A model generated the notes under the pieces. That model had not been told where the DNA came from, did no database searches, and saw only the letters and a list, made by a program, of their open reading frames with translations. 64,000 nt of DNA from positions 62,001 through 126,000 of the forward strand of contig BPHJ01000001.1 in assembly GCA_026003475.1 (NCBI GenBank). The letters run 5' to 3'. Both the position numbers and the translations under genes were made by a program. Of this stretch, positions 1 to 64,000 are shown piece after piece (the first letter of the stretch is position 1; every line of letters begins with the position of its first letter). This DNA comes from Candidatus Kapaibacterium sp. (GTDB lineage Bacteria > Bacteroidota > Ignavibacteria > Kapaibacteriales > NICIL-2).

Positions 1-1
1 C

Positions 2-202
2 GGTACCCCCGAAGCACTGCTCGAAGCGAGTATGTTCATCCATGCAATCGAAAAGCGTCAAGGACTCAAGATCGCCTGTCTGGAGGAGATTGCCCTCACG
101 GAAGGATTCATCTCGCACCAGCAATTTGTCGAGCATGTCGAGCGCTTGCCGAAATGTTCCTACCGTGATTACTGCTTGCGCCTGATTGAGCAGCAGGGGT
201 AA
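2..202 (+). CDS. rfbA: Glucose-1-phosphate thymidylyltransferase, C-terminal fragment
   Basis: Open from the left edge; about 66 residues are visible, ending in a TAA stop. The visible part contains LLEASMFIHAIEKRQG followed by KIACLEEIA, which is the conserved C-terminal signature of RfbA/RmlA, the enzyme that makes dTDP-glucose from glucose-1-phosphate and dTTP as the first step of dTDP-rhamnose synthesis. The catalytic N-terminal domain lies outside the window. The family assignment rests on this tail only, but the match to the usual ending is close. It fits the other surface-sugar genes in the window (gmd, UDP-sugar dehydrogenase). Confidence 0.88.
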   Translation, partial: GTPEALLEASMFIHAIEKRQGLKIACLEEIALTEGFISHQQFVEHVERLPKCSYRDYCLRLIEQQG

Positions 203-236
203 AACCCACCACCGGTACGTTTGATGGGGGCGTGTG

Positions 237-244
237 TATTTTCG
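237..244 (+). promoter_or_regulatory. Putative Bacteroidota-type -7 box TATTTTCG
   Basis: TATTTTCG matches the Bacteroidota -7 consensus TAnnTTTG in seven of eight positions and lies just upstream of the TPP riboswitch, where its promoter is expected. The only TTTG upstream (220-223) is spaced too closely (13 bases) to be an ideal -33 element. Confidence 0.4.
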
Positions 245-277
245 CAGCGCTCCGTTAGAGGTGCTGTGCGCTGCTTG

Positions 278-362
278 CTCTAAACGGGAGTAAGCGGCGC
301 GCGGCTGAGAATACACTCTCAGTACCTGATCCGGGTAATGCCGGCGAAGGGAAACGGAGATA
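278..362 (+). promoter_or_regulatory. TPP riboswitch (THI element)
   Basis: The conserved THI-box core is present in order: CTGAGA (305-310), ACCTGATC (324-331), GGGTAATGCCGGCG, then AAGGGAA, with a GGGAG-like 5' arm at 286-290. CCGG at 331-334 can pair with CCGG at 341-344 to form the distal pyrophosphate-side stem. It lies about 90 bases upstream of a TonB-dependent receptor on the same strand, so thiamin pyrophosphate should repress that gene. Between them sits a perfect palindrome CGGCACGTGTGCCG (377-390) that could be part of the expression platform. No U-tract follows it, so control of translation is more likely than termination. Exact ends are approximate. Confidence 0.93.
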
Positions 363-452
363 GCCTCCTTGGTATGCGGCACGTGTGCCGTCCCAACGTC
401 TTACCTCGAGCGGAGCATCGCGAATCATGTTCCACTGTTATCGTGATGCTCT

Positions 453-2846
453 ATGCGCCCCCTTGTTTTTCTGTTGTGTGCTGCCGCGAGCGCAGCGCCA
501 TTCCCCACCACGGGAGCTGGTGATTCAGCACGGACCTACGATGCTCCCGCCGTTACGGTGACGACAACCCGTGCGATCGAAGGACGCTCCCCGGTAACCT
601 GGAGCGAACTCGACCGCGACGAGATCCGCCGTCGGCATACTGCATTCGATCTTCCGGCGCTGCTGTCGGAGCTTCCGTCCACGATGTTCTCCAGCGAAAG
701 CGGCAACGGCATCGGCTACACCGCGCTCAACATTCGTGGCTTCGATCAACGCCGCGTTGCGGTCCTCATCAACGGCATTCCGCAGAACGATCCAGAAGAT
801 CACAACGTGTACTGGATTGACGTGCCCGACCTTGCCTCCAGTCTCGACGGAATCCAGATCCAACGCGGCGCCGGACTTGCCAACTATGGTTCGCCTGCCA
901 TTGGTGGATCGGTCAATCTTGTCACCATCAATCCTGCTCGGGAGCGCTTTATTCGCGCAGGAGTTTTGCTCGGTGTGCAGGAATTTCGCGCTGGCGGGCG
1001 AAGCCCAGTGCCACCCGATCAATCCGCACCTGCCAATGATGTGGAGCGCTACAGTGTGGAATGTTCCAGCGGACTGGTCGGCGAGCATTATGGCATCTAT
1101 GCACGGCTGTCCCGCATTCGATCGCGCGGCTATCGTGACTACACCTGGACGGACTTGCCGAGCTACTTTGTCAGTGCTGTTCGCTTCGACGAGCATTCAT
1201 CGCATCAGATCAACATCTTCGGTGCACCCCTTGCCGATGGCTTGATGTACACGGGGCTGCCGAAAAGCTACGTCACCGATCCCAAGCTGCGGCGCATCAA
1301 CTACAGCGATTGGTCGTACACGCGCACGGGCCAGGAGCTTTCCTACGCCACCGTGCGCCGTCCGCAGGAGCTCGAAAATTTTTCACAACCGCACTATGAG
1401 CTGCTCAGCGACATTCAACTTTCGGAGCATTGGATGCTCAAAAGCTCGCTGTTCTACTACACCGGCGACGGCTTTTTCGACTTCGACGGCTCGTGGGCGG
1501 ATGCAGCGATGCTGCGCTTGACCCAGCCCTATGCACCGCGCGACTCTGCGCCGAATCCACGCAATGCCATCATCCGCGCCTTTGTCGGCAATCGGCACGG
1601 GGGATGGATCCCGCGTCTGGTGTGGAACCACGAGGGTGGCGAACTGCTCATCGGCGCAGAGTTGCGGTGGCATCGCTCCGAGCATTGGGGCAAAATCCGC
1701 TACGCAGAAAATCTTCCTGCCGACTTCGATCCAGATTACAAGTTCTACTCCTACAACGGCGTGCGTGACATCTACTCGATCTTTGCCCGCGAACAGTACC
1801 AACTATCGCCAACCCTCTTGGTCAATCTCGAAGCCCAGCTCGTGCGCAGTCGCTACGGTCTTGGCAATGAAAAAGCGGGGAACCTACCGGTACGCTATCC
1901 GACCATCGCGGGCGATACCGTCGGTGGCGAAGGTGGAATGATCTTCGATGTGTGGTACACGTTCTTCAATCCGCGTGTTGGGGTGCGCTGGACCCCCAGC
2001 GAGCAGCACAGCATGTATGCAACGGTTGCCTACACATCGCGAGAGCCGCGCCGAAACAGCCTCTACCGTGCATCGGAGTCCTACGTGGGCTATACACCAG
2101 CATTTCGGTTAGATACCAGCGGTGGTAGTATCCGCTACGATTTTTCCCAGCCGCTGGTCAAGCCGGAGCGACTGCTTGACATCGAAGCCGGATGGAGCTG
2201 GCGCAGTAGCACTGCAACAGCGGCGGTGACGCTCTACTGGATGGAGTTCTTCGACGAGCTGGTTCGCAATGGACAGCGCGACATCTGGGGGGCACCAATC
2301 GAAGGTAATGCTCCGCGTGCCCGGCACATTGGGATTGAACTATCGGGTTCATGGAGACTGGTGCAGTGGAACCAAGTGGCAGTATCACTCAGCGGCAATG
2401 CCACGTTGAGCCGCAATCGCTTTGTTGAATACTCCTTCTTCACCAGCAGTGGTGGGCAGCTCGATCTTCGAGACAATCCTATTGCTGGCTTCCCCGAGTT
2501 GATTGCAAATGTCGCGCTGGATCTCCAGTGGCGGCAATTCCAGCTTCGGTGGACAGGGCGCTACGTGGGTGAGCAGTTCACCGACAATTTTGGCCCTCGG
2601 CTCAACCAATACCTCCAACAGGTACCCGACCTGGTGCGCTATCGCGACAATCGAGTCGATCCATACTTTGTCGCAAACCTCTCGCTGAGCTACACACTCG
2701 AGGATGTGGTCGGCGTGCGTGCTCTGCGACTGCGGCTCCAGGTCAACAACATGTTCAACAACCTGTTCGCATGGAGTGGCAATGGCGCCGAGTTCTTTCC
2801 TGCTGCCGAGCGACTGTGGCTAACAGGCATCGAGCTAGAATTGTAA
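453..2846 (+). CDS. TonB-dependent outer-membrane receptor, predicted thiamin/precursor transporter
   Basis: A 797-residue protein with a signal peptide, then a possible TonB box (VTVTTTR, about residues 35-41). A plug domain follows with the hallmark features TALNIRGFDQRRVAVLINGIP and RGAGLANYGSPAIGGSVN (about 85-165), and then a long 22-strand-type barrel. Late strands have the usual alternating pattern and the protein ends in an aromatic/hydrophobic strand (LWLTGIELEL). No carboxypeptidase-like N-terminal domain is seen, so it is not a SusC type. The upstream TPP riboswitch is the reason to assign thiamin, its phosphates or a pyrimidine/thiazole precursor as substrate; TonB receptors under THI control are known in Bacteroidota. 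The barrel alone does not show the substrate. No inner-membrane partner lies downstream; the next gene is convergent serS. Confidence 0.9.
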   Translation: MRPLVFLLCAAASAAPFPTTGAGDSARTYDAPAVTVTTTRAIEGRSPVTWSELDRDEIRRRHTAFDLPALLSELPSTMFSSESGNGIGYTALNIRGFDQRRVAVLINGIPQNDPEDHNVYWIDVPDLASSLDGIQIQRGAGLANYGSPAIGGSVNLVTINPARERFIRAGVLLGVQEFRAGGRSPVPPDQSAPANDVERYSVECSSGLVGEHYGIYARLSRIRSRGYRDYTWTDLPSYFVSAVRFDEHSSHQINIFGAPLADGLMYTGLPKSYVTDPKLRRINYSDWSYTRTGQELSYATVRRPQELENFSQPHYELLSDIQLSEHWMLKSSLFYYTGDGFFDFDGSWADAAMLRLTQPYAPRDSAPNPRNAIIRAFVGNRHGGWIPRLVWNHEGGELLIGAELRWHRSEHWGKIRYAENLPADFDPDYKFYSYNGVRDIYSIFAREQYQLSPTLLVNLEAQLVRSRYGLGNEKAGNLPVRYPTIAGDTVGGEGGMIFDVWYTFFNPRVGVRWTPSEQHSMYATVAYTSREPRRNSLYRASESYVGYTPAFRLDTSGGSIRYDFSQPLVKPERLLDIEAGWSWRSSTATAAVTLYWMEFFDELVRNGQRDIWGAPIEGNAPRARHIGIELSGSWRLVQWNQVAVSLSGNATLSRNRFVEYSFFTSSGGQLDLRDNPIAGFPELIANVALDLQWRQFQLRWTGRYVGEQFTDNFGPRLNQYLQQVPDLVRYRDNRVDPYFVANLSLSYTLEDVVGVRALRLRLQVNNMFNNLFAWSGNGAEFFPAAERLWLTGIELEL

Positions 2847-2898
2847 GCCAAAGCGGCGGGCGCCAGCGCAAGCAGCACCGTATCGTTCGGAGCTGCTG

Positions 2899-4161
2899 CT
2901 ATCCGATCATGTCGCAGCGGGTGTAGGGACGAAGTGCTTCAGGAATACGAATGCGTCCATCGGGCGTTTGGTGATGCTCCAGCAAGGCTACCATGATGCG
3001 GGAGGTTGCCAGTCCGCTGCCGTTGAGCGTGTGGACGTAGTCGAGCGAGCCATCGCTGCGACGGTAGCGAATCTGCGCCCGACGTGCCTGGAACGATTCG
3101 AAGTTCGAGCAGGACGACACCTCCAGGTACCGCTGCTCGACCGGTGACCACACTTCCAGGTCGTAGGTCTTGGCACTGGCAAAGCTCATATCGCCAGTGC
3201 AGAGCAAGACGACGCGGTAGGGTAGCTCCAGCAAGCGCAACACGGCTTCAACATCGGCAACGAGCGATTCGAGTTCGTCGTAGGATGTTTCGGGCGTGGT
3301 GAGCTTGACCAGTTCGACCTTGTTGAATTGGTGCACGCGCAAGAATCCGCGTGTGTCCCGTCCGTAGCTGCCTGCTTCGCGGCGGAAGCAGGGTGAATAG
3401 CCGCAGAGCTTGATCGGGAGGTCGTGCTCGCGGAGAATTTCATCGCGGTGGAAATTTGTCAGCGGTACTTCTGCCGTTGGAATCAGGAACAGGTCGTCGG
3501 TGGGGCAATGGTACATATCGTCGGCGAGTTTGGGCAGTTGGCCGGTGCCGGTCATCGAAGCGCGGTTGGCAAGGAAGGGAGGCATCATTTCGCTGTAGCC
3601 ATGCTGTTGGGTGTGCACATCGAGGAACAGGTTGATCAAGGCGCGTTCCAGCAGCGCACCTTTGCCGACGTAGAACGCAAAGCCACTGCCGGTGACCTTT
3701 GCGCCACGCTCGAAGTCGAGGATGCCAAGCTGTTTGCCAATCTCGATGTGGCTCTTTCGCCATTCGGCAGGAATCTCCTCAGCCGAGGACCGCACCACGA
3801 TGTTCGCGCTGGCATCGCTGCCGATGGGGACGCTGTCGTGTGCGATGTTCGGCACCCACAGCAGCAGTTCGCTCAGCTCGGCTTCGATGCGGCGGAGTTC
3901 TTCGTCGTTGGCTTTGATTTGATCCCCAATCATGCGTGTTCGCGCGATGGCATCGCTGGCATCCTGACCAGTCTTTTTGAGCTGGGCGATGTGGTCGCTG
4001 GCACGGTTGCGCTCGTGTTTGAGTGCATCGGTTTCGGTGATGAGGGCGCGGCGCCGCTCGTCGAGTTGCACGATGCGGTCGAGGTCAATCGGCTGGTTCT
4101 TGGAAGCGGCAGTACGGGCAACGCGGTCGGGATTCTCCCGGATGAAACGAAGATCGAGCAT
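2899..4161 (-). CDS. serS: Seryl-tRNA synthetase
   Basis: 420 residues, the normal length. It opens with MLDLRFIRENPD, followed by the long helical arm (about residues 30-100), then the class II catalytic core. Motif 2 is seen as FRREAGSYGRDTRGFLRVHQF, and motif 3 as NGSGLATSRIMVALLEHHQ near residue 385. It charges tRNA-Ser (and tRNA-Sec where present). An in-frame ATG four codons upstream is possible, but the conserved family start is MLDL. It is last in a minus-strand run behind a glycosyltransferase, with a 104-base gap that contains a possible promoter box, so it probably has its own transcript. Convergent with the TonB receptor. Confidence 0.97.
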   Translation of the reverse strand: MLDLRFIRENPDRVARTAASKNQPIDLDRIVQLDERRRALITETDALKHERNRASDHIAQLKKTGQDASDAIARTRMIGDQIKANDEELRRIEAELSELLLWVPNIAHDSVPIGSDASANIVVRSSAEEIPAEWRKSHIEIGKQLGILDFERGAKVTGSGFAFYVGKGALLERALINLFLDVHTQQHGYSEMMPPFLANRASMTGTGQLPKLADDMYHCPTDDLFLIPTAEVPLTNFHRDEILREHDLPIKLCGYSPCFRREAGSYGRDTRGFLRVHQFNKVELVKLTTPETSYDELESLVADVEAVLRLLELPYRVVLLCTGDMSFASAKTYDLEVWSPVEQRYLEVSSCSNFESFQARRAQIRYRRSDGSLDYVHTLNGSGLATSRIMVALLEHHQTPDGRIRIPEALRPYTRCDMIG

Positions 4162-4194
4162 GGAACGGTGCAAATGTCGGATACAAAACGGCTG

Positions 4195-4202
4195 CGAAAT
4201 TA
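4195..4202 (-). promoter_or_regulatory. Putative -7 box TAATTTCG upstream of serS
   Basis: Read on the minus strand, TAATTTCG fits TAnnTTTG with one mismatch and lies 34 bases upstream of the serS start codon, inside the 104-base gap after the glycosyltransferase gene. No good -33 TTTG was identified, so the call rests on position and the single box. Confidence 0.3.
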
Positions 4203-4265
4203 CCGCACTGCCTGCTCAGCCCGGATAGGACGCGCTTGCGCAATAGGATGCGCCAGTGGTGGAGA

Positions 4266-5429
4266 TTAGCCGGGCGATGGTGCTCGCAGTTGAGCGGTAA
4301 GGCGTTCGATGGTTTCGACAATGCGCTCAAATCGCGTGTGTTCAGCCGCTGTGCGTGCCCCAGCGATGTAGCGATCCAGCGAGGGTTCAGCAAGCATGCG
4401 CGTCAGTGTCGAAGCAAGTGCATCGCTATCGCGTGGCGGGACAACCTCTCCGGCACCAAACTGGCGTACGTCCTCGGCAAGGCCGCCAACATCGGTCACC
4501 AGTACTGGTTTGCCGAATGCAAAGGCGATGCGCTGCACTCCTGATTGCGTCCCCGAGTGGTAGGGCAGGACAACCAGATCCGCCGCAGTGTAGTAGAGCG
4601 GAACATCCTCGTTGGGCACATACTCGGCAATCCAGCGAATGCGATCGGCAGCCCCGCTGGCAGCGATGAGGCGTTGGTACCGTTCGGGGTCTTCGTAGCA
4701 TTCGCCAACGATGAGGAGAACTGCGTGCGGCTGTTCCACACGCGCGAATGCCTCGATGAGGGTGGCCAGCCCTTTGTAGGGGCGAATGTAGCCGAAAAAC
4801 AACACCACCCGTTTACCGCTCAGTCCAAGCTTCTCTTTTGCAGCCTGCGGTGTCCACGCTACTGGTGCGCTGTCGGGCGTGACAAATAGCGGCAGATGAG
4901 CACGCACGACCGGCCGATGAGCAGAGAGTTGCCGCAAGCGCTGGGCGACAGCATCGGAGAATGCGATAAAGCCCGATGCGTAGCGAAACGTCCGTCGCAG
5001 AAGCCACCAATCAAGCCATCGCGCTTCGTGGGAAATGACGTTTTCGGCAAGAATAACAACCGGCACCGGGTAGAGGCGCTCGAGTGTGCGCAGAATCTCG
5101 CTGTAGCACAAACCGAAAAACGGCTGGTACCAATCGAGCAGCACCACATCCGGCCGTGCAGCGGCAATTGCACGGGCGGTGCGGTACCACGTCCGTGGTC
5201 CGATGGAATCTATGATGCGTTCGGCTGGGTGCGGTTTGATGGGCTGGCGGCTGATGTCCTCCTGCCGCGTTCCCGGAAACAGAATGCGTGGGTACAGCCG
5301 CGAAAAGCTGAACACTTGCACCCAATGATGCTCCGATAGGGCATGGTAGAGATGCCCGACCACTGCTGCCGGCCCGCCACGGTACGGGTATGCTGGACCA
5401 ATGATGGCAATGCGAAGCGGTTTACTCAT
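4266..5429 (-). CDS. GT4-type glycosyltransferase
   Basis: 387 residues from the ATG that overlaps the response-regulator stop by eight bases (ATGAGTAA). This start gives MSKPLRIAIIGPAYPYRGG, the expected N-terminal Rossmann entry with a glycine loop for GT-B enzymes. The C-terminal half has FFGYIRPYKGLATLIEAF (start of the donor-binding domain), then EYVPNEDVPLYYTAADLVVLPY and a G-x-P-V-L-VTDVGGLAEDV segment typical of GT4. It probably transfers a sugar to a lipid-linked glycan at the cytoplasmic membrane. Donor and acceptor cannot be told. The in-frame extension upstream of this start (24 residues) reads back into the regulator gene and is not needed. Confidence 0.85.
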   Translation of the reverse strand: MSKPLRIAIIGPAYPYRGGPAAVVGHLYHALSEHHWVQVFSFSRLYPRILFPGTRQEDISRQPIKPHPAERIIDSIGPRTWYRTARAIAAARPDVVLLDWYQPFFGLCYSEILRTLERLYPVPVVILAENVISHEARWLDWWLLRRTFRYASGFIAFSDAVAQRLRQLSAHRPVVRAHLPLFVTPDSAPVAWTPQAAKEKLGLSGKRVVLFFGYIRPYKGLATLIEAFARVEQPHAVLLIVGECYEDPERYQRLIAASGAADRIRWIAEYVPNEDVPLYYTAADLVVLPYHSGTQSGVQRIAFAFGKPVLVTDVGGLAEDVRQFGAGEVVPPRDSDALASTLTRMLAEPSLDRYIAGARTAAEHTRFERIVETIERLTAQLRAPSPG

Positions 5430-6102
5430 CGCCGTTGGGTTCTTTGATGCGGTAGCCGATTCCCCGAACGTTGTGGATGAAACGCTTGCCGTCGAATTCA
5501 ATCTTGCTCCGAAGCCGTTTGATGTACACCTCGATGATGTTCGACATTGGGCTCAAGGGGTCCTTCCACACATGCTGCATAATCATCGTGCGGCTGACGA
5601 TGCGATGCTTGTTCCGCATCAGGAATTCCAACAGGGCATACTCCTTGGCGGTCAGTTCGATTTCCTTGTTGCCGCGCCAGACAAGGTGCGCGGCTGTGTC
5701 CAGCACCAAATCGCCGACGGTGATCTTGGTGGATTTCTGCGTCGAGCTGCGCCGCAGAATGGAGCGCACCCGTGCTGCCAGTTCCTCCAGGTGAAATGGT
5801 TTGGGAAGGTAGTCATCGGCGCCTAAGTCCAACCCCCGGACTCGATCCTCGGTGCTGCCACGGGCAGTCAGAATGATAATTGGTGTGGTGATGTCCATTG
5901 CCCGTAACTCTTGCAGCACGTCGAAGCCGCTTTTGCCGGGTAACATGATGTCCAAAATGATTACGTCGTAGTCGTCGCTGCATGCCATATCAAGGCCCGT
6001 TTTCCCATCGTGCGCCACGTCCACGATGTATTGCTCTTCTTCCAAACCACGCTGAATGAAGCGCGCGACTTTTTCTTCGTCCTCGATGACCAAGATGCGC
6101 AT
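5422..6102 (-). CDS. OmpR/PhoB-family response regulator
   Basis: 226 residues. The receiver domain (1-120) has the acidic pair D8/E9, phospho-acceptor D51 (VIILDIMLPGKSG), T79 and K101 (YLPKPF). The C-terminal winged helix (about 128-224) has the transactivation/recognition region ALLEFLMRNKHRIVSR and IEVYIKRLRSKIE. A good Shine-Dalgarno (GGAGAA) precedes the ATG. No histidine kinase lies nearby: the neighbours are a lipoprotein upstream (12-base gap) and a glycosyltransferase downstream (overlapping), so it is an orphan in this window. It presumably controls transcription in response to an unlinked sensor kinase; the targets are unknown. Confidence 0.95.
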   Translation of the reverse strand: MRILVIEDEEKVARFIQRGLEEEQYIVDVAHDGKTGLDMACSDDYDVIILDIMLPGKSGFDVLQELRAMDITTPIIILTARGSTEDRVRGLDLGADDYLPKPFHLEELAARVRSILRRSSTQKSTKITVGDLVLDTAAHLVWRGNKEIELTAKEYALLEFLMRNKHRIVSRTMIMQHVWKDPLSPMSNIIEVYIKRLRSKIEFDGKRFIHNVRGIGYRIKEPNGDE

Positions 6103-6114
6103 GGTGTTCTCCGA

Positions 6115-6489
6115 TTAGTCGTTGCGACGAAAGAGCAAGCGGACTCCAACTGTTTCCAGTTCGAGGTGCTCTTGGGTTAGGGTGCGAATGCGAAACTGCA
6201 CAATCACTGCAGGACCGGACCGTATGTGCAACGAGTCGCGCCGGAGCTGATAGTCGAAGCGCAGCGTATCGTTGGCAGGGATAAACATTCGTCCCTGGCG
6301 AAATTCGATTCCATGGCCACGCACCACCCCCGAAATCACAGTGCTGGCAAGACCTGCTCCCGGACTGGAATCAATCAGCGTAATCTGGTCGAGTATCCAG
6401 CGCCCTTCGAGCAGGGACCAGTCGAGCTCGACACAGGCTGCCAGCATCAGCAACGCAGCGGCAGCGACTACGCGGCACTTAGCGCACAT
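6115..6489 (-). CDS. Small predicted lipoprotein, unknown function
   Basis: 124 residues if started at the ATG that overlaps the end of the upstream surface-protein gene by 11 bases. This start gives a short lipoprotein signal with lipobox LAAC and Cys19. The mature part begins ELDWSLLEGRWILDQ and looks like a small all-beta domain, reminiscent of lipocalin-like or META-like heat/stress lipoproteins (GRW motif), but I do not recognise the family. Its place directly upstream of the response regulator (12 bases) suggests co-transcription. A longer in-frame start exists but would destroy the signal peptide. Confidence 0.65.
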   Translation of the reverse strand: MCAKCRVVAAAALLMLAACVELDWSLLEGRWILDQITLIDSSPGAGLASTVISGVVRGHGIEFRQGRMFIPANDTLRFDYQLRRDSLHIRSGPAVIVQFRIRTLTQEHLELETVGVRLLFRRND

Positions 6490-9373
6490 AGATCGCTTCG
6501 AAGGATTCCCACCCATCGGATGCAGTCGCAAGAACGTAGTACACCCCCGGCGGAACAAGCTCGCCGCTATTGCTGCGGCAGTCCCAGACGTCGCAGTACA
6601 TCTGCTGTGCACGGCGTTGTTCGTTTTGGGTTAGCGTCCGCACAAGGCGATCGCTGGCATCGAAAATGCGAATGGTAACCGCTGCATCACTGCGGGGCGT
6701 CGTCAGAATGCGGCACAGTTCCTGCCCACGCTGAACCGGATTCGGTGCAATGGCAGTGATCAGACGGAGCAAACCTTGAACGACCACCGTATCGGTCCGC
6801 AAGCAACTCGACCGGCATGCCCACCGAATGCGGAGTGTATCGCTGCTTCCCTGACGGCCGCGAATGGTGACGGTATCGGGAGCCGCACTATCGAGGAGCA
6901 TCCACGGTTCCGAGGGTGCATACTGCACATACACGGCTGCTTGTGGGCAAAGCGCCTGCCCTGCTTGCATGCTGACTTGGTACTGGCAACAGAAGCTGGG
7001 GCTTACGGTTCGAATGTCGAGCGGTACCGGTGCTGGTGCAACGCGGAGCGACACCGTATCCGACTGCGTCGTATCGGTTGTGCTGGTGCCAACTGCCGAA
7101 AGCAGCAGAAGTGTGTCCGAACTGCCCAGCGGTGAGAATGGGATGCAGGGAATATCAACCATGGTGGCAAAGCGTCCGCCGGTGGTAGGGCTTGGTGCTG
7201 ACAAGAGTTGCCACGAGCGTCCTCCGTCGAACGAGCCAACTACCTGCACCGAGTCGAGGCAATCTGCCGAACCGCTGATCATCGTGCGACTGCCCGCGAC
7301 GATCGTTGCCGACGATGCAGGGGTGTCAAGTTGCATGCGCCCACCCGTGACAGTAATGATGCCACTGCTATCGCGCACTGTGGAATCCGACGAGAGCCAG
7401 ACCACCAGGCGTCCGGTCATGCCTCGCAGGGTACGCGCAGGAATACCGATGCGTGCAGTATCGCTGGTGATCAACGTATCGCTCATCAGCATGCGCCGTG
7501 TGCCACTGGCTGCGTCGAAGGCCACACGAACGCGATGCCCGCCGGAATACAGGTACCGCCACCGAAGCTCGATCGTATCGCGCGTGCAGACGGTGATCGT
7601 GCTGCTATCGGGCGGTGCGATAATGCGCAGGGGCGATGGCGGCATGCTGCCAAGGGCGTAGGTTGCTTGCGTGGTCGTTACCACAATGTCGAGCCGTCCA
7701 TCCCCTTCCAGGTCGGCAATGGCGACGTTGGTGATCTCTTCGCCCGGAGCGCGCCATACGTATGCTGTATCGAACGGCAAGCCACTCCGGAAGAGTGGAT
7801 CGGCATAATCACGCAAGCGAAGCACAAGAAGGTCGCTGCCATCGGCAAGGAGTACTTCTGCCTTGCCATCCTGGGCACTATCGAGATCGGCGACAGCAGC
7901 CAGCCAGCCGGTGATCGGAAATGTGACAATCGTATCCAGCGGCGCCAGCACACTTCCTGCCGGAGATGGCTTCGGCACCGGAGCACCGCTTCGATAGCGC
8001 AGAACGATCAATCGCGACTGGGGCACAGCAAGTTCGCGGCTGCTTTCGGTGAGCACGATTTCATTCCCAGGGTTGTTGGGAAAGTACGGCAATAGTTCGT
8101 TGCTGGCATTTCCATCGAGATCACCAACGCCGAGTGACCAACCGGCGTTGAACTTTCCCCGAAAAGGCGGGTTGAGTGGATTGGTCGGTTGCGTTAGGGA
8201 TTGGCCATCGGTGGTGAAAAGGTGAAGCTGTGCTTGTCCGAACGATCCATCCCGTCCGCGATAGGATTCAGCCAACAGAAGGTACTGCTGCGCGCGTCCG
8301 CCATCGCGGAGTTCTACCACGTAGGGCATCACCAGCGGTTTTGCCGTCGGAGCCGATAGGAACGTATCGAGTGCAAGTGCTGGGAAACGCTCGGCAAGGA
8401 GTCCTACGCTCAATAGGGGCGCAAGAAGGTAGGTGCGCTGTCCCTGCGTTTGTGAACCGTAGGGGCTGGCAATCGTGGTGGTGTCGTCACTGGGAGTGCA
8501 GGGCAGCATGCAGAGCCATGTCGTAGGTGATGTGGCAGCAATACTTGGTTGCCCGATTCCCACATGGGGCGCAACCGTCATGCGTTCGCCCACATTGTCG
8601 CCAATGTCCGGCAGCGGAAACGTGCCCCCCAGCAAGGAAGGAAGCACCCGGCTAACAGTTACCCCACGCAGATACGGCAGCGACGTACTGGAACTGGTCT
8701 GCTCTGGTGTGGTCATGCCAAGCGCAGCGTACACGGCAAGATTGTTACCGGTGCTTGTCGCAAAGATTGGGCGAACCGATGCAAAAAGATTCGGTGCATA
8801 GGGACGCAGATCATAGGTCAGCCGTGCCAGCAGAGCGATCGAATCAGCCGCACGATCGTAGGCAGCAATGTAGGCCACAGCAAATGAATCGCGACGGGCG
8901 GTACTTTCGGCGGTCTCCAGAAACAGTAAACAGGAAGTCCGCGAACGCAGCGGTGCGGGGAGTAACGCCGAGTCGGCAACAAAACTGATGGCTTGGGCGA
9001 AGGGCGGAAGTGCGCTCGCATGCAGCGCAGCGCCAGTGCCGGTGATGGTGACAATTTTCCCACCGACGACAGCAGCAATTTCCAACGGTGCGTACGGAAA
9101 TTGATTCCCCATCGAAGCATTGGGCACAATATCGGCGATGACTGGGCGGACATCACCGGCAATGAGGCTACGTCGCCACTTGAGAACCATCGTGGCCAGG
9201 GTCTGGGGCGATGATGGGTATAGCTGCACAGGGAGCGCACTGCTGCTGCCATTGGGGAATTGCCACTGGGCTGGTGCTGCTGGCTGGGCAACGAGCTTGC
9301 CAACGAAACAGCCGAGGGTAAATACCCCGTATGCCAGTGCGCATGCGGTGAAAGTGGCAATACGATGTTGCAT
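6479..9373 (-). CDS. Large secreted surface protein with FG-GAP-like repeats and a C-terminal T9SS/FlgD-like domain
   Basis: 964 residues from an ATG giving a signal peptide (MQHRIATFTACALAYG...). Two stretches, GDLDGNASNELLPYF and VAIADLEGDGRLDIVV, are FG-GAP/VCBS calcium-binding-type repeats of a beta-propeller in the middle. About 300 residues of Ser/Thr-rich Ig-like domains with several Cys pairs follow. The last ~90 residues (IAPNPVQRGQ ... WDCRSNSGELVPPGVYYV ... ) resemble a type IX sorting or FlgD-like C-terminal domain. It is therefore predicted to be exported through Sec and then T9SS and anchored or released at the surface. The ligand is unknown. The ORF extends far upstream of this start, but the extra sequence is low-complexity and lacks a signal peptide. 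Followed by an overlapping lipoprotein gene. Confidence 0.8.
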   Translation of the reverse strand: MQHRIATFTACALAYGVFTLGCFVGKLVAQPAAPAQWQFPNGSSSALPVQLYPSSPQTLATMVLKWRRSLIAGDVRPVIADIVPNASMGNQFPYAPLEIAAVVGGKIVTITGTGAALHASALPPFAQAISFVADSALLPAPLRSRTSCLLFLETAESTARRDSFAVAYIAAYDRAADSIALLARLTYDLRPYAPNLFASVRPIFATSTGNNLAVYAALGMTTPEQTSSSTSLPYLRGVTVSRVLPSLLGGTFPLPDIGDNVGERMTVAPHVGIGQPSIAATSPTTWLCMLPCTPSDDTTTIASPYGSQTQGQRTYLLAPLLSVGLLAERFPALALDTFLSAPTAKPLVMPYVVELRDGGRAQQYLLLAESYRGRDGSFGQAQLHLFTTDGQSLTQPTNPLNPPFRGKFNAGWSLGVGDLDGNASNELLPYFPNNPGNEIVLTESSRELAVPQSRLIVLRYRSGAPVPKPSPAGSVLAPLDTIVTFPITGWLAAVADLDSAQDGKAEVLLADGSDLLVLRLRDYADPLFRSGLPFDTAYVWRAPGEEITNVAIADLEGDGRLDIVVTTTQATYALGSMPPSPLRIIAPPDSSTITVCTRDTIELRWRYLYSGGHRVRVAFDAASGTRRMLMSDTLITSDTARIGIPARTLRGMTGRLVVWLSSDSTVRDSSGIITVTGGRMQLDTPASSATIVAGSRTMISGSADCLDSVQVVGSFDGGRSWQLLSAPSPTTGGRFATMVDIPCIPFSPLGSSDTLLLLSAVGTSTTDTTQSDTVSLRVAPAPVPLDIRTVSPSFCCQYQVSMQAGQALCPQAAVYVQYAPSEPWMLLDSAAPDTVTIRGRQGSSDTLRIRWACRSSCLRTDTVVVQGLLRLITAIAPNPVQRGQELCRILTTPRSDAAVTIRIFDASDRLVRTLTQNEQRRAQQMYCDVWDCRSNSGELVPPGVYYVLATASDGWESFEAIYVR

Positions 9374-9460
9374 GCAGTTTGTGTGTTGGTAAGGAGACGA
9401 TCGCCAACAGCAACGCCAATGCCTGCAGCGGTCGGCACAGACGCTGGGAGCGTTGCGGCG

Positions 9461-9468
9461 CAAATATA
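9461..9468 (-). promoter_or_regulatory. Putative -7 box TATATTTG for the large surface-protein gene
   Basis: On the minus strand TATATTTG is a full match to TAnnTTTG. It lies about 88 bases upstream of the surface-protein start, in the divergent region shared with the Sel1-repeat gene. No clear -33 element is seen. Confidence 0.4.
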
Positions 9469-9515
9469 CCTGCCCGATATTCGCATCCTCACGCACACCG
9501 TCGTTCTGATGCCCC

Positions 9516-11186
9516 GTGATCAACTGTGTGATTGTTTGTTGCCTTTGCTTGGTGTGGGTGTCGGCGCAAGAGGTCGCGCCGGTGCCATCGCAGAGCGATG
9601 CACTCGAGCGTGCAGCTGCCGCTGGTGATACAGCAGCGTGCGGGCGCTTGGCGGTGCAGTACTGGTGGGGCATTGCGCGTGCTCCCAATCGAGAGCGTGC
9701 GCTGTTCTGGGCGGAACGCTCATCAGACCCCCTGGCGCAATTCATCCGCGCGGAATGTTTGGCCGACTGGCGCATGTTGCCACCCCAGCCACGGCGAGCA
9801 GATTCCTTAGCTGCTGCCGCATTGCTTCCCTTGCAGCGACGGGCGCTCGAAGGTGATGGCGACCTCGATGCTACCGTTGCTCTTGCTGAGTACTACCGTC
9901 GCGGTCTTGGTGGTGTTGTGCCAAGCGAGGATACTGCAACAGCACTCCTGGAGCGTGCCGCGGCTCGGGGCAGCCCGCGTGCAGCATTTCTGCTTGCCCT
10001 CGGACGGACCGATTCGACTGCGCAAGCGATGCTCGAGCAAGCATCGGCAGGGGAGGTTGTTGCTGCGATGGTTCTGCGTGCACGTCACTTGCTTGCCGAT
10101 ACAGCCACAGCCGGCCGTGCTCTAAGGCTACTCGAGCGCGCCGATCAACTGGGTTCACCCGATGCTGCGCTCCTGCTCGGTGGGTGTTACGACAGTGGCA
10201 CGGGCGTTGTCCGCAATCCGGTGCGAGCCTTGCAGTTCATCGCCATTGCTGCCGATCGCGGCAGTGTCGCTGCGATGGTCGAGCTGTGGTACCGCACGCT
10301 CCACGGAATCGGTATGCCGTCCGACACTGTTGGTGCGCTGGTGTGGCTGTTGCGTGCGCTGGCGGAGTCCTCGCGCAATGATCGGAGCGCTGTCGTTGAT
10401 TTAGCGGTAGCGCTCTGCGATACGCTGCCGATGGTCACTCGGCGCTTTGGGGATGCGGCTGCTGTAATTGCTCGCTGGTACGGGCCCGAACGGCTCGATA
10501 GTGCTGCGCGCGTCTATTTGCTCACCGGTGACGGTGTCCGCGTGTGGAAAGCCTGGTGGCGCCCGTCGGTCGCTGCGCCTTTGCATCTTGTCCTGCACCA
10601 TAGTGGTGCGGCGCTGGTGCAGGCAGGAGATGCGCTCATTCCGGCCAGGTGGCGCTGGGTTGGTCCTTCGCAGCTTCGGGTGCTTACCGACGATAAGCAA
10701 CAGGGCACTGTGACGGTTGCCGCTCTTGCCGATGGCCTCTGCGCGCTCCGGTGGAATGGCGAGCTTGCGCTGTACACGCCTCTGAGTAGCACACGGCTGC
10801 ATACCGATGCGCGCTTGCGGCACGAGGAACTCCTGCGACCGCAGATCGAGATGCTCTCGCCTCGCGTGGGCGACGACTACGTGCGATTGCGGATACGAGC
10901 GCAGAACATCCCTCCCAGTGGCGTGGTGTTGCTCCCGATCGGACTTGCCGGGGACCGCCGAGCGCGATCTGCTGAGATCGGCGTCAGTGCACACACACTC
11001 TGGCGCATCTGGGACGACGGCATCTATGAGCTGCTCTGGCAGCCATCAGCCGAGGAAGTGGCTGGAAAAATTGAGAGCAAAGGCATCCTGTTTCTGCAGT
11101 GCATCTGGCAATACGAAGGCACCGACCAAACGATGATTGTCAAATCCCAACCCTTTACGATACCGCTCCGGTGGCAACACCGCTAA
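9516..11186 (+). CDS. Secreted Sel1-repeat (TPR-like) protein
   Basis: 556 residues from a GTG start, with a signal peptide (hydrophobic core about residues 4-17, ending SAQE). Residues ~25-270 contain Sel1-like alpha-alpha repeats: AAAGDTAACGRLAVQYWWG, DLDATVALAEYYRRGLGG, GSPDAALLLGGCYDSGTG and RGSVAAMVELWYRTLHGIG. Each has the typical A..LA..Y..G.G pattern. The C-terminal 250 residues look beta-rich and are not recognised. Sel1 repeats mediate protein-protein contacts; in the periplasm they often serve secretion or envelope-stress complexes, but the partner here is unknown. It diverges from the surface-protein gene, and its stop codon overlaps that of the convergent barrel gene by four bases. 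Confidence 0.82.
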   Translation: MINCVIVCCLCLVWVSAQEVAPVPSQSDALERAAAAGDTAACGRLAVQYWWGIARAPNRERALFWAERSSDPLAQFIRAECLADWRMLPPQPRRADSLAAAALLPLQRRALEGDGDLDATVALAEYYRRGLGGVVPSEDTATALLERAAARGSPRAAFLLALGRTDSTAQAMLEQASAGEVVAAMVLRARHLLADTATAGRALRLLERADQLGSPDAALLLGGCYDSGTGVVRNPVRALQFIAIAADRGSVAAMVELWYRTLHGIGMPSDTVGALVWLLRALAESSRNDRSAVVDLAVALCDTLPMVTRRFGDAAAVIARWYGPERLDSAARVYLLTGDGVRVWKAWWRPSVAAPLHLVLHHSGAALVQAGDALIPARWRWVGPSQLRVLTDDKQQGTVTVAALADGLCALRWNGELALYTPLSSTRLHTDARLRHEELLRPQIEMLSPRVGDDYVRLRIRAQNIPPSGVVLLPIGLAGDRRARSAEIGVSAHTLWRIWDDGIYELLWQPSAEEVAGKIESKGILFLQCIWQYEGTDQTMIVKSQPFTIPLRWQHR

Positions 11187-12091
11187 AACTGGAGTCCGAG
11201 CCCGATCCGGAATTCATCCCAGAGAACCGGCGTGCTCCCGCGGAAGGGGAAGTGCTGTCCTGAGGTGCTTCGCAGCTGGTAGATTCCCCACGAGAGTGCG
11301 GTACGCAATACCAGCGTGGCAATGGCAGCAGCACTTGGATTGCGCGCTTCTGCTGCTGAGAGCGCCGCACCGAGCAGCGTCTGGCCAAGACCTTCGAGCA
11401 GCAGGCTCCCCAGCCACGGGAAAAAGACGTGGTTTTTGTAGAGCAGCACGCGTTGGTAGCTTGCTTCGATGGTAACGGTGCCGCCGATACTGTAGCCAAT
11501 CGTCGCGCTGGTGTTTGCACCAAAGTGTGAGGTGCGGTAGCTGTCGGCAGTTGCCAGAGCAACAGCAGTGGTCATGCTATCAGCGTTGCGGGGTGCGGTG
11601 CTGGGTCGAACGTAGGACCACGTCCACCCGCCGCTGTGGAGGAGATACACGCCACTGGAACCTTCGCCGAGGTGGTGTCCGCTGCTGAGCTGAAAACCGA
11701 AGCGCCAGCCCTCGAGTGCAACCCGCGAGGAATCGCCAAAGGCAACGGCTGGCGAAAGCGCAGCTACACGTATGGTGGTTGCATCGAGTTCGGCAACACT
11801 GGTCGCATGACGCAATCGCCGTGATGTCAGATTGCCAAAGTCCATCTCCAGCGCCAGTGCAGGGGAAAGGGATGGCGCAGCATCCACCGACGGCATTGAA
11901 TACCCAGCTGTGAGGCGAAGCAACCGGAGCTGGTTGGGAAGACGAAAACCAAGTTGCAGACCAACTCCGCCCCGGCCAATGCGAATACCGGTGTCGAGTG
12001 AGTCGCTGCTGTCGGTGGTGTCGCGCTGGGCAGTGGCAGATACCCCTGTGCAGAGGAGCAGTAAAAGTCCGGCAACTGCGTATCGAAGCAT
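11183..12091 (-). CDS. Predicted outer-membrane beta-barrel protein, unknown function
   Basis: 302 residues with a signal peptide (LLLLLCTGVSATAQ) and then alternating hydrophobic/polar strands, ending in a short strand with a terminal Phe (RIGLGLQF), which is the outer-membrane insertion signature. One segment (about residues 235-275, SLLLEGLGQTLLGAALSAAE) looks helical rather than a strand. No family was recognised. The ATG was chosen because it starts the signal peptide; the open frame upstream runs through a terminator hairpin. A T9SS cargo gene lies upstream on the same strand, separated by that terminator. Confidence 0.65.
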   Translation of the reverse strand: MLRYAVAGLLLLLCTGVSATAQRDTTDSSDSLDTGIRIGRGGVGLQLGFRLPNQLRLLRLTAGYSMPSVDAAPSLSPALALEMDFGNLTSRRLRHATSVAELDATTIRVAALSPAVAFGDSSRVALEGWRFGFQLSSGHHLGEGSSGVYLLHSGGWTWSYVRPSTAPRNADSMTTAVALATADSYRTSHFGANTSATIGYSIGGTVTIEASYQRVLLYKNHVFFPWLGSLLLEGLGQTLLGAALSAAEARNPSAAAIATLVLRTALSWGIYQLRSTSGQHFPFRGSTPVLWDEFRIGLGLQF

Positions 12092-12103
12092 GGGAGTGCT
12101 CGA

Positions 12104-12136
12104 GGAAAAAACACGGCGGCAAAGATACTGCCGCCG
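12104..12136 (-). terminator. Intrinsic terminator with embedded -7-like box
   Basis: On the minus strand a perfect 8-bp stem CGGCGGCA / TGCCGCCG with a 7-base loop is followed by TGTTTTTT. It stands 35 bases after the stop of the T9SS cargo gene and just before the barrel-protein start. Confidence 0.8.
12120..12127 (-). promoter_or_regulatory. Putative -7 box TATCTTTG inside the terminator loop
   Basis: TATCTTTG is a full match to TAnnTTTG and spans the loop and 3' arm of the terminator hairpin. It is 29 bases upstream of the barrel-protein ATG, so one sequence may both end the upstream transcript and start the next. The -33 element is not evident. Confidence 0.35.
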
Positions 12137-12170
12137 TAGAATGGTGCTCAATGCTTGGCGTTGGAGAAGT

Positions 12171-13805
12171 CTATTCAATCACGATGGACTGAAACCACCG
12201 CGTGTTGGTACTACCGGTGTGGACTACGAGCCAATAGGTACCCGCAGTGAGTCGATTGGTTGGGAATGCAATGGCGTCCGATTCAATGGTAAACGGTAGC
12301 TGGTATTCCTTGCCCATAGCGTCGAATAGTCGGGCGGTGATAGTTGCAGAATTGACAGTGGACGGCAGAGAGCAACGCACAATTTGTCCCCGAGGTGCCG
12401 GCTGCGGGTATGCGATAGTTTGGCGATCAGTTGGTTGTGATGGTCGAACCGAGCTTGTCGTTGAGTCGATGATGTATAAGCCACCACTTGTGGTAACAAT
12501 CAGGTATCTGCCATTGAATGCGATCGCGCCAGGAACGTCTTGCCTAAGCCCAGAGCCTGACGTCGGGAAATACTCTTTGAGCGGAACGCGCGTTAGCTGA
12601 AGGGTACCATCGGCTGCGTGCTGCAAAAAGTAAATCATTGGATAGGAACTATCGCCAATCATTCCGACACCAAGCGCAGCAATGCCATTGCGGTAGGGGG
12701 TATAAGCTGCTTGCCCAATGTTGAAGCCCATCTGCCCATAGAGCCGCTCGGCATGACGAGTAAAAACATTGAAGCGAAAGATGCCCACAAAGCTTGATGT
12801 ATCGGTTCCGGGTGCAATACGAGTGGGAAAAGGGCACACAACGTAGAGACTGCTGTCGTGCGACCAAATGTATGTATGATCGAGTCCGTTGACGTGCGTT
12901 AGTCCCGAGATCGGTCGGATGATTTCTTGCTCACCAGTTGTTGGATCAATCCTCAGAAATGGGATTGGTTTGGGATCAAATCTGCTGACCGGATAGGGGA
13001 CGACTAAGAGTGTATAGATGGCATTATCAGGAGCAAGCACCAAATTGGATGGTACTGGAATTGCTCCAACAGTGTCGAGATAGTTTTTATCCAGCAGCAC
13101 GCTGCTGCGAAGAAGCAACGAATCATCATCTGGCCTGCCGCTGTAGATGTCAAGGCGGGGTGGATAATTCCATGCTTGATAGTACGGGACCCAAAGACGC
13201 ATGCTTGTCGAGAGGGCAACAAAGGTCGTATCATTCCGGTGGGGAAGCAGTACTCCTCCGAGGGCATGGTAAGACTCGCGTCGCCATTCGGGCAGGGGTG
13301 GCAAACCCACGAAGCTCCATATCGGCTGCCCATACGTTGGTGCTTGTGGTGTATAGCGCAGCAAATGGCTGGGGAGTGATTGCTCCGAGACCTTGCTGGT
13401 ATCATGGTTTAACCATCCCCACCACGAGTGTGGGGTCGTAGGGCTCTTCGATGGGAAAAGTAGCGGTGCCGTGCTACTAACATCGAGCGAACTTTGTATC
13501 CACCGGGCAGCACCAGGGAAGCCTGAGAGCCGGTCTAGCGCAATCCATTGGTCAGAGGCGAAGTGAAGCTGCCAAAGTGCGGAGTAAAAACCGAGGCTGT
13601 CGTAATTGTTTCGTGTGTTAGTATAGTCGCCAATCGCCCACACGTACACACTGGAAGAATCCGCAGCCATAGCTTCGAGAAAGTACGCCGGTCGTGGTGT
13701 GGTGATGCCGAAGGCAGCATTGATGACGCTGGTGGGGATTGAGCGGTGCTGTGCTACTCCAGGGAGAGCAAGCAGCAGAGTCCAAAGAAAAATGAGGGCA
13801 ACCAT
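12171..13805 (-). CDS. Secreted protein with T9SS type A sorting domain
   Basis: 544 residues, with signal peptide MVALIFLWTLLLALPGVAQ. The body (about 30-450) has repeated aromatic/Gly-rich beta segments and reads like a beta-propeller or Kelch-like scaffold (for example SVYVWAIGDY and GGLYIIDSTT), but no catalytic motif is recognised. The last ~80 residues (YPQPAPRGQIVRCSLP ... ITARLFDAMGKEYQLP ... LTAGTYWLVVHTG ... WFQSIVIE) follow the type A T9SS sorting-domain pattern: P-x-P-A, then DxxGK, then L.AG.Y.L.V. It is therefore probably delivered to the cell surface. Encoded 18 bases after a Cys-rich secreted protein gene and closed by a strong terminator. Confidence 0.82.
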   Translation of the reverse strand: MVALIFLWTLLLALPGVAQHRSIPTSVINAAFGITTPRPAYFLEAMAADSSSVYVWAIGDYTNTRNNYDSLGFYSALWQLHFASDQWIALDRLSGFPGAARWIQSSLDVSSTAPLLFPSKSPTTPHSWWGWLNHDTSKVSEQSLPSHLLRYTPQAPTYGQPIWSFVGLPPLPEWRRESYHALGGVLLPHRNDTTFVALSTSMRLWVPYYQAWNYPPRLDIYSGRPDDDSLLLRSSVLLDKNYLDTVGAIPVPSNLVLAPDNAIYTLLVVPYPVSRFDPKPIPFLRIDPTTGEQEIIRPISGLTHVNGLDHTYIWSHDSSLYVVCPFPTRIAPGTDTSSFVGIFRFNVFTRHAERLYGQMGFNIGQAAYTPYRNGIAALGVGMIGDSSYPMIYFLQHAADGTLQLTRVPLKEYFPTSGSGLRQDVPGAIAFNGRYLIVTTSGGLYIIDSTTSSVRPSQPTDRQTIAYPQPAPRGQIVRCSLPSTVNSATITARLFDAMGKEYQLPFTIESDAIAFPTNRLTAGTYWLVVHTGSTNTRWFQSIVIE

Positions 13806-13823
13806 GACTACTCCACCAATTGT

Positions 13824-14516
13824 TCAACAACCATCTTCGCACGGTTTTGCGTACTGATCCTGTTGGCTGCAGGGGAGCAGTGCATACTTGCCGATCAAGC
13901 GCAGTGAATAGACGGTACTCAAGGGTTGCAGTGGATTCGGCTGCGTGCAGATTTCATACTCGCGTTTGCAGCACGTCTGTCCGCAGGGTTGCCATTTCCA
14001 TGTCTTGACAGTGTTCGTTTGCGGGTCAAAATTGGGGTCGGGGAATTGATACCCTTGCTCGCAGCTCTCACGCGAGTTGACATTGTAGGTGCACGAAAGC
14101 CAAATCCCACATGCAGCGGTATAGACGCTCGCTGTGCGGAGCGAACCTTGCTGACAATCGGGAATAGGATACTGTACGCCCCAATTGCTATACGTCTGGT
14201 TTTCGAGAAGGTGCGTCAGGGTGGCTTGGGTGATGTAATCGAGCAGGCCAGAATAGCTGTGGTGGTACAGCACAAGCCGATCCCATCCGCCACAACCTGC
14301 AAGTGGTTGGATACCGGACTCCTCGAGCGCGATCTCTAAGCGTCCGTTGCAGACGCGCCAGAGGTACGTTACTTGAGCGACGCAGTCGGGAGGGCCAAGC
14401 GTTAGATTGATCGTCTCACTTTGCCATGGCGAGCAGCCCGGCTCGTCTGGTGGGCAGAGGGTTTGCGACAATGCAATAGTTCCAGCCACCAGCAGTGGGA
14501 CAATGAGCCTAAGCAT
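13824..14516 (-). CDS. Cysteine-rich secreted protein, unknown function
   Basis: 230 residues from the second ATG (MLRLIVPLLVAGTIALSQ), which gives the cleaner signal peptide; an ATG five codons upstream is the alternative. The mature protein has about 16 Cys in ~210 residues, spaced as in disulphide-bonded exoproteins, with a dense cluster PCGQTCCKREYEIC near the C-terminus. No family was recognised and no sorting domain is present. The even Cys number and the export signal suggest oxidative folding in the periplasm or outside the cell. Same operon as the following T9SS cargo gene (18-base gap), so the two may work together. Confidence 0.7.
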   Translation of the reverse strand: MLRLIVPLLVAGTIALSQTLCPPDEPGCSPWQSETINLTLGPPDCVAQVTYLWRVCNGRLEIALEESGIQPLAGCGGWDRLVLYHHSYSGLLDYITQATLTHLLENQTYSNWGVQYPIPDCQQGSLRTASVYTAACGIWLSCTYNVNSRESCEQGYQFPDPNFDPQTNTVKTWKWQPCGQTCCKREYEICTQPNPLQPLSTVYSLRLIGKYALLPCSQQDQYAKPCEDGC

Positions 14517-14553
14517 GGCAAAACACCTCACATTAGTGGAACAATGGACGGCG

Positions 14554-14590
14554 TGTGCTTTACCACTACCTCACCTTTCGGTAAAGCACA
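14554..14590. repeat. Perfect 11-bp inverted repeat (TGTGCTTTACC, 15-base loop)
   Basis: TGTGCTTTACC and its exact reverse complement GGTAAAGCACA flank 15 bases between the nadC stop and the Cys-rich gene start. No T-run follows on either strand, so it is not a classical intrinsic terminator. It may be an operator or an RNA hairpin in the leader of the Cys-rich gene. Confidence 0.6.
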
Positions 14591-14603
14591 TGCAATAACT
14601 AAC

Positions 14604-14618
14604 ACCATTTCAAATGGT
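14604..14618. repeat. Near-perfect palindrome ACCATTT-C-AAATGGT
   Basis: Two 7-base arms around a single C, 14 bases from the larger inverted repeat and just downstream of the nadC stop on the minus strand. The odd, compact dyad suits a dimeric repressor site better than a hairpin. Function is inferred from symmetry only. Confidence 0.45.
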
Positions 14619-14650
14619 AACAAGCAACGGATGCCGACTCTCTTTTGCTC

Positions 14651-15520
14651 CTACTCAAGCGTAATGTCCATCGAAATATCGAGCGCAGGTGCCGAATGCG
14701 TCAGGGCACCGACGGAGATATAATCCACCCCCGTTTCTGCGATCGCGCGGACAGTGTCGAGTCGGACACCGCCGGAAGCTTCGGTTTCATAGCGCTGGTT
14801 GACCAACGCAACTGCACGGCGCAGGTCATCGAGCGAGAAGTTGTCGAACATGATGCGATGGAATCCCCCACAGGCGAGTGCACGCTCCAGCTCGCTGAGC
14901 GATTGCACCTCGATCTCGATGCGGATGTGTCCTTCTTCCCACACCTGCCGAACTGCTGCCAGCGCGGCTTCGATGCCGCCTGCTGCTGCGATGTGGTTGT
15001 CCTTGATGAGCACCATGTCGTAGAGCCCCTGACGGTGGTTGTCTGCGCCACCGATGCGGCAGGAGTATTTATCGAGCAATCGCCAGCCGGGAATCGTTTT
15101 CCGCGTATCGAGAATGCGAGTGCCGGTCCCAGCAACTGCCTCGACGTACTGGCGTGTCAAGGTCGCTACACCGCTCATTCGTTGGAGAAAATTTAGCGCT
15201 GTGCGTTCTGCTGCCAGCAGCGAGCGTGCCGAACCGTAAATGTGGGCCAGTGGCGTGCCCGCAGCAACGCTGTCGCCTTCGCCGGCGAGTTCTTCCCATA
15301 CGGTGCTGGGGTCAACGGTGCGGAACACCAACGCAGCGACGGGCAAACCGCAAATGACCCCCGGCGATTTTGCCACCAGCGTTGCTCGTGCGCGACAATC
15401 AGCGGGGATGGTCGCTTCGCTGGTGATATCTCCACTGCCGATGTCTTCGGCCAGGGCGATCTGCACAAGCCGCAGCACCGAGGCATCGTAGAGCGCCTTA
15501 TGCTGAACGTGCCGTACCAT
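14651..15520 (-). CDS. nadC: Nicotinate-nucleotide pyrophosphorylase (quinolinate phosphoribosyltransferase)
   Basis: 289 residues, the usual length. It converts quinolinate and PRPP to nicotinate mononucleotide, the entry to NAD synthesis. Visible signatures are AEDIGSGDITSEATIP (N-terminal), AERTALNFLQRMSGVATLT, GTRILDTRKTIPGWRLLDKY, the GGADNHRQGLYDMVLIKDNH active-site block, EIEVQSLSELERAL and IMFDNF. The ATG giving MVRHVQHKAL was chosen. It overlaps the end of kmo by 23 bases, so the two are translationally linked in a kynurenine-derived de novo NAD route. Confidence 0.97.
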   Translation of the reverse strand: MVRHVQHKALYDASVLRLVQIALAEDIGSGDITSEATIPADCRARATLVAKSPGVICGLPVAALVFRTVDPSTVWEELAGEGDSVAAGTPLAHIYGSARSLLAAERTALNFLQRMSGVATLTRQYVEAVAGTGTRILDTRKTIPGWRLLDKYSCRIGGADNHRQGLYDMVLIKDNHIAAAGGIEAALAAVRQVWEEGHIRIEIEVQSLSELERALACGGFHRIMFDNFSLDDLRRAVALVNQRYETEASGGVRLDTVRAIAETGVDYISVGALTHSAPALDISMDITLE

Positions 15521-16856
15521 ATCGCTCGAGAATCTGACGGTACGTGTCGAGCATTGCTGGATCATCCCAGCGCTGATCAATGTCCGGCAGCGCCATGATC
15601 TCGCTGATGACACGTTCGTTCACCTGGCCGCGACGGTATGCTTCGTCGTAGGAAACCTCCGGCGTGAACGTCACCAGGGTGTAGAGCGGGGTGTAGAGCT
15701 CGGGGAAGTGCTCCAACAGCAGCACTTCGATCTTTTTGCGCAGCACGAAATGGTGGTCGGCAACCTTATCGCGCATTTCGACGAAGTTATCGAGCGCAAG
15801 CTGCGCGACAGCATCACCAGCGGGTTTGCGCATGCGTTGGTATTCGGCGAGCGCAGCCTCCCAATCGTCCGAGAAGCGATCGAGCAGCTCATCGAGGATT
15901 CGACAATCCTCGAAGCCAGCGTTCATACCTTGTCCATAGAACGGCACGATCGCATGTGCTGCATCGCCGATGAGCACCGTTCGTCCTACAACCCACGGAT
16001 AGCACCGAATTGTCACCAACGAAGAAAGCGGGTTGCGCTCGAAGTCTTCGAGCAATGTCGGCATGAGTGGGACAGCATCGGGGAAGAAGCGCTCGAAGAA
16101 TGCCGATACGTCGGCACGGGTGCGAAGCTGTTCGAACGAAACTTCTCCCTCGAACGGCAGAAACAGCGTGCACGTGAAGGTGCCTTCCGGGTTGGGCAGT
16201 GCAATCATCATGAAACTGTGGCGCGGCCAAATGTGGAGCGCATTTGGTTCCATCCGGAATCCCCCGCCCTCGGCTGCTGGGATGGTCAGTTCTTTGTAGC
16301 CGTACTCGAGGTATTCTTGGCAGTAGTTGTATCGGTCGCGGTAGTGGAGTGCATCGCGGACCGAAGAGAACGCACCATCGGCACCGACGAGCACATCGCA
16401 TTCGATCCGGCGCTGCTCGCCAGTGGTGGTGTGCACAAACGTTGCGGCTGGTACATCGGGATCTACTCCAACGCAGCGCCATTCAAATTCCAGGGTAACA
16501 TTGGGCAAGCGGTCGGCTGCTTCTACCAATGCCAGGTTGAGGTGCCCACGCGATAGTGAGCGGATTGCTTGCCCTGCTATGCCGTAGGGTTGGAATTCGA
16601 GCGTTGAATCCTCGTGGTGAATCATTCGTCCCCGCATAGGGATCGTCAAGGGGAGGACACTCTCGGCAATGCCCGCCCGCTCGAGCGCTCGAATGCCACG
16701 GTCGCTCAAGGCAAGATTGATCGAGCGCCCGCCAGCAAAACCATGCCGGCGCATGTCCGGTCGCCGCTCCACAACATGCACGGCGTAGCCGCGCCGCCCA
16801 AGCATCAATGCCAGCAAGGCACCGACTAAACCACCACCAACAATGAGGATGCGCAT
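15498..16856 (-). CDS. kmo: Kynurenine 3-monooxygenase
   Basis: 452 residues. The FAD-binding GxGxxG is at the start (ILIVGGGLVGALLALML). The KMO-specific block GRSINLALSDRGIRALERAG follows at about residue 43, then the second FAD motif VLIGDAAHAIVPFYGQGMNAGFEDC near residue 295. The C-terminal helical/membrane-associated region is present. It hydroxylates kynurenine to 3-hydroxykynurenine with NADPH and O2, so the pathway requires oxygen. The start was set at the Rossmann motif; longer in-frame starts add an implausible basic leader. Overlap with nadC implies NAD biosynthesis from tryptophan. The other enzymes (tryptophan dioxygenase, kynureninase, 3-hydroxyanthranilate dioxygenase) are not in the window. 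Confidence 0.96.
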   Translation of the reverse strand: MRILIVGGGLVGALLALMLGRRGYAVHVVERRPDMRRHGFAGGRSINLALSDRGIRALERAGIAESVLPLTIPMRGRMIHHEDSTLEFQPYGIAGQAIRSLSRGHLNLALVEAADRLPNVTLEFEWRCVGVDPDVPAATFVHTTTGEQRRIECDVLVGADGAFSSVRDALHYRDRYNYCQEYLEYGYKELTIPAAEGGGFRMEPNALHIWPRHSFMMIALPNPEGTFTCTLFLPFEGEVSFEQLRTRADVSAFFERFFPDAVPLMPTLLEDFERNPLSSLVTIRCYPWVVGRTVLIGDAAHAIVPFYGQGMNAGFEDCRILDELLDRFSDDWEAALAEYQRMRKPAGDAVAQLALDNFVEMRDKVADHHFVLRKKIEVLLLEHFPELYTPLYTLVTFTPEVSYDEAYRRGQVNERVISEIMALPDIDQRWDDPAMLDTYRQILERYGTARSA

Positions 16857-16911
16857 AGCTGCTCTCTTGAATCCACATCTACTCTCTGCTGCAGTCCCGC
16901 CTGCAGGTTGC

Positions 16912-17676
16912 TCAGAGTGGGTATTGAATCCAGAGCGAGAACTGCAGGAATTGTTCGATTGCTTCGCTGGTCTCAAAAATGCGCGTTGGTGTCAGAAGCT
17001 GTCCCCGCCGCTGGGGATCGGTGGTGCGACCATCGCGCCCGATCAGGTTGAAAGCGCCCCAGGCAATACTGAGGTTGAGCATGATGCGATCGTCGAGCAC
17101 ACCTTGCGCACCCAATCGAACAATGCCACCGGCGCGGATAACCGTGGGTTTGAGCGTTGTGTCAATTCCGTACTCCGAGACGGGGGCACCGGTGGATTTG
17201 TCGGTGACTTGGTAACTGAAACTGGCACCACCGACAACCGACACGCGTGGTTCAATGCCGGCGTAGAGAAAGGCTTGTGCCAGCGGCAGGTCTGCAAAAC
17301 GATACTGCACTCCCGTACTGAGGGTGTACACATCCGTGGCAACTTCTCCCCGACCGATGAAGAGCAAGCTTTCGAGCCGCTGCTTTCCCCGAAAAAAAAT
17401 TGCTTCGATGCTCATCGGAATAAACCACCGTTGCTGCTGGTCGAGCGCATGGACATAGCGCAGCGTCAGTCCCGATTGTGCTCCCACAAAGCGCGAACCG
17501 TTCACATACACGATGCCGGAATCATTCGACGACGGTGAGAAGATCAGGTTGGTTGCGGGGCTGTTGAGCAGAAACGTTGCAGTATAGCCGACCGAAGCGG
17601 AACTGCGGTACACTTGCGCACTTGCGCCGATACCGAGCAGCGCGCTGGTGAGGGCTATCAGAACGACGCGAACCAT
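16912..17676 (-). CDS. Predicted outer-membrane beta-barrel protein
   Basis: 254 residues starting MVRVVLIALTSALLGIGASAQ, a good signal peptide. The mature region alternates amphipathic strands such as SGLTLRYVHALD and STGVQYRFADLPL, and ends with FSLWIQYPL, which resembles a barrel-closing strand. The pattern fits small OMP_b-brl porin-like proteins of Bacteroidota. Ligand and role are unknown. A promoter-like box lies 33 bases upstream of the ATG. kmo follows with a 55-base gap on the same strand and may be read through. Confidence 0.65.
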   Translation of the reverse strand: MVRVVLIALTSALLGIGASAQVYRSSASVGYTATFLLNSPATNLIFSPSSNDSGIVYVNGSRFVGAQSGLTLRYVHALDQQQRWFIPMSIEAIFFRGKQRLESLLFIGRGEVATDVYTLSTGVQYRFADLPLAQAFLYAGIEPRVSVVGGASFSYQVTDKSTGAPVSEYGIDTTLKPTVIRAGGIVRLGAQGVLDDRIMLNLSIAWGAFNLIGRDGRTTDPQRRGQLLTPTRIFETSEAIEQFLQFSLWIQYPL

Positions 17677-17708
17677 GCCGAAGCGGCAAATCGTGAAACG
17701 ACAGTGGG

Positions 17709-17716
17709 CGAATATA
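17709..17716 (-). promoter_or_regulatory. Putative promoter (-7 TATATTCG, -33-like ATTG)
   Basis: On the minus strand ATTG, then 19 bases, then TATATTCG approximates the Bacteroidota TTTG-N19-TAnnTTTG promoter with one mismatch in each box, upstream of the barrel-protein gene. Confidence 0.45.
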
Positions 17717-17759
17717 CGAGCCGATTCGGTGCGAACAATGGGCAGTGCTAGCAGTGCTA

Positions 17760-18716
17760 TTAGAGCTGTTCGCGGATGTGGTACTCGCGCGTACTCTGCG
17801 ATTGCCGTACCACCAGCTCGCCAATCAAGCCAATCGAGATCAGTTGCATGCCGACGATCATGAAGGCAACCGCCATGAGGAGCAGCGGACGGTTGGTCAG
17901 GTATGTTCCGCCCAGTGCCCACTCAATGGTTAGCACCAGCGCAATGGCAAATCCTGCCACCAGCAGCAACGTCCCGATCGAGCCAAACAGGTGCAGCGGA
18001 CGCTTCAGGTACCGCGTCGTCAGAACCACGGTCAGCAAATCCAAAAATCCTTTGACGTATCGGCTGGCACCGAACTTGGAGCGACCATACTTGCGACGAT
18101 GATGCTGGACCGGCAGTTCAGTGACGCGAAATCCTTCCCAGTGCGCCAGGGCTGGAATATAGCGGTGCATTTCGCCGTAGATGGTCAAGGTGCGCGTTAC
18201 TTCGGCGCGGTAAGCTTTCAGTCCGCAGTTGAAGTCGTGCAACCGAATGCCGCTTACCAGCGAGGTGACTGCATTGAACAGTTTCGAGGGCAACCGCTTT
18301 TCGAGTGGATCGTGGCGAACATGTTTCCAGCCCGAGACGACATCGTATCCTTCCTCGATCATCGCGAGCAGTTTTGGTATCTCGTTGGGGTCGTCCTGCA
18401 AATCCGCATCAAGGGTAACAACCAGCCCATACCGTGCGCGCTCGAAGCCGACCGCCAGTGCTGCTGACTTGCCGTAGTTGCGGCGGAAGCGAATGCCATG
18501 AATGCGCCGATTCTGCGCGTGCAAGGAGCGGATGACGTCGAAGGACCCGTCGCGGGAGCCATCGTCAACGAAGATCACTTCGTAGGCATCGCCGGCAAGG
18601 GATTCGAGCACAGCCGTCAAGCGCTGCGCCAGTTCGGCCAGCGATTCGCGCTCGTCGAGCAGAGGAACAACGGCACTGATGCCCGTTGCAGCATAGGGTG
18701 GTTGGGTTTCCATCAC
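17760..18716 (-). CDS. GT2 family glycosyltransferase with C-terminal membrane anchor (DPM1/GtrB-like)
   Basis: 318 residues. The GT-A domain (10-230) has SAVVPLLDERESLAELAQRL, EVIFVDDGSRDGS, FRRNYGKSAALAVGF and the metal-binding LDADLQDDPNEI. GLKAYR and the HHRRKYGRSKFG segment match undecaprenyl-phosphate sugar transferases (ArnC/GtrB/DPM1 group). Two strong transmembrane helices follow (about 238-262 and 275-300). It probably charges a polyprenyl phosphate with a hexose on the cytoplasmic face. It starts MM; either Met is possible. Same strand as the upstream barrel/OmpA/aat genes after a 33-base gap. Confidence 0.9.
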   Translation of the reverse strand: MMETQPPYAATGISAVVPLLDERESLAELAQRLTAVLESLAGDAYEVIFVDDGSRDGSFDVIRSLHAQNRRIHGIRFRRNYGKSAALAVGFERARYGLVVTLDADLQDDPNEIPKLLAMIEEGYDVVSGWKHVRHDPLEKRLPSKLFNAVTSLVSGIRLHDFNCGLKAYRAEVTRTLTIYGEMHRYIPALAHWEGFRVTELPVQHHRRKYGRSKFGASRYVKGFLDLLTVVLTTRYLKRPLHLFGSIGTLLLVAGFAIALVLTIEWALGGTYLTNRPLLLMAVAFMIVGMQLISIGLIGELVVRQSQSTREYHIREQL

Positions 18717-18749
18717 AACTGGTATCGAAATTGTGCACGGCTACAAAAA

Positions 18750-19703
18750 TCATTGTTCCCATCCGAAGAGGATACGCACCCCGTAGCGGTAGAGCCGCCA
18801 CTGGGCATCGGTCAGTACGCTGCCAAGCGGAAAGGATGCATATGCCTCGATGCAAAACGAAAAGACGCTCAGCGTTGCCTGCCAGCCGCCACACACCTCC
18901 GCATACCACCGCACGGGCGCTGCCGTCGAAAGGCGTGCTTTGTTCAGAAGCGTGACGGTATCTTGTCCGTTGGCGTAACGGAGGGATGATTTGGCGTCGG
19001 CGATCTGGACGTATTGGGTCGCCTCACTCAGGATAAGCAGTGAGCTTTGGATGCTCCCCCCGACGTAGTAGAACGAGCTCAGGTGGTCAATCGAGAAACG
19101 TCCTGTTGTATCGAGCCGAAGCTGCTCACTGGCCAGGAAGACACCGTAAATCGGGATGGTGAGCCCCAAGCGGGCAGCCAGGAAATGCTCGTTGTTGAAG
19201 AGGACACTCACTTCGCGGAATGGCATCGGTGTGCCGCTCAGGGATAGATACCGCCGCGAGGTGTCCAGACTGAACAGCCGCTCCCGCGAAATTTCGTACA
19301 ACAGATCAGCGCGAAGGATGCAGGGAAACAACGGCACGTTCCACTGCACCCGTGCGGTAATCGGTGCACTGTAGCCAAGGCTGGGGAAATCGTCGTCGGC
19401 ATCGTCGTCTGACCAAGGCTTTTTGATGTCGTCTTCGCCACTGCGGAATGGTGAGGTGGTGCTCCACGTGCCGGTAATGGGTCGTGTGCCGGCGGTCGTT
19501 ATTCCATCGGCGCTACTGTGCTGGTAGAGGTTCAGCGTGCTACCGGCGGAGTAGCCGACTGCACTGTAGGGCGTCGGGAACCATCCTACCGAAAGGAAGT
19601 GAAGGAAATCGTTACCGACGAGACTATCCTCGGATAGTCGGGGCTGCTGTGCCCAGCTACCGACACTGAGCATCAGGAGCAGCACAATCCACGGACAACG
19701 CAT
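18750..19703 (-). CDS. Predicted outer-membrane protein, unknown function
   Basis: 317 residues with signal peptide MRCPWIVLLLMLSVGSWAQ. There is an acidic low-complexity loop (SDDDADDDF, about residue 100) and otherwise alternating strands (for example AARLGLTIPIYGVF and SFYYVGGSIQSSLL), ending YGVRILFGWEQ. No family was recognised. The ATG directly abuts the stop codon of the upstream OmpA-domain lipoprotein, so the two are co-translated and may form one envelope complex. Confidence 0.6.
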   Translation of the reverse strand: MRCPWIVLLLMLSVGSWAQQPRLSEDSLVGNDFLHFLSVGWFPTPYSAVGYSAGSTLNLYQHSSADGITTAGTRPITGTWSTTSPFRSGEDDIKKPWSDDDADDDFPSLGYSAPITARVQWNVPLFPCILRADLLYEISRERLFSLDTSRRYLSLSGTPMPFREVSVLFNNEHFLAARLGLTIPIYGVFLASEQLRLDTTGRFSIDHLSSFYYVGGSIQSSLLILSEATQYVQIADAKSSLRYANGQDTVTLLNKARLSTAAPVRWYAEVCGGWQATLSVFSFCIEAYASFPLGSVLTDAQWRLYRYGVRILFGWEQ

Positions 19704-21416
19704 CTACTGGAGCACTTTCGATAGTTCCACTCTGCGGTTTCGGCGGTAGTATTGGTCAGTCGGTTCACCCGGGCGCCGCGGCAGGAGCTTCCGCTCACCG
19801 GCCGAAATGCCTTCGAGCAACTGCCGGGGCACACCGCGCTTTTGAAGTTCCTCCATAACGAACTCGACCCGACGCCTACCCAAATCGAGATTGTAGGCAT
19901 CGCTGCCATTGGGATCGGTATGCCCGACCAGAACTATGCGCTTGATCCGATCGCGGTAGCGGAGGATATTTGCTGCAACGCGGTCGAGTTCATCGGTCCA
20001 TCGGTGGTCGGTTTGGATGCCGTTCGAATCGAGAACGAAGTCGTACGGAATGCGCGCCTGATCGTGCGGGAAGTTGATGCGCAGCGTGAGTACCTCTGGA
20101 ACGACCAGGTCCTCGGTAAGCGTCAGCGCAGTATCCCCAGCGGGGATGCGTAGCGAACGAACGTCGTAGAATCCGCTGCCCGTCTGCGCTGTCAGTTCCA
20201 AGTCCCGCTCGGTGGGGACTGTTACTTCGAATGCACCGGAGGAATCGGTTTGCGTTTGCGCAACGGTGCGCTGCCGACGGCGATCGCGCACACTGATATC
20301 GGCATCGGGGACGGGCTGATTGCGGGGTGTGCGCACGCGTCCGCGTACCCGTGCAGTTGGGGTTGGCACTTCATCGCTGGATTCGTCGGTGCTGGTGATG
20401 GCTGGTGGCGGTGCTTTCGGTCGCTCCAGGTGCTCGGCAACGTAAAGGTGGAAGTTGTGCTCTCTGCGATCGGAGCTCCAGTACAGCAGGCGGCGATAGT
20501 CGCTTGGAGTCGAGGGGAACAGCTCGTCGCTGGCAGTGTTGATAGGAGGACCAAGATTGACAGGCCTGCCCGCACTCACACCGTCGACACCGAGTCGGAG
20601 CGGTGCAGCAAAGAGGTCGTATCCGCCGACGCTTTCCAATCCATTCGAGGAAAACAGAAGCACGCCATCATGGGTCAGGAAAGGGCAGAGCTCGTCGCAG
20701 GGTGTGTTGATGGTTGACCCAAGGTTGCGTAGCGAATCCCACAGGCCATCGCTGCGGCGGCGAGTATACCAGAGGTCCAAACCACCAAATCCTCCAGGGC
20801 GATCGGAGGCAACTATAAGCAGGGTTCCATCGCGCGACAGAGCTGGATGCGAGGTCCAGTGCTGTTGTTCGATTGGTAGCACCTGAGTGTGCAGAGTACT
20901 GGGGCGTTCAAAGTCGCCGCTGAGCTGAACCACCTGCGCCAGGCGACTGGTGTTCGGAAGCACACCAGCAAGCATTGTCGTGCCGCTGCGCGCAATGACG
21001 CCAATGCTTCGGTTGCCGGGGAGCAAAATCGGTTCTTGGGTACAGTCGAGCGAGTCCGTGGCAACGACGCGGGCGCGAATCAGTGCTTGCGAGCTGGTGC
21101 TTCCACGGGTGACAGCCGCACGCCGGCTTTGATTGCCGTCGAGGAAGCAAACGGCATATTCGTGCTGCTCGGTCTGCGCGCCTCGCACGGGACGAATGCG
21201 CCAGTAAAAGCGTTCATCGCGAAAGGGCGGAACCGTTGCTGTGTCGAGAGCTTCGCCCCGCCACGTCGCTGGCTGGCATTGGGGCTCTGGTGGTGGCGGA
21301 CACTCCACCAACCGCACCGATGGCGAAGGGTCCGGACGAACGTTCCGGCAGCCGAGGATGAATCCACCGACGAAGATGAATTCACCGAGCACGAGCACTA
21401 TGGATAAAACACGCAT
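19704..21416 (-). CDS. OmpA-domain lipoprotein with PD40 propeller and carboxypeptidase-like domain (PorE-like)
   Basis: 570 residues. The lipoprotein signal ends FILGC (Cys23). Residues ~200-370 have PD40/WD40-like blades (HPALSRDGTLLIVASDRPGG, CPFLTHDGVLLFSSNG, YRRLLYWSSDR). Residues ~390-460 form a carboxypeptidase-regulatory-like beta sandwich (VRGRVRTPRNQPVPDADISV). The C-terminal ~125 residues are an OmpA peptidoglycan-binding domain (INFPHDQARIPYDF, VLVGHTDPNGSDAYNLDLGRRR, RRNRRVELSKV). This order, minus a TPR, is that of PorE, a T9SS component in Porphyromonas, so a T9SS or envelope-anchoring role is suggested but not proven. The start overlaps the end of aat by 19 bases. A longer frame start lacks the lipoprotein signal. 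Confidence 0.8.
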   Translation of the reverse strand: MRVLSIVLVLGEFIFVGGFILGCRNVRPDPSPSVRLVECPPPPEPQCQPATWRGEALDTATVPPFRDERFYWRIRPVRGAQTEQHEYAVCFLDGNQSRRAAVTRGSTSSQALIRARVVATDSLDCTQEPILLPGNRSIGVIARSGTTMLAGVLPNTSRLAQVVQLSGDFERPSTLHTQVLPIEQQHWTSHPALSRDGTLLIVASDRPGGFGGLDLWYTRRRSDGLWDSLRNLGSTINTPCDELCPFLTHDGVLLFSSNGLESVGGYDLFAAPLRLGVDGVSAGRPVNLGPPINTASDELFPSTPSDYRRLLYWSSDRREHNFHLYVAEHLERPKAPPPAITSTDESSDEVPTPTARVRGRVRTPRNQPVPDADISVRDRRRQRTVAQTQTDSSGAFEVTVPTERDLELTAQTGSGFYDVRSLRIPAGDTALTLTEDLVVPEVLTLRINFPHDQARIPYDFVLDSNGIQTDHRWTDELDRVAANILRYRDRIKRIVLVGHTDPNGSDAYNLDLGRRRVEFVMEELQKRGVPRQLLEGISAGERKLLPRRPGEPTDQYYRRNRRVELSKVLQ

Positions 21417-22009
21417 GCTGCAGCCAGTGCCTCCGTAAGTTTGGCAAGGTATTGCGAGCGCGGAATCTCGATCGCGCCCAGTGAGAGCGTAAATGGATTG
21501 GCATACTGTGAATCGAGTAGGCAGAAGTTTCGCTGGCGCAGTCGTTCGACCAGGTGAGCAAAACACACCTTCGATGCATTACTGACATGCGAGAACATGG
21601 ACTCACCAAAAAACGCACCACCAATGGTGACGCCGTAGAGTCCGCCGACGAGTGTGTCCCCCTGCCATGCTTCCACTGAGTGGGCATAGCCGAGTTGATG
21701 CAACGCCAGGTAGAGCCGAATAAGATCGCGCGATATCCACGTATGTGGCCGGTTGGCGCAGCAGTGAATCACTTTTTCAAAATCGCCGTTTATGCGCACA
21801 GCGAAGACGTTCCGTTTGACGAGCACACGGACAGAGCGCGCGATATGCGCCCTGTCGAGTGGAATGATCGCTCGCGGATCGGGCGAATGCCAGAGCACAA
21901 CATGCTCGGTTTCCGCCATCGGGAAAAAGCCCGTGCGGTAGGCGCCGAGCAGTTGCTCGACGGTGATGAGCTTGCTTGGCTGCGGCATCAAATGAAATAG
22001 CGAGGTCAT
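21398..22009 (-). CDS. aat: Leucyl/phenylalanyl-tRNA--protein transferase
   Basis: 203 residues. It adds Leu or Phe to N-terminal Lys/Arg to create N-degrons for ClpS/ClpAP. Diagnostic stretches are AYRTGFFPMAE, LWHSPDPRAIIPLD, GYAHSVEAWQGDTLVGGLYGVTIGGAFFGESMFS and LDSQYANPFTLSLGAIEI. In canonical Aat the last reads LIDCQ...H..SLGA; here His is replaced by asparagine/phenylalanine in context. It starts MTSLFHLMP; the upstream extension is shared with a divergent gene leader and is unlikely. First gene of the minus-strand envelope run. Confidence 0.95.
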   Translation of the reverse strand: MTSLFHLMPQPSKLITVEQLLGAYRTGFFPMAETEHVVLWHSPDPRAIIPLDRAHIARSVRVLVKRNVFAVRINGDFEKVIHCCANRPHTWISRDLIRLYLALHQLGYAHSVEAWQGDTLVGGLYGVTIGGAFFGESMFSHVSNASKVCFAHLVERLRQRNFCLLDSQYANPFTLSLGAIEIPRSQYLAKLTEALAAACVFYP

Positions 22010-22083
22010 CGGTCCGCGTGCGTCGAAACATGCAACAGCAAAAATCGTATCCGGCAATGTTTCATGATTCTGGTCCTGACAAG

Positions 22084-22878
22084 ATGATTGCAACCATTAC
22101 CCGTTTTCTGCTGATGAGTCTCGTCAGTGGGGTTGTCGTGGTAGCCCAAACGCAAGAGCCCCCGATTGCTGGGGCAGGGCGGGATACGTTCGATGATCGG
22201 CGTGAAATCGAGCGCCTCCGCCAGCAACCGCTCAATTGGTTCGGTGGTGTCTCGTTTGCCTACTCCCAACCGCGGGGCGACTTCAAACGTTTCCTCGACA
22301 GCATCAACAACGGATGGGGGGCAGGCTTTAGCATCAACGGCGGATACACCTTTGGCCAGGTCCCCGTGTCGGTTGGTGTAGCAGTGGATGTGCTCTTCTA
22401 TGGCATGCAAGAGCGAACCTTCCAAACACCCCTGGTCATCGGCGGCATACCGCGAACGGTGTACGATACGGTGAACACCACAATGACGTTCGTGCCCATT
22501 ACGGTGTTTGTGCGCATCGCCCCGGAACTGGAGTGGTTCCAGCCATACGTGGAAGCAGGTGCCGGACTGAATCTCATTAGTTCGTCGTTCTCGCTCAAAT
22601 CTAACCTGGGCGGCTCCCAAGAGCAGAGCGAATCTCACGCACCGTTCCAGTACTCGATTGGTGCTGGTCTCAACGTCAAAGTTGCCGATGTGTTCAACGT
22701 TCCTGTTTCGCGCCAAGCGTACTATGTGCATCTGGGGCTGCGCTACCTCTACGGTGACTATTCCGATTACACCTTCTGGCGATTTGCCGATGGAAGCAGC
22801 CGGAGTATCGAGGTCGTGCGTGGTGCATCGCGCACGGACTTGTACGTCATTACGCTTGGCGTCAGCGCAGCGTTTTAG
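22084..22878 (+). CDS. Outer-membrane beta-barrel (porin-like) protein
   Basis: 264 residues from the ATG giving MIATITRFLLMSLVSGVVVVAQ, a signal peptide. The mature protein begins with a charged segment, then eight or more amphipathic strands (WFGGVSFAYSQPRG, GAGFSINGGYTFG, QPYVEAGAGLNLI, YYVHLGLRYLYGDYSDY), ending with Phe (VITLGVSAAF). This matches the small OMP_b-brl family. The open frame extends 36 codons upstream into the aat leader, but the signal peptide fixes the start. Function unknown. It diverges from aat and precedes two lipoprotein genes. Confidence 0.75.
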   Translation: MIATITRFLLMSLVSGVVVVAQTQEPPIAGAGRDTFDDRREIERLRQQPLNWFGGVSFAYSQPRGDFKRFLDSINNGWGAGFSINGGYTFGQVPVSVGVAVDVLFYGMQERTFQTPLVIGGIPRTVYDTVNTTMTFVPITVFVRIAPELEWFQPYVEAGAGLNLISSSFSLKSNLGGSQEQSESHAPFQYSIGAGLNVKVADVFNVPVSRQAYYVHLGLRYLYGDYSDYTFWRFADGSSRSIEVVRGASRTDLYVITLGVSAAF

Positions 22879-22921
22879 GCTCTGTAGGTTGGTATGTTTC
22901 ACCTTTTTTAGAGACTGTACA

Positions 22922-23332
22922 ATGAAAGCGATGATTGCTGTGGCAGCGGTAGTGCTGTCCATTGTTGGTAGTGGCTGCAAAAGTGCGGCTGACCATCGCG
23001 CCGATGTCGGCGCATCGCGGCAGGAGGATCTCACCGTGGGCAAGGTGCAGCGTGAAATCCGGCGGGGTATGTCTGGTGCTGATGTCGCCCGAGCGCTCGG
23101 CTCGCCGAACATCGTTACCAAAGATGCCGATGGGCGCGAAACATGGGTCTATGACCGCATTGCAACCGAGGTGACCTATTCCGACAGCCAAAGTGCATTG
23201 TTTCTAATTTTGGCGGGTACAGCCAACCAATCCGGCGCAATGCTCCGCACACAGAAAACGCTGACGGTAGTCATCACCTTCGATGCCAATGGCAAGGTAG
23301 ATTCGTTCTCGTACCATGCATCGAAATTTTAG
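22922..23332 (+). CDS. SmpA/OmlA (BamE-like) domain lipoprotein
   Basis: 136 residues. A lipoprotein-like signal ends GSGC (Cys19). The segment LTVGKVQREIRRGMSGADVARALGSP, followed by GRETWVYDR, is the SmpA/OmlA signature (I..GM...DV...LG.P....G..W.Y). Such proteins assist outer-membrane protein assembly (BamE) or act as small envelope inhibitors. The C-terminal KTLTVVITFDANGKVDSFSYH is the last strand of this fold. Four bases separate it from the next lipoprotein gene. Confidence 0.8.
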   Translation: MKAMIAVAAVVLSIVGSGCKSAADHRADVGASRQEDLTVGKVQREIRRGMSGADVARALGSPNIVTKDADGRETWVYDRIATEVTYSDSQSALFLILAGTANQSGAMLRTQKTLTVVITFDANGKVDSFSYHASKF

Positions 23333-23335
23333 CCG

Positions 23336-23923
23336 ATGCTTGCAATGAAAGTGACGACAGGCATTGCCACGCTGGTGGCGATAGGAGTGCTGGCCGGCTG
23401 CACGATTGTCAATCGCACGCCGCCGCAGCAGGAGCAGACCCAATTGGAACGCCGCCAATACCAGCAGCGCGACTTCGATACTAACGACGTCAAGCTGGTC
23501 ATGAAGGCGGTTCTCAATACCCTGCAAGATGATGGGTTCACGGTTCGGAATGCGGTTGTGGACTTGGGGCTCATCAGCGCCGTCAAAGAAATCATGCTGA
23601 CTGATCGCTCTGCTGTCGGTCAAGCCAGATCACCGGCGCAAACATGGGCAGAGGTGTTCATTGCTGCAATCTCGCGAGGACGCTCGCAACCGACTTCGCC
23701 CCAGGAACCAACCCGCTATCGAAACATCCAGCAGATCGAAGCCACGATCAACGTCTCGCCCTTTGGCCAGCGCCAGACACGCGTGCGCGTCAGCTTTGTC
23801 GCACGGACGCTCGATAACGAGGGTGCTGTTATCGAGTCGTATCCGGTCGTTGATCCGAATGTTTACCAGCAGTTCTTTGTCAAAGTGGACAAAGGCGTGT
23901 TTCTGGAAAAGCAAAAGTTCTAA
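23336..23923 (+). CDS. Predicted lipoprotein of unknown function
   Basis: 195 residues (192 if the ATG three codons later is used, which puts Lys at position 2 as usual for lipoproteins). A strong lipobox VLAGC is followed by a Gln/Arg-rich linker (about 25-45). Then comes an alpha/beta domain with MKAVLNTLQDDGFTVRNAVVDLGLISAVKE and a second beta-rich half (IQQIEATINVSPFGQRQTRVRVSFV). The layout resembles small envelope lipoproteins that use a DUF4136 or similar fold, but I cannot name it. Translationally close to the BamE-like gene, so possibly a partner. Confidence 0.7.
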   Translation: MLAMKVTTGIATLVAIGVLAGCTIVNRTPPQQEQTQLERRQYQQRDFDTNDVKLVMKAVLNTLQDDGFTVRNAVVDLGLISAVKEIMLTDRSAVGQARSPAQTWAEVFIAAISRGRSQPTSPQEPTRYRNIQQIEATINVSPFGQRQTRVRVSFVARTLDNEGAVIESYPVVDPNVYQQFFVKVDKGVFLEKQKF

Positions 23924-24105
23924 GGATGGCATTGGTGGTAGAGCGCGCATCCCACGCGGTCATGCTGTGTGTGTTCGCTATAGGTCACGCGCGCGAAGGC
24001 GACGTAGCAACGCTCTTGTCCATGCAGGATGAGCAAGTTGAGAATGCGCTCCAACGGTGGATAAGCTTTTCGGTAATCGGCGTCCTCATTGCGCAATTCA
24101 AGCAC
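23920..24105 (-). CDS. Possible small protein, 61 aa, unrecognised
   Basis: A GTG-started frame fills the gap between the lipoprotein gene (convergent, stop codons overlapping by four bases) and the LmbE-like gene (divergent). The sequence VLELRNEDADYRKAYPPL then LLILHGQERCYVAFARV is not low-complexity. The convergent stop overlap also occurs elsewhere in this window between bona fide genes. No family, no Shine-Dalgarno and no clear promoter, so it may be chance. Confidence 0.25.
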   Translation of the reverse strand: MLELRNEDADYRKAYPPLERILNLLILHGQERCYVAFARVTYSEHTQHDRVGCALYHQCHP

Positions 24106-24147
24106 CGGATGGCGGGGAGGAAAGCAGAACGGTCGTCGATGTGCTGC

Positions 24148-24155
24148 TAATTTTG
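24148..24155 (+). promoter_or_regulatory. Putative -7 box TAATTTTG close to the LmbE-like start
   Basis: A full match to TAnnTTTG ends only six bases before the first ATG and 18 before the second. If used, transcription would begin at or near the start codon, giving a leaderless or very short-leader mRNA. No -33 TTTG is visible. Confidence 0.3.
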
Positions 24156-24161
24156 CCGCCG

Positions 24162-25049
24162 ATGAATCACCGCATGCAACGAGTTTTCGCACAGCTTGGC
24201 CTATTGGTTTTGCTTGGCGTGGTTGCAGTAGCGCAGCCACGCGTTCTTGTCGTGCAGGCGCATCCAGACGATGAAACAGGATGTGCGGCTCTGCTGTTTG
24301 CGTTAGCGCGATACCAGCAGGCAAGCGTGGACATTTGCGTTATCACCAATGGCGAAGCGGGCTACCGTTACTCGACGCTTGCCGAACAGCTCTACGGCAT
24401 TCCGTTGACGGTGGATTCGATCGGACGAGCACACTTGCCGCGCATTCGCAAGCAAGAAATGCTCGAGTCGGCAGCACTGCTTGGTGTGCGGACGGTTTTT
24501 TTTCTCGACGAACGGGACCACGCCTACAACCAGAGCTTGGAGGAAACGCTCGGCGTTTGGGATACTGCACTGGTTCGCGCACGGCTGGAGCGGCTGCTTC
24601 GGGAGGGCCGTTACGACCTTGCCATTGGATTGATGCCGACGCGTTCAACGCATGGCGGGCATAAAGCCGCAACGTACCTGCTGCTCCAGGCTGCACGAGC
24701 TGTTGCGCCATCGCTACCGGTACTGGGTGTGGCGGCCGCAGATTCGTTGGTGGAAGCTGATCGTGAACCGTTCGCGCAAGCAGCCGACCGCAAGCCAGTG
24801 CTGGTGTTTGATCGCATGGCAAGCTTTGGTTTTAGCGGGCGATTGAACTGGAGCGCTGTGGTGCGGTGGGTGGCTACCGTCCATCGCTCCCAAGGATTGA
24901 TGCCCCTTGGTCCGATTGCGGCGCGGGAGTACTACTGGATCCTTGCGCCCCTGCAGCCAGATGCCCGGCGACGGGTCGAAGAACTCGTTGCGACGCTCCA
25001 GCAGACACTGCAGCAACGCTTACCCAACTACCGTGAGCACAAAGAGTGA
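24162..25049 (+). CDS. Secreted PIG-L/LmbE-family N-acetyl-sugar deacetylase
   Basis: 295 residues. A signal peptide (QLGLLVLLGVVAVAQ) is followed by the PIG-L signature VVQAHPDDET, whose His and Asp residues bind zinc, then CVITNGEAGYR and a second histidine motif TRSTHGGHKAA near residue 160. The family removes N-acetyl groups from GlcNAc-containing glycans or glycolipids. A signal peptide implies a periplasmic or lipid-anchored substrate instead of a cytosolic thiol precursor. The stop overlaps an upstream GTG of the UDP-sugar dehydrogenase gene, so both are probably in one polysaccharide-related operon. The start could also be four codons later. Confidence 0.88.
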   Translation: MNHRMQRVFAQLGLLVLLGVVAVAQPRVLVVQAHPDDETGCAALLFALARYQQASVDICVITNGEAGYRYSTLAEQLYGIPLTVDSIGRAHLPRIRKQEMLESAALLGVRTVFFLDERDHAYNQSLEETLGVWDTALVRARLERLLREGRYDLAIGLMPTRSTHGGHKAATYLLLQAARAVAPSLPVLGVAAADSLVEADREPFAQAADRKPVLVFDRMASFGFSGRLNWSAVVRWVATVHRSQGLMPLGPIAAREYYWILAPLQPDARRRVEELVATLQQTLQQRLPNYREHKE

Positions 25050-25051
25050 CT

Positions 25052-26410
25052 ATGAGTGCACGTCGTTCTCGCTGGGCACAGCAGCTCGCCGAGCGGATTC
25101 GCTCGCGCCGCCTCACCGTTGGTGTCGTGGGACTCGGCTACGTGGGTCTTCCCCTGGCAGTCGAGTATGCACGCAAGGGAATCCGTACAATCGGCTTCGA
25201 TACCAACACGGAAAAGATTTCTCTGTTGGTGCGGGGCATGAACTACATTCGTGATCTCGACGATAGCGTCGTTGCCGACTGCGTCGCATCCGGAACATTG
25301 GTACCGACAACTGATACCAGCCGTCTTTCGGACTGCGACGTGGTGTTTTTCTGTGTGCCGACACCCTTTACTACCAACAAGGACCCTGACATATCGTTCA
25401 TTCTTGCAGCAGCGCGGGACCTTGCCGAGCATAAGCGCGCCGGTCAGCTCTACGTGCTCAAGAGTACGACGTTCCCAGGCACAACACGCAAACACGTTCA
25501 ACCACTCCTGGAAGAGCCGCGCTTCCGATGTGGCAAGGAGTACTTTCTGGCGTTTTCTCCCGAGCGTGTTGATCCGGGCAACAAGGTCTGGCATACGGGC
25601 AACACCCCGATCGTCGTTGGGGGGATAACGCCGCAGTGTACTGAGCTTGCTTGCGCGGCAACCGGGCTGGCAATCGAACATGTGGTGCCGGTCTCGTCGC
25701 CCGAAGTTGCCGAGATGGAAAAGCTACTGGAGAACATCTTCCGCAGCGTCAACATCGCACTGGTCAACGAGCTGGCGCAACTGTGCGACCGCATTGGAAT
25801 CAACATTTGGGAAGTTGTCGAAGCAGCCGCGACGAAACCGTTCGGTTTTATGCCGTTCTATCCGGGTCCGGGCATTGGCGGTCACTGCATTCTGATTGAT
25901 CCCTACTACCTGTCGTGGATGGCGCGGGAGTACGACTTTACCACCAACTTCATCGAGCTTGCCGCAGAAGTCAACGAAGCTATGCCCTACTATGTGCGCG
26001 ACATGATCATCGGGCAGATTGCACGGCAGCCGGTGTCGTTGCGCACAGCACGCGTTCTCTTGCTCGGCATGGCATTCAAGCGGGACGTTGATGATTTGCG
26101 CCACTCGCCGGCGCTCAAGGTTGCCGAGCTCCTCCGCCGGGAAGGTGTCAGCCGGGTGGATTACTACGACCCCTACATCCCCTCGGTGGTGCTGTTTGAA
26201 GGGACGCCGCAGGCAGAAACGCTCCACTCACTCCGCGGGCTGCGTCGTGCGGTCCTGTCGCGCTACCACGTCGTCTGCATCACGACCGACCATTCGTGTG
26301 TTGACTACCCGTTAGTTGCTGCTGCCAGCCGCGTTGTTGTGGACACCCGAAACGCGCTGCGAAATATCCGCCAGCGGAGCAACATTGTGCTTCTGGGAGA
26401 CGGTCGGTAG
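25052..26410 (+). CDS. UDP-N-acetylhexosamine/UDP-glucose 6-dehydrogenase family (WbpA-like)
   Basis: 452 residues. The NAD-binding motif is GVVGLGYVGLPLA near residue 27. CVPTPFT and KSTTFPGTT are typical of the family. The catalytic-Cys block PGPGIGGHCILIDPYYLSW (about 285) has HCI followed by DPYYL, as in UDP-GlcNAc/UDP-GalNAc dehydrogenases (WbpA/WecC type), more than in UDP-glucose dehydrogenase. C-terminal MAFKRDVDDLRHSPALKV is the nucleotide-sugar binding part. It oxidises a UDP-sugar at C6 to the uronic acid for surface polysaccharide. The ATG was chosen; a GTG two codons upstream overlaps the deacetylase stop. The next gene, rpsL, has its own promoter. Confidence 0.93.
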   Translation: MSARRSRWAQQLAERIRSRRLTVGVVGLGYVGLPLAVEYARKGIRTIGFDTNTEKISLLVRGMNYIRDLDDSVVADCVASGTLVPTTDTSRLSDCDVVFFCVPTPFTTNKDPDISFILAAARDLAEHKRAGQLYVLKSTTFPGTTRKHVQPLLEEPRFRCGKEYFLAFSPERVDPGNKVWHTGNTPIVVGGITPQCTELACAATGLAIEHVVPVSSPEVAEMEKLLENIFRSVNIALVNELAQLCDRIGINIWEVVEAAATKPFGFMPFYPGPGIGGHCILIDPYYLSWMAREYDFTTNFIELAAEVNEAMPYYVRDMIIGQIARQPVSLRTARVLLLGMAFKRDVDDLRHSPALKVAELLRREGVSRVDYYDPYIPSVVLFEGTPQAETLHSLRGLRRAVLSRYHVVCITTDHSCVDYPLVAAASRVVVDTRNALRNIRQRSNIVLLGDGR

Positions 26411-26417
26411 CGACCTG

Positions 26418-26450
26418 TTTGCAAAAACGACTCTGCGTGCCGTATTTTCG
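26418..26450 (+). promoter_or_regulatory. Promoter of the str ribosomal operon (TTTG-N21-TATTTTCG)
   Basis: TTTG (26418-26421), 21 bases, then TATTTTCG (26443-26450) fits the Bacteroidota -33/-7 promoter (TTTG N19-21 TAnnTTTG) with one mismatch. It lies about 65 bases upstream of rpsL, the first gene of the ribosomal array. This is the best two-box promoter seen in the window. Confidence 0.7.
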
Positions 26451-26515
26451 CGGGCTAATTCTGGACGCCATTTGCGTTCTTGTTGAGTGTCACTACTGAA
26501 TTTTTCGGAGCGCAC

Positions 26516-26905
26516 ATGCCAACAATTGCCCAACTGATTCGCAAGGGTCGGCAGAAGCCCGTCAGAAAATCCAAGTCGCCAGCGTTGATGAGCTGTCCGC
26601 AGCGACGTGGGGTCTGCACGCGGGTCTATACCACTACGCCGAAGAAGCCGAACTCTGCCTTGCGGAAAGTGGCCCGGGTACGATTGACCAATGGCATCGA
26701 AGTGACTGCCTACATTCCCGGCGAAGGGCATAATCTCCAGGAGCACAGCATCGTGCTCGTTCGTGGCGGGCGGGTCAAGGACTTGCCCGGTGTGCGCTAC
26801 CATATTGTCCGTGGGACACTCGACACGCAAGGCGTCAATGGTCGGATGCAGGGGCGCTCCAAGTACGGTGCCAAGCGTCCCAAACAAGCTGCTGCGAAAA
26901 AGTAA
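26516..26905 (+). CDS. rpsL: 30S ribosomal protein uS12
   Basis: 129 residues starting [12 protein letters not shown]. The decoding-centre loops [19 protein letters not shown] and [12 protein letters not shown] are intact, including the Lys residues equivalent to E. coli K43 and K88 (wild-type, streptomycin-sensitive form) and the Asp modified by RimO. A slightly longer frame upstream has no support. First gene of the ribosomal array, with uS7 18 bases downstream. Confidence 0.98.
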
Positions 26906-26923
26906 TCATTGCCCGTCGTCGCT

Positions 26924-27391
26924 ATGAGAAAGAAACGAGCCCCGAAACGCTTCATCGAGCCCGATCCGCTCTACAACGACGTCATGGTCGCCAAGCTCAT
27001 CAACTGCATCATGCGCGATGGCAAAAAAACCATTGCCCGCAAGATTGTCTATGAAGCATTCACGCTGATCGGGCAGAAAACCAAGCAGGACCCGCTGGAA
27101 GTGTTTCGGAAAGCGGTTGCTAATGTCGCGCCGGTCTTGGAAGTGCGTCCGCGCCGTGTCGGCGGTGCGACCTACCAAGTGCCGATGGAGGTGCGGGAAG
27201 AACGCCGCCTGTCGTTGGCGCTCCGCTGGTTGCGCGACTACGCACGGGAACGGCGCGATAAAACGATGGCAAGTCGGCTCGCAAACGAAATCATGGCTGC
27301 TGCCAATGGCGAAGGTGGCGCTATCAAACGGCGCGATACCATGCACGCAATGGCAGAAGCCAACAAAGCATTCGCCCACTTCAAGTGGTAA
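26924..27391 (+). CDS. rpsG: 30S ribosomal protein uS7
   Basis: 155 residues starting [19 protein letters not shown], with [21 protein letters not shown] and the C-terminal [21 protein letters not shown]. It binds the 3' major domain of 16S rRNA and is normally the str-operon translational repressor. The start five residues into the open frame matches the family. Follows rpsL by 18 bases; fusA starts 54 bases later. Confidence 0.98.
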
Positions 27392-27445
27392 TCCATCACC
27401 AGGTGTGGGCACTCAGCTCTTTGACGTTTAGTGGTTGCAGTGGTA

Positions 27446-29515
27446 ATGGCTCGGCAGATTGACATTCAGCGGCTGCGCAACATCGGCATCATGGCGCACA
27501 TTGATGCGGGAAAGACCACGACAACCGAGCGCATCTTGTTCTACACGGGCGTTGCCCACCGTATCGGTGAGGTGCACGAAGGCACCACCATCACCGACTA
27601 CATGGCACAAGAACGCGAACGCGGCATTACGATCACCTCGGCTGCCGTGTCCTGCCTCTGGCGTGATCACCGCATCACGATCATTGATACGCCCGGGCAC
27701 GTGGACTTTACTGCCGAAGTGCAACGTTCGCTCCGAGTTCTCGATGGCGCCGTGGCGCTGTTTTCGGCTGTCGAAGGCGTTGAGCCGCAGTCGGAAACCG
27801 TCTGGTACCAAGCCGATCAGTACCGTGTACCGCGCATTGCCTACATCAACAAGATGGATCGTATCGGTGCTGATTTCGAGGCTGCGGTGGAATCGCTTCG
27901 CCAAAAGCTCGGTGCCCATCCGATTCCGGTGCAACTGCCGCTCGGTTCCGAGGAGGAGTTCGCCGGTGTGGTGGACCTGCTCACGATGGAAGCCATCACG
28001 TTCGACGAGGCATCGCTCGGTGCGCGGTACCACGCCGGACCGATCCCTGAGCCGTATCGCCAAGCTGCCGAAGCAGCGCGCGCCCGCATGATCGAAGCCG
28101 TCGTCGAGCTCGATGACCATCTCATGGAGCAGTACCTCGACGGCAGTCTCGAACCAAGTGCCGATCAGCTCCGGGCTGTGCTGCGCCGAGCAACACTCGA
28201 GCTTCGAGCAGTGCCGGTTCTGTGCGGGTCGTCATACCGAAACAAAGGCGTGCAGCCGTTGCTCGATGCGATTGTCGCATATCTGCCCTCGCCGCTCGAT
28301 ATCGGCGCTGTCCGCGGATACGATCCATCGAACCCCGATCGGATGCTCGAGCGAAAGCCGCTCGACGATGAGCCTCTTGCCGCGCTGGCGTTCAAGGTGG
28401 TTGCCGATCGACATGCGGGGCGCTTGGTGTTTGTGCGTCTCTATGCAGGAACCCTCCGGCCAGGGCAGACCGTGCTCAACGTCTCAACCGGTAAACGCGA
28501 GCGCGTGCAAAAAATCCTGCACATGCAAGCCGATCGGCGAGAGGAAATTCCGGCAGCCTTCGCCGGTGACATCGTCGCGATCCCGGGCTTGCGGGCACGA
28601 ACTGGCGAAACGATTGCCGACCAGAAGCACCCGATCCTGTTCGAACGGATTGAGTTTGCCGAACCGGTAATCAACCAAGCAATCGAGGCAAAAACCACTG
28701 CCGACCAAGAAAAGCTCGTTGCGGCACTCACAGCAATTGCTGATGAAGACCCGACGTTCCGCTTTTCGACCGATCCCGAATCGGGGCAGTTGATTATCAG
28801 CGGCGTCGGCGAGTTGCATCTGGAAATTGTCGTTGATCGGTTGGCGCGGGAATTCAATGTGCCAGCTCGGGTTGGCAAACCACAAGTTGCCTACCGCGAG
28901 ACGATCACCGAAACCGTTGTGCAGCGCGGACACTTCGAGCGCGCACAGGGCGCAAGCGCGATCGCCGCGGAGGTCGAGCTGGAGGTTGGTCCTGCTCCCA
29001 ACGGGAGCGGCTTTGTCTTTACCGATGACCGTCCTGCCGACAAACGTGCGTTGCTACCGGTCGAGTGTGTGCGTGCTATCGAGGATGGCGCACGCGAAAC
29101 ACTCATCGCCGGACCGATCATGGGGTATCCGCTCATTGACATTGCCGTCCGGCTGCTGCATGCCGATAGCGGCCCGACGGAACCGAATGCGATCGCGTTT
29201 CGCGTGGCAGCCGCCACCGCGCTCCGCGATGCATACCGACGCGCAGCGCCTGTGCTCATGGAGCCGGTGATGGCGCTGGAGGTAACAACACCCGATGAGT
29301 TCGTCGGCGACGTTATCGCCGATATCAACAGCCGACGTGGTCGGGTCGAGCATATCGAACACCGCGGCATCGTTAGTGTGATTCGAGCAGCGGTTCCCTT
29401 GGCAGCGATGTTCGGGTATGTTACCCAGCTTCGCTCCCTTACGCAAGGGCGCGCTGTGTACACGATGGTGTTCTCGCACTACGAGCCGGCAACCATGCAC
29501 CATGCATACGCATAA
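27446..29515 (+). CDS. fusA: Elongation factor G
   Basis: 689 residues. The GTPase domain has G1 AHIDAGKTT, switch [11 protein letters not shown]3 DTPGHVDF and G4 NKMD. Domains II-V follow, including the domain IV region [22 protein letters not shown] and domain [26 protein letters not shown]. It translocates the ribosome. The domain II/III part is normal in length. [12 protein letters not shown] is the expected start. It sits between rpsG and tuf as in most bacteria. No second copy is seen here, so an EF-G1/2 split cannot be assessed. Confidence 0.98.
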
Positions 29516-29562
29516 CCGTTTTTCGATTTGTTCACTGTTCGTTTCATTTATTCGGAGGCTTT

Positions 29563-30771
29563 ATGGCAAAGGAAAAATTTGTTCGAACCAAGCCCCATGT
29601 CAATGTGGGGACCATCGGTCACGTTGACCATGGCAAGACAACGCTGACGGCGGCAATTACGTTCGCCCTTGCGCGGAAGTATCCGTCTGTTCAAGCGCGT
29701 GCCTACGACCAAATTGACAACGCGCCAGAAGAAAAGCAGCGCGGTATTACGATCAACACTGCGCACGTCGAATACGAAACCGAAAAGCGCCATTACGCGC
29801 ACGTAGACTGCCCGGGACATGCCGACTACATCAAGAACATGATCACCGGTGCAGCGCAAATGGATGGTGCGATCTTGGTTGTTGCAGCAACCGATGGACC
29901 GATGCCGCAAACACGCGAGCACATTCTGTTGGCGCGTCAAGTGGGTGTGCCACGGATTGTGGTCTTCTTGAACAAAGTGGATATTGCCGATCCCGAGTTG
30001 ATTGACCTGGTCGAAGAAGAAGTGCGTGACCTTCTCAAGCAGTACGAATTCCCCGGCGATGAAATTCCTGTCATTCGTGGATCGGCACTCCAAGCGCTCG
30101 ATGCCGGCATGAGCGGTGCACCGCTCGATGACCCACGGCTGCAGTGCATTTGGGACTTGATGGATGCAGTGGACAACTACATCCCCACGCCGCAGCGCGA
30201 TGTGGACAAGCCCTTCCTGATGCCAGTCGAAGACGTCTTCTCGATCACCGGACGCGGAACTGTCGGCACTGGTCGTGTCGAGCGTGGGATTGTGCGGCTC
30301 AACGATGAAGTAGAAATCGTCGGCTTCGGCTTGCACAAGAAAACAACGGTTACCGGGATCGAGATGTTCCGCAAGTTGCTCGACGAAGCGCAAGCAGGCG
30401 ATAACGTTGGTCTGCTGTTGCGTGGGGTCGAAAAAGACGAGCTCGAACGCGGCATGGTCATCGCCAAGCCAGGCTCGATTACCCCGCACCAAAAGTTCAC
30501 CGCACAGGTGTACGTGTTGACGGCCAACGAAGGCGGACGCAAAACCCCGTTCTACAGTGGTTACCGTCCGCAGTTCTACTTCCGAACGACTGACGTCACT
30601 GGTACGGTGCAACTGCCTCCGGGCGTCGAAATGGTTATGCCGGGAGACAACGTGGACAACCTGACCATTGAGCTGATTACGCCAGTTGCGATGGAAGAAG
30701 GTTTGCGCTTTGCCATTCGCGAAGGCGGCAAGACCGTCGGCGCTGGCGTCGTCACCAAGATCCTTGAGTAG
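29563..30771 (+). CDS. tuf: Elongation factor Tu
   Basis: 402 residues preceded by a strong Shine-Dalgarno (GGAGG). It has G1 GHVDHGKTT, the switch I region [14 protein letters not shown]3 [13 protein letters not shown]4 NKVD and the aminoacyl-tRNA binding surface in domains II and III ([19 protein letters not shown]). It delivers aminoacyl-tRNA to the ribosome and is the most abundant protein in most cells. rpsJ follows after 26 bases, joining the str and S10 operons. Confidence 0.99.
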
Positions 30772-30797
30772 TGTTCACTTCTGTGGTTTGAAGCGTC

Positions 30798-31109
30798 GTG
30801 GCTACCCATCAGCGCATTCGCATCAAGCTCCGCTCGTACGATCACAACTTGATTGACAAATCTGCCGAGCGGATTGTTCAAACCGTCAAGCAGACGGGAG
30901 CGACTGTCTCCGGTCCTATCCCGCTGCCGACGGAGCGGACGGTGGTAACGGTCAACCGTTCGCCGCATGTGGATAAAAAATCGCGTGAGCAATTCGAAAC
31001 ACGCGTCCATAAGCGGCTCATTGACATTTTCAGCTCGACGCAAAAAACCATTGATGAACTGACCAAGCTGGATATTCCTGCGGGCGTGGACGTCGAGATC
31101 AAGTTGTAG
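30798..31109 (+). CDS. rpsJ: 30S ribosomal protein uS10
   Basis: 103 residues from a GTG start. It has [14 protein letters not shown], the 16S-binding loop [31 protein letters not shown], and the usual C-terminal VDVEIKL. Starts the S10 gene order directly behind tuf, without a promoter-like gap. It also acts as NusE in antitermination. Confidence 0.97.
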
Positions 31110-31129
31110 CTTTACCGAAGAACACAACA

Positions 31130-31744
31130 ATGACAGCAGCATTGCTCGGCCGAAAACTTGGCATGACGGCTTTCATCACCGACAGTGGCGAGTATGTACC
31201 GTGTACGGTCATCGAGGCTGGTCCCTGTCCGGTGGTGTTACGCCGGACGTTCGAGCGGGATGGCTACGAAGCTGTTCAGCTTGGGTTCGAGCCAATTCCC
31301 GAACGGAAAGTTAACCGTCCCTTGCAGGGGCACTTTGCCAAAGCTGGTGTGGCGCCGCATCGCTTCCTGCGCGAGTTCCGTGGCGTTATAGCCGATGTCG
31401 GGCAGGTGCTGACCGTTGAACAGTTCGCCCCCGGCGACCGTGTCAAGGTTTCGGCAACCAGCATTGGCCGTGGTTTCCAAGGCGTTGTCAAGAGGCACCA
31501 TTTCGGCGGGGTCGGGATGGCAACGCATGGACAAAGCGACCGCACCCGGGCGCCAGGTTCGATCGGTGCATCGTCGTTCCCATCGCGGGTATTCCCCGGT
31601 ATGCGCATGGCCGGACGTATGGGCGGACGCCGCTGCTCCATTCGGAATCTGGAGGTTCTCAAGGTGATCCCCGAGGACAATCTACTGCTGATCAAAGGCA
31701 GTATCCCCGGTGCACCTAATGCGCTCGTTGAAATCGTCAAGTAG
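31130..31744 (+). CDS. rplC: 50S ribosomal protein uL3
   Basis: 204 residues with ALLGRKLGMT at the start and the peptidyl-transferase-centre loop RAPGSIGASSFPSRVFPG. The Gln after GSIG that PrmB methylates in E. coli is Ala here, so that modification is presumably absent. C-terminal LLIKGSIPGAPNALVEI is standard. A 98-base gap to rplD follows, the longest in this part of the operon. Confidence 0.97.
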   Translation: MTAALLGRKLGMTAFITDSGEYVPCTVIEAGPCPVVLRRTFERDGYEAVQLGFEPIPERKVNRPLQGHFAKAGVAPHRFLREFRGVIADVGQVLTVEQFAPGDRVKVSATSIGRGFQGVVKRHHFGGVGMATHGQSDRTRAPGSIGASSFPSRVFPGMRMAGRMGGRRCSIRNLEVLKVIPEDNLLLIKGSIPGAPNALVEIVK

Positions 31745-31842
31745 GTGCGCGCAACATGGTACCGTCTACACGATTGCTCCAGAAGCGAGTTGGTAGCACC
31801 ATGGCGATGAAATTCAGTTACACGCAATCAAATAAGTGAGCA

Positions 31843-32496
31843 ATGAACGTTCCTTTGCTGACCCAGACAGGCCAACCCAATGGCACCATCGAGTTGCCAG
31901 AGGCGGTCTTCAATATCGAGCCGAACGAACATGCCATGTACTTAGCAGTTCGAGTGTACCTGGCACACCAGCGGCAAGGTACGCATAAAACCAAAACACG
32001 GCAGGAAGTCTCCGGCGGTGGACGCAAGCCATGGCGGCAGAAAGGACGCGGCACTGCCCGGGCTGGTTCGATTCGATCGCCTCTGTGGGCAGGAGGTGGA
32101 ACGGTGTTCGGTCCGCAACCGCACACGTACACGATCGAGATTCCGCGCAAGCTCAACCAGCTTGCTCGTCGGTCGGCACTCACGTGCCGTGCACGCGAAG
32201 GCAACGTGCTCGTAGTGGACTCCATCGCACTGGAGCAGCCGAAGACAAAAGCGATGGCGACGGTCATGCGGGCATTGGGTCTGGAAGGCACCACAACGTT
32301 GCTGCTGGTGGATCGCTTCGATCCTGTGGTGTTACGGGCAGCGCGGAACTTGCCGTATCTGGACATGATGCTCGCTGAGAAGGTTTCGACCTACCATATC
32401 CTGAGTCACAAGAAACTGCTCCTGCTCCCTGGAGCCATTGATGTCCTTGTGCGCATCCTTGCACCTGGTACCACAACTGCAACAGTGACGGCATGA
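31843..32496 (+). CDS. rplD: 50S ribosomal protein uL4
   Basis: 217 residues. The exit-tunnel loop region TRQEVSGGGRKPWRQKGRGTARAGSIRSPLWAGGGTVFGP is complete, and a C-terminal Rossmann-like domain follows. In E. coli L4 also represses the S10 operon; whether it does so here cannot be told. The stop overlaps the rplW start by four bases (ATGA). Confidence 0.97.
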   Translation: MNVPLLTQTGQPNGTIELPEAVFNIEPNEHAMYLAVRVYLAHQRQGTHKTKTRQEVSGGGRKPWRQKGRGTARAGSIRSPLWAGGGTVFGPQPHTYTIEIPRKLNQLARRSALTCRAREGNVLVVDSIALEQPKTKAMATVMRALGLEGTTTLLLVDRFDPVVLRAARNLPYLDMMLAEKVSTYHILSHKKLLLLPGAIDVLVRILAPGTTTATVTA

Positions 32497-32801
32497 TCCA
32501 GCTCATCAAGCGCCCGATTCTGACGGAGAAATCCGAGAAGGTCAAAGGCATTTACAGTCACTACGTGTTCGAAGTCGAGCGCACCGCGAATAAAATCGAA
32601 ATCCGACAAGCAATCGAAGCAATGTTTGGCGTCAAGGTCGAAAAAGTCCGTACCGTAACGGTGCGCGGTAAGCGCCGCACGCGCTACACACGGCGCGGTG
32701 TGCAGCAAGGACGTACGCGCTCGTGGAAGAAAGCCTACGTGCGGCTCAAGCCTGGCTATGCCATTGACGTCGTCAGCGGCGAAGGTGAAACTAACGACTA
32801 A
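32493..32801 (+). CDS. rplW: 50S ribosomal protein uL23
   Basis: 102 residues: LIKRPILTEKSEK, YVFEVERTANKIEIRQAIEAMFGVKVEKVRT, and a basic loop before RSWKKAYVRLKPG. It lies at the tunnel exit and docks trigger factor and SRP. Overlaps rplD by four bases; rplB starts six bases downstream. Confidence 0.97.
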   Translation: MIQLIKRPILTEKSEKVKGIYSHYVFEVERTANKIEIRQAIEAMFGVKVEKVRTVTVRGKRRTRYTRRGVQQGRTRSWKKAYVRLKPGYAIDVVSGEGETND

Positions 32802-32807
32802 TCAGCA

Positions 32808-33644
32808 ATGCCACTGCGTCAGCTCAAACCCATTACACCTGGTACGCGGTTCTATTCGGTCAGCGACTTTAGCGACCTGACAACTGATCGCCCGTATAAG
32901 CCGCTGTGCGAGCCGCTCCCCTCAACCGGTGGGCGGAATAACACCGGTCGGATCACCTCGCGCCATCGCGGGGGACGTCACAAGCGGCTCTACCGCGTCA
33001 TTGATTTCAAGCGCGACAAGACCGACGTGTTCGCAACAGTCGAGACGATCGAGTACGACCCGAATCGCTCCTGTCGGATTGCATTGGTGCGCTACGACGA
33101 TGGTGAGCGGCGCTACATTCTAGCGCCACAAGGATTGTCCGTCGGCGATCGAATTATCTCCAGCGAGAATGCCGAATACAACGTTGGCAATACACTCCCT
33201 CTGGCAAAGATTCCGCCGGGACTTTTTGTACACAATATCGAAATCAAACCAGGCAAGGGCGGGCAACTTGTCCGCAGTGCAGGATTAGGCGCGCAGGTGC
33301 TGGGATTCGATGGCAAGTATGCGCAATTGAAGCTCCCATCGGGTGAGATTCGAATGGTCCTGGCACAGTGCCGAGCAACCATTGGCGTGCTCAGCAATTC
33401 CGATCACGAGAACATCCAGCTCGGCAAGGCAGGGCGGGCACGGTGGTTGGGCATTCGCCCGCAAACACGGGGCATGGCAATGAACCCAATTGATCACCCC
33501 AACGGCGGTGGCGAAGGGCGCTCTAAATCCGGCGGCGGTCGTCAGCATCCACGCTCCCCGTGGGGCCAACTTGCCAAAGGATTGAAAACGCGCAAAAAGC
33601 ACAAAGCCTCCGATCGGCTCATCATTCGACGTCGAACCAAGTAA
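32808..33644 (+). CDS. rplB: 50S ribosomal protein uL2
   Basis: 278 residues. It has [18 protein letters not shown] and the C-terminal peptidyl-transferase block [20 protein letters not shown], whose His is the conserved catalytic-centre contact. The length is normal. Primary 23S-binding protein needed for subunit joining. Confidence 0.98.
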
Positions 33645-33653
33645 GCTCTACCC

Positions 33654-33938
33654 ATGGCACGCTCGCTCAAGAAAGGCGTCTTTGTGTACTACAAGCTCCG
33701 CAAGAAAGTTGAGCAACTCAACGCCAGTGGCAAAAAACAGGTCATCAAGACCTGGAGCCGCGCCTCGACAATTATCCCGGACTTTGTCGGGCATACGTTT
33801 GCCGTGCACAACGGCAACAAGTTTATTCCGGTGTACGTGACCGAAAATATGGTCGGGCACAAACTTGGCGAATTTGCTCCGACGCGTACGTTCCGCGGTC
33901 ATGCCGGGCACCGCAAAGAAGACAAAGCCAAAAAGTAA
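33654..33938 (+). CDS. rpsS: 30S ribosomal protein uS19
   Basis: 94 residues: [51 protein letters not shown]. Nine bases after rplB. Head protein of the small subunit that forms a complex with uS13. Confidence 0.98.
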
Positions 33939-33944
33939 CACTGC

Positions 33945-34301
33945 ATGCAAGAAGTGATGGAAGCACGCGCTGTTGCACGGTATGTTCGTTCCTCGCCGCG
34001 GAAGATGCGGCTGGTGATTGACCTCATTCGCGGTAAAAGCGCCGCAGAAGCACTGGCGTTGCTGCGCTTTACCAACAAGCGCGCCTCGACAGTTGCCGAG
34101 CAGACGCTCCGCTCGGCGATTGCAAACCTCCAGGCCAAAGCGGAGAACCCGTACCTGAATCCTGAGAGCATCGTCGTCGAACGCGCCTACGTGGACAACG
34201 GTCCGATGCTCAAACGGATCCAGCCGGCACCAATGGGTCGTGCCTATCGCATTCGGAAACGCTCGCACCATTTGACAATTGTTGTAGCAACCAAGGACTA
34301 A
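33945..34301 (+). CDS. rplV: 50S ribosomal protein uL22
   Basis: 118 residues (114 if it starts at the second Met). It has [19 protein letters not shown] near the N-terminus and the tunnel-lining hairpin [24 protein letters not shown] at the C-terminus. The hairpin is intact, consistent with macrolide-binding geometry. Confidence 0.97.
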
Positions 34302-34303
34302 AC

Positions 34304-34939
34304 GTGGGTCAGAAAACAAATCCAATCGGTTTACGAGTCGGCATCATTCGCGGATGGGACTCTAATTGGTTCGAGCGAGGAGGCTATGCGCAGAAGCTCA
34401 GCGAGGACATCATGCTCCGCAACTACCTGCGCAATCGCCTCAAGAAAGCTAATGTCTCGCGCATTGTCATTGACCGCACGCGCAAGCGGATCATGGTGAC
34501 TATCCATACCTCCCGACCAGGGGTGGTGATTGGTCGCTCCGGGAAGGACGTCGAGCAGCTCGAAGGCGAACTCAGCAAGCTGACCGGCAGCGAGGTGTCC
34601 ATCCGCATCAACGAGATCAAACGCCCTGAACTCGATGCGCAAATTGTTGCCGACACGATCGCGCAACAACTGGAAGGGCGCATTGCCTTCCGCCGTGCAA
34701 TGAAACAAGCCGTTGCCTCTGCGATGCGCATGGGTGCTGAAGGAGTGCGCGTGATGTGCTCCGGACGGCTCGGTGGCGCAGAAATGTCCCGAACGGAGCA
34801 GTACAAAGAAGGACGCGTTCCGCTCCACACTCTCCGAGCGGACATTGACTATGCGACGGCAACAGCGCAAACGGTCTATGGCGCCATCGGCGTCAAGGTA
34901 TGGATTTGCAAAGGCGAAATCATCGGCAAACAATCGTAA
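34304..34939 (+). CDS. rpsC: 30S ribosomal protein uS3
   Basis: 211 residues from a GTG two bases after the rplV stop. It has [14 protein letters not shown], the KH domain ([16 protein letters not shown]), and the mRNA-entry helicase region [22 protein letters not shown]-terminal tail short, as in Chlorobi-type uS3. Confidence 0.98.
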
Positions 34940-34957
34940 CTTTTTTGAGCATCGGCT

Positions 34958-35380
34958 ATGCTGCTACCGAAACGGGTCAAACATCGAAAAGTCCAGCGCG
35001 GTCGCCGCAAGGGCAAGGCCTACCGCGGCTCGCAGGTTGCCTTCGGCGCTTATGGACTCAAAGCACTCGAAGCGGCTTGGATCACCAATCGCCAAATCGA
35101 GGCAGCGCGGATTGCCATCAACCGCCACCTCAAACGGGATGGGAAAGTGTGGATTCGCATCTTCCCCGACAAACCCTACACCAAAAAACCGCTCGAAGTC
35201 CGCATGGGCTCCGGGAAAGGTAACCCCGAAGGATGGGTGGCTGTCGTCAAACCCGGGCGAATTCTTTTCGAAGTTGATGGTGTACCCAAAGAAGCAGCCA
35301 TGGAAGCACTGCGATTGGCATCGCATAAGCTGCCAATCAAAACGAAAGTTGTTGCACGACTGGACTTGGTCGAGGTATGA
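34958..35380 (+). CDS. rplP: 50S ribosomal protein uL16
   Basis: 140 residues starting [16 protein letters not shown]. It has [22 protein letters not shown] and the loop [23 protein letters not shown] that reaches the peptidyl-transferase centre. The stop overlaps the rpmC start (ATGA). Confidence 0.97.
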
Positions 35381-35580
35381 AACCCAGAAAAGCACGTGAT
35401 CTTCGTGAGCTCAACGACCACGATCTGTTGGCTGCGCTGCGCGAAGCAGAAGAGACCCTTGCAAAGCAGCGCTTCCAGCATGCACTCAAGCAGCTCCACG
35501 ATACCGCATACTTGCGCATTCTGCGCAAAGACATTGCACGTATGAAGACGATTCTCCACGAACGCAATATCCGTGTGTAA
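35377..35580 (+). CDS. rpmC: 50S ribosomal protein uL29
   Basis: 67 residues: [21 protein letters not shown], then [29 protein letters not shown], a helical hairpin typical of uL29. Overlaps rplP by four bases and rpsQ by one base (TAATG). Confidence 0.95.
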
Positions 35581-35912
35581 TGGCAATGGATACCCAGCAG
35601 ACTACCACCGCAGACACCGCGCAGGGTGAGGTCACAACCACCTCTCCTCCGAGTGAGCAACCCACTGGTGGCAAAAAAATTCGCCAAGGCGTGGTTGTCT
35701 CGAACAAGATGAACAAGACCATCGTCGTCGCTGTCGAGCGGCAGGTGATGCATCCGCTCTACAAACGCTACTACCGGCGCACCAAGAAATACATGGCGCA
35801 CGATGAGCACAACCAGTGTGGCCTCGGCGATATTGTCCGTATTGTCGAGTCACGCCCGCTCAGTCGCCGGAAGCGGTGGACGCTGCTCGAGATTGTCCAA
35901 CGGGCACGGTGA
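35580..35912 (+). CDS. rpsQ: 30S ribosomal protein uS17 with an N-terminal extension
   Basis: 110 residues against about 80-90 for most uS17. The conserved core starts at ~34 ([21 protein letters not shown]) and runs to [15 protein letters not shown]. The first ~32 residues form a Thr/Gln/Pro-rich acidic leader ([18 protein letters not shown]...) that looks disordered. The start at the TAATG overlap with rpmC was chosen; ATG two codons later is the alternative. Later in-frame Met codons fall inside the core, so the leader is probably translated. Confidence 0.93.
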
Positions 35913-35942
35913 TTTGTTGAATACTCAACGCAAAGGTGACCG

Positions 35943-36311
35943 ATGATTCAAGAAGAAACCAACCTCGTCGTAGCCGATAATTCCGGCGCCAAACGCGTTC
36001 GCTGTATCCGCGTGCTTGGTGGTCACGATAAACGCTATGCAACCGTGGGCGACCTTATCGTCGTCTCGGTCAAGGCAGCACTTCCCAACGGCGCGGTCAA
36101 AAAAGGCGATGTCGTCAAAGCGGTCGTCGTTCGCACCAAGAAAGAAATTCGCCGTCGCGATGGCTCCTTTGTGCGCTTCGACGAAAATGCCGCCGTGTTG
36201 CTCAACAATCAGCTCGAACCACGCGGCACGCGGATTTTTGGTCCGGTTGCCCGTGAGTTGCGGGAGAAGAACTTCATGAAGATTATCTCGCTTGCGCCAG
36301 AGGTCGTCTAA
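35943..36311 (+). CDS. rplN: 50S ribosomal protein uL14
   Basis: 122 residues: [52 protein letters not shown], and the C-terminal [15 protein letters not shown]. Contacts uL19 and forms an inter-subunit bridge. Thirty bases after rpsQ. Confidence 0.98.
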
Positions 36312-36345
36312 GAGCGTGCAGTATTGGTCACTACCGAACGTAGCA

Positions 36346-36609
36346 ATGAAGCTCAAAATCAAAAAAGGCGATACGGTCATTGTCATCGCCGGTAACGATA
36401 AAGGCAAGACCGGGCGTGTCATCGCCGTCTATCCCAAAAAGCTGCGGGTGCTTGTCGAGGGCGTCAATGTGCGGAAAAAGCACATGCGACCGTCACCTGC
36501 CTATCCGCAAGGGGGCATCATCTCGAAGGAAATGCCCATCCACTACTCAAACGTGATGCTCATCGGACCCGATGGCAAGCCAACCCGGAAGCGCCCGACT
36601 GCTTCCTGA
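36346..36609 (+). CDS. rplX: 50S ribosomal protein uL24
   Basis: 87 residues starting [25 protein letters not shown] (KOW motif), then [16 protein letters not shown]. It ends [10 protein letters not shown], shorter than the ~103 residues common in E. coli-type uL24. The frame continues upstream, but the KOW domain fixes the start. Confidence 0.95.
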
Positions 36610-36667
36610 TGGTTCCGTGTGTGCACAACGACGTACACACCAGCGTTGAACATTTTGATAACCGGTC

Positions 36668-37294
36668 ATGGCGAAACAGCAACTGAAAAAACTCGACTTC
36701 AAGTACGAAGGTCCGCGGCTGGAGGATGTCCAGCTTGCCGAGATTCCGGTACCACGGCTGCAGGTGTACTACCGCGAGACCGTAGTGCCCAACTTGATGA
36801 AACGCTTTGGATACACCTCGGTCATGCAGGTGCCCAAACTGGTGAAAATTTCGCTCAACATGGGCGTGGGCGACGGCGCGCAGGACCTCAAGCAAATCCA
36901 GAATGCCCTCAACGAACTGGAGCTGATTGCGGGGCAGCGTCCGGCGGTGGCGCGGGCAAAGCGTTCCATCGCGAACTTCAAGCTCCGACAGGGCCAACCG
37001 ATTGGCGTCCACGTAACGCTCCGCCGCGCCCGAATGTACGAGTTTCTCGATCGCTTCATCAACATTGCAGCGCCACGTATTCGGGATTTCCGTGGTTTCC
37101 CCGATAAGTCCTTCGATGGCCGTGGCAATTACACCGTTGGTGTCAAGGAACAGATCATTTTTCCCGAAATTGACGTAGACAAAGTTGATCGCATTCGCGG
37201 CCTCGACATTACCTTCGTTACCAGTGCGAAGACCGACGAGGAAGCCTACGCGCTGTTGGAAGAGTTCGGTTTTCCGTTCCGCAAGAAAGAGTAA
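36668..37294 (+). CDS. rplE: 50S ribosomal protein uL5 with an N-terminal extension
   Basis: 208 residues against ~180 in most bacteria. The family core begins at about residue 30 ([20 protein letters not shown]) and includes [36 protein letters not shown] and the 5S-RNA-binding region. Residues 1-28 ([20 protein letters not shown]...) have no counterpart in the usual core and are charged. The ATG after the rplX gap is the only reasonable start. Confidence 0.96.
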
Positions 37295-37314
37295 TTCATC
37301 GCTGGTGATAATCC

Positions 37315-37584
37315 ATGGCAACTGATGCAGTCATTGCCCGAAATCGGAAGCGGCAACGCTTGGTCGCCAAGTATGCTGCCAAGCGCGAGGCGCTCAAGAA
37401 AGCAGGCGACTACGAATCGCTCCAGAAGCTTCCGCGCAACAGCAATCCCGTCCGTGTGCGTAATCGCTGCTCGATGACCGGGCGGGGACGCGGTGTTTAC
37501 CGGCACTTCATGCTGTGCCGCAACATGCTTCGTCAACTTGCGCTCGAGGGCAAAATTCCGGGGCTGCGGAAGTCGAGCTGGTAG
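37315..37584 (+). CDS. rpsN: 30S ribosomal protein uS14, zinc-free long form
   Basis: 89 residues, the long (E. coli-like) form: [54 protein letters not shown]. The four-Cys zinc ribbon of the short form is not present; only two unpaired Cys remain. Followed by an unusual 183-base gap before rpsH. Confidence 0.97.
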
Positions 37585-37603
37585 GAAACACTCTGCAGCG
37601 CCG

Positions 37604-37611
37604 TATTTTTG
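37604..37611 (+). promoter_or_regulatory. Putative internal promoter box TATTTTTG in the rpsN-rpsH gap
   Basis: A full match to TAnnTTTG 20 bases after the rpsN stop, inside the longest gap of the ribosomal array. It could give a secondary transcript for rpsH onward. No TTTG is seen at the -33 position, so it is a half-supported promoter. Confidence 0.35.
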
Positions 37612-37767
37612 CATTCCCTTTCCCGGCTACCCCTGCTGGTAGTGGGGCGGAATCAGTGCATCAAGGTAATCGTGGCGCCTTGAAATGGCTGGTTCCGAGG
37701 CAGTTTCCTCTGCCCAATCCTGTTGCACAGTCCACGATGTTTGACCATAGCGCACCGTGAGCACTCC

Positions 37768-38169
37768 ATGCCAGTGACAGATGCAATCGGCGATTTCCTG
37801 ACGCGCATTCGGAATGCGCAGCGCGCCCACCACCGCACCGTTGAAGCGCCAGCGTCGAAACTCAAAATCGCCATCGCAGAGATTCTCAAGGACCAAGGCT
37901 ACATTGCCGACTACGAGCTCATCCACCCGGAAGGTGCAGTCCAGCCAACTGTGCGACTGCATCTGAAGTACTACCAAGGCAAACCGGTCATCCGCGAGAT
38001 CAAACGCGTCAGCAAACCCGGTATTCGCCGCTATGCACGCGTCAATGAATTGCCGCGCGTGTACAACGGGCTCGGCATTGCGATCGTTTCGACCTCGAAC
38101 GGCGTGATGACTGATAAAGAGGCACGCCGCCAACGGGTCGGTGGTGAAATCATTTGTACTGTGTGGTAA
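37768..38169 (+). CDS. rpsH: 30S ribosomal protein uS8
   Basis: 133 residues starting MPVTDAIGDFLTRIRNAQ. It has VEAPASKLKIAIAEILKDQGYI and the C-terminal SNGVMTDKEARRQRVGGEIICTVW. In E. coli S8 represses the spc operon. Extra in-frame sequence upstream lies in the gap and lacks support. Confidence 0.97.
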   Translation: MPVTDAIGDFLTRIRNAQRAHHRTVEAPASKLKIAIAEILKDQGYIADYELIHPEGAVQPTVRLHLKYYQGKPVIREIKRVSKPGIRRYARVNELPRVYNGLGIAIVSTSNGVMTDKEARRQRVGGEIICTVW

Positions 38170-38187
38170 CAACTCCCTCAATCTGCT

Positions 38188-38727
38188 GTGTCACGAGTCG
38201 GCCGTAAACCTATCGAAATTCCTGCGGGCGTGACGGTAACGCTCCAGGACTCAACGCTGACCGCCAAAGGTCCCCTTGGCGAGATGCAGATCCGCATTCC
38301 CGATGGCATTGCTTGTACGCAAGAAGGCAATCAGCTTGTGTTCACCCGTGCCAGCGACGATAAACATGTCCGTGCACTTCATGGCACGACGCGAGCGCTG
38401 GCAGCGAACATCATCACGGGTGTGTCGAAAGGATTCGAAAAACAACTCGAGCTGCAGGGTGTCGGGTACCGGGTGGAGTTGCGCGGTAAGAACCTTGTCC
38501 TCTCCCTTGGGTTTTCTCATCCGATCGTGTTCATTCCGCCCGAGGGAATTCAGATCTCGGTTGCAAGCCCGACCCAGTTCAGCGTCAAAGGTACCGACCG
38601 GCAGCTTGTTGGTGAAGTAGCTGCCGTCATTCGCAAGATTCGCCCGCCCGAACCATACAAGGGCAAGGGTATTCGCTATGTCGGTGAGTACGTGCGTCGG
38701 AAAGCCGGTAAAGCAGCAGGTAAGTAA
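38188..38727 (+). CDS. rplF: 50S ribosomal protein uL6
   Basis: 179 residues from a GTG start: [37 protein letters not shown], and the C-terminal signature [27 protein letters not shown]. Near the sarcin-ricin loop and the factor-binding site. Confidence 0.97.
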
Positions 38728-38747
38728 CCAGGCATACGAGAACACCG

Positions 38748-39104
38748 ATGATAACGAACCACAAACTCGACCGTCGCGCACGCCGCAAGCGCGGCATTCG
38801 GAAAAAGATTCGCGGCACCCCACAGCGCCCACGGCTGAGCGTGTACCGATCGCTCAAGCATATCTATGCTCAGATCATCGACGATACAACGGGGCGGACG
38901 TTGGTCAGTGCCTCGACGCTCGACAAAGAGGTGTCGGCTGCCGGGCGCAAGGTGGACGTCAGCCGAGCTGTTGGGCAGCTGTTAGCACAGCGCGCCGTCG
39001 CCGCGGGTATTAGTGCAGTGGCGTTCGACCGCAATGGGTTCCTCTACCACGGGCGTGTTCGAGCGCTGGCCGATGGTGCACGCGATGCTGGATTGCAGTT
39101 TTAG
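38748..39104 (+). CDS. rplR: 50S ribosomal protein uL18
   Basis: 118 residues: [38 protein letters not shown], then [29 protein letters not shown]. Binds 5S rRNA together with uL5. Starts 20 bases after rplF. Confidence 0.97.
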
Positions 39105-39149
39105 TCGTTGGTGTTCCCAGAACGATTACGGTAAGCACTCAAAAGCAGT

Positions 39150-39653
39150 ATGGCACGAGCAAAAGTTTCGCAACTGAATCTAAACGATAAACTCGTCAAC
39201 GTCTCGCGCACCGCGAAAGTTGTCAAGGGCGGTCGGCGCTTTAGTTTTTCGGCGCTGGTCGTCGTCGGTGATGGCCAAGGGCACGTCGGCTACGGCCTGG
39301 GCAAAGCCGGTGAAGTCGTTGATGCTGTCCAGAAAGCAACCGAGGCAGCGAAAAAGAACGTCATCCATGTTCAGCTGCACGGCTCGACCATTCCCCACGA
39401 AGTCGTTGCAACCTACGGAGCGGCAACGGTGCTGCTCCGGCCGGCTGCCCCAGGGACAGGGATTATCGCTGCCGGTGGCGTCCGTGCCGTGCTCGAAATG
39501 GTTGGCGTGCACGATGTGCTTACCAAATCGCTGGGGTCATCGAATCCACACAACGTGGTCAAAGCAACAATTCGAGCGCTGGCGCAGTTGGAGGATGCAG
39601 CATCGGTAGCAGCCCGTCGAGGCGTGACGATTGAGAAAGTCATCAATGGCTAA
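39150..39653 (+). CDS. rpsE: 30S ribosomal protein uS5
   Basis: 167 residues. It has [24 protein letters not shown] (the spectinomycin-contact loop), [13 protein letters not shown], and the C-terminal domain [32 protein letters not shown]. The stop overlaps the rpmD start by eight bases. Confidence 0.97.
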
Positions 39654-39855
39654 AGCTGGTATGGCGAAAATTCGCATCACACAGATTCGTAGCATCATTG
39701 ACGCCACAAAGCACCACAAGCGTATCATCAAGGCGCTTGGGTTAGGGCGCCCAAACTACTCGGTGGTGCAGACAGCAACGCCGCAGATTCTCGGCATGAT
39801 TGCGAAAGTGTCGCACCTGGTTCGCGTCGAGCAACTTTCCGACAATAACGCATGA
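39646..39855 (+). CDS. rpmD: 50S ribosomal protein uL30
   Basis: 69 residues from the ATG overlapping the rpsE stop (64 from the ATG five codons later). [34 protein letters not shown] is typical uL30. Overlaps rplO by four bases. Its presence is informative because several lineages have lost uL30. Confidence 0.95.
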
Positions 39856-40316
39856 AACACATCGGTAATCTTCGGTACGCACCCGGTTCGCGGAAATCGC
39901 CCAAACGGATTGGTCGGGGCGAGGGCTCCGGACATGGTGGCACGGCAACCCGCGGGCATAAAGGGCATCAATCGCGCGGAAACTACCGTTTCAAGCGCAA
40001 CTTCGAAGGCGGGCAGATGCCGCTGTCGCGCCGTATTCCGAAGTTCGGCTTTGTCAATCCGTTCCACATCGAGTACCAAGTGGTCAATATCGGGCGTCTC
40101 GAAGAACTTGCCCGTGCAGGACGAATCGGTAGCGAGCCGGTCACTCCGGAAGTGCTCTACCGTGTTGGTGCTATTGCAAAACGGAATGCTCCAGTCAAAA
40201 TTCTTGGCGATGGCGATCTGTCGGTTGCACTGACGATTGCTGCGCATCGGTTCTCGACGACGGCACGCGACAAAATCACCGCTGCGGGCGGTCAATGCAC
40301 GCTCATTGAAGACTGA
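39852..40316 (+). CDS. rplO: 50S ribosomal protein uL15
   Basis: 154 residues: RYAPGSRKSPKRIGRGEGSGHGGTATRGHKGHQSR at the glycine-rich N-terminus, and the C-terminal globular domain ending VALTIAAHRFSTTARDKITAAGGQCTLIE. A CCACCAG/CTGGTGG hairpin (40319-40350) without a T-tract follows before secY. Confidence 0.97.
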   Translation: MKHIGNLRYAPGSRKSPKRIGRGEGSGHGGTATRGHKGHQSRGNYRFKRNFEGGQMPLSRRIPKFGFVNPFHIEYQVVNIGRLEELARAGRIGSEPVTPEVLYRVGAIAKRNAPVKILGDGDLSVALTIAAHRFSTTARDKITAAGGQCTLIED

Positions 40317-40385
40317 CCCCACCAGCAGCAGCGCTCTTCCCACCTGGTGGAGCAGCCCAGCTCGATACACATTTAGGCTTCGTTT

Positions 40386-41747
40386 ATGGCAACAGTTGTT
40401 GAAACAATTCGCAACATTTTTCGGATCGAGGAGCTCCGTCAGCGCATCGTGTTCACCGCACTGATGCTCGTCGTGGTTCGGATTGGTGCGCACATCACCA
40501 TCCCTGGCATTGACATTGAAGCGCTGAAAGCCTCGACAGCGACAAGCGATCCGAATAATCTGTTCGGGCTGTACGATCTGTTTGTCGGAGGAGCGTTCAG
40601 CAACGCTGCCATCTTTGCGATGGGGATTATGCCATACATTTCCGCATCCATCATTTTGCAGTTGGCGGGCGTCTTTGTGCCGGAGCTGATGAAACTCCAA
40701 CGCGAAGGAGAAGAAGGACGCCGCAAAATCAATCAGTGGACGCGATATTTGACGGTGTTTGTTGCCGCAATGCAAGCGATCGGCTTGAGTATCAAGCTGA
40801 CAGCGACCACTTCTGGTGTTGGCGGCACGTCCATCGTCGTCGAACCGGGGCTGCTGTTTACGCTGACTGCCGTGGCAACAATGACCGCAGGAACAATCTT
40901 CCTGATGTGGATCGGCGAGCAAATCACCGAGCGTGGGATTGGCAATGGAATCTCGCTCATCATTTTCATCGGGATCATCTCGCGTTTGCCTGTTGCTATT
41001 CAAAACGAATTCCAGCTCATCAGTGCCGGAGCGCGCAATTGGGTGGTGGACCTGATCCTGGTGGCATTTTTAGGTGTGATCGTTGCGTTGGTGGTGCTGG
41101 TAACCCAAGGTGCGCGCCGTATCCCCATCCAATACGCCAAGCGAATCGAAGGACGCAAGCAATACGGCGGGCATACGACGTACATTCCGCTACGGGTCAA
41201 CACCGCCGGTGTGATGCCGATCATTTTTGCTTCAGCGATTTTGTTCATTCCCAATACCGTGCTGAGCTTTTTCCCGGAGAATCAGACGCTCATCAATATT
41301 GCGCAACTGTTTAGTGATCGGTCGGTGCTCCATGCAGTGTTGTATGCAGCATTGATCATCTTCTTTACGTACTTCTACACCGCGATTGCGTTCAATCCGC
41401 GGCAAGTTGCCGACGACCTCAAGCGTGCACAAGGGTTCATTCCTGGTGTGCGCCCCGGTGCGCCAACGGCGGAGTATCTGGATGCGATTCTGACACGGAT
41501 CACGCTGCCCGGAGCGGTGTTTTTAGCGATAGTCGCACTGCTGCCGGTATTCGTGACGAATGTGTTGAACGTGCCGTATTCATTTGCGCAATTTTTTGGC
41601 GGAACAAGTTTGCTAATCATCGTCGGTGTCGCGCTCGACACCTTGCAGCAGATCGAGTCGTACTTGCTGATGCGGCATTACGACGGCTTCATGAAGAGTG
41701 GTCGCTTGCGCGGGCGTGGGATGGCGATGTCTGGTTCGCGGTATTGA
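40386..41747 (+). CDS. secY: Preprotein translocase subunit SecY
   Basis: 453 residues with ten predicted transmembrane helices. Recognisable parts are the plug/TM1-2 region (RIGAHITIPGIDIE), ERGIGNGISLIIFIGII (TM4-5) and the cytoplasmic loop QGARRIPIQYAKRIEGRKQYGG. Also present are YIPLRVNTAGVMPIIFASAI and the C-terminal TLQQIESYLLMRHYDGFMKSGRLRGR. Forms the SecYEG channel used by all the signal-peptide proteins in this window. Starts 69 bases after rplO. Confidence 0.98.
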   Translation: MATVVETIRNIFRIEELRQRIVFTALMLVVVRIGAHITIPGIDIEALKASTATSDPNNLFGLYDLFVGGAFSNAAIFAMGIMPYISASIILQLAGVFVPELMKLQREGEEGRRKINQWTRYLTVFVAAMQAIGLSIKLTATTSGVGGTSIVVEPGLLFTLTAVATMTAGTIFLMWIGEQITERGIGNGISLIIFIGIISRLPVAIQNEFQLISAGARNWVVDLILVAFLGVIVALVVLVTQGARRIPIQYAKRIEGRKQYGGHTTYIPLRVNTAGVMPIIFASAILFIPNTVLSFFPENQTLINIAQLFSDRSVLHAVLYAALIIFFTYFYTAIAFNPRQVADDLKRAQGFIPGVRPGAPTAEYLDAILTRITLPGAVFLAIVALLPVFVTNVLNVPYSFAQFFGGTSLLIIVGVALDTLQQIESYLLMRHYDGFMKSGRLRGRGMAMSGSRY

Positions 41748-41751
41748 TGCC

Positions 41752-42615
41752 ATGTCCAGCGAGGTAGCGACCATGAATCCACCTGCACGCCCGTTGCTGC
41801 ATAGCCCAGCCGAGCGTGCAGCGATTGCCGAAGCAGCCCGATTGGTTGGTGCGACACTGCAGATGCTTGCAGAGCATATCCAGCCGGGGGTGGAAACGCG
41901 TCGCATAGATGCGCTGGCGGAAGAGTTTATCCGCGCCCATGGTGGTGTGCCAGCGTTCAAGGGATACGGTGGATCGCCACGTGTGCCGCCGTTCCCAGCA
42001 ACACTGTGCATCTCGATTGATGATGAAGTTGTCCATGGCATTCCATCGCAGCGTCGGCTGGAGGAAGGACAGATCGTCTCGATTGACTGCGGCGTGCGCT
42101 TTGATGGATGCTATGGCGATGGCGCCTGGAGCTTTCCTGTCGGGCAGGTTTCCGCCGATAAGCAGCGCTTGTTAGCAGTGACCTGCCAAGCGCTCTACCG
42201 CGGCATTGAGCAGGCACGCGCTGGAAACACCACCTATGATATTGCCCGTGCAATTCAGCAGCACGTCGAATCGCACGGATTCTCCTGCGTGCGTGAATTG
42301 GTCGGGCATGGTGTGGGGACCGAACTCCACGAGGAACCAGCGGTGCCCAACTTTGTGCCGGGGTTGCTCCATCGGAATCGCTTTCGCCAAGCAGTGCTCG
42401 AAGAAGGCATGACACTGGCAATCGAACCGATGGTCAATGCTGGCGTGTTCACCGTCTATACCGCACGCGATGGATGGACGGTGCGAACTACCGACGGTAA
42501 GCCGTCGGCGCATTTTGAACACACTGTTGTTGTTGGTGCCAACGGCGCAACAATTTTGACGGTTCATTCACTGCCACATCCGCAGGATGCCGAAGCAAGA
42601 CATGATCAAAGTTGA
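41752..42615 (+). CDS. map: Methionine aminopeptidase, type I
   Basis: 287 residues. The metal ligands are visible in [17 protein letters not shown] (Asp, Asp), [19 protein letters not shown] (His), AIEPMVNAG (Glu) and FEHTVVV (Glu). HGIP near residue 100 carries the substrate-binding His. It removes the initiator Met. The start [14 protein letters not shown] was chosen four bases after the secY stop; the Met seven codons later is possible. It runs 29 bases into infA. adk, often between secY and map, is absent here. Confidence 0.96.
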
Positions 42616-42805
42616 CGGCGTCATCGAAGAGGTGCTGCCGAATACCCAGTTCATTGTTCGTCTGGACAATGGCCATAAGGTGCTTGCGCACATTAGTGGC
42701 AAGATGCGAATGAACTTCATCAAAATCTTGGTGGGCGATAAGGTAACCGTCGAGTTGTCGCCATACGACCTCTCGCGCGGACGCATCACCTATCGCTACA
42801 AGTAG
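42587..42805 (+). CDS. infA: Translation initiation factor IF-1
   Basis: 72 residues, an S1-like OB fold: [59 protein letters not shown]. The ATG lies inside the 3' end of map (29-base overlap); it fits the usual length and start of the family. Confidence 0.97.
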
Positions 42806-42845
42806 GCAACAAATGCTGGACGTAAACTATCAGGTGACAGGTGCA

Positions 42846-42962
42846 ATGAAAGTACAGGCCTCGGTCAAAAAGCGCAGTCCCGACGACAAAATTGTTCGTC
42901 GCAAAGGGCGCGTGTACGTCATCAACAAGAAAAATCCACGAATGAAACAACGGCAAGGTTAG
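42846..42962 (+). CDS. rpmJ: 50S ribosomal protein bL36, Cys-free
   Basis: 38 residues: [19 protein letters not shown], then [19 protein letters not shown]. The Cys-Cys-Cys-His zinc ribbon of the C+ form is replaced (SPDD..., no Cys at all), so this is a zinc-independent variant, as usual in Bacteroidota. Forty bases after infA; rpsM starts three bases after its stop. Confidence 0.95.
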
Positions 42963-42965
42963 TCT

Positions 42966-43346
42966 ATGGCACGGATCGCAGGTGTGGACCTGCCGCGGAA
43001 TAAGCGCGGCGTCATTAGTTTGCGGTACCTCTATGGCATTGGTCCGACGCTGGCAGCCGAAGTCCTCGCCAAAGCGGGGGTTGATGGCAACAAACGCGTT
43101 GCTCAATGGACAGACGAGGAAATTGCGCGCATTCGCCAGGTTGTCAGCGAGTACAAGGTCGAAGGCGAACTCCGCAGCGAAGTGCAGCTCAACATCAAGC
43201 GATTGATGGACATCGGCTGCTACCGAGGGCTCCGCCACCGACGTGGACTACCGGTGCGTGGGCAGCGGACTCGAACCAATGCGCGCACGCGCAAAGGCCG
43301 TCGCAAGACCGTCGCCGGCAAAAAGAAAGCAGTCGCCAAAAAGTAA
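42966..43346 (+). CDS. rpsM: 30S ribosomal protein uS13
   Basis: 126 residues: [54 protein letters not shown], with a Lys/Ala-rich tail. Contacts the P-site tRNA and the subunit bridges. Start of the alpha-operon part. Confidence 0.98.
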
Positions 43347-43367
43347 TACCACTGTCTGGACCCTTCG

Positions 43368-43754
43368 ATGGCTTCTCAGAAACGCAAAGTCAAACGCAAA
43401 TCCGTTGCCGATATCCACGGCAAGGCGTATATCCAAGCAACGTTCAACAACGTCATCGTCACCATTACCGATTCCTACGGCAACACGCTCTGCTGGTCGT
43501 CGGCAGGACGGAACGGCTTCCGCGGTTCCAAGAAGAACACGCCCTATGCTGCGCAAGTGGCTGCTGAGCGAGCAGCCAAAGAAGCCTACGATATGGGACT
43601 GCGCAAAGTGGACATCATCGTCAAAGGTCCTGGTTCTGGACGTGAGGCTGCCATTCGTGCCATCGCGCAAGTGGGATTGGAAGTGCTCTCGATCGTTGAT
43701 CGAACCCCAATCCCCCATAACGGCTGCCGTCCCCCCAAGCGGCGGCGGGTCTAA
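43368..43754 (+). CDS. rpsK: 30S ribosomal protein uS11
   Basis: 128 residues: [50 protein letters not shown], and the C-terminal [18 protein letters not shown]. Only 45 bases separate it from rpoA, so rpsD, normally here, is missing. Confidence 0.98.
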
Positions 43755-43799
43755 TCACGCTCGACAACGACAGTTTCTCATCACTTGGCAGAAGCACCC

Positions 43800-44828
43800 A
43801 TGACCACTACGTTTCCGATGCCCGAAGGCGTTCAGGTCGAAACTCCATCACCAACCCTGGGGCGCTTTATTGTTCAACCTCTCCAGGAAGGATACGGCGT
43901 GACCGTCGGCAACTCGCTGCGGCGCGTGTTGCTTTCCTCCGTTCCCGGTGCTGCCATCATTGGCGTCAAAATTGGTGGTGTGCAGCACGAATTCCAGACC
44001 ATTCGCGGTGTGGTCGAGGATGTGAGCCAGATCATTCTCAACCTCAAAGAAGTTCGTCTCCGCATTGAAGACCCCAAAACGACCCGCGTCGCATTCAAGA
44101 TCACCGGCCCAGGGTACTGGACGGCTAAAACCATCGAGGATCACGGTACATTGGTGCGTGTGCTCAATCCGGATCACGTAATTGCAACGCTGGCAGACGA
44201 TGCCGAGCTCGACGTCGAATTGCGCCTCGGTATTGGACGCGGCTACGTCCCTGCTGAAGAGCAGCCTCAGGGCGATTTCCCCATCGGAATGATTGCCATT
44301 GATGCGATCTACACACCGATCAAAAACGTTGTGTACAAGGTCGAGCCCTATCGGGTCGGGCAAAAGACCGACTACGAACGGCTGGTGCTCGAGGTAACAA
44401 CCGATGGAACGATTGCACCCGTCGAAGCTGTCGAGCAGGCCGCCATGATTCTCGGTTCGCACCTCCGATTGTTTACTGGCCTTGCAGTCCCATCGCGGGA
44501 AGTTGCCAGCGCAGACATTGCCGCGCCGACTGCATCCGGTCAGGACGGCACCCGAGACCCGCGCTTCCGAGAAATCCGCGATCTGCTGCTCAAGTCAGTT
44601 GACGAACTTGAACTATCGGTGCGCGCACACAATTGCCTGCGTGCGGCCAACATCAAAACAATTGGCGACCTGGTTCGGTACCGTGAGCAGGAGTTGCTTC
44701 GCTTCCGCAATTTCGGTCGGAAAACACTGGCAGAAGTTGCCGAAATCGTTCAGAGCTTCAACCTCGAATTCGGCATGGACGTTGACAAGTATCTTCAGGA
44801 ATCGGCTCCGCGCTCGGTTGGAGCATAA
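43800..44828 (+). CDS. rpoA: DNA-directed RNA polymerase alpha subunit
   Basis: 342 residues. The N-terminal assembly domain has GRFIVQPLQEGYGVTVGNSLRRVLLSS and GVVEDVSQIILNLKEVRLR. A linker (~235-260) leads to the alpha-CTD (VDELELSVRAHNCLRAANIKTIGDLVRYREQELLRFRNFGRKTLAEV), which binds UP elements and activators. Starts MTTTFPMPEG; a TTG five codons earlier is less likely. Confidence 0.98.
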   Translation: MTTTFPMPEGVQVETPSPTLGRFIVQPLQEGYGVTVGNSLRRVLLSSVPGAAIIGVKIGGVQHEFQTIRGVVEDVSQIILNLKEVRLRIEDPKTTRVAFKITGPGYWTAKTIEDHGTLVRVLNPDHVIATLADDAELDVELRLGIGRGYVPAEEQPQGDFPIGMIAIDAIYTPIKNVVYKVEPYRVGQKTDYERLVLEVTTDGTIAPVEAVEQAAMILGSHLRLFTGLAVPSREVASADIAAPTASGQDGTRDPRFREIRDLLLKSVDELELSVRAHNCLRAANIKTIGDLVRYREQELLRFRNFGRKTLAEVAEIVQSFNLEFGMDVDKYLQESAPRSVGA

Positions 44829-44869
44829 ATGTGACTCAATTCCCGTCGTACCACTTCGGAACATAGGCT

Positions 44870-45457
44870 ATGCGACACGTCAAACGCGGTCGGAAACTCA
44901 AGCGAACCGAAAGTCACCGTCATGCTCTGCTCCGGAACATGGCGGCATCGTTGATTCGGAGCGAGCAGAAAGCCATTCGGACCACTGTTGCAAAGGCAAA
45001 AGAGCTCCGTCCCTTTGTCGAGCGTTTGATCACGAAAGCGCGGCGGGCCTATCAGCGCGAGCGGTCGGGGCAACTGGCATACGGTAATGTGGATTTGCAC
45101 TACCGGCGTTTGGTCGCCCGCAGTATCACCGACGAAGCGGTCTTGCAGGAGCTGTTCGAGGTGATTGCTCCCGTTGTTGCCGAGCGGAATGGCGGCTATA
45201 CGCGCATTGTCAAGCTCGGCTACCGTCGTGGTGATGGTGCTCAGGAGGCAATCATCCAACTGGTTGATTGGGCTGCTCCCCAAGATGGCGCCACATCGCA
45301 GCAACGCAAACGCCGCACCAAACGGCAAACACCAGCCCCTGCTGCAGCACCGACGACGGCTGCCCCGCAACAGAGCACAGAACAGGCCCAACCTTCTCCA
45401 GCAGAGAGCGCCGCTGCCGAAGTTGCGGATTGGTCCCAAAGTAATACCACAGCGTAA
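44870..45457 (+). CDS. rplQ: 50S ribosomal protein bL17 with a long C-terminal tail
   Basis: 195 residues against ~120 for the E. coli form. The core (1-~128) has MRHVKRGRKLKRTESHRHALLRNMAASLI and GNGGYTRIVKLGYRRGDGAQEAIIQLVDW-like segments. Residues ~135-195 are an Ala/Gln/Thr/Pro-rich, probably disordered tail ending DWSQSNTTA. Bacteroidota bL17 are often extended; this one is long. Last gene of the ribosomal array. Confidence 0.96.
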   Translation: MRHVKRGRKLKRTESHRHALLRNMAASLIRSEQKAIRTTVAKAKELRPFVERLITKARRAYQRERSGQLAYGNVDLHYRRLVARSITDEAVLQELFEVIAPVVAERNGGYTRIVKLGYRRGDGAQEAIIQLVDWAAPQDGATSQQRKRRTKRQTPAPAAAPTTAAPQQSTEQAQPSPAESAAAEVADWSQSNTTA

Positions 45458-45499
45458 CCTGTTGCCCCTGCGCCTGTTGTTCGCTCTGCAATCACTGCC

Positions 45500-46114
45500 A
45501 TGCAGATTCCGACGGTTGGGTTCCTTGCCAGTTATGCCCGACTCGACCAATTGCCCAGCTATTCCTTCCCCGAGGTGGCATTTGCAGGGCGATCGAACGT
45601 TGGAAAATCCTCGCTCATCAATGCGCTTGTGTTCCAGCGAGCGCTTGCGCAGGTGAGCTCCACGCCAGGACGGACGCGCACGATCAACATCTATCCGGTC
45701 AACGGGGAATGGATGCTGGTAGATTTGCCAGGCTATGGATATGCTAAGGTGTCGAAGCAGCAACGCACCCAATTCCGACAGCTTCTCATGGGGTACCTTC
45801 TCGAGCGTCCGCAGCTTGCCTTGGCATGTTTGCTCGTGGATAGTCGCCATGATCCGACTGCCGACGATTGTGCACTGATCGAAGAACTTGAGTTGCATCA
45901 CCGCACCTATGCGGTAATTTTGACAAAAGCAGATGCACTCTCTCCCGCTGCTGTGGACGAACGCCACCACCAACTCCGCCACCTTGTTCAGCACTGCACC
46001 GGTTGCGTGGACGTGCTGGTGACATCGGCACGCACAGGATTGGGACGCACACAGTTGTGGGGATGTATCCGACGGACCTTGGCGCAGTATCACCATCGCC
46101 GCACTTCAACCTGA
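45500..46114 (+). CDS. engB: Ribosome biogenesis GTPase EngB/YsxC
   Basis: 204 residues: G1 [10 protein letters not shown]2 around [13 protein letters not shown]3 [11 protein letters not shown]4 TKAD, G5 TSARTG. Assists late 50S assembly, fitting its place after the ribosomal genes. The stop overlaps the purE start (TGATG). Confidence 0.96.
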
Positions 46115-46620
46115 TGAGCAACCATCCTCCGCTTGTAGGAATTGTCATGGGTAGTGATTCGGACTACCCGACCATGCGCGAAGCAGCTGCAATGCTCGAT
46201 CGTTTCGGCATCGGCTATGAAATGCACGTTGTCTCCGCGCACCGCACCCCACTGGATATGGCAGACTATGGCCGAACAGCGCTCGATCGTGGATTGAAGG
46301 TTATTATCGCTGGTGCTGGTGGTGCTGCCCATTTGCCAGGGATGGTTGCGGCACACACCATTCTGCCGGTGATTGGCGTTCCCATTCCAACGCGCCACTT
46401 AGGCGGGCTCGATTCGCTCTACTCGATCGTGCAAATGCCTGCGGGTGTGCCGGTGGCAACGGTTGCAATTGGCGGTGGCACCAATGCAGGCATTCTCGCT
46501 GCAGAGATCGTCGCAACGTTCGACCAACAGGTGCGCAATCGGCTGCTTGCCTACAAAGAAGAACTTGCTGCACTTTCACGGGCAAAGAATCCACTCAAAA
46601 CTGATCAAACCGCCGAGTGA
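46114..46620 (+). CDS. purE: N5-carboxyaminoimidazole ribonucleotide mutase, class I PurE
   Basis: 168 residues. [12 protein letters not shown] and VSAHRTP are the phosphate-binding and catalytic (His) motifs. [48 protein letters not shown] and NAGILAAEI complete the octameric class I fold. Interconverts N5-CAIR and CAIR in purine synthesis. purK is not adjacent. Overlaps the engB stop by one base. Confidence 0.97.
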
Positions 46621-46675
46621 CGTTGCAAAGACTGTTGGTACCCGAGCTTACTGCACCACGATCGAGGTATGAAGC

Positions 46676-47890
46676 ATGAATCGAGAGCAGTCAGCACTGC
46701 GTGAAACTATGACCGACTACAGCACGCCTACTGCTGGCAGCGGTGTAAAGGAGCTGGTGAGGTTTTTCTCGCTCCTGCGCCAGTACCGACGCTTGATTAC
46801 GCTGGTGGTAGCAATTGGAACAATCAGCGCAGCGGTTGTCGCTCTGCTCCTGCCGAATGAGTATGCCAGCACGGTCAACGCCGTTCCACCGAAACGGCCG
46901 CAATCGGGTGTTGAATCCATGATTGGTGGCTTGTCGAGTGCGCTCCGTGATATCGGACTTACGCGCATCGCTGGTGCACGAGCCACTGCGGCGGGCTACG
47001 ACTTTATGGTAGTTCTCCAGAGTCGTTCTCTTCTGGATTCGCTCATTGCACGATTCAATTTGATTGAAGCCTACCAGATCACCGGCGCTCAGTCGCTGGA
47101 CTCAGCCCGACAAATGGCACGCGAGGAATTGCTCGATCGGTACGAAGTGGAGCTCGACGGCGCGGGCAACTACCGGATAACCATTGTTGATCGCGACCGC
47201 TACCGTGCTGCTGCGATGGCCAATGCCGTCGTAGAAATCGCGAACACTATCGCCCGCGAACTGGAGCAGCAGGAAAACCAGAACGTCCTCAATAGCATCG
47301 AGCAGCGCCTCAACCTTACGCTGGCACGCATGAACTCGATTGCAGATTCTCTGGCAGCGGTCAGCAAGAAGACTCTCGTCTATGCCCCATTGGAGCAGGC
47401 ACGTGCTGCTGCCTCCGCCATTGCAGAAGCCAAAGCGCAGTTGATGAGCCAAGAAATCGTGCTGGGGATACTCCAGGAGCGGTATGGGAGCAGCGATCCA
47501 GCTACCGAGCAGCAGCGGCGTGTGGTCGAATCGCTGCGTCAAAAACTGAGTGACATGGAGTTGCGTCCTGGCTTTGTCGGCAATTTTGCGCTGCCCAACG
47601 CATCGAAAGCCACCTACGACTATATGCGCTACTACACCGAACTCGAAACGATGATGAGACTCCGGGCAGCCATCCAGCCAACGCTCGACGATCTCCGCTC
47701 CAACTTGATCCGTGCCACGCCAGCATTGTACATCGTTGATGCGGCGCAACCGGCACTCAAGAAAGAGCGTCCGCGCCGATCCTTGATTGTTGGTGGTGCG
47801 TTGGTAGCGAGCGCTATCGTGGGGATACTGTTGGCAATGGGCATAGACCTCTGGCGGAGTGTGCGTAGGTTCGGTATGGTTGAATCTTGA
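46676..47890 (+). CDS. Wzz/GNVR-type polysaccharide chain-length or export protein
   Basis: 404 residues. TM helix near residues 38-60 (RLITLVVAIGTISAAVVALLL) and a second near 372-392 (RSLIVGGALVASAIVGILLAMGI) flank a periplasmic domain with long coiled-coil helices (~190-320). The PALYIVDAAQPALKKERPRRSLIV stretch before TM2 is the Wzz P..A.P...P..P signature. It sets O-antigen/EPS chain length or assembles the export complex; there is no kinase domain. A Shine-Dalgarno (GAGGT) precedes the ATG. Followed immediately by an O-antigen-ligase-like gene. Confidence 0.87.
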   Translation: MNREQSALRETMTDYSTPTAGSGVKELVRFFSLLRQYRRLITLVVAIGTISAAVVALLLPNEYASTVNAVPPKRPQSGVESMIGGLSSALRDIGLTRIAGARATAAGYDFMVVLQSRSLLDSLIARFNLIEAYQITGAQSLDSARQMAREELLDRYEVELDGAGNYRITIVDRDRYRAAAMANAVVEIANTIARELEQQENQNVLNSIEQRLNLTLARMNSIADSLAAVSKKTLVYAPLEQARAAASAIAEAKAQLMSQEIVLGILQERYGSSDPATEQQRRVVESLRQKLSDMELRPGFVGNFALPNASKATYDYMRYYTELETMMRLRAAIQPTLDDLRSNLIRATPALYIVDAAQPALKKERPRRSLIVGGALVASAIVGILLAMGIDLWRSVRRFGMVES

Positions 47891-47901
47891 CCGCAAAGGG
47901 T

Positions 47902-49314
47902 ATGCAACAGCAGAGCATTGGCTTGGTTGCCAGCATTGGGGCAGGTATCGTTGCCGCGGCGCTTCTTGCTCTGCTTGCTTCGACGGGGGAATGGTATGCG
48001 GTTGCTGCAATCGGTGCGGGGATAGGGACGCTGTATGTTCTGGTGCGGTATTGGCGCCTCCAGTGGGTACTGTTCTTTGCGATCATGCCGGTGTACTTCT
48101 TTCAGAGCGACGTGGAGGTCACGGCATTTGATCTGGCGATGGCTGTGTACCTTGCAACGCTGCTGTTGGGGTGGTTGGTATGGGCTATCACGCTTCGGCG
48201 GTCCGAGTTGATATGGCGGCCCGCTGATGCCATACTCTGGCTGGCACTGATTGCATCGGTGGGGAGTGTTGCTGTTGCCGTTGTGCGGGGTACGTCAGTC
48301 CTCAATTGGGCGCGGGAATGGGCGCTGATTGCAATGGTTGCCTACTACTTTGTGTTCCGTTCGGCGTTCGCAAGCCAGGAGCAGTTCCGGTTTTATGCCA
48401 TGTTACTGGTGCTGCTCTCGGTGAGCTTATCGGTGATCGGTGCGCTCAATTTCCGCCAACAGGTTATCGAAGCGATTTATGCCTTCCAAATTCGTGGTGT
48501 CAAGGGGGTCAGTGCGGTGTACCTGATTGGCTTTTTTCTGAGTATTTCGCTGCTGCTCTTCCGTGAGCGGTGGTGGGAGCGGCTGCTCTGGTTTACGACA
48601 GGCAGCCTCATTACGGGTGGAATTGTGATTTCGTACACTCGAACAATCTGGGTTGGCTCGATCGTTTCGATTGCTGTGATGCTCCTGGTGTTGCCGGCTG
48701 TGCAGCGTATTCGTCTGTTGGTGGTGATGGGTATTGCTGCGGTGGTGCTGGGTGGGATTGCTCAGCTTGTGTTCGGCAATGTCGTTACCGCCGTCGGTCG
48801 GGTACTCCTGAGTCGGGCACTGACGTTGAAAACAGCAACCAAACAGGCCTCGGTTATCGAGCGGCGAGACGAAATGCACCGTATCGTGCAGCTGCTATCG
48901 CGGCGGCCGGATATTGCCATTGCTGGCGTCGCTCCGGGAGGAAAGTTCGTGTACTACGATACCTACTTGGGCAAACCAAAACGGACGCACTTTCTCCACA
49001 ACGGCATGGTGGGGTTGATGTTCAAGTTTGGTGTTCCTGTTGGGCTAACCTTCTATCTGTTTCACCTCCTCATGCTTGTCAAAAGTATTCGTTGCTACTT
49101 CCGCAGCCGCCGTACATGGCTGGAGCCCTACGTGCTGCCGTTCACGCTTACGCTCCTTGGGACAACGGTAATGGATTGGACAACGAACGCATTTTTCATT
49201 CGGAGTGGGTGCCTCTTTCTGGGAATGCTTTATGCTGGTGTTGCAATTGCTGATCGCTTGCTTGGCCGGGAGGAGAGCTACCCTTCGGTAATGGCGCCGG
49301 CGCATGTCCATTGA
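47902..49314 (+). CDS. O-antigen ligase/polymerase-like membrane protein
   Basis: 470 residues with about 11-12 hydrophobic helices. A central periplasmic loop (~310-360: RDEMHRIVQLLSRRPDIAIAGVAPGGKFVYYDTYLGKPKRTHFLHNGMVGLMFKFGV) contains the HN-x-x-x-x-L-x-x-G pattern typical of Wzy/WaaL ligases. Preferred start MQQQSIGLVAS; a TTG five codons upstream overlaps the Wzz stop. It polymerises or ligates glycan repeats in the outer leaflet pathway; which of the two cannot be told from sequence alone. Its 3' end overlaps a convergent small gene by ~119 bases. Confidence 0.85.
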   Translation: MQQQSIGLVASIGAGIVAAALLALLASTGEWYAVAAIGAGIGTLYVLVRYWRLQWVLFFAIMPVYFFQSDVEVTAFDLAMAVYLATLLLGWLVWAITLRRSELIWRPADAILWLALIASVGSVAVAVVRGTSVLNWAREWALIAMVAYYFVFRSAFASQEQFRFYAMLLVLLSVSLSVIGALNFRQQVIEAIYAFQIRGVKGVSAVYLIGFFLSISLLLFRERWWERLLWFTTGSLITGGIVISYTRTIWVGSIVSIAVMLLVLPAVQRIRLLVVMGIAAVVLGGIAQLVFGNVVTAVGRVLLSRALTLKTATKQASVIERRDEMHRIVQLLSRRPDIAIAGVAPGGKFVYYDTYLGKPKRTHFLHNGMVGLMFKFGVPVGLTFYLFHLLMLVKSIRCYFRSRRTWLEPYVLPFTLTLLGTTVMDWTTNAFFIRSGCLFLGMLYAGVAIADRLLGREESYPSVMAPAHVH

Positions 49315-49555
49315 GACGAGCAACCAGAGAAGGGGAGCACTTTCCGATTGGGCATTGATAGGTCCGGATTGCCTCCAGCAAGATGTCGAGGACTGTTTCA
49401 GCGGGGAGAAGCGTGCCGACGACGACGTAGCTCTTGTTGTCAAGGATGCAGCAACCGCCGTAGCGTACGCTTCGATCCCGACGGATGGTGATACCAGCAG
49501 CGGTGAGGATTTCCGTCGCTTCCGCGATGAGTTTTTGGGTGGAGACTTTAGGCAT
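49196..49555 (-). CDS. Small cytosolic protein, unknown function
   Basis: 119 residues. N-terminal ~95 residues look like a compact alpha/beta domain: [61 protein letters not shown]. The last ~25 residues are low-complexity and lie antisense inside the ligase gene, where they may be carried along. Its start overlaps the end of the upstream membrane-protein gene by eight bases, which supports a real two-gene operon. No family recognised; the RRDRSVRYGGCCILDNKSYVVVG stretch with paired Cys might bind a ligand. Confidence 0.5.
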   Translation of the reverse strand: MPKVSTQKLIAEATEILTAAGITIRRDRSVRYGGCCILDNKSYVVVGTLLPAETVLDILLEAIRTYQCPIGKCSPSLVARLNGHAPAPLPKGSSPPGQASDQQLQHQHKAFPERGTHSE

Positions 49556-50072
49556 CCGTTCGACGACGAGGCTGGATAATCAGCACCACAATTGCAGCGG
49601 CAGCGGTGAGAAGGTTCAACAGATCTGCTGGGGATTGACGGAAAAAACGTTTTCCGACAAGGTCCATGATCGGCTGGTAGCGTGACACTGGCGGTGGTTG
49701 CCAGCGGCTGGGAAATTCCCGGTAGAGGGAAAGCTCCGTCGGAGCAATCCATCCTTGCCAGAGGAGGCTGACCAGGATGAGCAGTCCTGCGATTGCAATG
49801 TAGCCGTGCTGGTGCAAGCGGGTGCGCCAGAGGAGCAGCATGCTCACCGTCGCGCAGAGGACCAGTGCATAACTGATCCACGCGATCGTTGCCAAATTTT
49901 CTGCCAGGCGGAGTTGCTCCAGTTGGTAGTCGTGTGGGAGTGCCCGGAGCATGGCTGTCGCTGGTTGGTAGAGGTCGTAGGTAATGATCGCTCGCGCCAG
50001 CGTTGCCGCAAACCAAACCATACAACTCAGCGCAACCGCCGCACAACTGAAACGCTGCCAGAATGTGTGCAT
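49548..50072 (-). CDS. Small integral membrane protein, unknown function
   Basis: 174 residues with about four hydrophobic helices ([59 protein letters not shown]; a last one near the C-terminus, [14 protein letters not shown]). No motifs beyond that; ends in RRRTDA. The ATG preceded by an AGGA Shine-Dalgarno was chosen; an ATG six codons upstream would make an almost leaderless mRNA from the nearby promoter box. Partner of the overlapping small gene downstream; divergent from groES. Confidence 0.6.
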
Positions 50073-50099
50073 CACGTTGGTTTCCTGCATACAGTGGCG

Positions 50100-50107
50100 C
50101 GAAAATA
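50100..50107 (-). promoter_or_regulatory. Putative -7 box TATTTTCG for the small membrane-protein operon
   Basis: On the minus strand TATTTTCG, identical to the box of the str-operon promoter, lies 28 bases upstream of the chosen ATG, in the region divergent with groES. Confidence 0.4.
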
Positions 50108-50166
50108 CGGGCAGGCTTTAATCGGAGCTCTTGCCAATGCAGCAGCAACCGACACAATATTCGGCG

Positions 50167-50193
50167 TTAGCACTCGTCAATGGCGACTGCTAA
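50167..50193 (+). promoter_or_regulatory. CIRCE operator (HrcA site) upstream of groES
   Basis: TTAGCACTC-N9-GACTGCTAA matches the CIRCE inverted repeat TTAGCACTC-N9-GAGTGCTAA in 17 of 18 arm positions. It is 44 bases before the groES ATG. HrcA bound here would repress groESL until heat shock. hrcA itself is not in the window. Confidence 0.92.
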
Positions 50194-50237
50194 CGCTTCC
50201 AGGTCTCTATGTTCCACCATTGTTGAAGGGTTGTGCT

Positions 50238-50528
50238 ATGAACCTGACCCCGCTCTACGATCGTGTTATTGTCCGTCCCTCCGAGCCAGAAGAAGTTACC
50301 AGGGGCGGCATCATCATTCCCGACACTGCCAAGGAAAAGCCAATGCAGGGCGAAGTGGTCGCCATTGGCAACGGGAAGGTAACCGAAGACGGCAAAGTCC
50401 TGCCGCTCAGTGTCAAGGTCGGCGATAAAGTTCTCTACGGCAAGTATGCCGGCACCGAAATCAAAATTGATGGTGAGGACTACCTCATCATGCGCGAAAG
50501 CGACATCTTCGCAATCATCAACAAGTAA
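50238..50528 (+). CDS. groES: Co-chaperonin GroES
   Basis: 96 residues: [33 protein letters not shown] (the mobile loop region), [43 protein letters not shown]. The frame is open far upstream, but the CIRCE site and family length fix this start. groEL begins 27 bases downstream. Confidence 0.98.
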
Positions 50529-52184
<1,656 letters not shown>

Positions 52185-52222
52185 AAGTAAAAGTACCATC
52201 CCTGCACGGAGTCCGTCGCTTG

Positions 52223-52267
52223 CTGCGTCCCCGTCTGCTATGGGCGGGGACGCAGTTGTTTTTATTT
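52223..52267 (+). terminator. Intrinsic terminator after groEL
   Basis: Perfect 11-bp stem CTGCGTCCCCG / CGGGGACGCAG, 11-base loop, then TTGTTTTTATTT. It overlaps the stop codon of the convergent M20 amidohydrolase gene. Confidence 0.93.
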
Positions 52268-53590
52268 GCGGCCACCGAGTAAATCCAGCACAGCAACACA
52301 CATCGCACGCAATGCAGTCCGGAGCGTAGGCTCAGGGTCCGGAGCAAAGCGGGACGAATGCAAGGAGGGAAGCTGCTCTCCGGTGTTTCGAGCTTTTTCG
52401 TAGAGTGCAGGATTGACCGCGCCGATCCGAAAGAAACACGACGGTATCGCACCGCCAAGCCGATAGTAAGCAAAATCTTCTCCACCCATGGTCGGTTCGG
52501 GATGATAGACGTTCTGCCTGCCAAAGACACGGACGAACACCGACTCCAAACGCTGTGCTAATGCTGTGTCATTGTGCTGCGGTGGAGTATGTTCTTCGGG
52601 GCGGACGTACACGACTGGCATCCGATCGAGCGGAACTGCTGCAGCACGGGCAATGCCATACGCTTTCGCTCCAATGGCGGAGATGATCTGCTGGCGGATG
52701 CGCTCGTCGTAGGTGCGGACTGTCAGCTGCAGGGTCACTTCGTCGGGAATGATGTTGTGCTTTGTTCCGCCGCAGATCGAACCGACGGTCACAACAGCCG
52801 GCTCTCGAGGGGGAATTTCGCGGGAAACAATGGTCTGAACCGCCATCACGAACTCAGCAGCCATAACAATAGGGTCCTTGGTCGTGTGTGGATATGCACC
52901 GTGTCCTCCGACCCCGCGAATGGTTACGTCAATCATGTCCACGCTTGCGGTGATTGGTCCGGCGCTAACGCCCACGGTGCCGGCAGGATGCTCTGCATCG
53001 GTGTGCAGACCGAGAATGTAGTCGGGACGACCGAAACGTTCGTAGAGACTGTCGGCAAGGAGAGCACGTGCACCGGCTCCACGCTCTTCTGCTGGTTGTC
53101 CAACCAGGATGAGCGTTCCCCGCCAGCGGTCCCGAAGCTGCGCCAGGATGGTGCCGACGCCGATAAGCATTGTCACATGCACATCATGGCCGCAAGCGTG
53201 CATAACCGGAAGCATCTCACCGCGTGCGGAGCGTTGCTGCCGTGTGCTTGCGTAGGGGAGACCTGTTTTTTCCTCCACCGGTAGTGCATCTATGTCGGCA
53301 CGAACCAACACGCGTGGTCCATCGCCATTGCGAAGCACAGCAACGACACCATACGACTGGAGGGTGGAGTCGCTGTAGCGGCCAACACGCTCGCTCACCG
53401 TGTAGCCTGCACGCCGGAGCTGCTCGGCAATCAGCGCCGATGTCTGCGCTTCCCCATACGAGAGCTCTGGGTTTGCGTGCACGTGCTGGTAGAGCTTGAT
53501 AAGGTCGCCGAGGTGGCGCTCGACCATCGCATCAACCGATTGACACCATAGGGCAGCAGCGCACACGAACAATACAAGGATGAGTTTCAT
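52262..53590 (-). CDS. Secreted M20-family amidohydrolase/peptidase (IAA-amino-acid hydrolase-like)
   Basis: 442 residues. A signal peptide (KLILVLFVCAAALWCQ) precedes a full M20D-type enzyme. Motifs are HANPELSYGE, RADIDALPVEE, the metal ligands MHACGHDVH and GQPAEERGAGA, GGHGAYPHTTKDP in the dimerisation lid, and the late EPTMGGEDFAYY. It hydrolyses N-acyl or peptide-like amides; export suggests periplasmic scavenging. A longer start three codons upstream is also possible. A -7-like box lies 41 bases upstream of the ATG. Confidence 0.92.
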   Translation of the reverse strand: MKLILVLFVCAAALWCQSVDAMVERHLGDLIKLYQHVHANPELSYGEAQTSALIAEQLRRAGYTVSERVGRYSDSTLQSYGVVAVLRNGDGPRVLVRADIDALPVEEKTGLPYASTRQQRSARGEMLPVMHACGHDVHVTMLIGVGTILAQLRDRWRGTLILVGQPAEERGAGARALLADSLYERFGRPDYILGLHTDAEHPAGTVGVSAGPITASVDMIDVTIRGVGGHGAYPHTTKDPIVMAAEFVMAVQTIVSREIPPREPAVVTVGSICGGTKHNIIPDEVTLQLTVRTYDERIRQQIISAIGAKAYGIARAAAVPLDRMPVVYVRPEEHTPPQHNDTALAQRLESVFVRVFGRQNVYHPEPTMGGEDFAYYRLGGAIPSCFFRIGAVNPALYEKARNTGEQLPSLHSSRFAPDPEPTLRTALRAMCVAVLDLLGGRK

Positions 53591-53630
53591 CGTTACCATT
53601 TCAGCATGTGAGTGGTAAAAGTTGCTCCGC

Positions 53631-53638
53631 CGAATTTA
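53631..53638 (-). promoter_or_regulatory. Putative -7 box TAAATTCG for the M20 amidohydrolase gene
   Basis: On the minus strand TAAATTCG fits TAnnTTTG with one mismatch, in the divergent gap before the GT4 glycosyltransferase. No -33 TTTG at the right spacing. Confidence 0.3.
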
Positions 53639-53756
53639 CACCATCTTGCTGTTCGCTAATATGCCACCATGCACCGATAACAGTTTCACCATCGTTGGCT
53701 AATGCGTATCGAAGAGTTTTGTACCTGCCGTATCAACACCCGAGGCATACCGAACG

Positions 53757-54932
53757 ATGGTGGTTTGTCATGTTGCAGGAACAGCCCAGCGCGGGCAAGA
53801 TGGTGTCACGCGCGTCCTCTACGAATATCTGGAACGACACCGCACCGCGCAGTTGGATGCCGTGGTGCTGGCTGCCGTTACCGACGAGCGCGAATCGCAG
53901 CGCTTCCCAATGGTCGAAATGCCAAGCATTCGACTTCCTATCTACCGAGACTACAAACTCTTTGTCGGTGGCACAGTCCAGATTGAACGAGCCATTGCAC
54001 ACCTCGGGTACACACCGAACCTGTTCCATTTACACACGCCCTGTCCACTGGGTCGAGTAGCCTTGCGTTGGGCTCGGGAGCATGGCATTCCAGCTATCGC
54101 GACTTACCACACACACTTTCCCAGCTACCTGCGGCATCACCGATTGGGAGTACTGCGGCCGTTGATCGAAAAGTCGTTAGTCGAATTCTACCGTCGTTGT
54201 GACTGCGTGCTGGTGCCATCGCAAATACTCCGAGATGAACTGCAGCAGTGGGGCATTCCGGCACGGTATCTACCCCATGGCACCGATACGGCGTTGTTCC
54301 ATCCGCGATGGGCATCGCATCGGTGGCGGCAGCGTTTGGGGATTGGGGAACAGCAGTGCGTTTTGCTCTACGTTGGACGGCTTGTGTGGGAGAAAAATCT
54401 CCGCATACTGGTGGATGTGTGGAACCGTCTCGATCGGCGGCAGTTTGCGATGGTAATTGTTGGAGTTGGTCCAATCGAATCAACGCTGCGTCGGTTGATG
54501 CCCGGCGCACAGTTCCTGGGCTATCAAGCTGGAGTTGAGCTTGCCCAGTCGTATGCTTCCAGCGATGTATTCGTGTTCCCCTCCGATACCGAAACATTCG
54601 GCAATGTCACACTCGAAGCGTTGGCATCAGGACTGCCATGCGTCGTTGCTGATAGTCCGGGTTCGTCAGAGCTTGTTCGCCATGCTGCGACGGGGTTCCG
54701 AATAGCACCTCACGATGGGGCTGGATTTGCCGGTGCGATTGAAGCACTTGCGGGGTTATCTCCGGACCGCCGCTTGCTCTGGCGCTGGCGTGCTCGACTG
54801 GATGCCGAGCGCTATCAATGGCACAGCGTGTGTGCGGAATTGTTCAGCATCTACCGTGAGGTAGCAACGCCAAGGGCAGCGGGTCTGATGCCCGATGGCT
54901 TGCTTCACACAGCGTCGCCGAGCAGCCCATGA
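53757..54932 (+). CDS. GT4 family glycosyltransferase
   Basis: 391 residues. N-terminal CHVAGTAQRGQDGVTRVLYEYL (acceptor-domain glycine loop), ATYHTHFPSYLRHH and VPSQILRDELQQWGI. The donor domain begins LLYVGRLVWEKNLRILVDVW and has FLGYQAGVELAQSYASSDVFVFPSDTETFGNVTLEALASGLPCV, the E-x7-E signature of GT4. Resembles mannosyl- and diglucosyl-lipid synthases of the same family; donor unknown. Convergent and overlapping by 28 bases with the NarL-type regulator gene. Confidence 0.9.
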   Translation: MVVCHVAGTAQRGQDGVTRVLYEYLERHRTAQLDAVVLAAVTDERESQRFPMVEMPSIRLPIYRDYKLFVGGTVQIERAIAHLGYTPNLFHLHTPCPLGRVALRWAREHGIPAIATYHTHFPSYLRHHRLGVLRPLIEKSLVEFYRRCDCVLVPSQILRDELQQWGIPARYLPHGTDTALFHPRWASHRWRQRLGIGEQQCVLLYVGRLVWEKNLRILVDVWNRLDRRQFAMVIVGVGPIESTLRRLMPGAQFLGYQAGVELAQSYASSDVFVFPSDTETFGNVTLEALASGLPCVVADSPGSSELVRHAATGFRIAPHDGAGFAGAIEALAGLSPDRRLLWRWRARLDAERYQWHSVCAELFSIYREVATPRAAGLMPDGLLHTASPSSP

Positions 54933-55549
54933 CGGAGCACGTACTGGGTGATGTCGGCATTATCGCGGAACTTCATCTTCTCGAGGATACGGCTTCGGTA
55001 GGTGCTCACGGTTTTGACGCTGAGTTGGAGCTCGTGGCTGATTTGGGTGAGCGTTTTTCCTGAGGCAATTTTCCGCATTACTTCGAATTCCCGCTCGGAC
55101 AACAGATGATGGGGAAGCGTCTCTTCACCGCGGAGTTGCGCCATTACGCGCTGGGCAATGCTGGGGCTTAGGTAGGTTCCGCCCTCGATGATGCGTTGGA
55201 CGGCTTCGACGAGTTCCTCGGTTGCCGACGTTTTCATCAGGTACCCCCGCGCACCACCGCGGAGCGCTCGGAGCGCGTATTGATCCTCCGAGTATGCGCT
55301 CAAGATCAGAACAGGAAGCTCAGGCTTGATGTCACGGACAATGCGAAGCGTCTCCAAACCATCCATGCCCGGCATCGAAATGTCGAGAATCAAGATATCC
55401 AAGTCGTCATGCATGCGCACGTAGTCAATTGCCTCTTGGCCGCTGGAAACCTCCTCGACCTCGATGTCCAGGTTGCATATCAAAAACAGCTTGAGTCCTT
55501 CCCGCATGATGGGGTGGTCGTCGGCGATGAGTGCTCGAATCATGGGCAC
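54905..55549 (-). CDS. NarL/FixJ-family response regulator
   Basis: 214 residues. Receiver domain with acidic pocket ADD (9-11), phospho-acceptor D56 (ILILDISMPGMDG), S/T at LILSAYS and the K of YLMKTSA. LuxR-type helix-turn-helix at the C-terminus (LSEREFEVMRKIASGKTLTQISHELQLSVKTVSTYRSRI). No sensor kinase is adjacent. Starts MPMIRALIADD; the Met two codons later is equivalent. Overlaps the convergent glycosyltransferase gene. Confidence 0.94.
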   Translation of the reverse strand: MPMIRALIADDHPIMREGLKLFLICNLDIEVEEVSSGQEAIDYVRMHDDLDILILDISMPGMDGLETLRIVRDIKPELPVLILSAYSEDQYALRALRGGARGYLMKTSATEELVEAVQRIIEGGTYLSPSIAQRVMAQLRGEETLPHHLLSEREFEVMRKIASGKTLTQISHELQLSVKTVSTYRSRILEKMKFRDNADITQYVLRHGLLGDAV

Positions 55550-55676
55550 GTGCTACAATGGAACGGCAGCAGTTAGGACGATAGATACCTTCTGAAATTG
55601 AATCCGCAACGCTTGGCACGTGTATTGCACAGAGAACGGTAGCACGGAAAACAACGTTGAAGCAATACTCGATTCC

Positions 55677-56327
55677 ATGTCACGCATTCTAACGCAGTAC
55701 CGCTTATCTCCCGTTGGGCGGCGATTCCGGATGCGCCGTTCGCGTCCGCAGACACCATCGGATGTGCAGAACAGCCAAACGCTGGTTTGCGATCTTCTCC
55801 ACAGTGCAGCGATCGAAACTGTCTTCGATATTCATCCGGGTAGTTGTGCCGTTGGCGTCATGCTCCGTCAGTGTGGGTATCGCGGGCGGATTATTTCGTT
55901 CGAGCCGAACGAGCATGTGTGGGAACAGCTCCGCTACTGCAGTATGACCGACGAAGAATGGTTGCTCTCGCGCTCGGCAATTTCCGTTCGTGACGAAGTG
56001 ATCCTGCACTCAGAAGGAGCCGCACCCATTGTTGGCACGCGCCTTGGTTCGGCGATCGAAGTGTTCTGCCAAGAAGATGAAGTGATAGCGGTGTGGTTGA
56101 GTCGTCCCGCTGATGGGCAGTTGCTGGCCGATATTCTCCAGTGCCAGCAAGTACGACTGGCGAACCTGGCGTGCGCAATCAGCGAAGCTGGTGGCAAAGA
56201 GCTGACGGTGGAAGCTGCACTCCAAACGGTACGGCAAGCAAGGTGGGACGTGGTCGCGGTACACTCCCGCGAAGAGGAAAGCGACTCGCTCCAAATTGCC
56301 GATATTCTCGCAGTACGGATGCCGTAG
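55677..56327 (+). CDS. FkbM-like methyltransferase-fold protein, probably degenerate
   Basis: 216 residues. The stretch TVFDIHPGSCAVGVMLRQCGYRGRIISFEPNEHVWEQLR aligns by eye with the FkbM core FDVGANIG...LR..G..GRI.SFEP....L, but the DVGANxG SAM-binding loop is replaced by DIHPGSCAV. The rest (SAISVRDEVILHSEGAAPIVGTR, then DEVIAVWLSRPADGQLL) follows the same domain order. It may have lost activity or bind another ligand. ATG chosen; a GTG 19 codons upstream is possible. Divergent from the NarL regulator. Confidence 0.55.
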   Translation: MSRILTQYRLSPVGRRFRMRRSRPQTPSDVQNSQTLVCDLLHSAAIETVFDIHPGSCAVGVMLRQCGYRGRIISFEPNEHVWEQLRYCSMTDEEWLLSRSAISVRDEVILHSEGAAPIVGTRLGSAIEVFCQEDEVIAVWLSRPADGQLLADILQCQQVRLANLACAISEAGGKELTVEAALQTVRQARWDVVAVHSREEESDSLQIADILAVRMP

Positions 56328-56389
56328 CGAATCGGGTATTGTTGTCGGCAGCTACCTCGGATTGGTCTGGGGTGAAAGTGGACAGGGTG

Positions 56390-57979
56390 TTACTGTCCCA
56401 CGGTAACAGTGGTCTGGAGCAGGTGCCTGCCGCTGCGGAACTGAATCAGATAGCTTCCCGCTCGAAGGGGTGGCAATGGCAACCGACTTGTGCCTTCGGG
56501 CAAGAGCCCGCTGAAAAGCTCAGCGACAAATTGTCCCCGCATGTTGTACACCTCGATGGTGGCTTGCGAAAGCTGGCGCAGTCGCACGATCAATTCGCCG
56601 TATCCGGCAACGGGATTGGGAGCAACAGTCAGTGCACCGGTGGTATCATCAATCGGTGGTGTACTTGCGACGCTGCGCCGCTTGATGACGTTGAGCGGGG
56701 CGATTCGTTCACCGAGGATCGCTGCGGTATCTTCCGGCGTTGCATCGAACCAATTGAGCAAAATGTCGGCATAGAGTCGGCGATAGTCATGTTGGTAGAT
56801 CAGGTCGCCGTTGGAATCAAGCTCTTGGAGGTTCGGAGCGGTTCCAAACCGTGAGGAGCGAATGCTATCGCCGTCGCCGAAGACGAACTGCACGCCGGCA
56901 GCACCATGGTCAGTACCGCGGGAGCCGTTTTCGTACGGACGGCGCCCGAATTCCGAAATCGTAATGCCAACCACACGCTTGGCAAAGCCTTGCTGGAGCG
57001 CATCCTGCATGAACAATGCAACGCCGTTTGCCAGTTGCTCCAGCAGGGATGGGTGGACGCCAGCGGTGACGTCGTCAGCTTCTTGTTGCTGGACGTGCGT
57101 ATCGAAACCACCCAAGTAGCAGTGGTACACTTTCGTTTTGAGCCCTCCGGAAATCAAGCGTGCGATCATACCCAGTTGTGCTGGTAACCCACGGGAGCCA
57201 TAGTCCACGGTTGTGCGTCCGCGGGTGTAGGCATCGAGCACCGCTTGGGAATACTGATCGGCCTGCGCAGCAACGGACCGAATGTAGTTGAACTCGCGCG
57301 CGAATGCGTCCAGCTCCGGTAGCGGTTCCTCATCGGGTGTGGAGCCTCGTCCCAGCTCGAAAAACTTCTGCGGATCAGCCAGGGCAATGCCGACGTCGCC
57401 TTTCGCTGATTGGAACAGCAGCGATAGCGTTCCGCCAATTTGCACGCAGAGAGGATGTTCCGGCAACACAGCGGGGAAGTCCGGCAACACGCGCGCGAAA
57501 AATCGTCCGATCCATCCTTCGTTGAGGCGCACGAAGGGGTCGGATGAGTTGATCCCCGACAGCCAAATATCCGTCGAGCGGAAATGCGAAAGGTTGGGAT
57601 TGTCGTAGCCGACGTCCTGCACGATTGCCAAGCGTCCTTGATCCATCAATCCACCGAAGCCGCCTCCGTAGAGTCCATCACCGGCAAGCGATGGGTGCAA
57701 ATAAAGGTCCGTCGAAAGCCATCGCCAGGCTTGTGCTTTGGGTATTGCTAAGGTGGGGCGAATGCGGTAGTACTCGTCGTTTTCGGCGGGGATGACCGTG
57801 TTGAGCGCATCGTTGCCGCCGAAGAGCTGGATGATAATCAGCACGTTATCGCTTTCCATGACGCGCGGCGGCAGCGACAGCAGCGGCGAGCTTGCCCGAA
57901 TCGGGATGCCGGCAATGTGGGTTGCTGCAGCAGTCGTCGTCAGGGCAGCAGCAGCACGAAGAAAATCACGACGTTGCAT
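56390..57979 (-). CDS. DUF1501 protein with Tat signal and T9SS sorting domain
   Basis: 529 residues. Twin-arginine signal MQRRDFLRAAAAL. The DUF1501 body has LIIIQLFGGNDALNTVIPAENDEYY, GWIGRFFARVLPD, HCYLGGFDTHVQQQE, ITISEFGRRPYENGSRGTDHGAAGVQFVFG (sulfatase/alkaline-phosphatase-like metal-site look-alike). The last ~75 residues (VAPNPVAGYGELIV ... IEVYNMRGQFV ... LRAGSYLIQFRSG ... TTVTVGQ) are a type A T9SS domain. So it is predicted to fold in the cytoplasm, cross by Tat and then be exported by T9SS. Role unknown; always paired with DUF1800, which is encoded 25 bases upstream. Confidence 0.92.
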   Translation of the reverse strand: MQRRDFLRAAAALTTTAAATHIAGIPIRASSPLLSLPPRVMESDNVLIIIQLFGGNDALNTVIPAENDEYYRIRPTLAIPKAQAWRWLSTDLYLHPSLAGDGLYGGGFGGLMDQGRLAIVQDVGYDNPNLSHFRSTDIWLSGINSSDPFVRLNEGWIGRFFARVLPDFPAVLPEHPLCVQIGGTLSLLFQSAKGDVGIALADPQKFFELGRGSTPDEEPLPELDAFAREFNYIRSVAAQADQYSQAVLDAYTRGRTTVDYGSRGLPAQLGMIARLISGGLKTKVYHCYLGGFDTHVQQQEADDVTAGVHPSLLEQLANGVALFMQDALQQGFAKRVVGITISEFGRRPYENGSRGTDHGAAGVQFVFGDGDSIRSSRFGTAPNLQELDSNGDLIYQHDYRRLYADILLNWFDATPEDTAAILGERIAPLNVIKRRSVASTPPIDDTTGALTVAPNPVAGYGELIVRLRQLSQATIEVYNMRGQFVAELFSGLLPEGTSRLPLPPLRAGSYLIQFRSGRHLLQTTVTVGQ

Positions 57980-58003
57980 AGGGCCACCTCATGGCAGAGT
58001 TTG

Positions 58004-59551
58004 TTAGCACAAATGGTAGTCGGGGGCTTTGACGATTGCTCGCAGCAGCGCGCGCAGTCGCGTTCCCACTGCGGGGGTATCGTTGACAATCGAAGGCCAT
58101 TCGTAGTTGGGTGCACCAGCCAACAGCAGGTTCATGTAGTAGGCCGAGCGCTCGCTTCCGATCGGCCGCGGCAGCAGAAAGCGGCTCAGCTCCGCAACGA
58201 AGGTGTCAACAGCTTGCCAGCCATCGAACGAGCGCACAAACTGCTGTGCCTGTTGGTCGGTCATGGCAGCGATGAGTTGGTGCGCATATTGCACGCGCTG
58301 CGGGATGGTTTTAGTACTGATCCACGTCCGGTATCCACGCCAGCCAGAAACGTCTGGTGGATCGATGAGGTCTTGTTCCATCCGCGCTAATGCATCCGCT
58401 GCACCGGGAAGTCCCAACCCTAGTTGGCGAGCTAACCCAACGGTGTAATCTGCCGGGGTTTTGATCTGGACGCCGCGATTGGCCGGGTCGAAAAAGTGCT
58501 CACTTGCCAGCAGCGTATGGAGCAAGGGGCGGAGTTCAAAATCGTTGGCGATAAACACCTGCATCAACGCTGCCAAAACATCGGCATCGGTTGCCTCAGG
58601 ATTGCTGTACACAAAAAAGCGGTAGAGTTTGCCAACCATGAACCGAGCAATTGCCTCGGCGCGCTGCTCGAAGAGGATCTCGATCATGCGGCGGACTTCC
58701 TGGGTGCGCACAAGATACTCGGTGTTGGTGTCTTGGTCACGTGCGGGAATGGTAAAGCCCAGGTATTGCTTGGCGCCGGTGTCGTGGTCGCTTGGCTTGA
58801 ACCAGGTGTTGAAGATGCCATTGGGTGCGGGGGCATCGCTGTAGAGCGAGGATTTCCATCCCGTGAGCACGCGTGCAGCTTCCTTGACATCCCCTTCCGT
58901 GTACCATCCGATGCCTGTCGAGTATAGCTCCATCATCTCGCGGGCATAGTTTTCGTTTGGCTTCCCGACGACGTTGAGCGTACCGCCTAAGTATTCGAGC
59001 ATGGCGCAGTCGAGCGTGACTTCTTCCAGGAATGCGCGGAAATTGCTCAGCCGCATCTGGCGAAGCATTAAGTTCTGTCGGTAGAGCACTTGCGGCGGAA
59101 TATAGCCGAGGTCGTAGGTGAATTCGGTCGTGAAGTGTCCGCTCCAGAAGAGGGTCAGTTTTTCTCGAGCGGGGAGCTGCTCAGTACGCATGAGCTCGAT
59201 CCACCACTGCTGCAACTTTGCGAAGTTCGATTTCCACGTTGCTTCAATTTGTCCCCGCGTGACAATGTCCACACCACGCGGGTCTTCCTGTGCTTGGTCA
59301 ACCCATGTACCGGGAGAAGGAACCGGTGGCTCCGTGGCGGGAGTGCCCAGGAGCAATTCGACTGCTTCCTCGGCACGCTTCCCAATGAGTTGCTCGACTA
59401 ACGCCGTCGTTGGCCCGAGCGTAAATCGCCGCAACAGATGCAGCGCATCATCCCGGCTCAAGGGCTGTTGGTATGGCGCTATCGAAGCAGTCGGTACTGC
59501 CCGCCTGGCGGGCGCACGACGCTCCAGTCCTAACAGTGCTCGACGATTCAT
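58004..59551 (-). CDS. DUF1800 family protein
   Basis: 515 residues. Typical DUF1800 landmarks: ALHLLRRFTLGPT, KLTLFWSGHFTTEF, GKPNENYAREMMELYSTGIGWYTEGDVKEAARVLTGW, FRPLLHTLLAS-like region near 385, and PPDVSGWRGYRTWIS. The N-terminus (MNRRALLGLERRAPARRA) is Arg-rich without a clear hydrophobic core, so its export route is uncertain. DUF1800 and DUF1501 genes nearly always travel together; this one precedes its partner by 24 bases. Start at the Met five residues into the frame. Confidence 0.93.
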   Translation of the reverse strand: MNRRALLGLERRAPARRAVPTASIAPYQQPLSRDDALHLLRRFTLGPTTALVEQLIGKRAEEAVELLLGTPATEPPVPSPGTWVDQAQEDPRGVDIVTRGQIEATWKSNFAKLQQWWIELMRTEQLPAREKLTLFWSGHFTTEFTYDLGYIPPQVLYRQNLMLRQMRLSNFRAFLEEVTLDCAMLEYLGGTLNVVGKPNENYAREMMELYSTGIGWYTEGDVKEAARVLTGWKSSLYSDAPAPNGIFNTWFKPSDHDTGAKQYLGFTIPARDQDTNTEYLVRTQEVRRMIEILFEQRAEAIARFMVGKLYRFFVYSNPEATDADVLAALMQVFIANDFELRPLLHTLLASEHFFDPANRGVQIKTPADYTVGLARQLGLGLPGAADALARMEQDLIDPPDVSGWRGYRTWISTKTIPQRVQYAHQLIAAMTDQQAQQFVRSFDGWQAVDTFVAELSRFLLPRPIGSERSAYYMNLLLAGAPNYEWPSIVNDTPAVGTRLRALLRAIVKAPDYHLC

Positions 59552-59630
59552 CGCTTGCCTCACGCATCGTGAACGACTTCGGCAGAGAGCGGAGACCGTA
59601 CTCTCCGAACAAAACTACGCGTCTGCGTCG

Positions 59631-59638
59631 CAATAATA
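59631..59638 (-). promoter_or_regulatory. Putative -7 box TATTATTG for the DUF1800-DUF1501 operon
   Basis: On the minus strand TATTATTG is one mismatch from TAnnTTTG and lies 80 bases before the DUF1800 start, in a 268-base divergent intergenic region that otherwise contains nothing recognisable. Confidence 0.25.
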
Positions 59639-59778
59639 ACGCAGCGGACGTGATGGTAACATCCCCGCAAAAAGCATTCCGACTCCGTGCGCAGATTGCT
59701 GGAATTTCCTAAGAGGGTTTGGAGAGTGTCGGCAGTGCAGCACGTATGGAGCTAGTTGTTGCATTCGGGGCAGTTCCC

Positions 59779-59786
59779 TATCTTAG
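59779..59786 (+). promoter_or_regulatory. Putative -7 box TATCTTAG with GTTG about 20 bases upstream
   Basis: GTTG-N20-TATCTTAG approximates the Bacteroidota promoter with one mismatch in each box, just upstream of the YmdB-like gene. If used, transcription starts near the first of two candidate ATGs. Confidence 0.35.
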
Positions 59787-59819
59787 CGCTGCAGCATGAC
59801 TACTGGCTTACCTGATACG

Positions 59820-60632
59820 ATGCGTTCCACCCTTCGCGTGCTCTTCATCGGCGATATTGTCGGTGCGCAGGCGGTCGAGTGTGTGTGTGCCATGCTCGGC
59901 GACCTTCGCGATCGCTACCGTGCCGATGCTGTCATCGCCAACGCGGAAAATGCCTGGCAAGGCAAAGGCCCCAGCAAGCGCGAAGCCGACCAACTCTTCG
60001 CCGCCGGTGTTGACGTCATCACCACGGGCAACCATGTCTGGGACAACTGGAAGTCTCGTCCGCTCTTGGTGCAGAACGAGCGTGTGCTCCGTCCGCTCAA
60101 CTACCCGCCCGGGAATCCGGGTAGCGGGATGGTTCTTGTGCCAACGCCGCGTGGGATGCTGGGTGTGCTGCAGGTCCAGGGGCGAGTGTACCTGCCGCCG
60201 ATTGATTGTCCGTTTCGTGCGGCTGCGCGTGCTGCTGAACAGCTTCGTCGAGAAGCAGCCGTCGTTGTTGTTGATGTCCATGCCGAAGCAACGGCAGAAA
60301 AAATTGCGCTCGGTTGGTATCTCGACGGGCAGGTCTCTGCTGTAATCGGGACGCACACCCACGTGCAGACCAACGATGCCCGCATTCTGCCCAATGGCAC
60401 GGCGTTTGTAACAGATGTTGGCATGACAGGTGCATTCAATTCGGTCATTGGCATGGCAACCGAGGTTGCGCTGCGGCGGTTTCTCTACCAGACTGCCCAC
60501 AAATACGAATTGGCCGAGGGCGATTGGCGCATCAGTGGTGCTCTTATCGAGGCCGAATGCGACAGCGGCCGCGCCGTTGCGATCGAGACGTTTTGCCTGC
60601 AATGCCCGGATCCGACGGCAGCATCTGCATAG
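59820..60632 (+). CDS. ymdB: YmdB-family (TIGR00282) metallophosphoesterase
   Basis: 270 residues from the ATG giving [17 protein letters not shown]; an ATG eight codons upstream is possible but would be almost leaderless. Metal-binding residues sit in [34 protein letters not shown] and [10 protein letters not shown]. In Bacillus the family acts as a 2',3'-cAMP phosphodiesterase linked to biofilm choices; the substrate here is unknown. gmd follows by 58 bases. Confidence 0.93.
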
Positions 60633-60690
60633 CAGAAAGCATGCGCTTTCGGCGGACACTTCTCGAACACCTTGCTTGGAGGCACTGGCA

Positions 60691-61929
60691 ATGAAGGTCG
60701 CGCTTATTACAGGCATCACGGGTCAGGATGGCTCGTACCTGGCAGAACTTCTGCTCTCGAAAGGCTACACCGTCCATGGGATCATTCGCCGGTCAAGCGT
60801 CTTCAACACCAACCGCATTGACCATGTGTACAAAGATCCCAATGCTGTCAATGGAGAGGCGCAGCTATTTCTCCACTACGGCGACTTGAGCGATCCGGGC
60901 TTGCTCACCGAGTTGATCTACAACATCCGACCCGACGAGGTCTATCATCTCGGCGCGCAGAGTCACGTGCGGGTTTCGTTCGACATGCCCGAATACACTG
61001 GCAACATCACCGCAATGGGGACAACGCGGCTATTGGAAGCGATTCGTCGCAGCGGTATTCGACCGCGTTTCTACCAAGCGTCCTCGAGCGAAATGTTTGG
61101 TGCTGCACCACCACCACAGAATGAACAGACACCGTTTGCTCCCCAGAGTCCGTATGCTGTCGCCAAGCTCTATGCCTACTGGATGGCGTGTAACTATCGG
61201 GATGCCTACGGACTGTTTGCTTGCAATGGCATTTTGTTCAACCACGAATCCCCCCGGCGAGGCGAAACGTTCCTTACCCGAAAGGTGACGCGCGCACTGG
61301 CATTCATGCTGAGTGGAAAACAGAAAACGGTGTACTTGGGCAATCTCGATGCTTACCGCGATTGGGGATATGCACCCGAGTATGTCCAGATGATGTGGTT
61401 GATGCTCCAGCAGGACCAGCCCGATGACTACGTCGTTGGTACAGGCGAAATGCACAGCGTCCGCCAGTTTGTCGAAGATGCGTTTGCATACGTTGGTATT
61501 GAGCTGGAGTGGCGGGGGCAGCGGCAACACGAGCAAGGTGTTGTCCGGAGCGTGGACACGCGGTGGAACCATGTTGTACGCTCTGGGGATGTGGTTGTCC
61601 AGGTACTGCCGAAATACTTCCGACCGACGGAGGTAGATGCGCTGCGTGCTGACATTACCAAAGCACGGCAGAAGCTCGGTTGGGAGCCACAGGTTACCTA
61701 CCGCGACTTAGTGCGCATTATGGTTGATTACGATTTACTCTTTGAGGGACTCCATCCCCCCGGCGAGGGCATCGAGTGCGAACAGCGTTTGGGGTACGGA
61801 TGGATTCAGCAGCCACCCTACAACGTTACCGGGGGACTCGATTCCTACCAGCGCTTGCCCGTCAAGGCAGAACGACAGTTGGTGCGCACGATCGTCGAGT
61901 TGTTGGCAGAAGCAGAGGGCAAGTGGTAG
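60691..61929 (+). CDS. gmd: GDP-mannose 4,6-dehydratase with C-terminal extension
   Basis: 412 residues; typical Gmd is about 345-375. NADP-binding [15 protein letters not shown], the catalytic SSSEMFG and YAVAK, and [13 protein letters not shown] with [23 protein letters not shown] are classical. After the usual end (near residue 350) about 60 residues follow ([19 protein letters not shown]...LLAEAEGKW) that I cannot place. Makes GDP-4-keto-6-deoxymannose for fucose or rhamnose-type sugars. ATG chosen at the Rossmann start; the frame is open far upstream through the ymdB 3' region. Ends one base before a convergent gene. Confidence 0.95.
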
Positions 61930-61930
61930 A

Positions 61931-62593
61931 TCACGGCAACATCCGCACAAACGGCGCAAGCAATTCAGCAGTGCGCAGGTGGGCCAGTACTTTGTCCTCA
62001 ACAAGCGTTGCGACGGCAGCTTTTGCCTCCGATAGCGGAATCTGGTGGTAGTAGGCGAAATGCCAAATGTCAATGGCACCGCCGGTGGAGATGTCCAACA
62101 CCAGCAATTGTTCGGGCGAGAGCGTCTCTCCAGCCGCAAAGCGATTGCGCACCGCTTCGGTGTAGTCGCGTGCTTCTGCTGTCCACTCGAGCATTGCGGG
62201 GAAAAAGTAGTAGTTGTCCGTGCTCATCAAGTCGCAGATAGGAAAGCCCCGTTGTCGGTCCAGGAGCGTCGGCAGGAATGCAACCGATACCACGTACGGT
62301 TCATCGTTGCCGCCCCAAAGATCATCCCAGACCGCTGCATCGGCAGAACGAAGCCACTCGAAAAACTCCTGTTCATACGCTGGCAGTCGGATCAAACCGT
62401 ACGAGCGGAAACGTTCGGCAATGTTCTGGGCAAGTTCGGGCGTGAGTGCATCGAAGATATCAGGGGGAATCGAGACAGGCTTATCTCGTTCCAACGACCG
62501 TTCGAACCAATCGAGAATGGTAGCAGCGTCCACTGGGTACGCGATGGGAAGGTGGAGAAAGTCGCTGCAAAAATGCTGAACTGCTTCGAGCAA
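61931..62593 (-). CDS. Hypothetical protein, possibly linked to type VI secretion
   Basis: 220 residues from a TTG (no in-frame ATG nearby). No signal peptide or membrane helix. Mostly helical with aromatic-rich patches: IAYPVDAATILDWFERSL, PAYEQEFFEWLRSADAAVWDDLWGG, STDNYYFFPAMLEWTAEARDYTEAV. Family not recognised. It follows the TssJ-like lipoprotein on the same strand with a 48-base gap, next to tssK, so it may belong to the secretion locus (an adaptor or effector-related role would be speculation). Ends one base from the convergent gmd stop. Confidence 0.55.
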   Translation of the reverse strand: MLEAVQHFCSDFLHLPIAYPVDAATILDWFERSLERDKPVSIPPDIFDALTPELAQNIAERFRSYGLIRLPAYEQEFFEWLRSADAAVWDDLWGGNDEPYVVSVAFLPTLLDRQRGFPICDLMSTDNYYFFPAMLEWTAEARDYTEAVRNRFAAGETLSPEQLLVLDISTGGAIDIWHFAYYHQIPLSEAKAAVATLVEDKVLAHLRTAELLAPFVRMLP

Positions 62594-62641
62594 GAACGAT
62601 GCCGGCGATCGTATGGATGCTGTTCTCGTCAGGCAGCGGAC

Positions 62642-63061
62642 CTACTTCTTGATGTCGAGTTGATAGGTTGTATCTCCCAAGCGGAGATGCACCGTTGATC
62701 CGACGGGGACACGCGCTCGGTTGGTTGCTGCTGATCCTCCCATGTTGACAAAGACGATCGCCATTTTTACTCCATTCCCGCGCACCGTCTGCTCAGCAAT
62801 TTTTTGTCCGGGCACGAACTCGAAGGAGACAACCTTGAGCACGTCTTCATCTGGATTGTCGCGCAGAACTTGCTCCCGTTTAGCAAACCATTCTTGAGCC
62901 GATAGGGCAATAAGCTGCTGTTCCAGCTCTGGAGAATCAGCAAAGACGATATCCACGGGGACGGGTGCACCGAAGTTGGCATTGTCGTCGGCATCAACTT
63001 GCAGATAGATGCTCGATGAACAGCCTACCCACACAAGAACGCTCACCAGGACCAGTCGCAT
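62642..63061 (-). CDS. TssJ-like outer-membrane lipoprotein of a type VI secretion system
   Basis: 139 residues from the Met that gives MRLVLVSVLVWVGC (Cys14; the -3 Trp is unusual for a lipobox). The mature domain begins YLQVDADDNANFGAPVPVDIVF, then LEQQLIALSAQEWFAKREQVL and EFVPGQKIAEQTV, ending NRARVPVGSTVHLRLGDTTYQLD. This two-sheet layout with a PVPV strand and a VPG turn resembles the TssJ transthyretin-like lipoprotein that anchors TssM. Family assignment is by eye and context (divergent tssK 256 bases away). Confidence 0.6.
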   Translation of the reverse strand: MRLVLVSVLVWVGCSSSIYLQVDADDNANFGAPVPVDIVFADSPELEQQLIALSAQEWFAKREQVLRDNPDEDVLKVVSFEFVPGQKIAEQTVRGNGVKMAIVFVNMGGSAATNRARVPVGSTVHLRLGDTTYQLDIKK

Positions 63062-63086
63062 GATGGCATCATCGAAGGAGTACAAG

Positions 63087-63094
63087 CAAATTTA
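63087..63094 (-). promoter_or_regulatory. Putative -7 box TAAATTTG for the TssJ-like gene
   Basis: On the minus strand TAAATTTG is a full match to TAnnTTTG, 26 bases upstream of the chosen ATG, in the region shared with tssK. No -33 element recognised. Confidence 0.4.
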
Positions 63095-63317
63095 GCGCCC
63101 GACCGGGGATTGGGATATCAGAAAAACTACGTATTGCACCCGTAGCAATGCCACTCTAAGTTTGCTACTGCGGTCGTGTCGGTAAGAGCGCCATTCGTGT
63201 GGGTAGGTTGCATGCTGTGTACGGCACTTGGCACAGTACTTGCGCTACCAATGCCATGCATGGATACTGCACTCACGATCGGCAGCAACCTGTTTGAATT
63301 GTCCGATAGGAGATCCC

Positions 63318-64000
63318 ATGGACCAATTGTCTGCCCTACAGTCGCCGTTGCACTGGTATGATGGCATGTTGTTGTTGCCGGAGCATTTTCGCTATGGCTT
63401 TGCACGGGGTGAAGCGTTGTTGCATTACCGTCTGATGGCGGTTCATCCATATTGCTGGGGTGTTCGGCAGTACCGATTCAATCCCGCTGCGCTCAGTACA
63501 GGGGTTGCTGAACTTGTCCAGTTGGAAGCGGTTTTTCCTGACGGAGCGGTGGTTTCCTACGATGCAGTTCAGTCAAGCGAACCGTTGCGCATTGACCTTC
63601 GTGCTGCAGCAGAACAGCTTCGCGAGCGTCCGCGCCGCATTTGGATTACCCTTGCCGCCAGTGGTGAAGAAGAACTCCAAGCTGGGTATCGGCGCTACCG
63701 GCTGGGTGAGGCGGAAGTGCTAACCTATGGTGAGCAGCAGCAAGAGCGCAGTCAAGTTCTGGTGCTGGAGCCGCACCTCCAACTTGTGCTTGATGATGTG
63801 TTGCCGGCCCGTCTTGTGGGCATTCCACTGGCAGAAGTTGCCTGGGAACACGAAGCACCCACTCTGACGCCGTATGTTCCGCCATTGCTCCACGTCGAGG
63901 TTGCTTCGCCAGTGGGGCAAATGGTCCAGCAGATTGTCGAGCGGCTCCGGGAAAAAGCCCAGCAATTGGTCAACCGCATCAACAATCCGCAGCCAGGCAT
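63318..64000 (+). CDS. tssK: Type VI secretion baseplate protein TssK, N-terminal part (runs off the window)
   Basis: Open to the right edge; about 227 residues visible, with a strong Shine-Dalgarno (AGGAG) before the ATG. The N-terminal signature LHWYDGMLLLPEHFRYGFARG matches TssK W..GM.L.PqHF, then HPYCWGVRQYRFNPAALSTGV and AVFPDGAVVSYD. Further on, RYRLGEAEVL and LEPHLQLVLDD precede IPLAEVAW, YVPPLLHVEVASPVGQ and a helical segment. TssK joins the T6SS baseplate to the TssJLM membrane complex. The similarity is to classical proteobacterial-type TssK more than to the divergent Bacteroidota T6SSiii form, which is inference. Confidence 0.9.
   Translation, partial: MDQLSALQSPLHWYDGMLLLPEHFRYGFARGEALLHYRLMAVHPYCWGVRQYRFNPAALSTGVAELVQLEAVFPDGAVVSYDAVQSSEPLRIDLRAAAEQLRERPRRIWITLAASGEEELQAGYRRYRLGEAEVLTYGEQQQERSQVLVLEPHLQLVLDDVLPARLVGIPLAEVAWEHEAPTLTPYVPPLLHVEVASPVGQMVQQIVERLREKAQQLVNRINNPQPG

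What the first reader, a model, noticed from the sequence alone, without database searches (positions are those of the whole stretch)
63087..64000. Edge of a type VI secretion locus with a TssJ-like lipoprotein diverging from tssK
TssK is recognisable from its first 227 residues, and the divergent lipoprotein has a TssJ-like layout. Bacteroidota T6SSiii systems characteristically lack TssJ, so a TssJ plus classical-looking TssK in this lineage would suggest a different subtype (canonical membrane complex) and possible horizontal acquisition. The unrecognised 220-aa neighbour could be a locus-specific component.
Basis: partly seen in the sequence, partly recalled or inferred. Interest (0 to 1): 0.66.

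Follow-up and report, generated by a model that had tools for sequence, protein, structure and literature searches.

The report
Type VI secretion locus, H3-type, Chlorobiota
The window ends inside a complete contractile 'spear-gun' (type VI secretion) gene cluster whose outer-membrane anchor protein and cluster layout match a little-studied Pseudomonas system (H3-T6SS), not the special type usually reported from Bacteroidota, so it is a known kind of machine in an unexpected lineage.

Summary
At window 63318-64000(+) lies the first 227 residues of TssK, and at 62642-63061(-) a divergent 139-aa lipoprotein. In the same contig, 125-151 kb, a complete T6SS follows: tssK-L-M-A, a variable 600-aa gene, two LuxR/TPR regulators, tssB-C, two hcp, tssE-F-G, clpV, vgrG, MORN, PAAR. 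TssL, TssM and the sheath/tube genes are type-i families; the T6SSiii membrane gene tssN is absent.

The lipoprotein matches neither Pfam nor NCBIfam TssJ, but it is homologous to Lip3 (PA2364), the TssJ of P. aeruginosa H3-T6SS, and to the gene beside tssK-L-M-A in Azospirillum, Cupriavidus and Paraburkholderia. Profile comparison links this family to canonical TssJ. In 123 genomes of the order it occurs in 8 of 9 with TssK and in none of 114 without, even where it lies far from tssK. TssK and TssC trees group the locus with H3-type systems.

The 220-aa neighbour is an ordinary family-wide gene, present also in T6SS-less relatives. Recent horizontal transfer is not shown: the locus keeps one right-hand neighbour in three species and is missing at that site in two others. 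Verdict: a new member of a known kind (H3-type T6SSi), outside Proteobacteria.

The parts
62642..63061 (-). tssJ of the Lip3 (PA2364) family, 139-aa outer-membrane lipoprotein; lipobox Cys14, +2 Ser
   Evidence: 35% identity over 118 aa to P. aeruginosa Lip3/PA2364, E 9e-14 in a 16-protein database; tblastn hits in plasmids only to Azospirillum, Cupriavidus, Paraburkholderia and P. aeruginosa; hhalign vs canonical TssJ 96%; phyletic linkage to TssK
63318..64000 (+). tssK, first 227 of 444 codons (runs on to G000:126652)
   Evidence: PF05936 6e-46, TIGR03353 193 bits; H3-type clade 100/100 in tree
63062..63317 (.). 256-bp intergenic region between divergent tssJ and tssK, presumed to hold both promoters (inference; not tested)
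   Evidence: sequence layout; the tssJ/tssK divergence is kept in SKW43 and J074
61931..62593 (-). 220-aa ORF: flanking gene, NOT part of the system (listed because the finding names it)
   Evidence: present in all 8 genomes of the family, incl. T6SS-less G027, G143, G173; no homologue beside tssJ in L018/L019

Best explanation
The window's right edge is the start of a complete, intact type VI secretion system of type i, of the P. aeruginosa H3-T6SS kind, in a Chlorobiota bacterium (GTDB: Bacteroidota). [quoted passage not shown] TssK would dock the TssE-F-G/VgrG baseplate on this complex, the TssB/C sheath would contract and drive the Hcp tube with VgrG-PAAR through the envelope, and ClpV would recycle the sheath. 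Shown: gene content, families, homology, trees, co-occurrence. Inferred from known T6SSi: assembly, contraction, targets. The cargo is unknown; the fast-changing 600-aa protein between tssA and the regulators is the best candidate (inference).
For: All 13 type-i core components plus PAAR in one 27-kb block. Lipoprotein homologous to PA2364/Lip3; family found on plasmids only in four proteobacterial genera, and in the four further loci read it lies immediately upstream of tssK-L-M-A. Papers name PA2364 lip3 (PMC3804575) and count a tssJ gene in each P. aeruginosa cluster, H3 included (PMC11751169). Lip3 family vs canonical TssJ: hhalign 96.3%, E 2e-9; mature part only 88.5%, E 2.7e-6 over 116 columns; TssE controls 0.1%. 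AlphaFold model (pLDDT 75): among the PDB matches shown the highest probability and TM-score is S. marcescens TssJ 4a1r (0.54; TM 0.47), then transthyretins, the fold class of TssJ. Co-occurrence: lipoprotein in 8/9 TssK+ and 0/114 TssK- genomes of the order; three of the eight (G128, G155, G170) were not in the query alignment and carry it away from tssK. TssK tree: H3-type clade incl. window 100/100; TssC tree 87/84. H3-type TssMs share the lack of recognisable Pfam central, helical and C2 domains. VgrG-MORN-PAAR/DUF4280 order shared with H3-type loci. T6SSiii TssN absent.
Against: The Foldseek match to TssJ is below significance (E 0.27) on a model built from three sequences; one of 200 column shuffles gave a high hhalign score (133 bits over 35 terminal columns, 6% identity), which looks like a numerical artefact. 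No experiment shows that Lip3 works as TssJ. Hcp is only ~30% identical to PA Hcp3, and TssL is longer than in H3. G228, TssK-positive, has no lipoprotein hit (91% complete, TssK at a contig end).
Confidence: 0.9

Rival explanations
1. It is a Bacteroidota T6SSiii system (TssNQOPR membrane complex) and the lipoprotein is unrelated to TssJ, or a TssR-like protein.
For: The genome lies in GTDB Bacteroidota; in Bacteroidota (NCBI sense) PMC10781749 found only T6SSiii.
Against: TssL (PF09850) and TssM (PF14331) are encoded; TssB/C/Hcp match the type-i families; TssN has no hit over the cut-off in the genome and none over the cut-off in the window's class.
Confidence: 0.01
2. The T6SS is real, but the lipoprotein is an unrelated envelope lipoprotein that happens to lie beside tssK; TssJ is missing or elsewhere.
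For: No Pfam/NCBIfam match; gene is inverted relative to H3 loci; in G128, G155 and G170 it is not next to tssK.
Against: 8/9 vs 0/114 co-occurrence with TssK, including the unlinked cases; same family stands directly upstream of tssK in proteobacterial H3-type loci and in G111/G104; no PF12790 TssJ anywhere in the genome even at E 10; profile match to TssJ.
Confidence: 0.05
3. The locus was acquired recently by horizontal transfer from Proteobacteria.
For: Patchy: TssK in 9 of 123 order genomes and 3 of 6 genus members; H3-type relatives in alpha-, beta- and gammaproteobacteria; locus GC 54.5% vs 57% (window) and 56% (right flank).
Against: The window's TssK is only 28-35% identical to those of other families of the order but 50-70% within the family; right neighbour (methylmalonyl-CoA mutase) is the same in G000, SKW43/G172 and J074/G171 and the same site is empty in G143 and G027, which fits one old presence and losses; trees do not reject a single Chlorobiota group (p-AU 0.31, 0.34).
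Confidence: 0.1

Closest known systems
Pseudomonas aeruginosa H3-T6SS (HSI-III, PA2359-PA2373; lip3 = PA2364)
   Same: Lip3-type TssJ, tssK-L-M-A order, tssB-C-hcp-E-F-G-clpV order, VgrG followed by MORN/YwqK then PAAR-like protein, TssC 62%, ClpV 52%, TssB 49% identical; TssM with only the N-terminal Pfam domain recognisable
   Different: tssJ is inverted away from tssK; both halves run in one direction with regulators between; TssL carries an OmpA domain (452 vs 252 aa); two hcp genes; LuxR/TPR regulators instead of a sigma-54 activator; PAAR (PF05488) instead of DUF4280; extra 600-aa protein
Canonical T6SSi with SciN-type TssJ (seen in G004, G119, G131 of the same class)
   Same: Type-i membrane complex TssJLM
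   Different: TssJ matches PF12790 (G004, G119), TssK in a separate clade (100/100), TssM of G119 with full IcmF domains
Bacteroidota T6SSiii (B. fragilis GA3 etc.)
   Same: Contractile sheath, tube, baseplate
   Different: No TssN here; has TssL/TssM and a TssJ

Membership tests
T6SS type i | TssB/TssC sheath of the VipA/VipB families and Hcp of PF05638 | tested here: met
   PF05591 1e-58, PF05943 4e-135, PF18945 3e-44, PF05638 2e-29
T6SS type i | Inner-membrane TssL (DotU) and TssM (IcmF) | tested here: met
   PF09850 6e-31, PF14331 1e-45
T6SS type i | Outer-membrane lipoprotein TssJ | tested here: met
   By homology to Lip3 and profile match to TssJ; not by PF12790, which gives no hit
T6SS type i | Baseplate TssE, F, G, K; ClpV; VgrG; PAAR; TssA | tested here: met
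   family matches above cut-offs
H3-T6SS clade | TssK and TssC group with P. aeruginosa H3 and relatives, apart from other T6SSi | tested here: met
   TssK 100/100; TssC 87/84, weaker
H3-T6SS clade | Lip3 gene directly upstream of and co-oriented with tssK | tested here: not met
   Adjacent but divergent here; co-oriented in G111/G104; unlinked in G128, G155 and G170. A matter of layout, not a defining feature of the machine
TssJ (SciN, PF12790) | Match to the curated TssJ model | tested here: not met
   No hit for the window protein, SKW43, G111, G104, G128, G155 or PA2364 itself; positive controls L015 and L017 hit at 7e-18 and 5e-22
TssJ (fold) | Transthyretin-like beta-sandwich binding the TssM periplasmic domain | tested here: inconclusive
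   Model pLDDT 75; best TM 0.47 to 4a1r, E 0.27. Binding not testable here
T6SSiii | TssN membrane-complex protein (PF17555), no TssL/M | tested here: not met
Secreting T6SS | Hcp release / contact-dependent delivery | not testable with these tools
   No experiment; all core reading frames are intact

The most novel reading that the evidence does not exclude
The H3-type machine has its own class of trans-envelope complex: a Lip3 lipoprotein and a TssM whose periplasmic part has been replaced or remodelled together, spread across Chlorobiota and Proteobacteria as a distinct membrane-complex lineage overlooked because no curated model sees Lip3 or the TssM C-terminal part.
Probability: 0.15. Interest if true: 0.6.

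Novelty: new member of a known kind. Interest (0 to 1): 0.42.

Why it matters
A 2024 survey of 1253 complete Bacteroidota genomes states that T6SSiii is the only type in the phylum and that no genome there had a type-i-like membrane complex (PMC10781749). That probably used NCBI's narrower phylum (the nearest named relatives here are filed as Chlorobiota). In the GTDB phylum, 17 of 392 sampled genomes carry TssM, none of them with a TssN hit over the cut-off, which 23 others have. The type-i membrane complex therefore sits in lineages of the same GTDB phylum as the T6SSiii carriers, which bears on how the T6SSiii complex replaced, or arose beside, the TssJLM one. It also shows that standard models miss a whole TssJ family, so scans that demand PF12790 would call such systems incomplete.

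Tried and rejected
Sequence search of PDB with the Lip3 profile: only chance hits (CTR9), best E 0.19. PF12790 over the whole genome at E 10: nothing. Using a Nitrospirillum locus as centre for a phylum-wide Lip3 search failed, the tool wants a genome handle; plasmid tblastn was used instead. Structure prediction is restricted to window, L018 and L019 sequences, so a deep alignment could not be used. Rejected: 220-aa ORF as T6SS component; T6SSiii.

Full report
What was checked. The window is G000:C1:62001-126000 of a 2.16-Mb single-contig genome. TssK starts at window 63318 and is cut by the window edge after 227 codons; in the contig it is 444 aa. The 139-aa lipoprotein is at 62642-63061(-). 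Both are real and above family thresholds or backed by homology.

What follows to the right. In contig coordinates: tssJ 124642-125061(-), tssK 125318-126652, tssL 126657-128015 (DotU + OmpA domain), tssM 128018-131989, tssA 132021-133133, a 600-aa protein 133225-135027, two TPR/LuxR-like regulators 135047-138603(-), tssB 138760-139323, tssC 139329-140804, hcp1 140865-141362, hcp2 to 141883, tssE 142229-142735, tssF 142716-144527, tssG 144488-145663, clpV 145692-148373, vgrG 148485-150461, MORN protein 150480-151121, PAAR 151180-151473, then methylmalonyl-CoA mutase. All 13 type-i core components and a PAAR are there and intact.

What the lipoprotein is. Pfam and NCBIfam give nothing, and PF12790 finds nothing in the genome even at E 10. 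In the listed plasmid hits for TssC the best is the H3-T6SS of P. aeruginosa (62%), and in that locus the gene directly upstream of tssK, PA2364, is homologous to the lipoprotein (35% over 118 aa). PA2364 is lip3 in PMC3804575 and PMC9866239, and PMC11751169 lists a tssJ among the apparatus genes of each cluster. PA2364 itself does not match PF12790 either, while two ordinary TssJ from the same class do. A search of 72,556 plasmids with PA2364 or the window protein hits only Azospirillum, Cupriavidus, Paraburkholderia and P. aeruginosa, and the four further loci read carry it immediately upstream of tssK-L-M-A in H3-type clusters. Invariant positions of the 13-member family include the lipobox Cys, N29, A55, W58-F59, E81, P84, Q86 and R115.

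Is it TssJ by descent? Profile-profile comparison of the 13 Lip3 rows with seven ordinary TssJ gives 96.3%, E 2e-9; TssE controls give 0.1%. Without the signal peptides it is 88.5%, 40.7 bits over 116 columns; of 200 column shuffles 199 stay at or below 22.3 bits and one gives 133 bits over 35 terminal columns at 6% identity, which I take as an artefact. The AlphaFold model (pLDDT 75, three sequences) has two strands, two helices, then six strands. No PDB match is significant, but the highest probability and TM-score of the matches shown is S. marcescens TssJ 4a1r (0.54, TM 0.47), followed by transthyretins.

Functional linkage. In 123 genomes of the order, the family is found in 8 and TssK in 9; all 8 are TssK-positive (hypergeometric about 1e-11, worked out by hand and not corrected for kinship). 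Leaving out the five genomes used to build the query, 3 of 4 TssK-positive and 0 of 114 others carry it (about 1.5e-5). In those three it is not next to tssK: behind PAAR in G128, on a contig without tssK in G155 and G170. Linkage without adjacency is what a machine part should show.

Placement. The TssK tree separates the window, its order relatives, P. aeruginosa H3, Azospirillum, Cupriavidus and Paraburkholderia from all other sampled T6SSi with 100/100, including those of the same class. TssC agrees more weakly, 87/84. TssM of this clade shows only the N-terminal Pfam domain (plus one sub-threshold trace of the C2 domain in the window protein), whereas an ordinary TssM shows all four: the TssM part that holds TssJ and TssJ itself have diverged together (inference).

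Neighbours and history. The 220-aa protein is in all eight family genomes, T6SS or not. The site: in G143, which has no T6SS, a homologue of the 434-aa gene that neighbours tssJ in SKW43 lies 1.25 kb from methylmalonyl-CoA mutase; in SKW43/G172 the T6SS lies between these two genes (on two contigs), and in the window's genome and J074/G171 the right side is the same; G027 is empty there too. The left side in the window's genome is rearranged. This fits an old insertion with losses better than a recent arrival, but the trees do not settle it.

Phylum context. In 392 GTDB-Bacteroidota genomes, TssM (T6SSi) is in 17 and TssN (T6SSiii, over cut-off) in 23, with no overlap; no TssN over cut-off in the window's class. 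PMC10781749 reports none of the former in its Bacteroidota set. The nearest named relatives are 'Chlorobiota bacterium' MAGs SKW43 and J074. The paper library holds no paper naming both type VI secretion and Kapabacteria, and the three that hold both T6SS and Chlorobiota mention each once.

Mechanism. Steps after gene content (assembly, contraction, delivery) are inferred from T6SSi in general. Cargo is unknown. The 600-aa protein (48% GC, a hydrophobic hairpin near residues 255-300, only about 30% identical to its J074 counterpart while TssM is 67%, found in 2 of 8 family genomes) is the best cargo candidate.

Noticed in passing
G000:133225-135027 (L002:15225-17027): 600-aa protein between tssA and the regulators: Pro-rich start, hydrophobic hairpin, low GC, homologue only in J074/G171 at the same place (about 30% identity). 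Candidate T6SS cargo; function unknown.
   Followed up: partly
G000:150480-151121; also L034, L078, L079, L013, L040: A MORN/YwqK-like repeat protein stands next to vgrG in H3-type loci of Chlorobiota and Proteobacteria, mostly between vgrG and the PAAR/DUF4280 gene; possible spike adaptor.
   Followed up: no
G004, G054, G119, G131 (L006, L015-L017): A second kind of T6SSi in the same class, with canonical TssK; TssJ matches PF12790 in G004 and G119, and their TssC is very divergent (branch 2.2 in the TssC tree).
   Followed up: partly
L045-L047, L049-L053 (G260, G273, G276, G349, G385, G418, G504, G511): TssM with strong PF14331 hits in GTDB-Bacteroidota genomes outside the window's class; organisms unnamed, not examined further.
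   Followed up: no
L034:16695-17171: PA2364/Lip3 is annotated 'hypothetical protein' although it fills the TssJ slot; a family model built from this group would recover TssJ in H3-type loci.
   Followed up: yes
L031 (G171/J074, tssK): tssK of MAG J074 has one in-frame TGA; assembly error or decay not decided.
   Followed up: no
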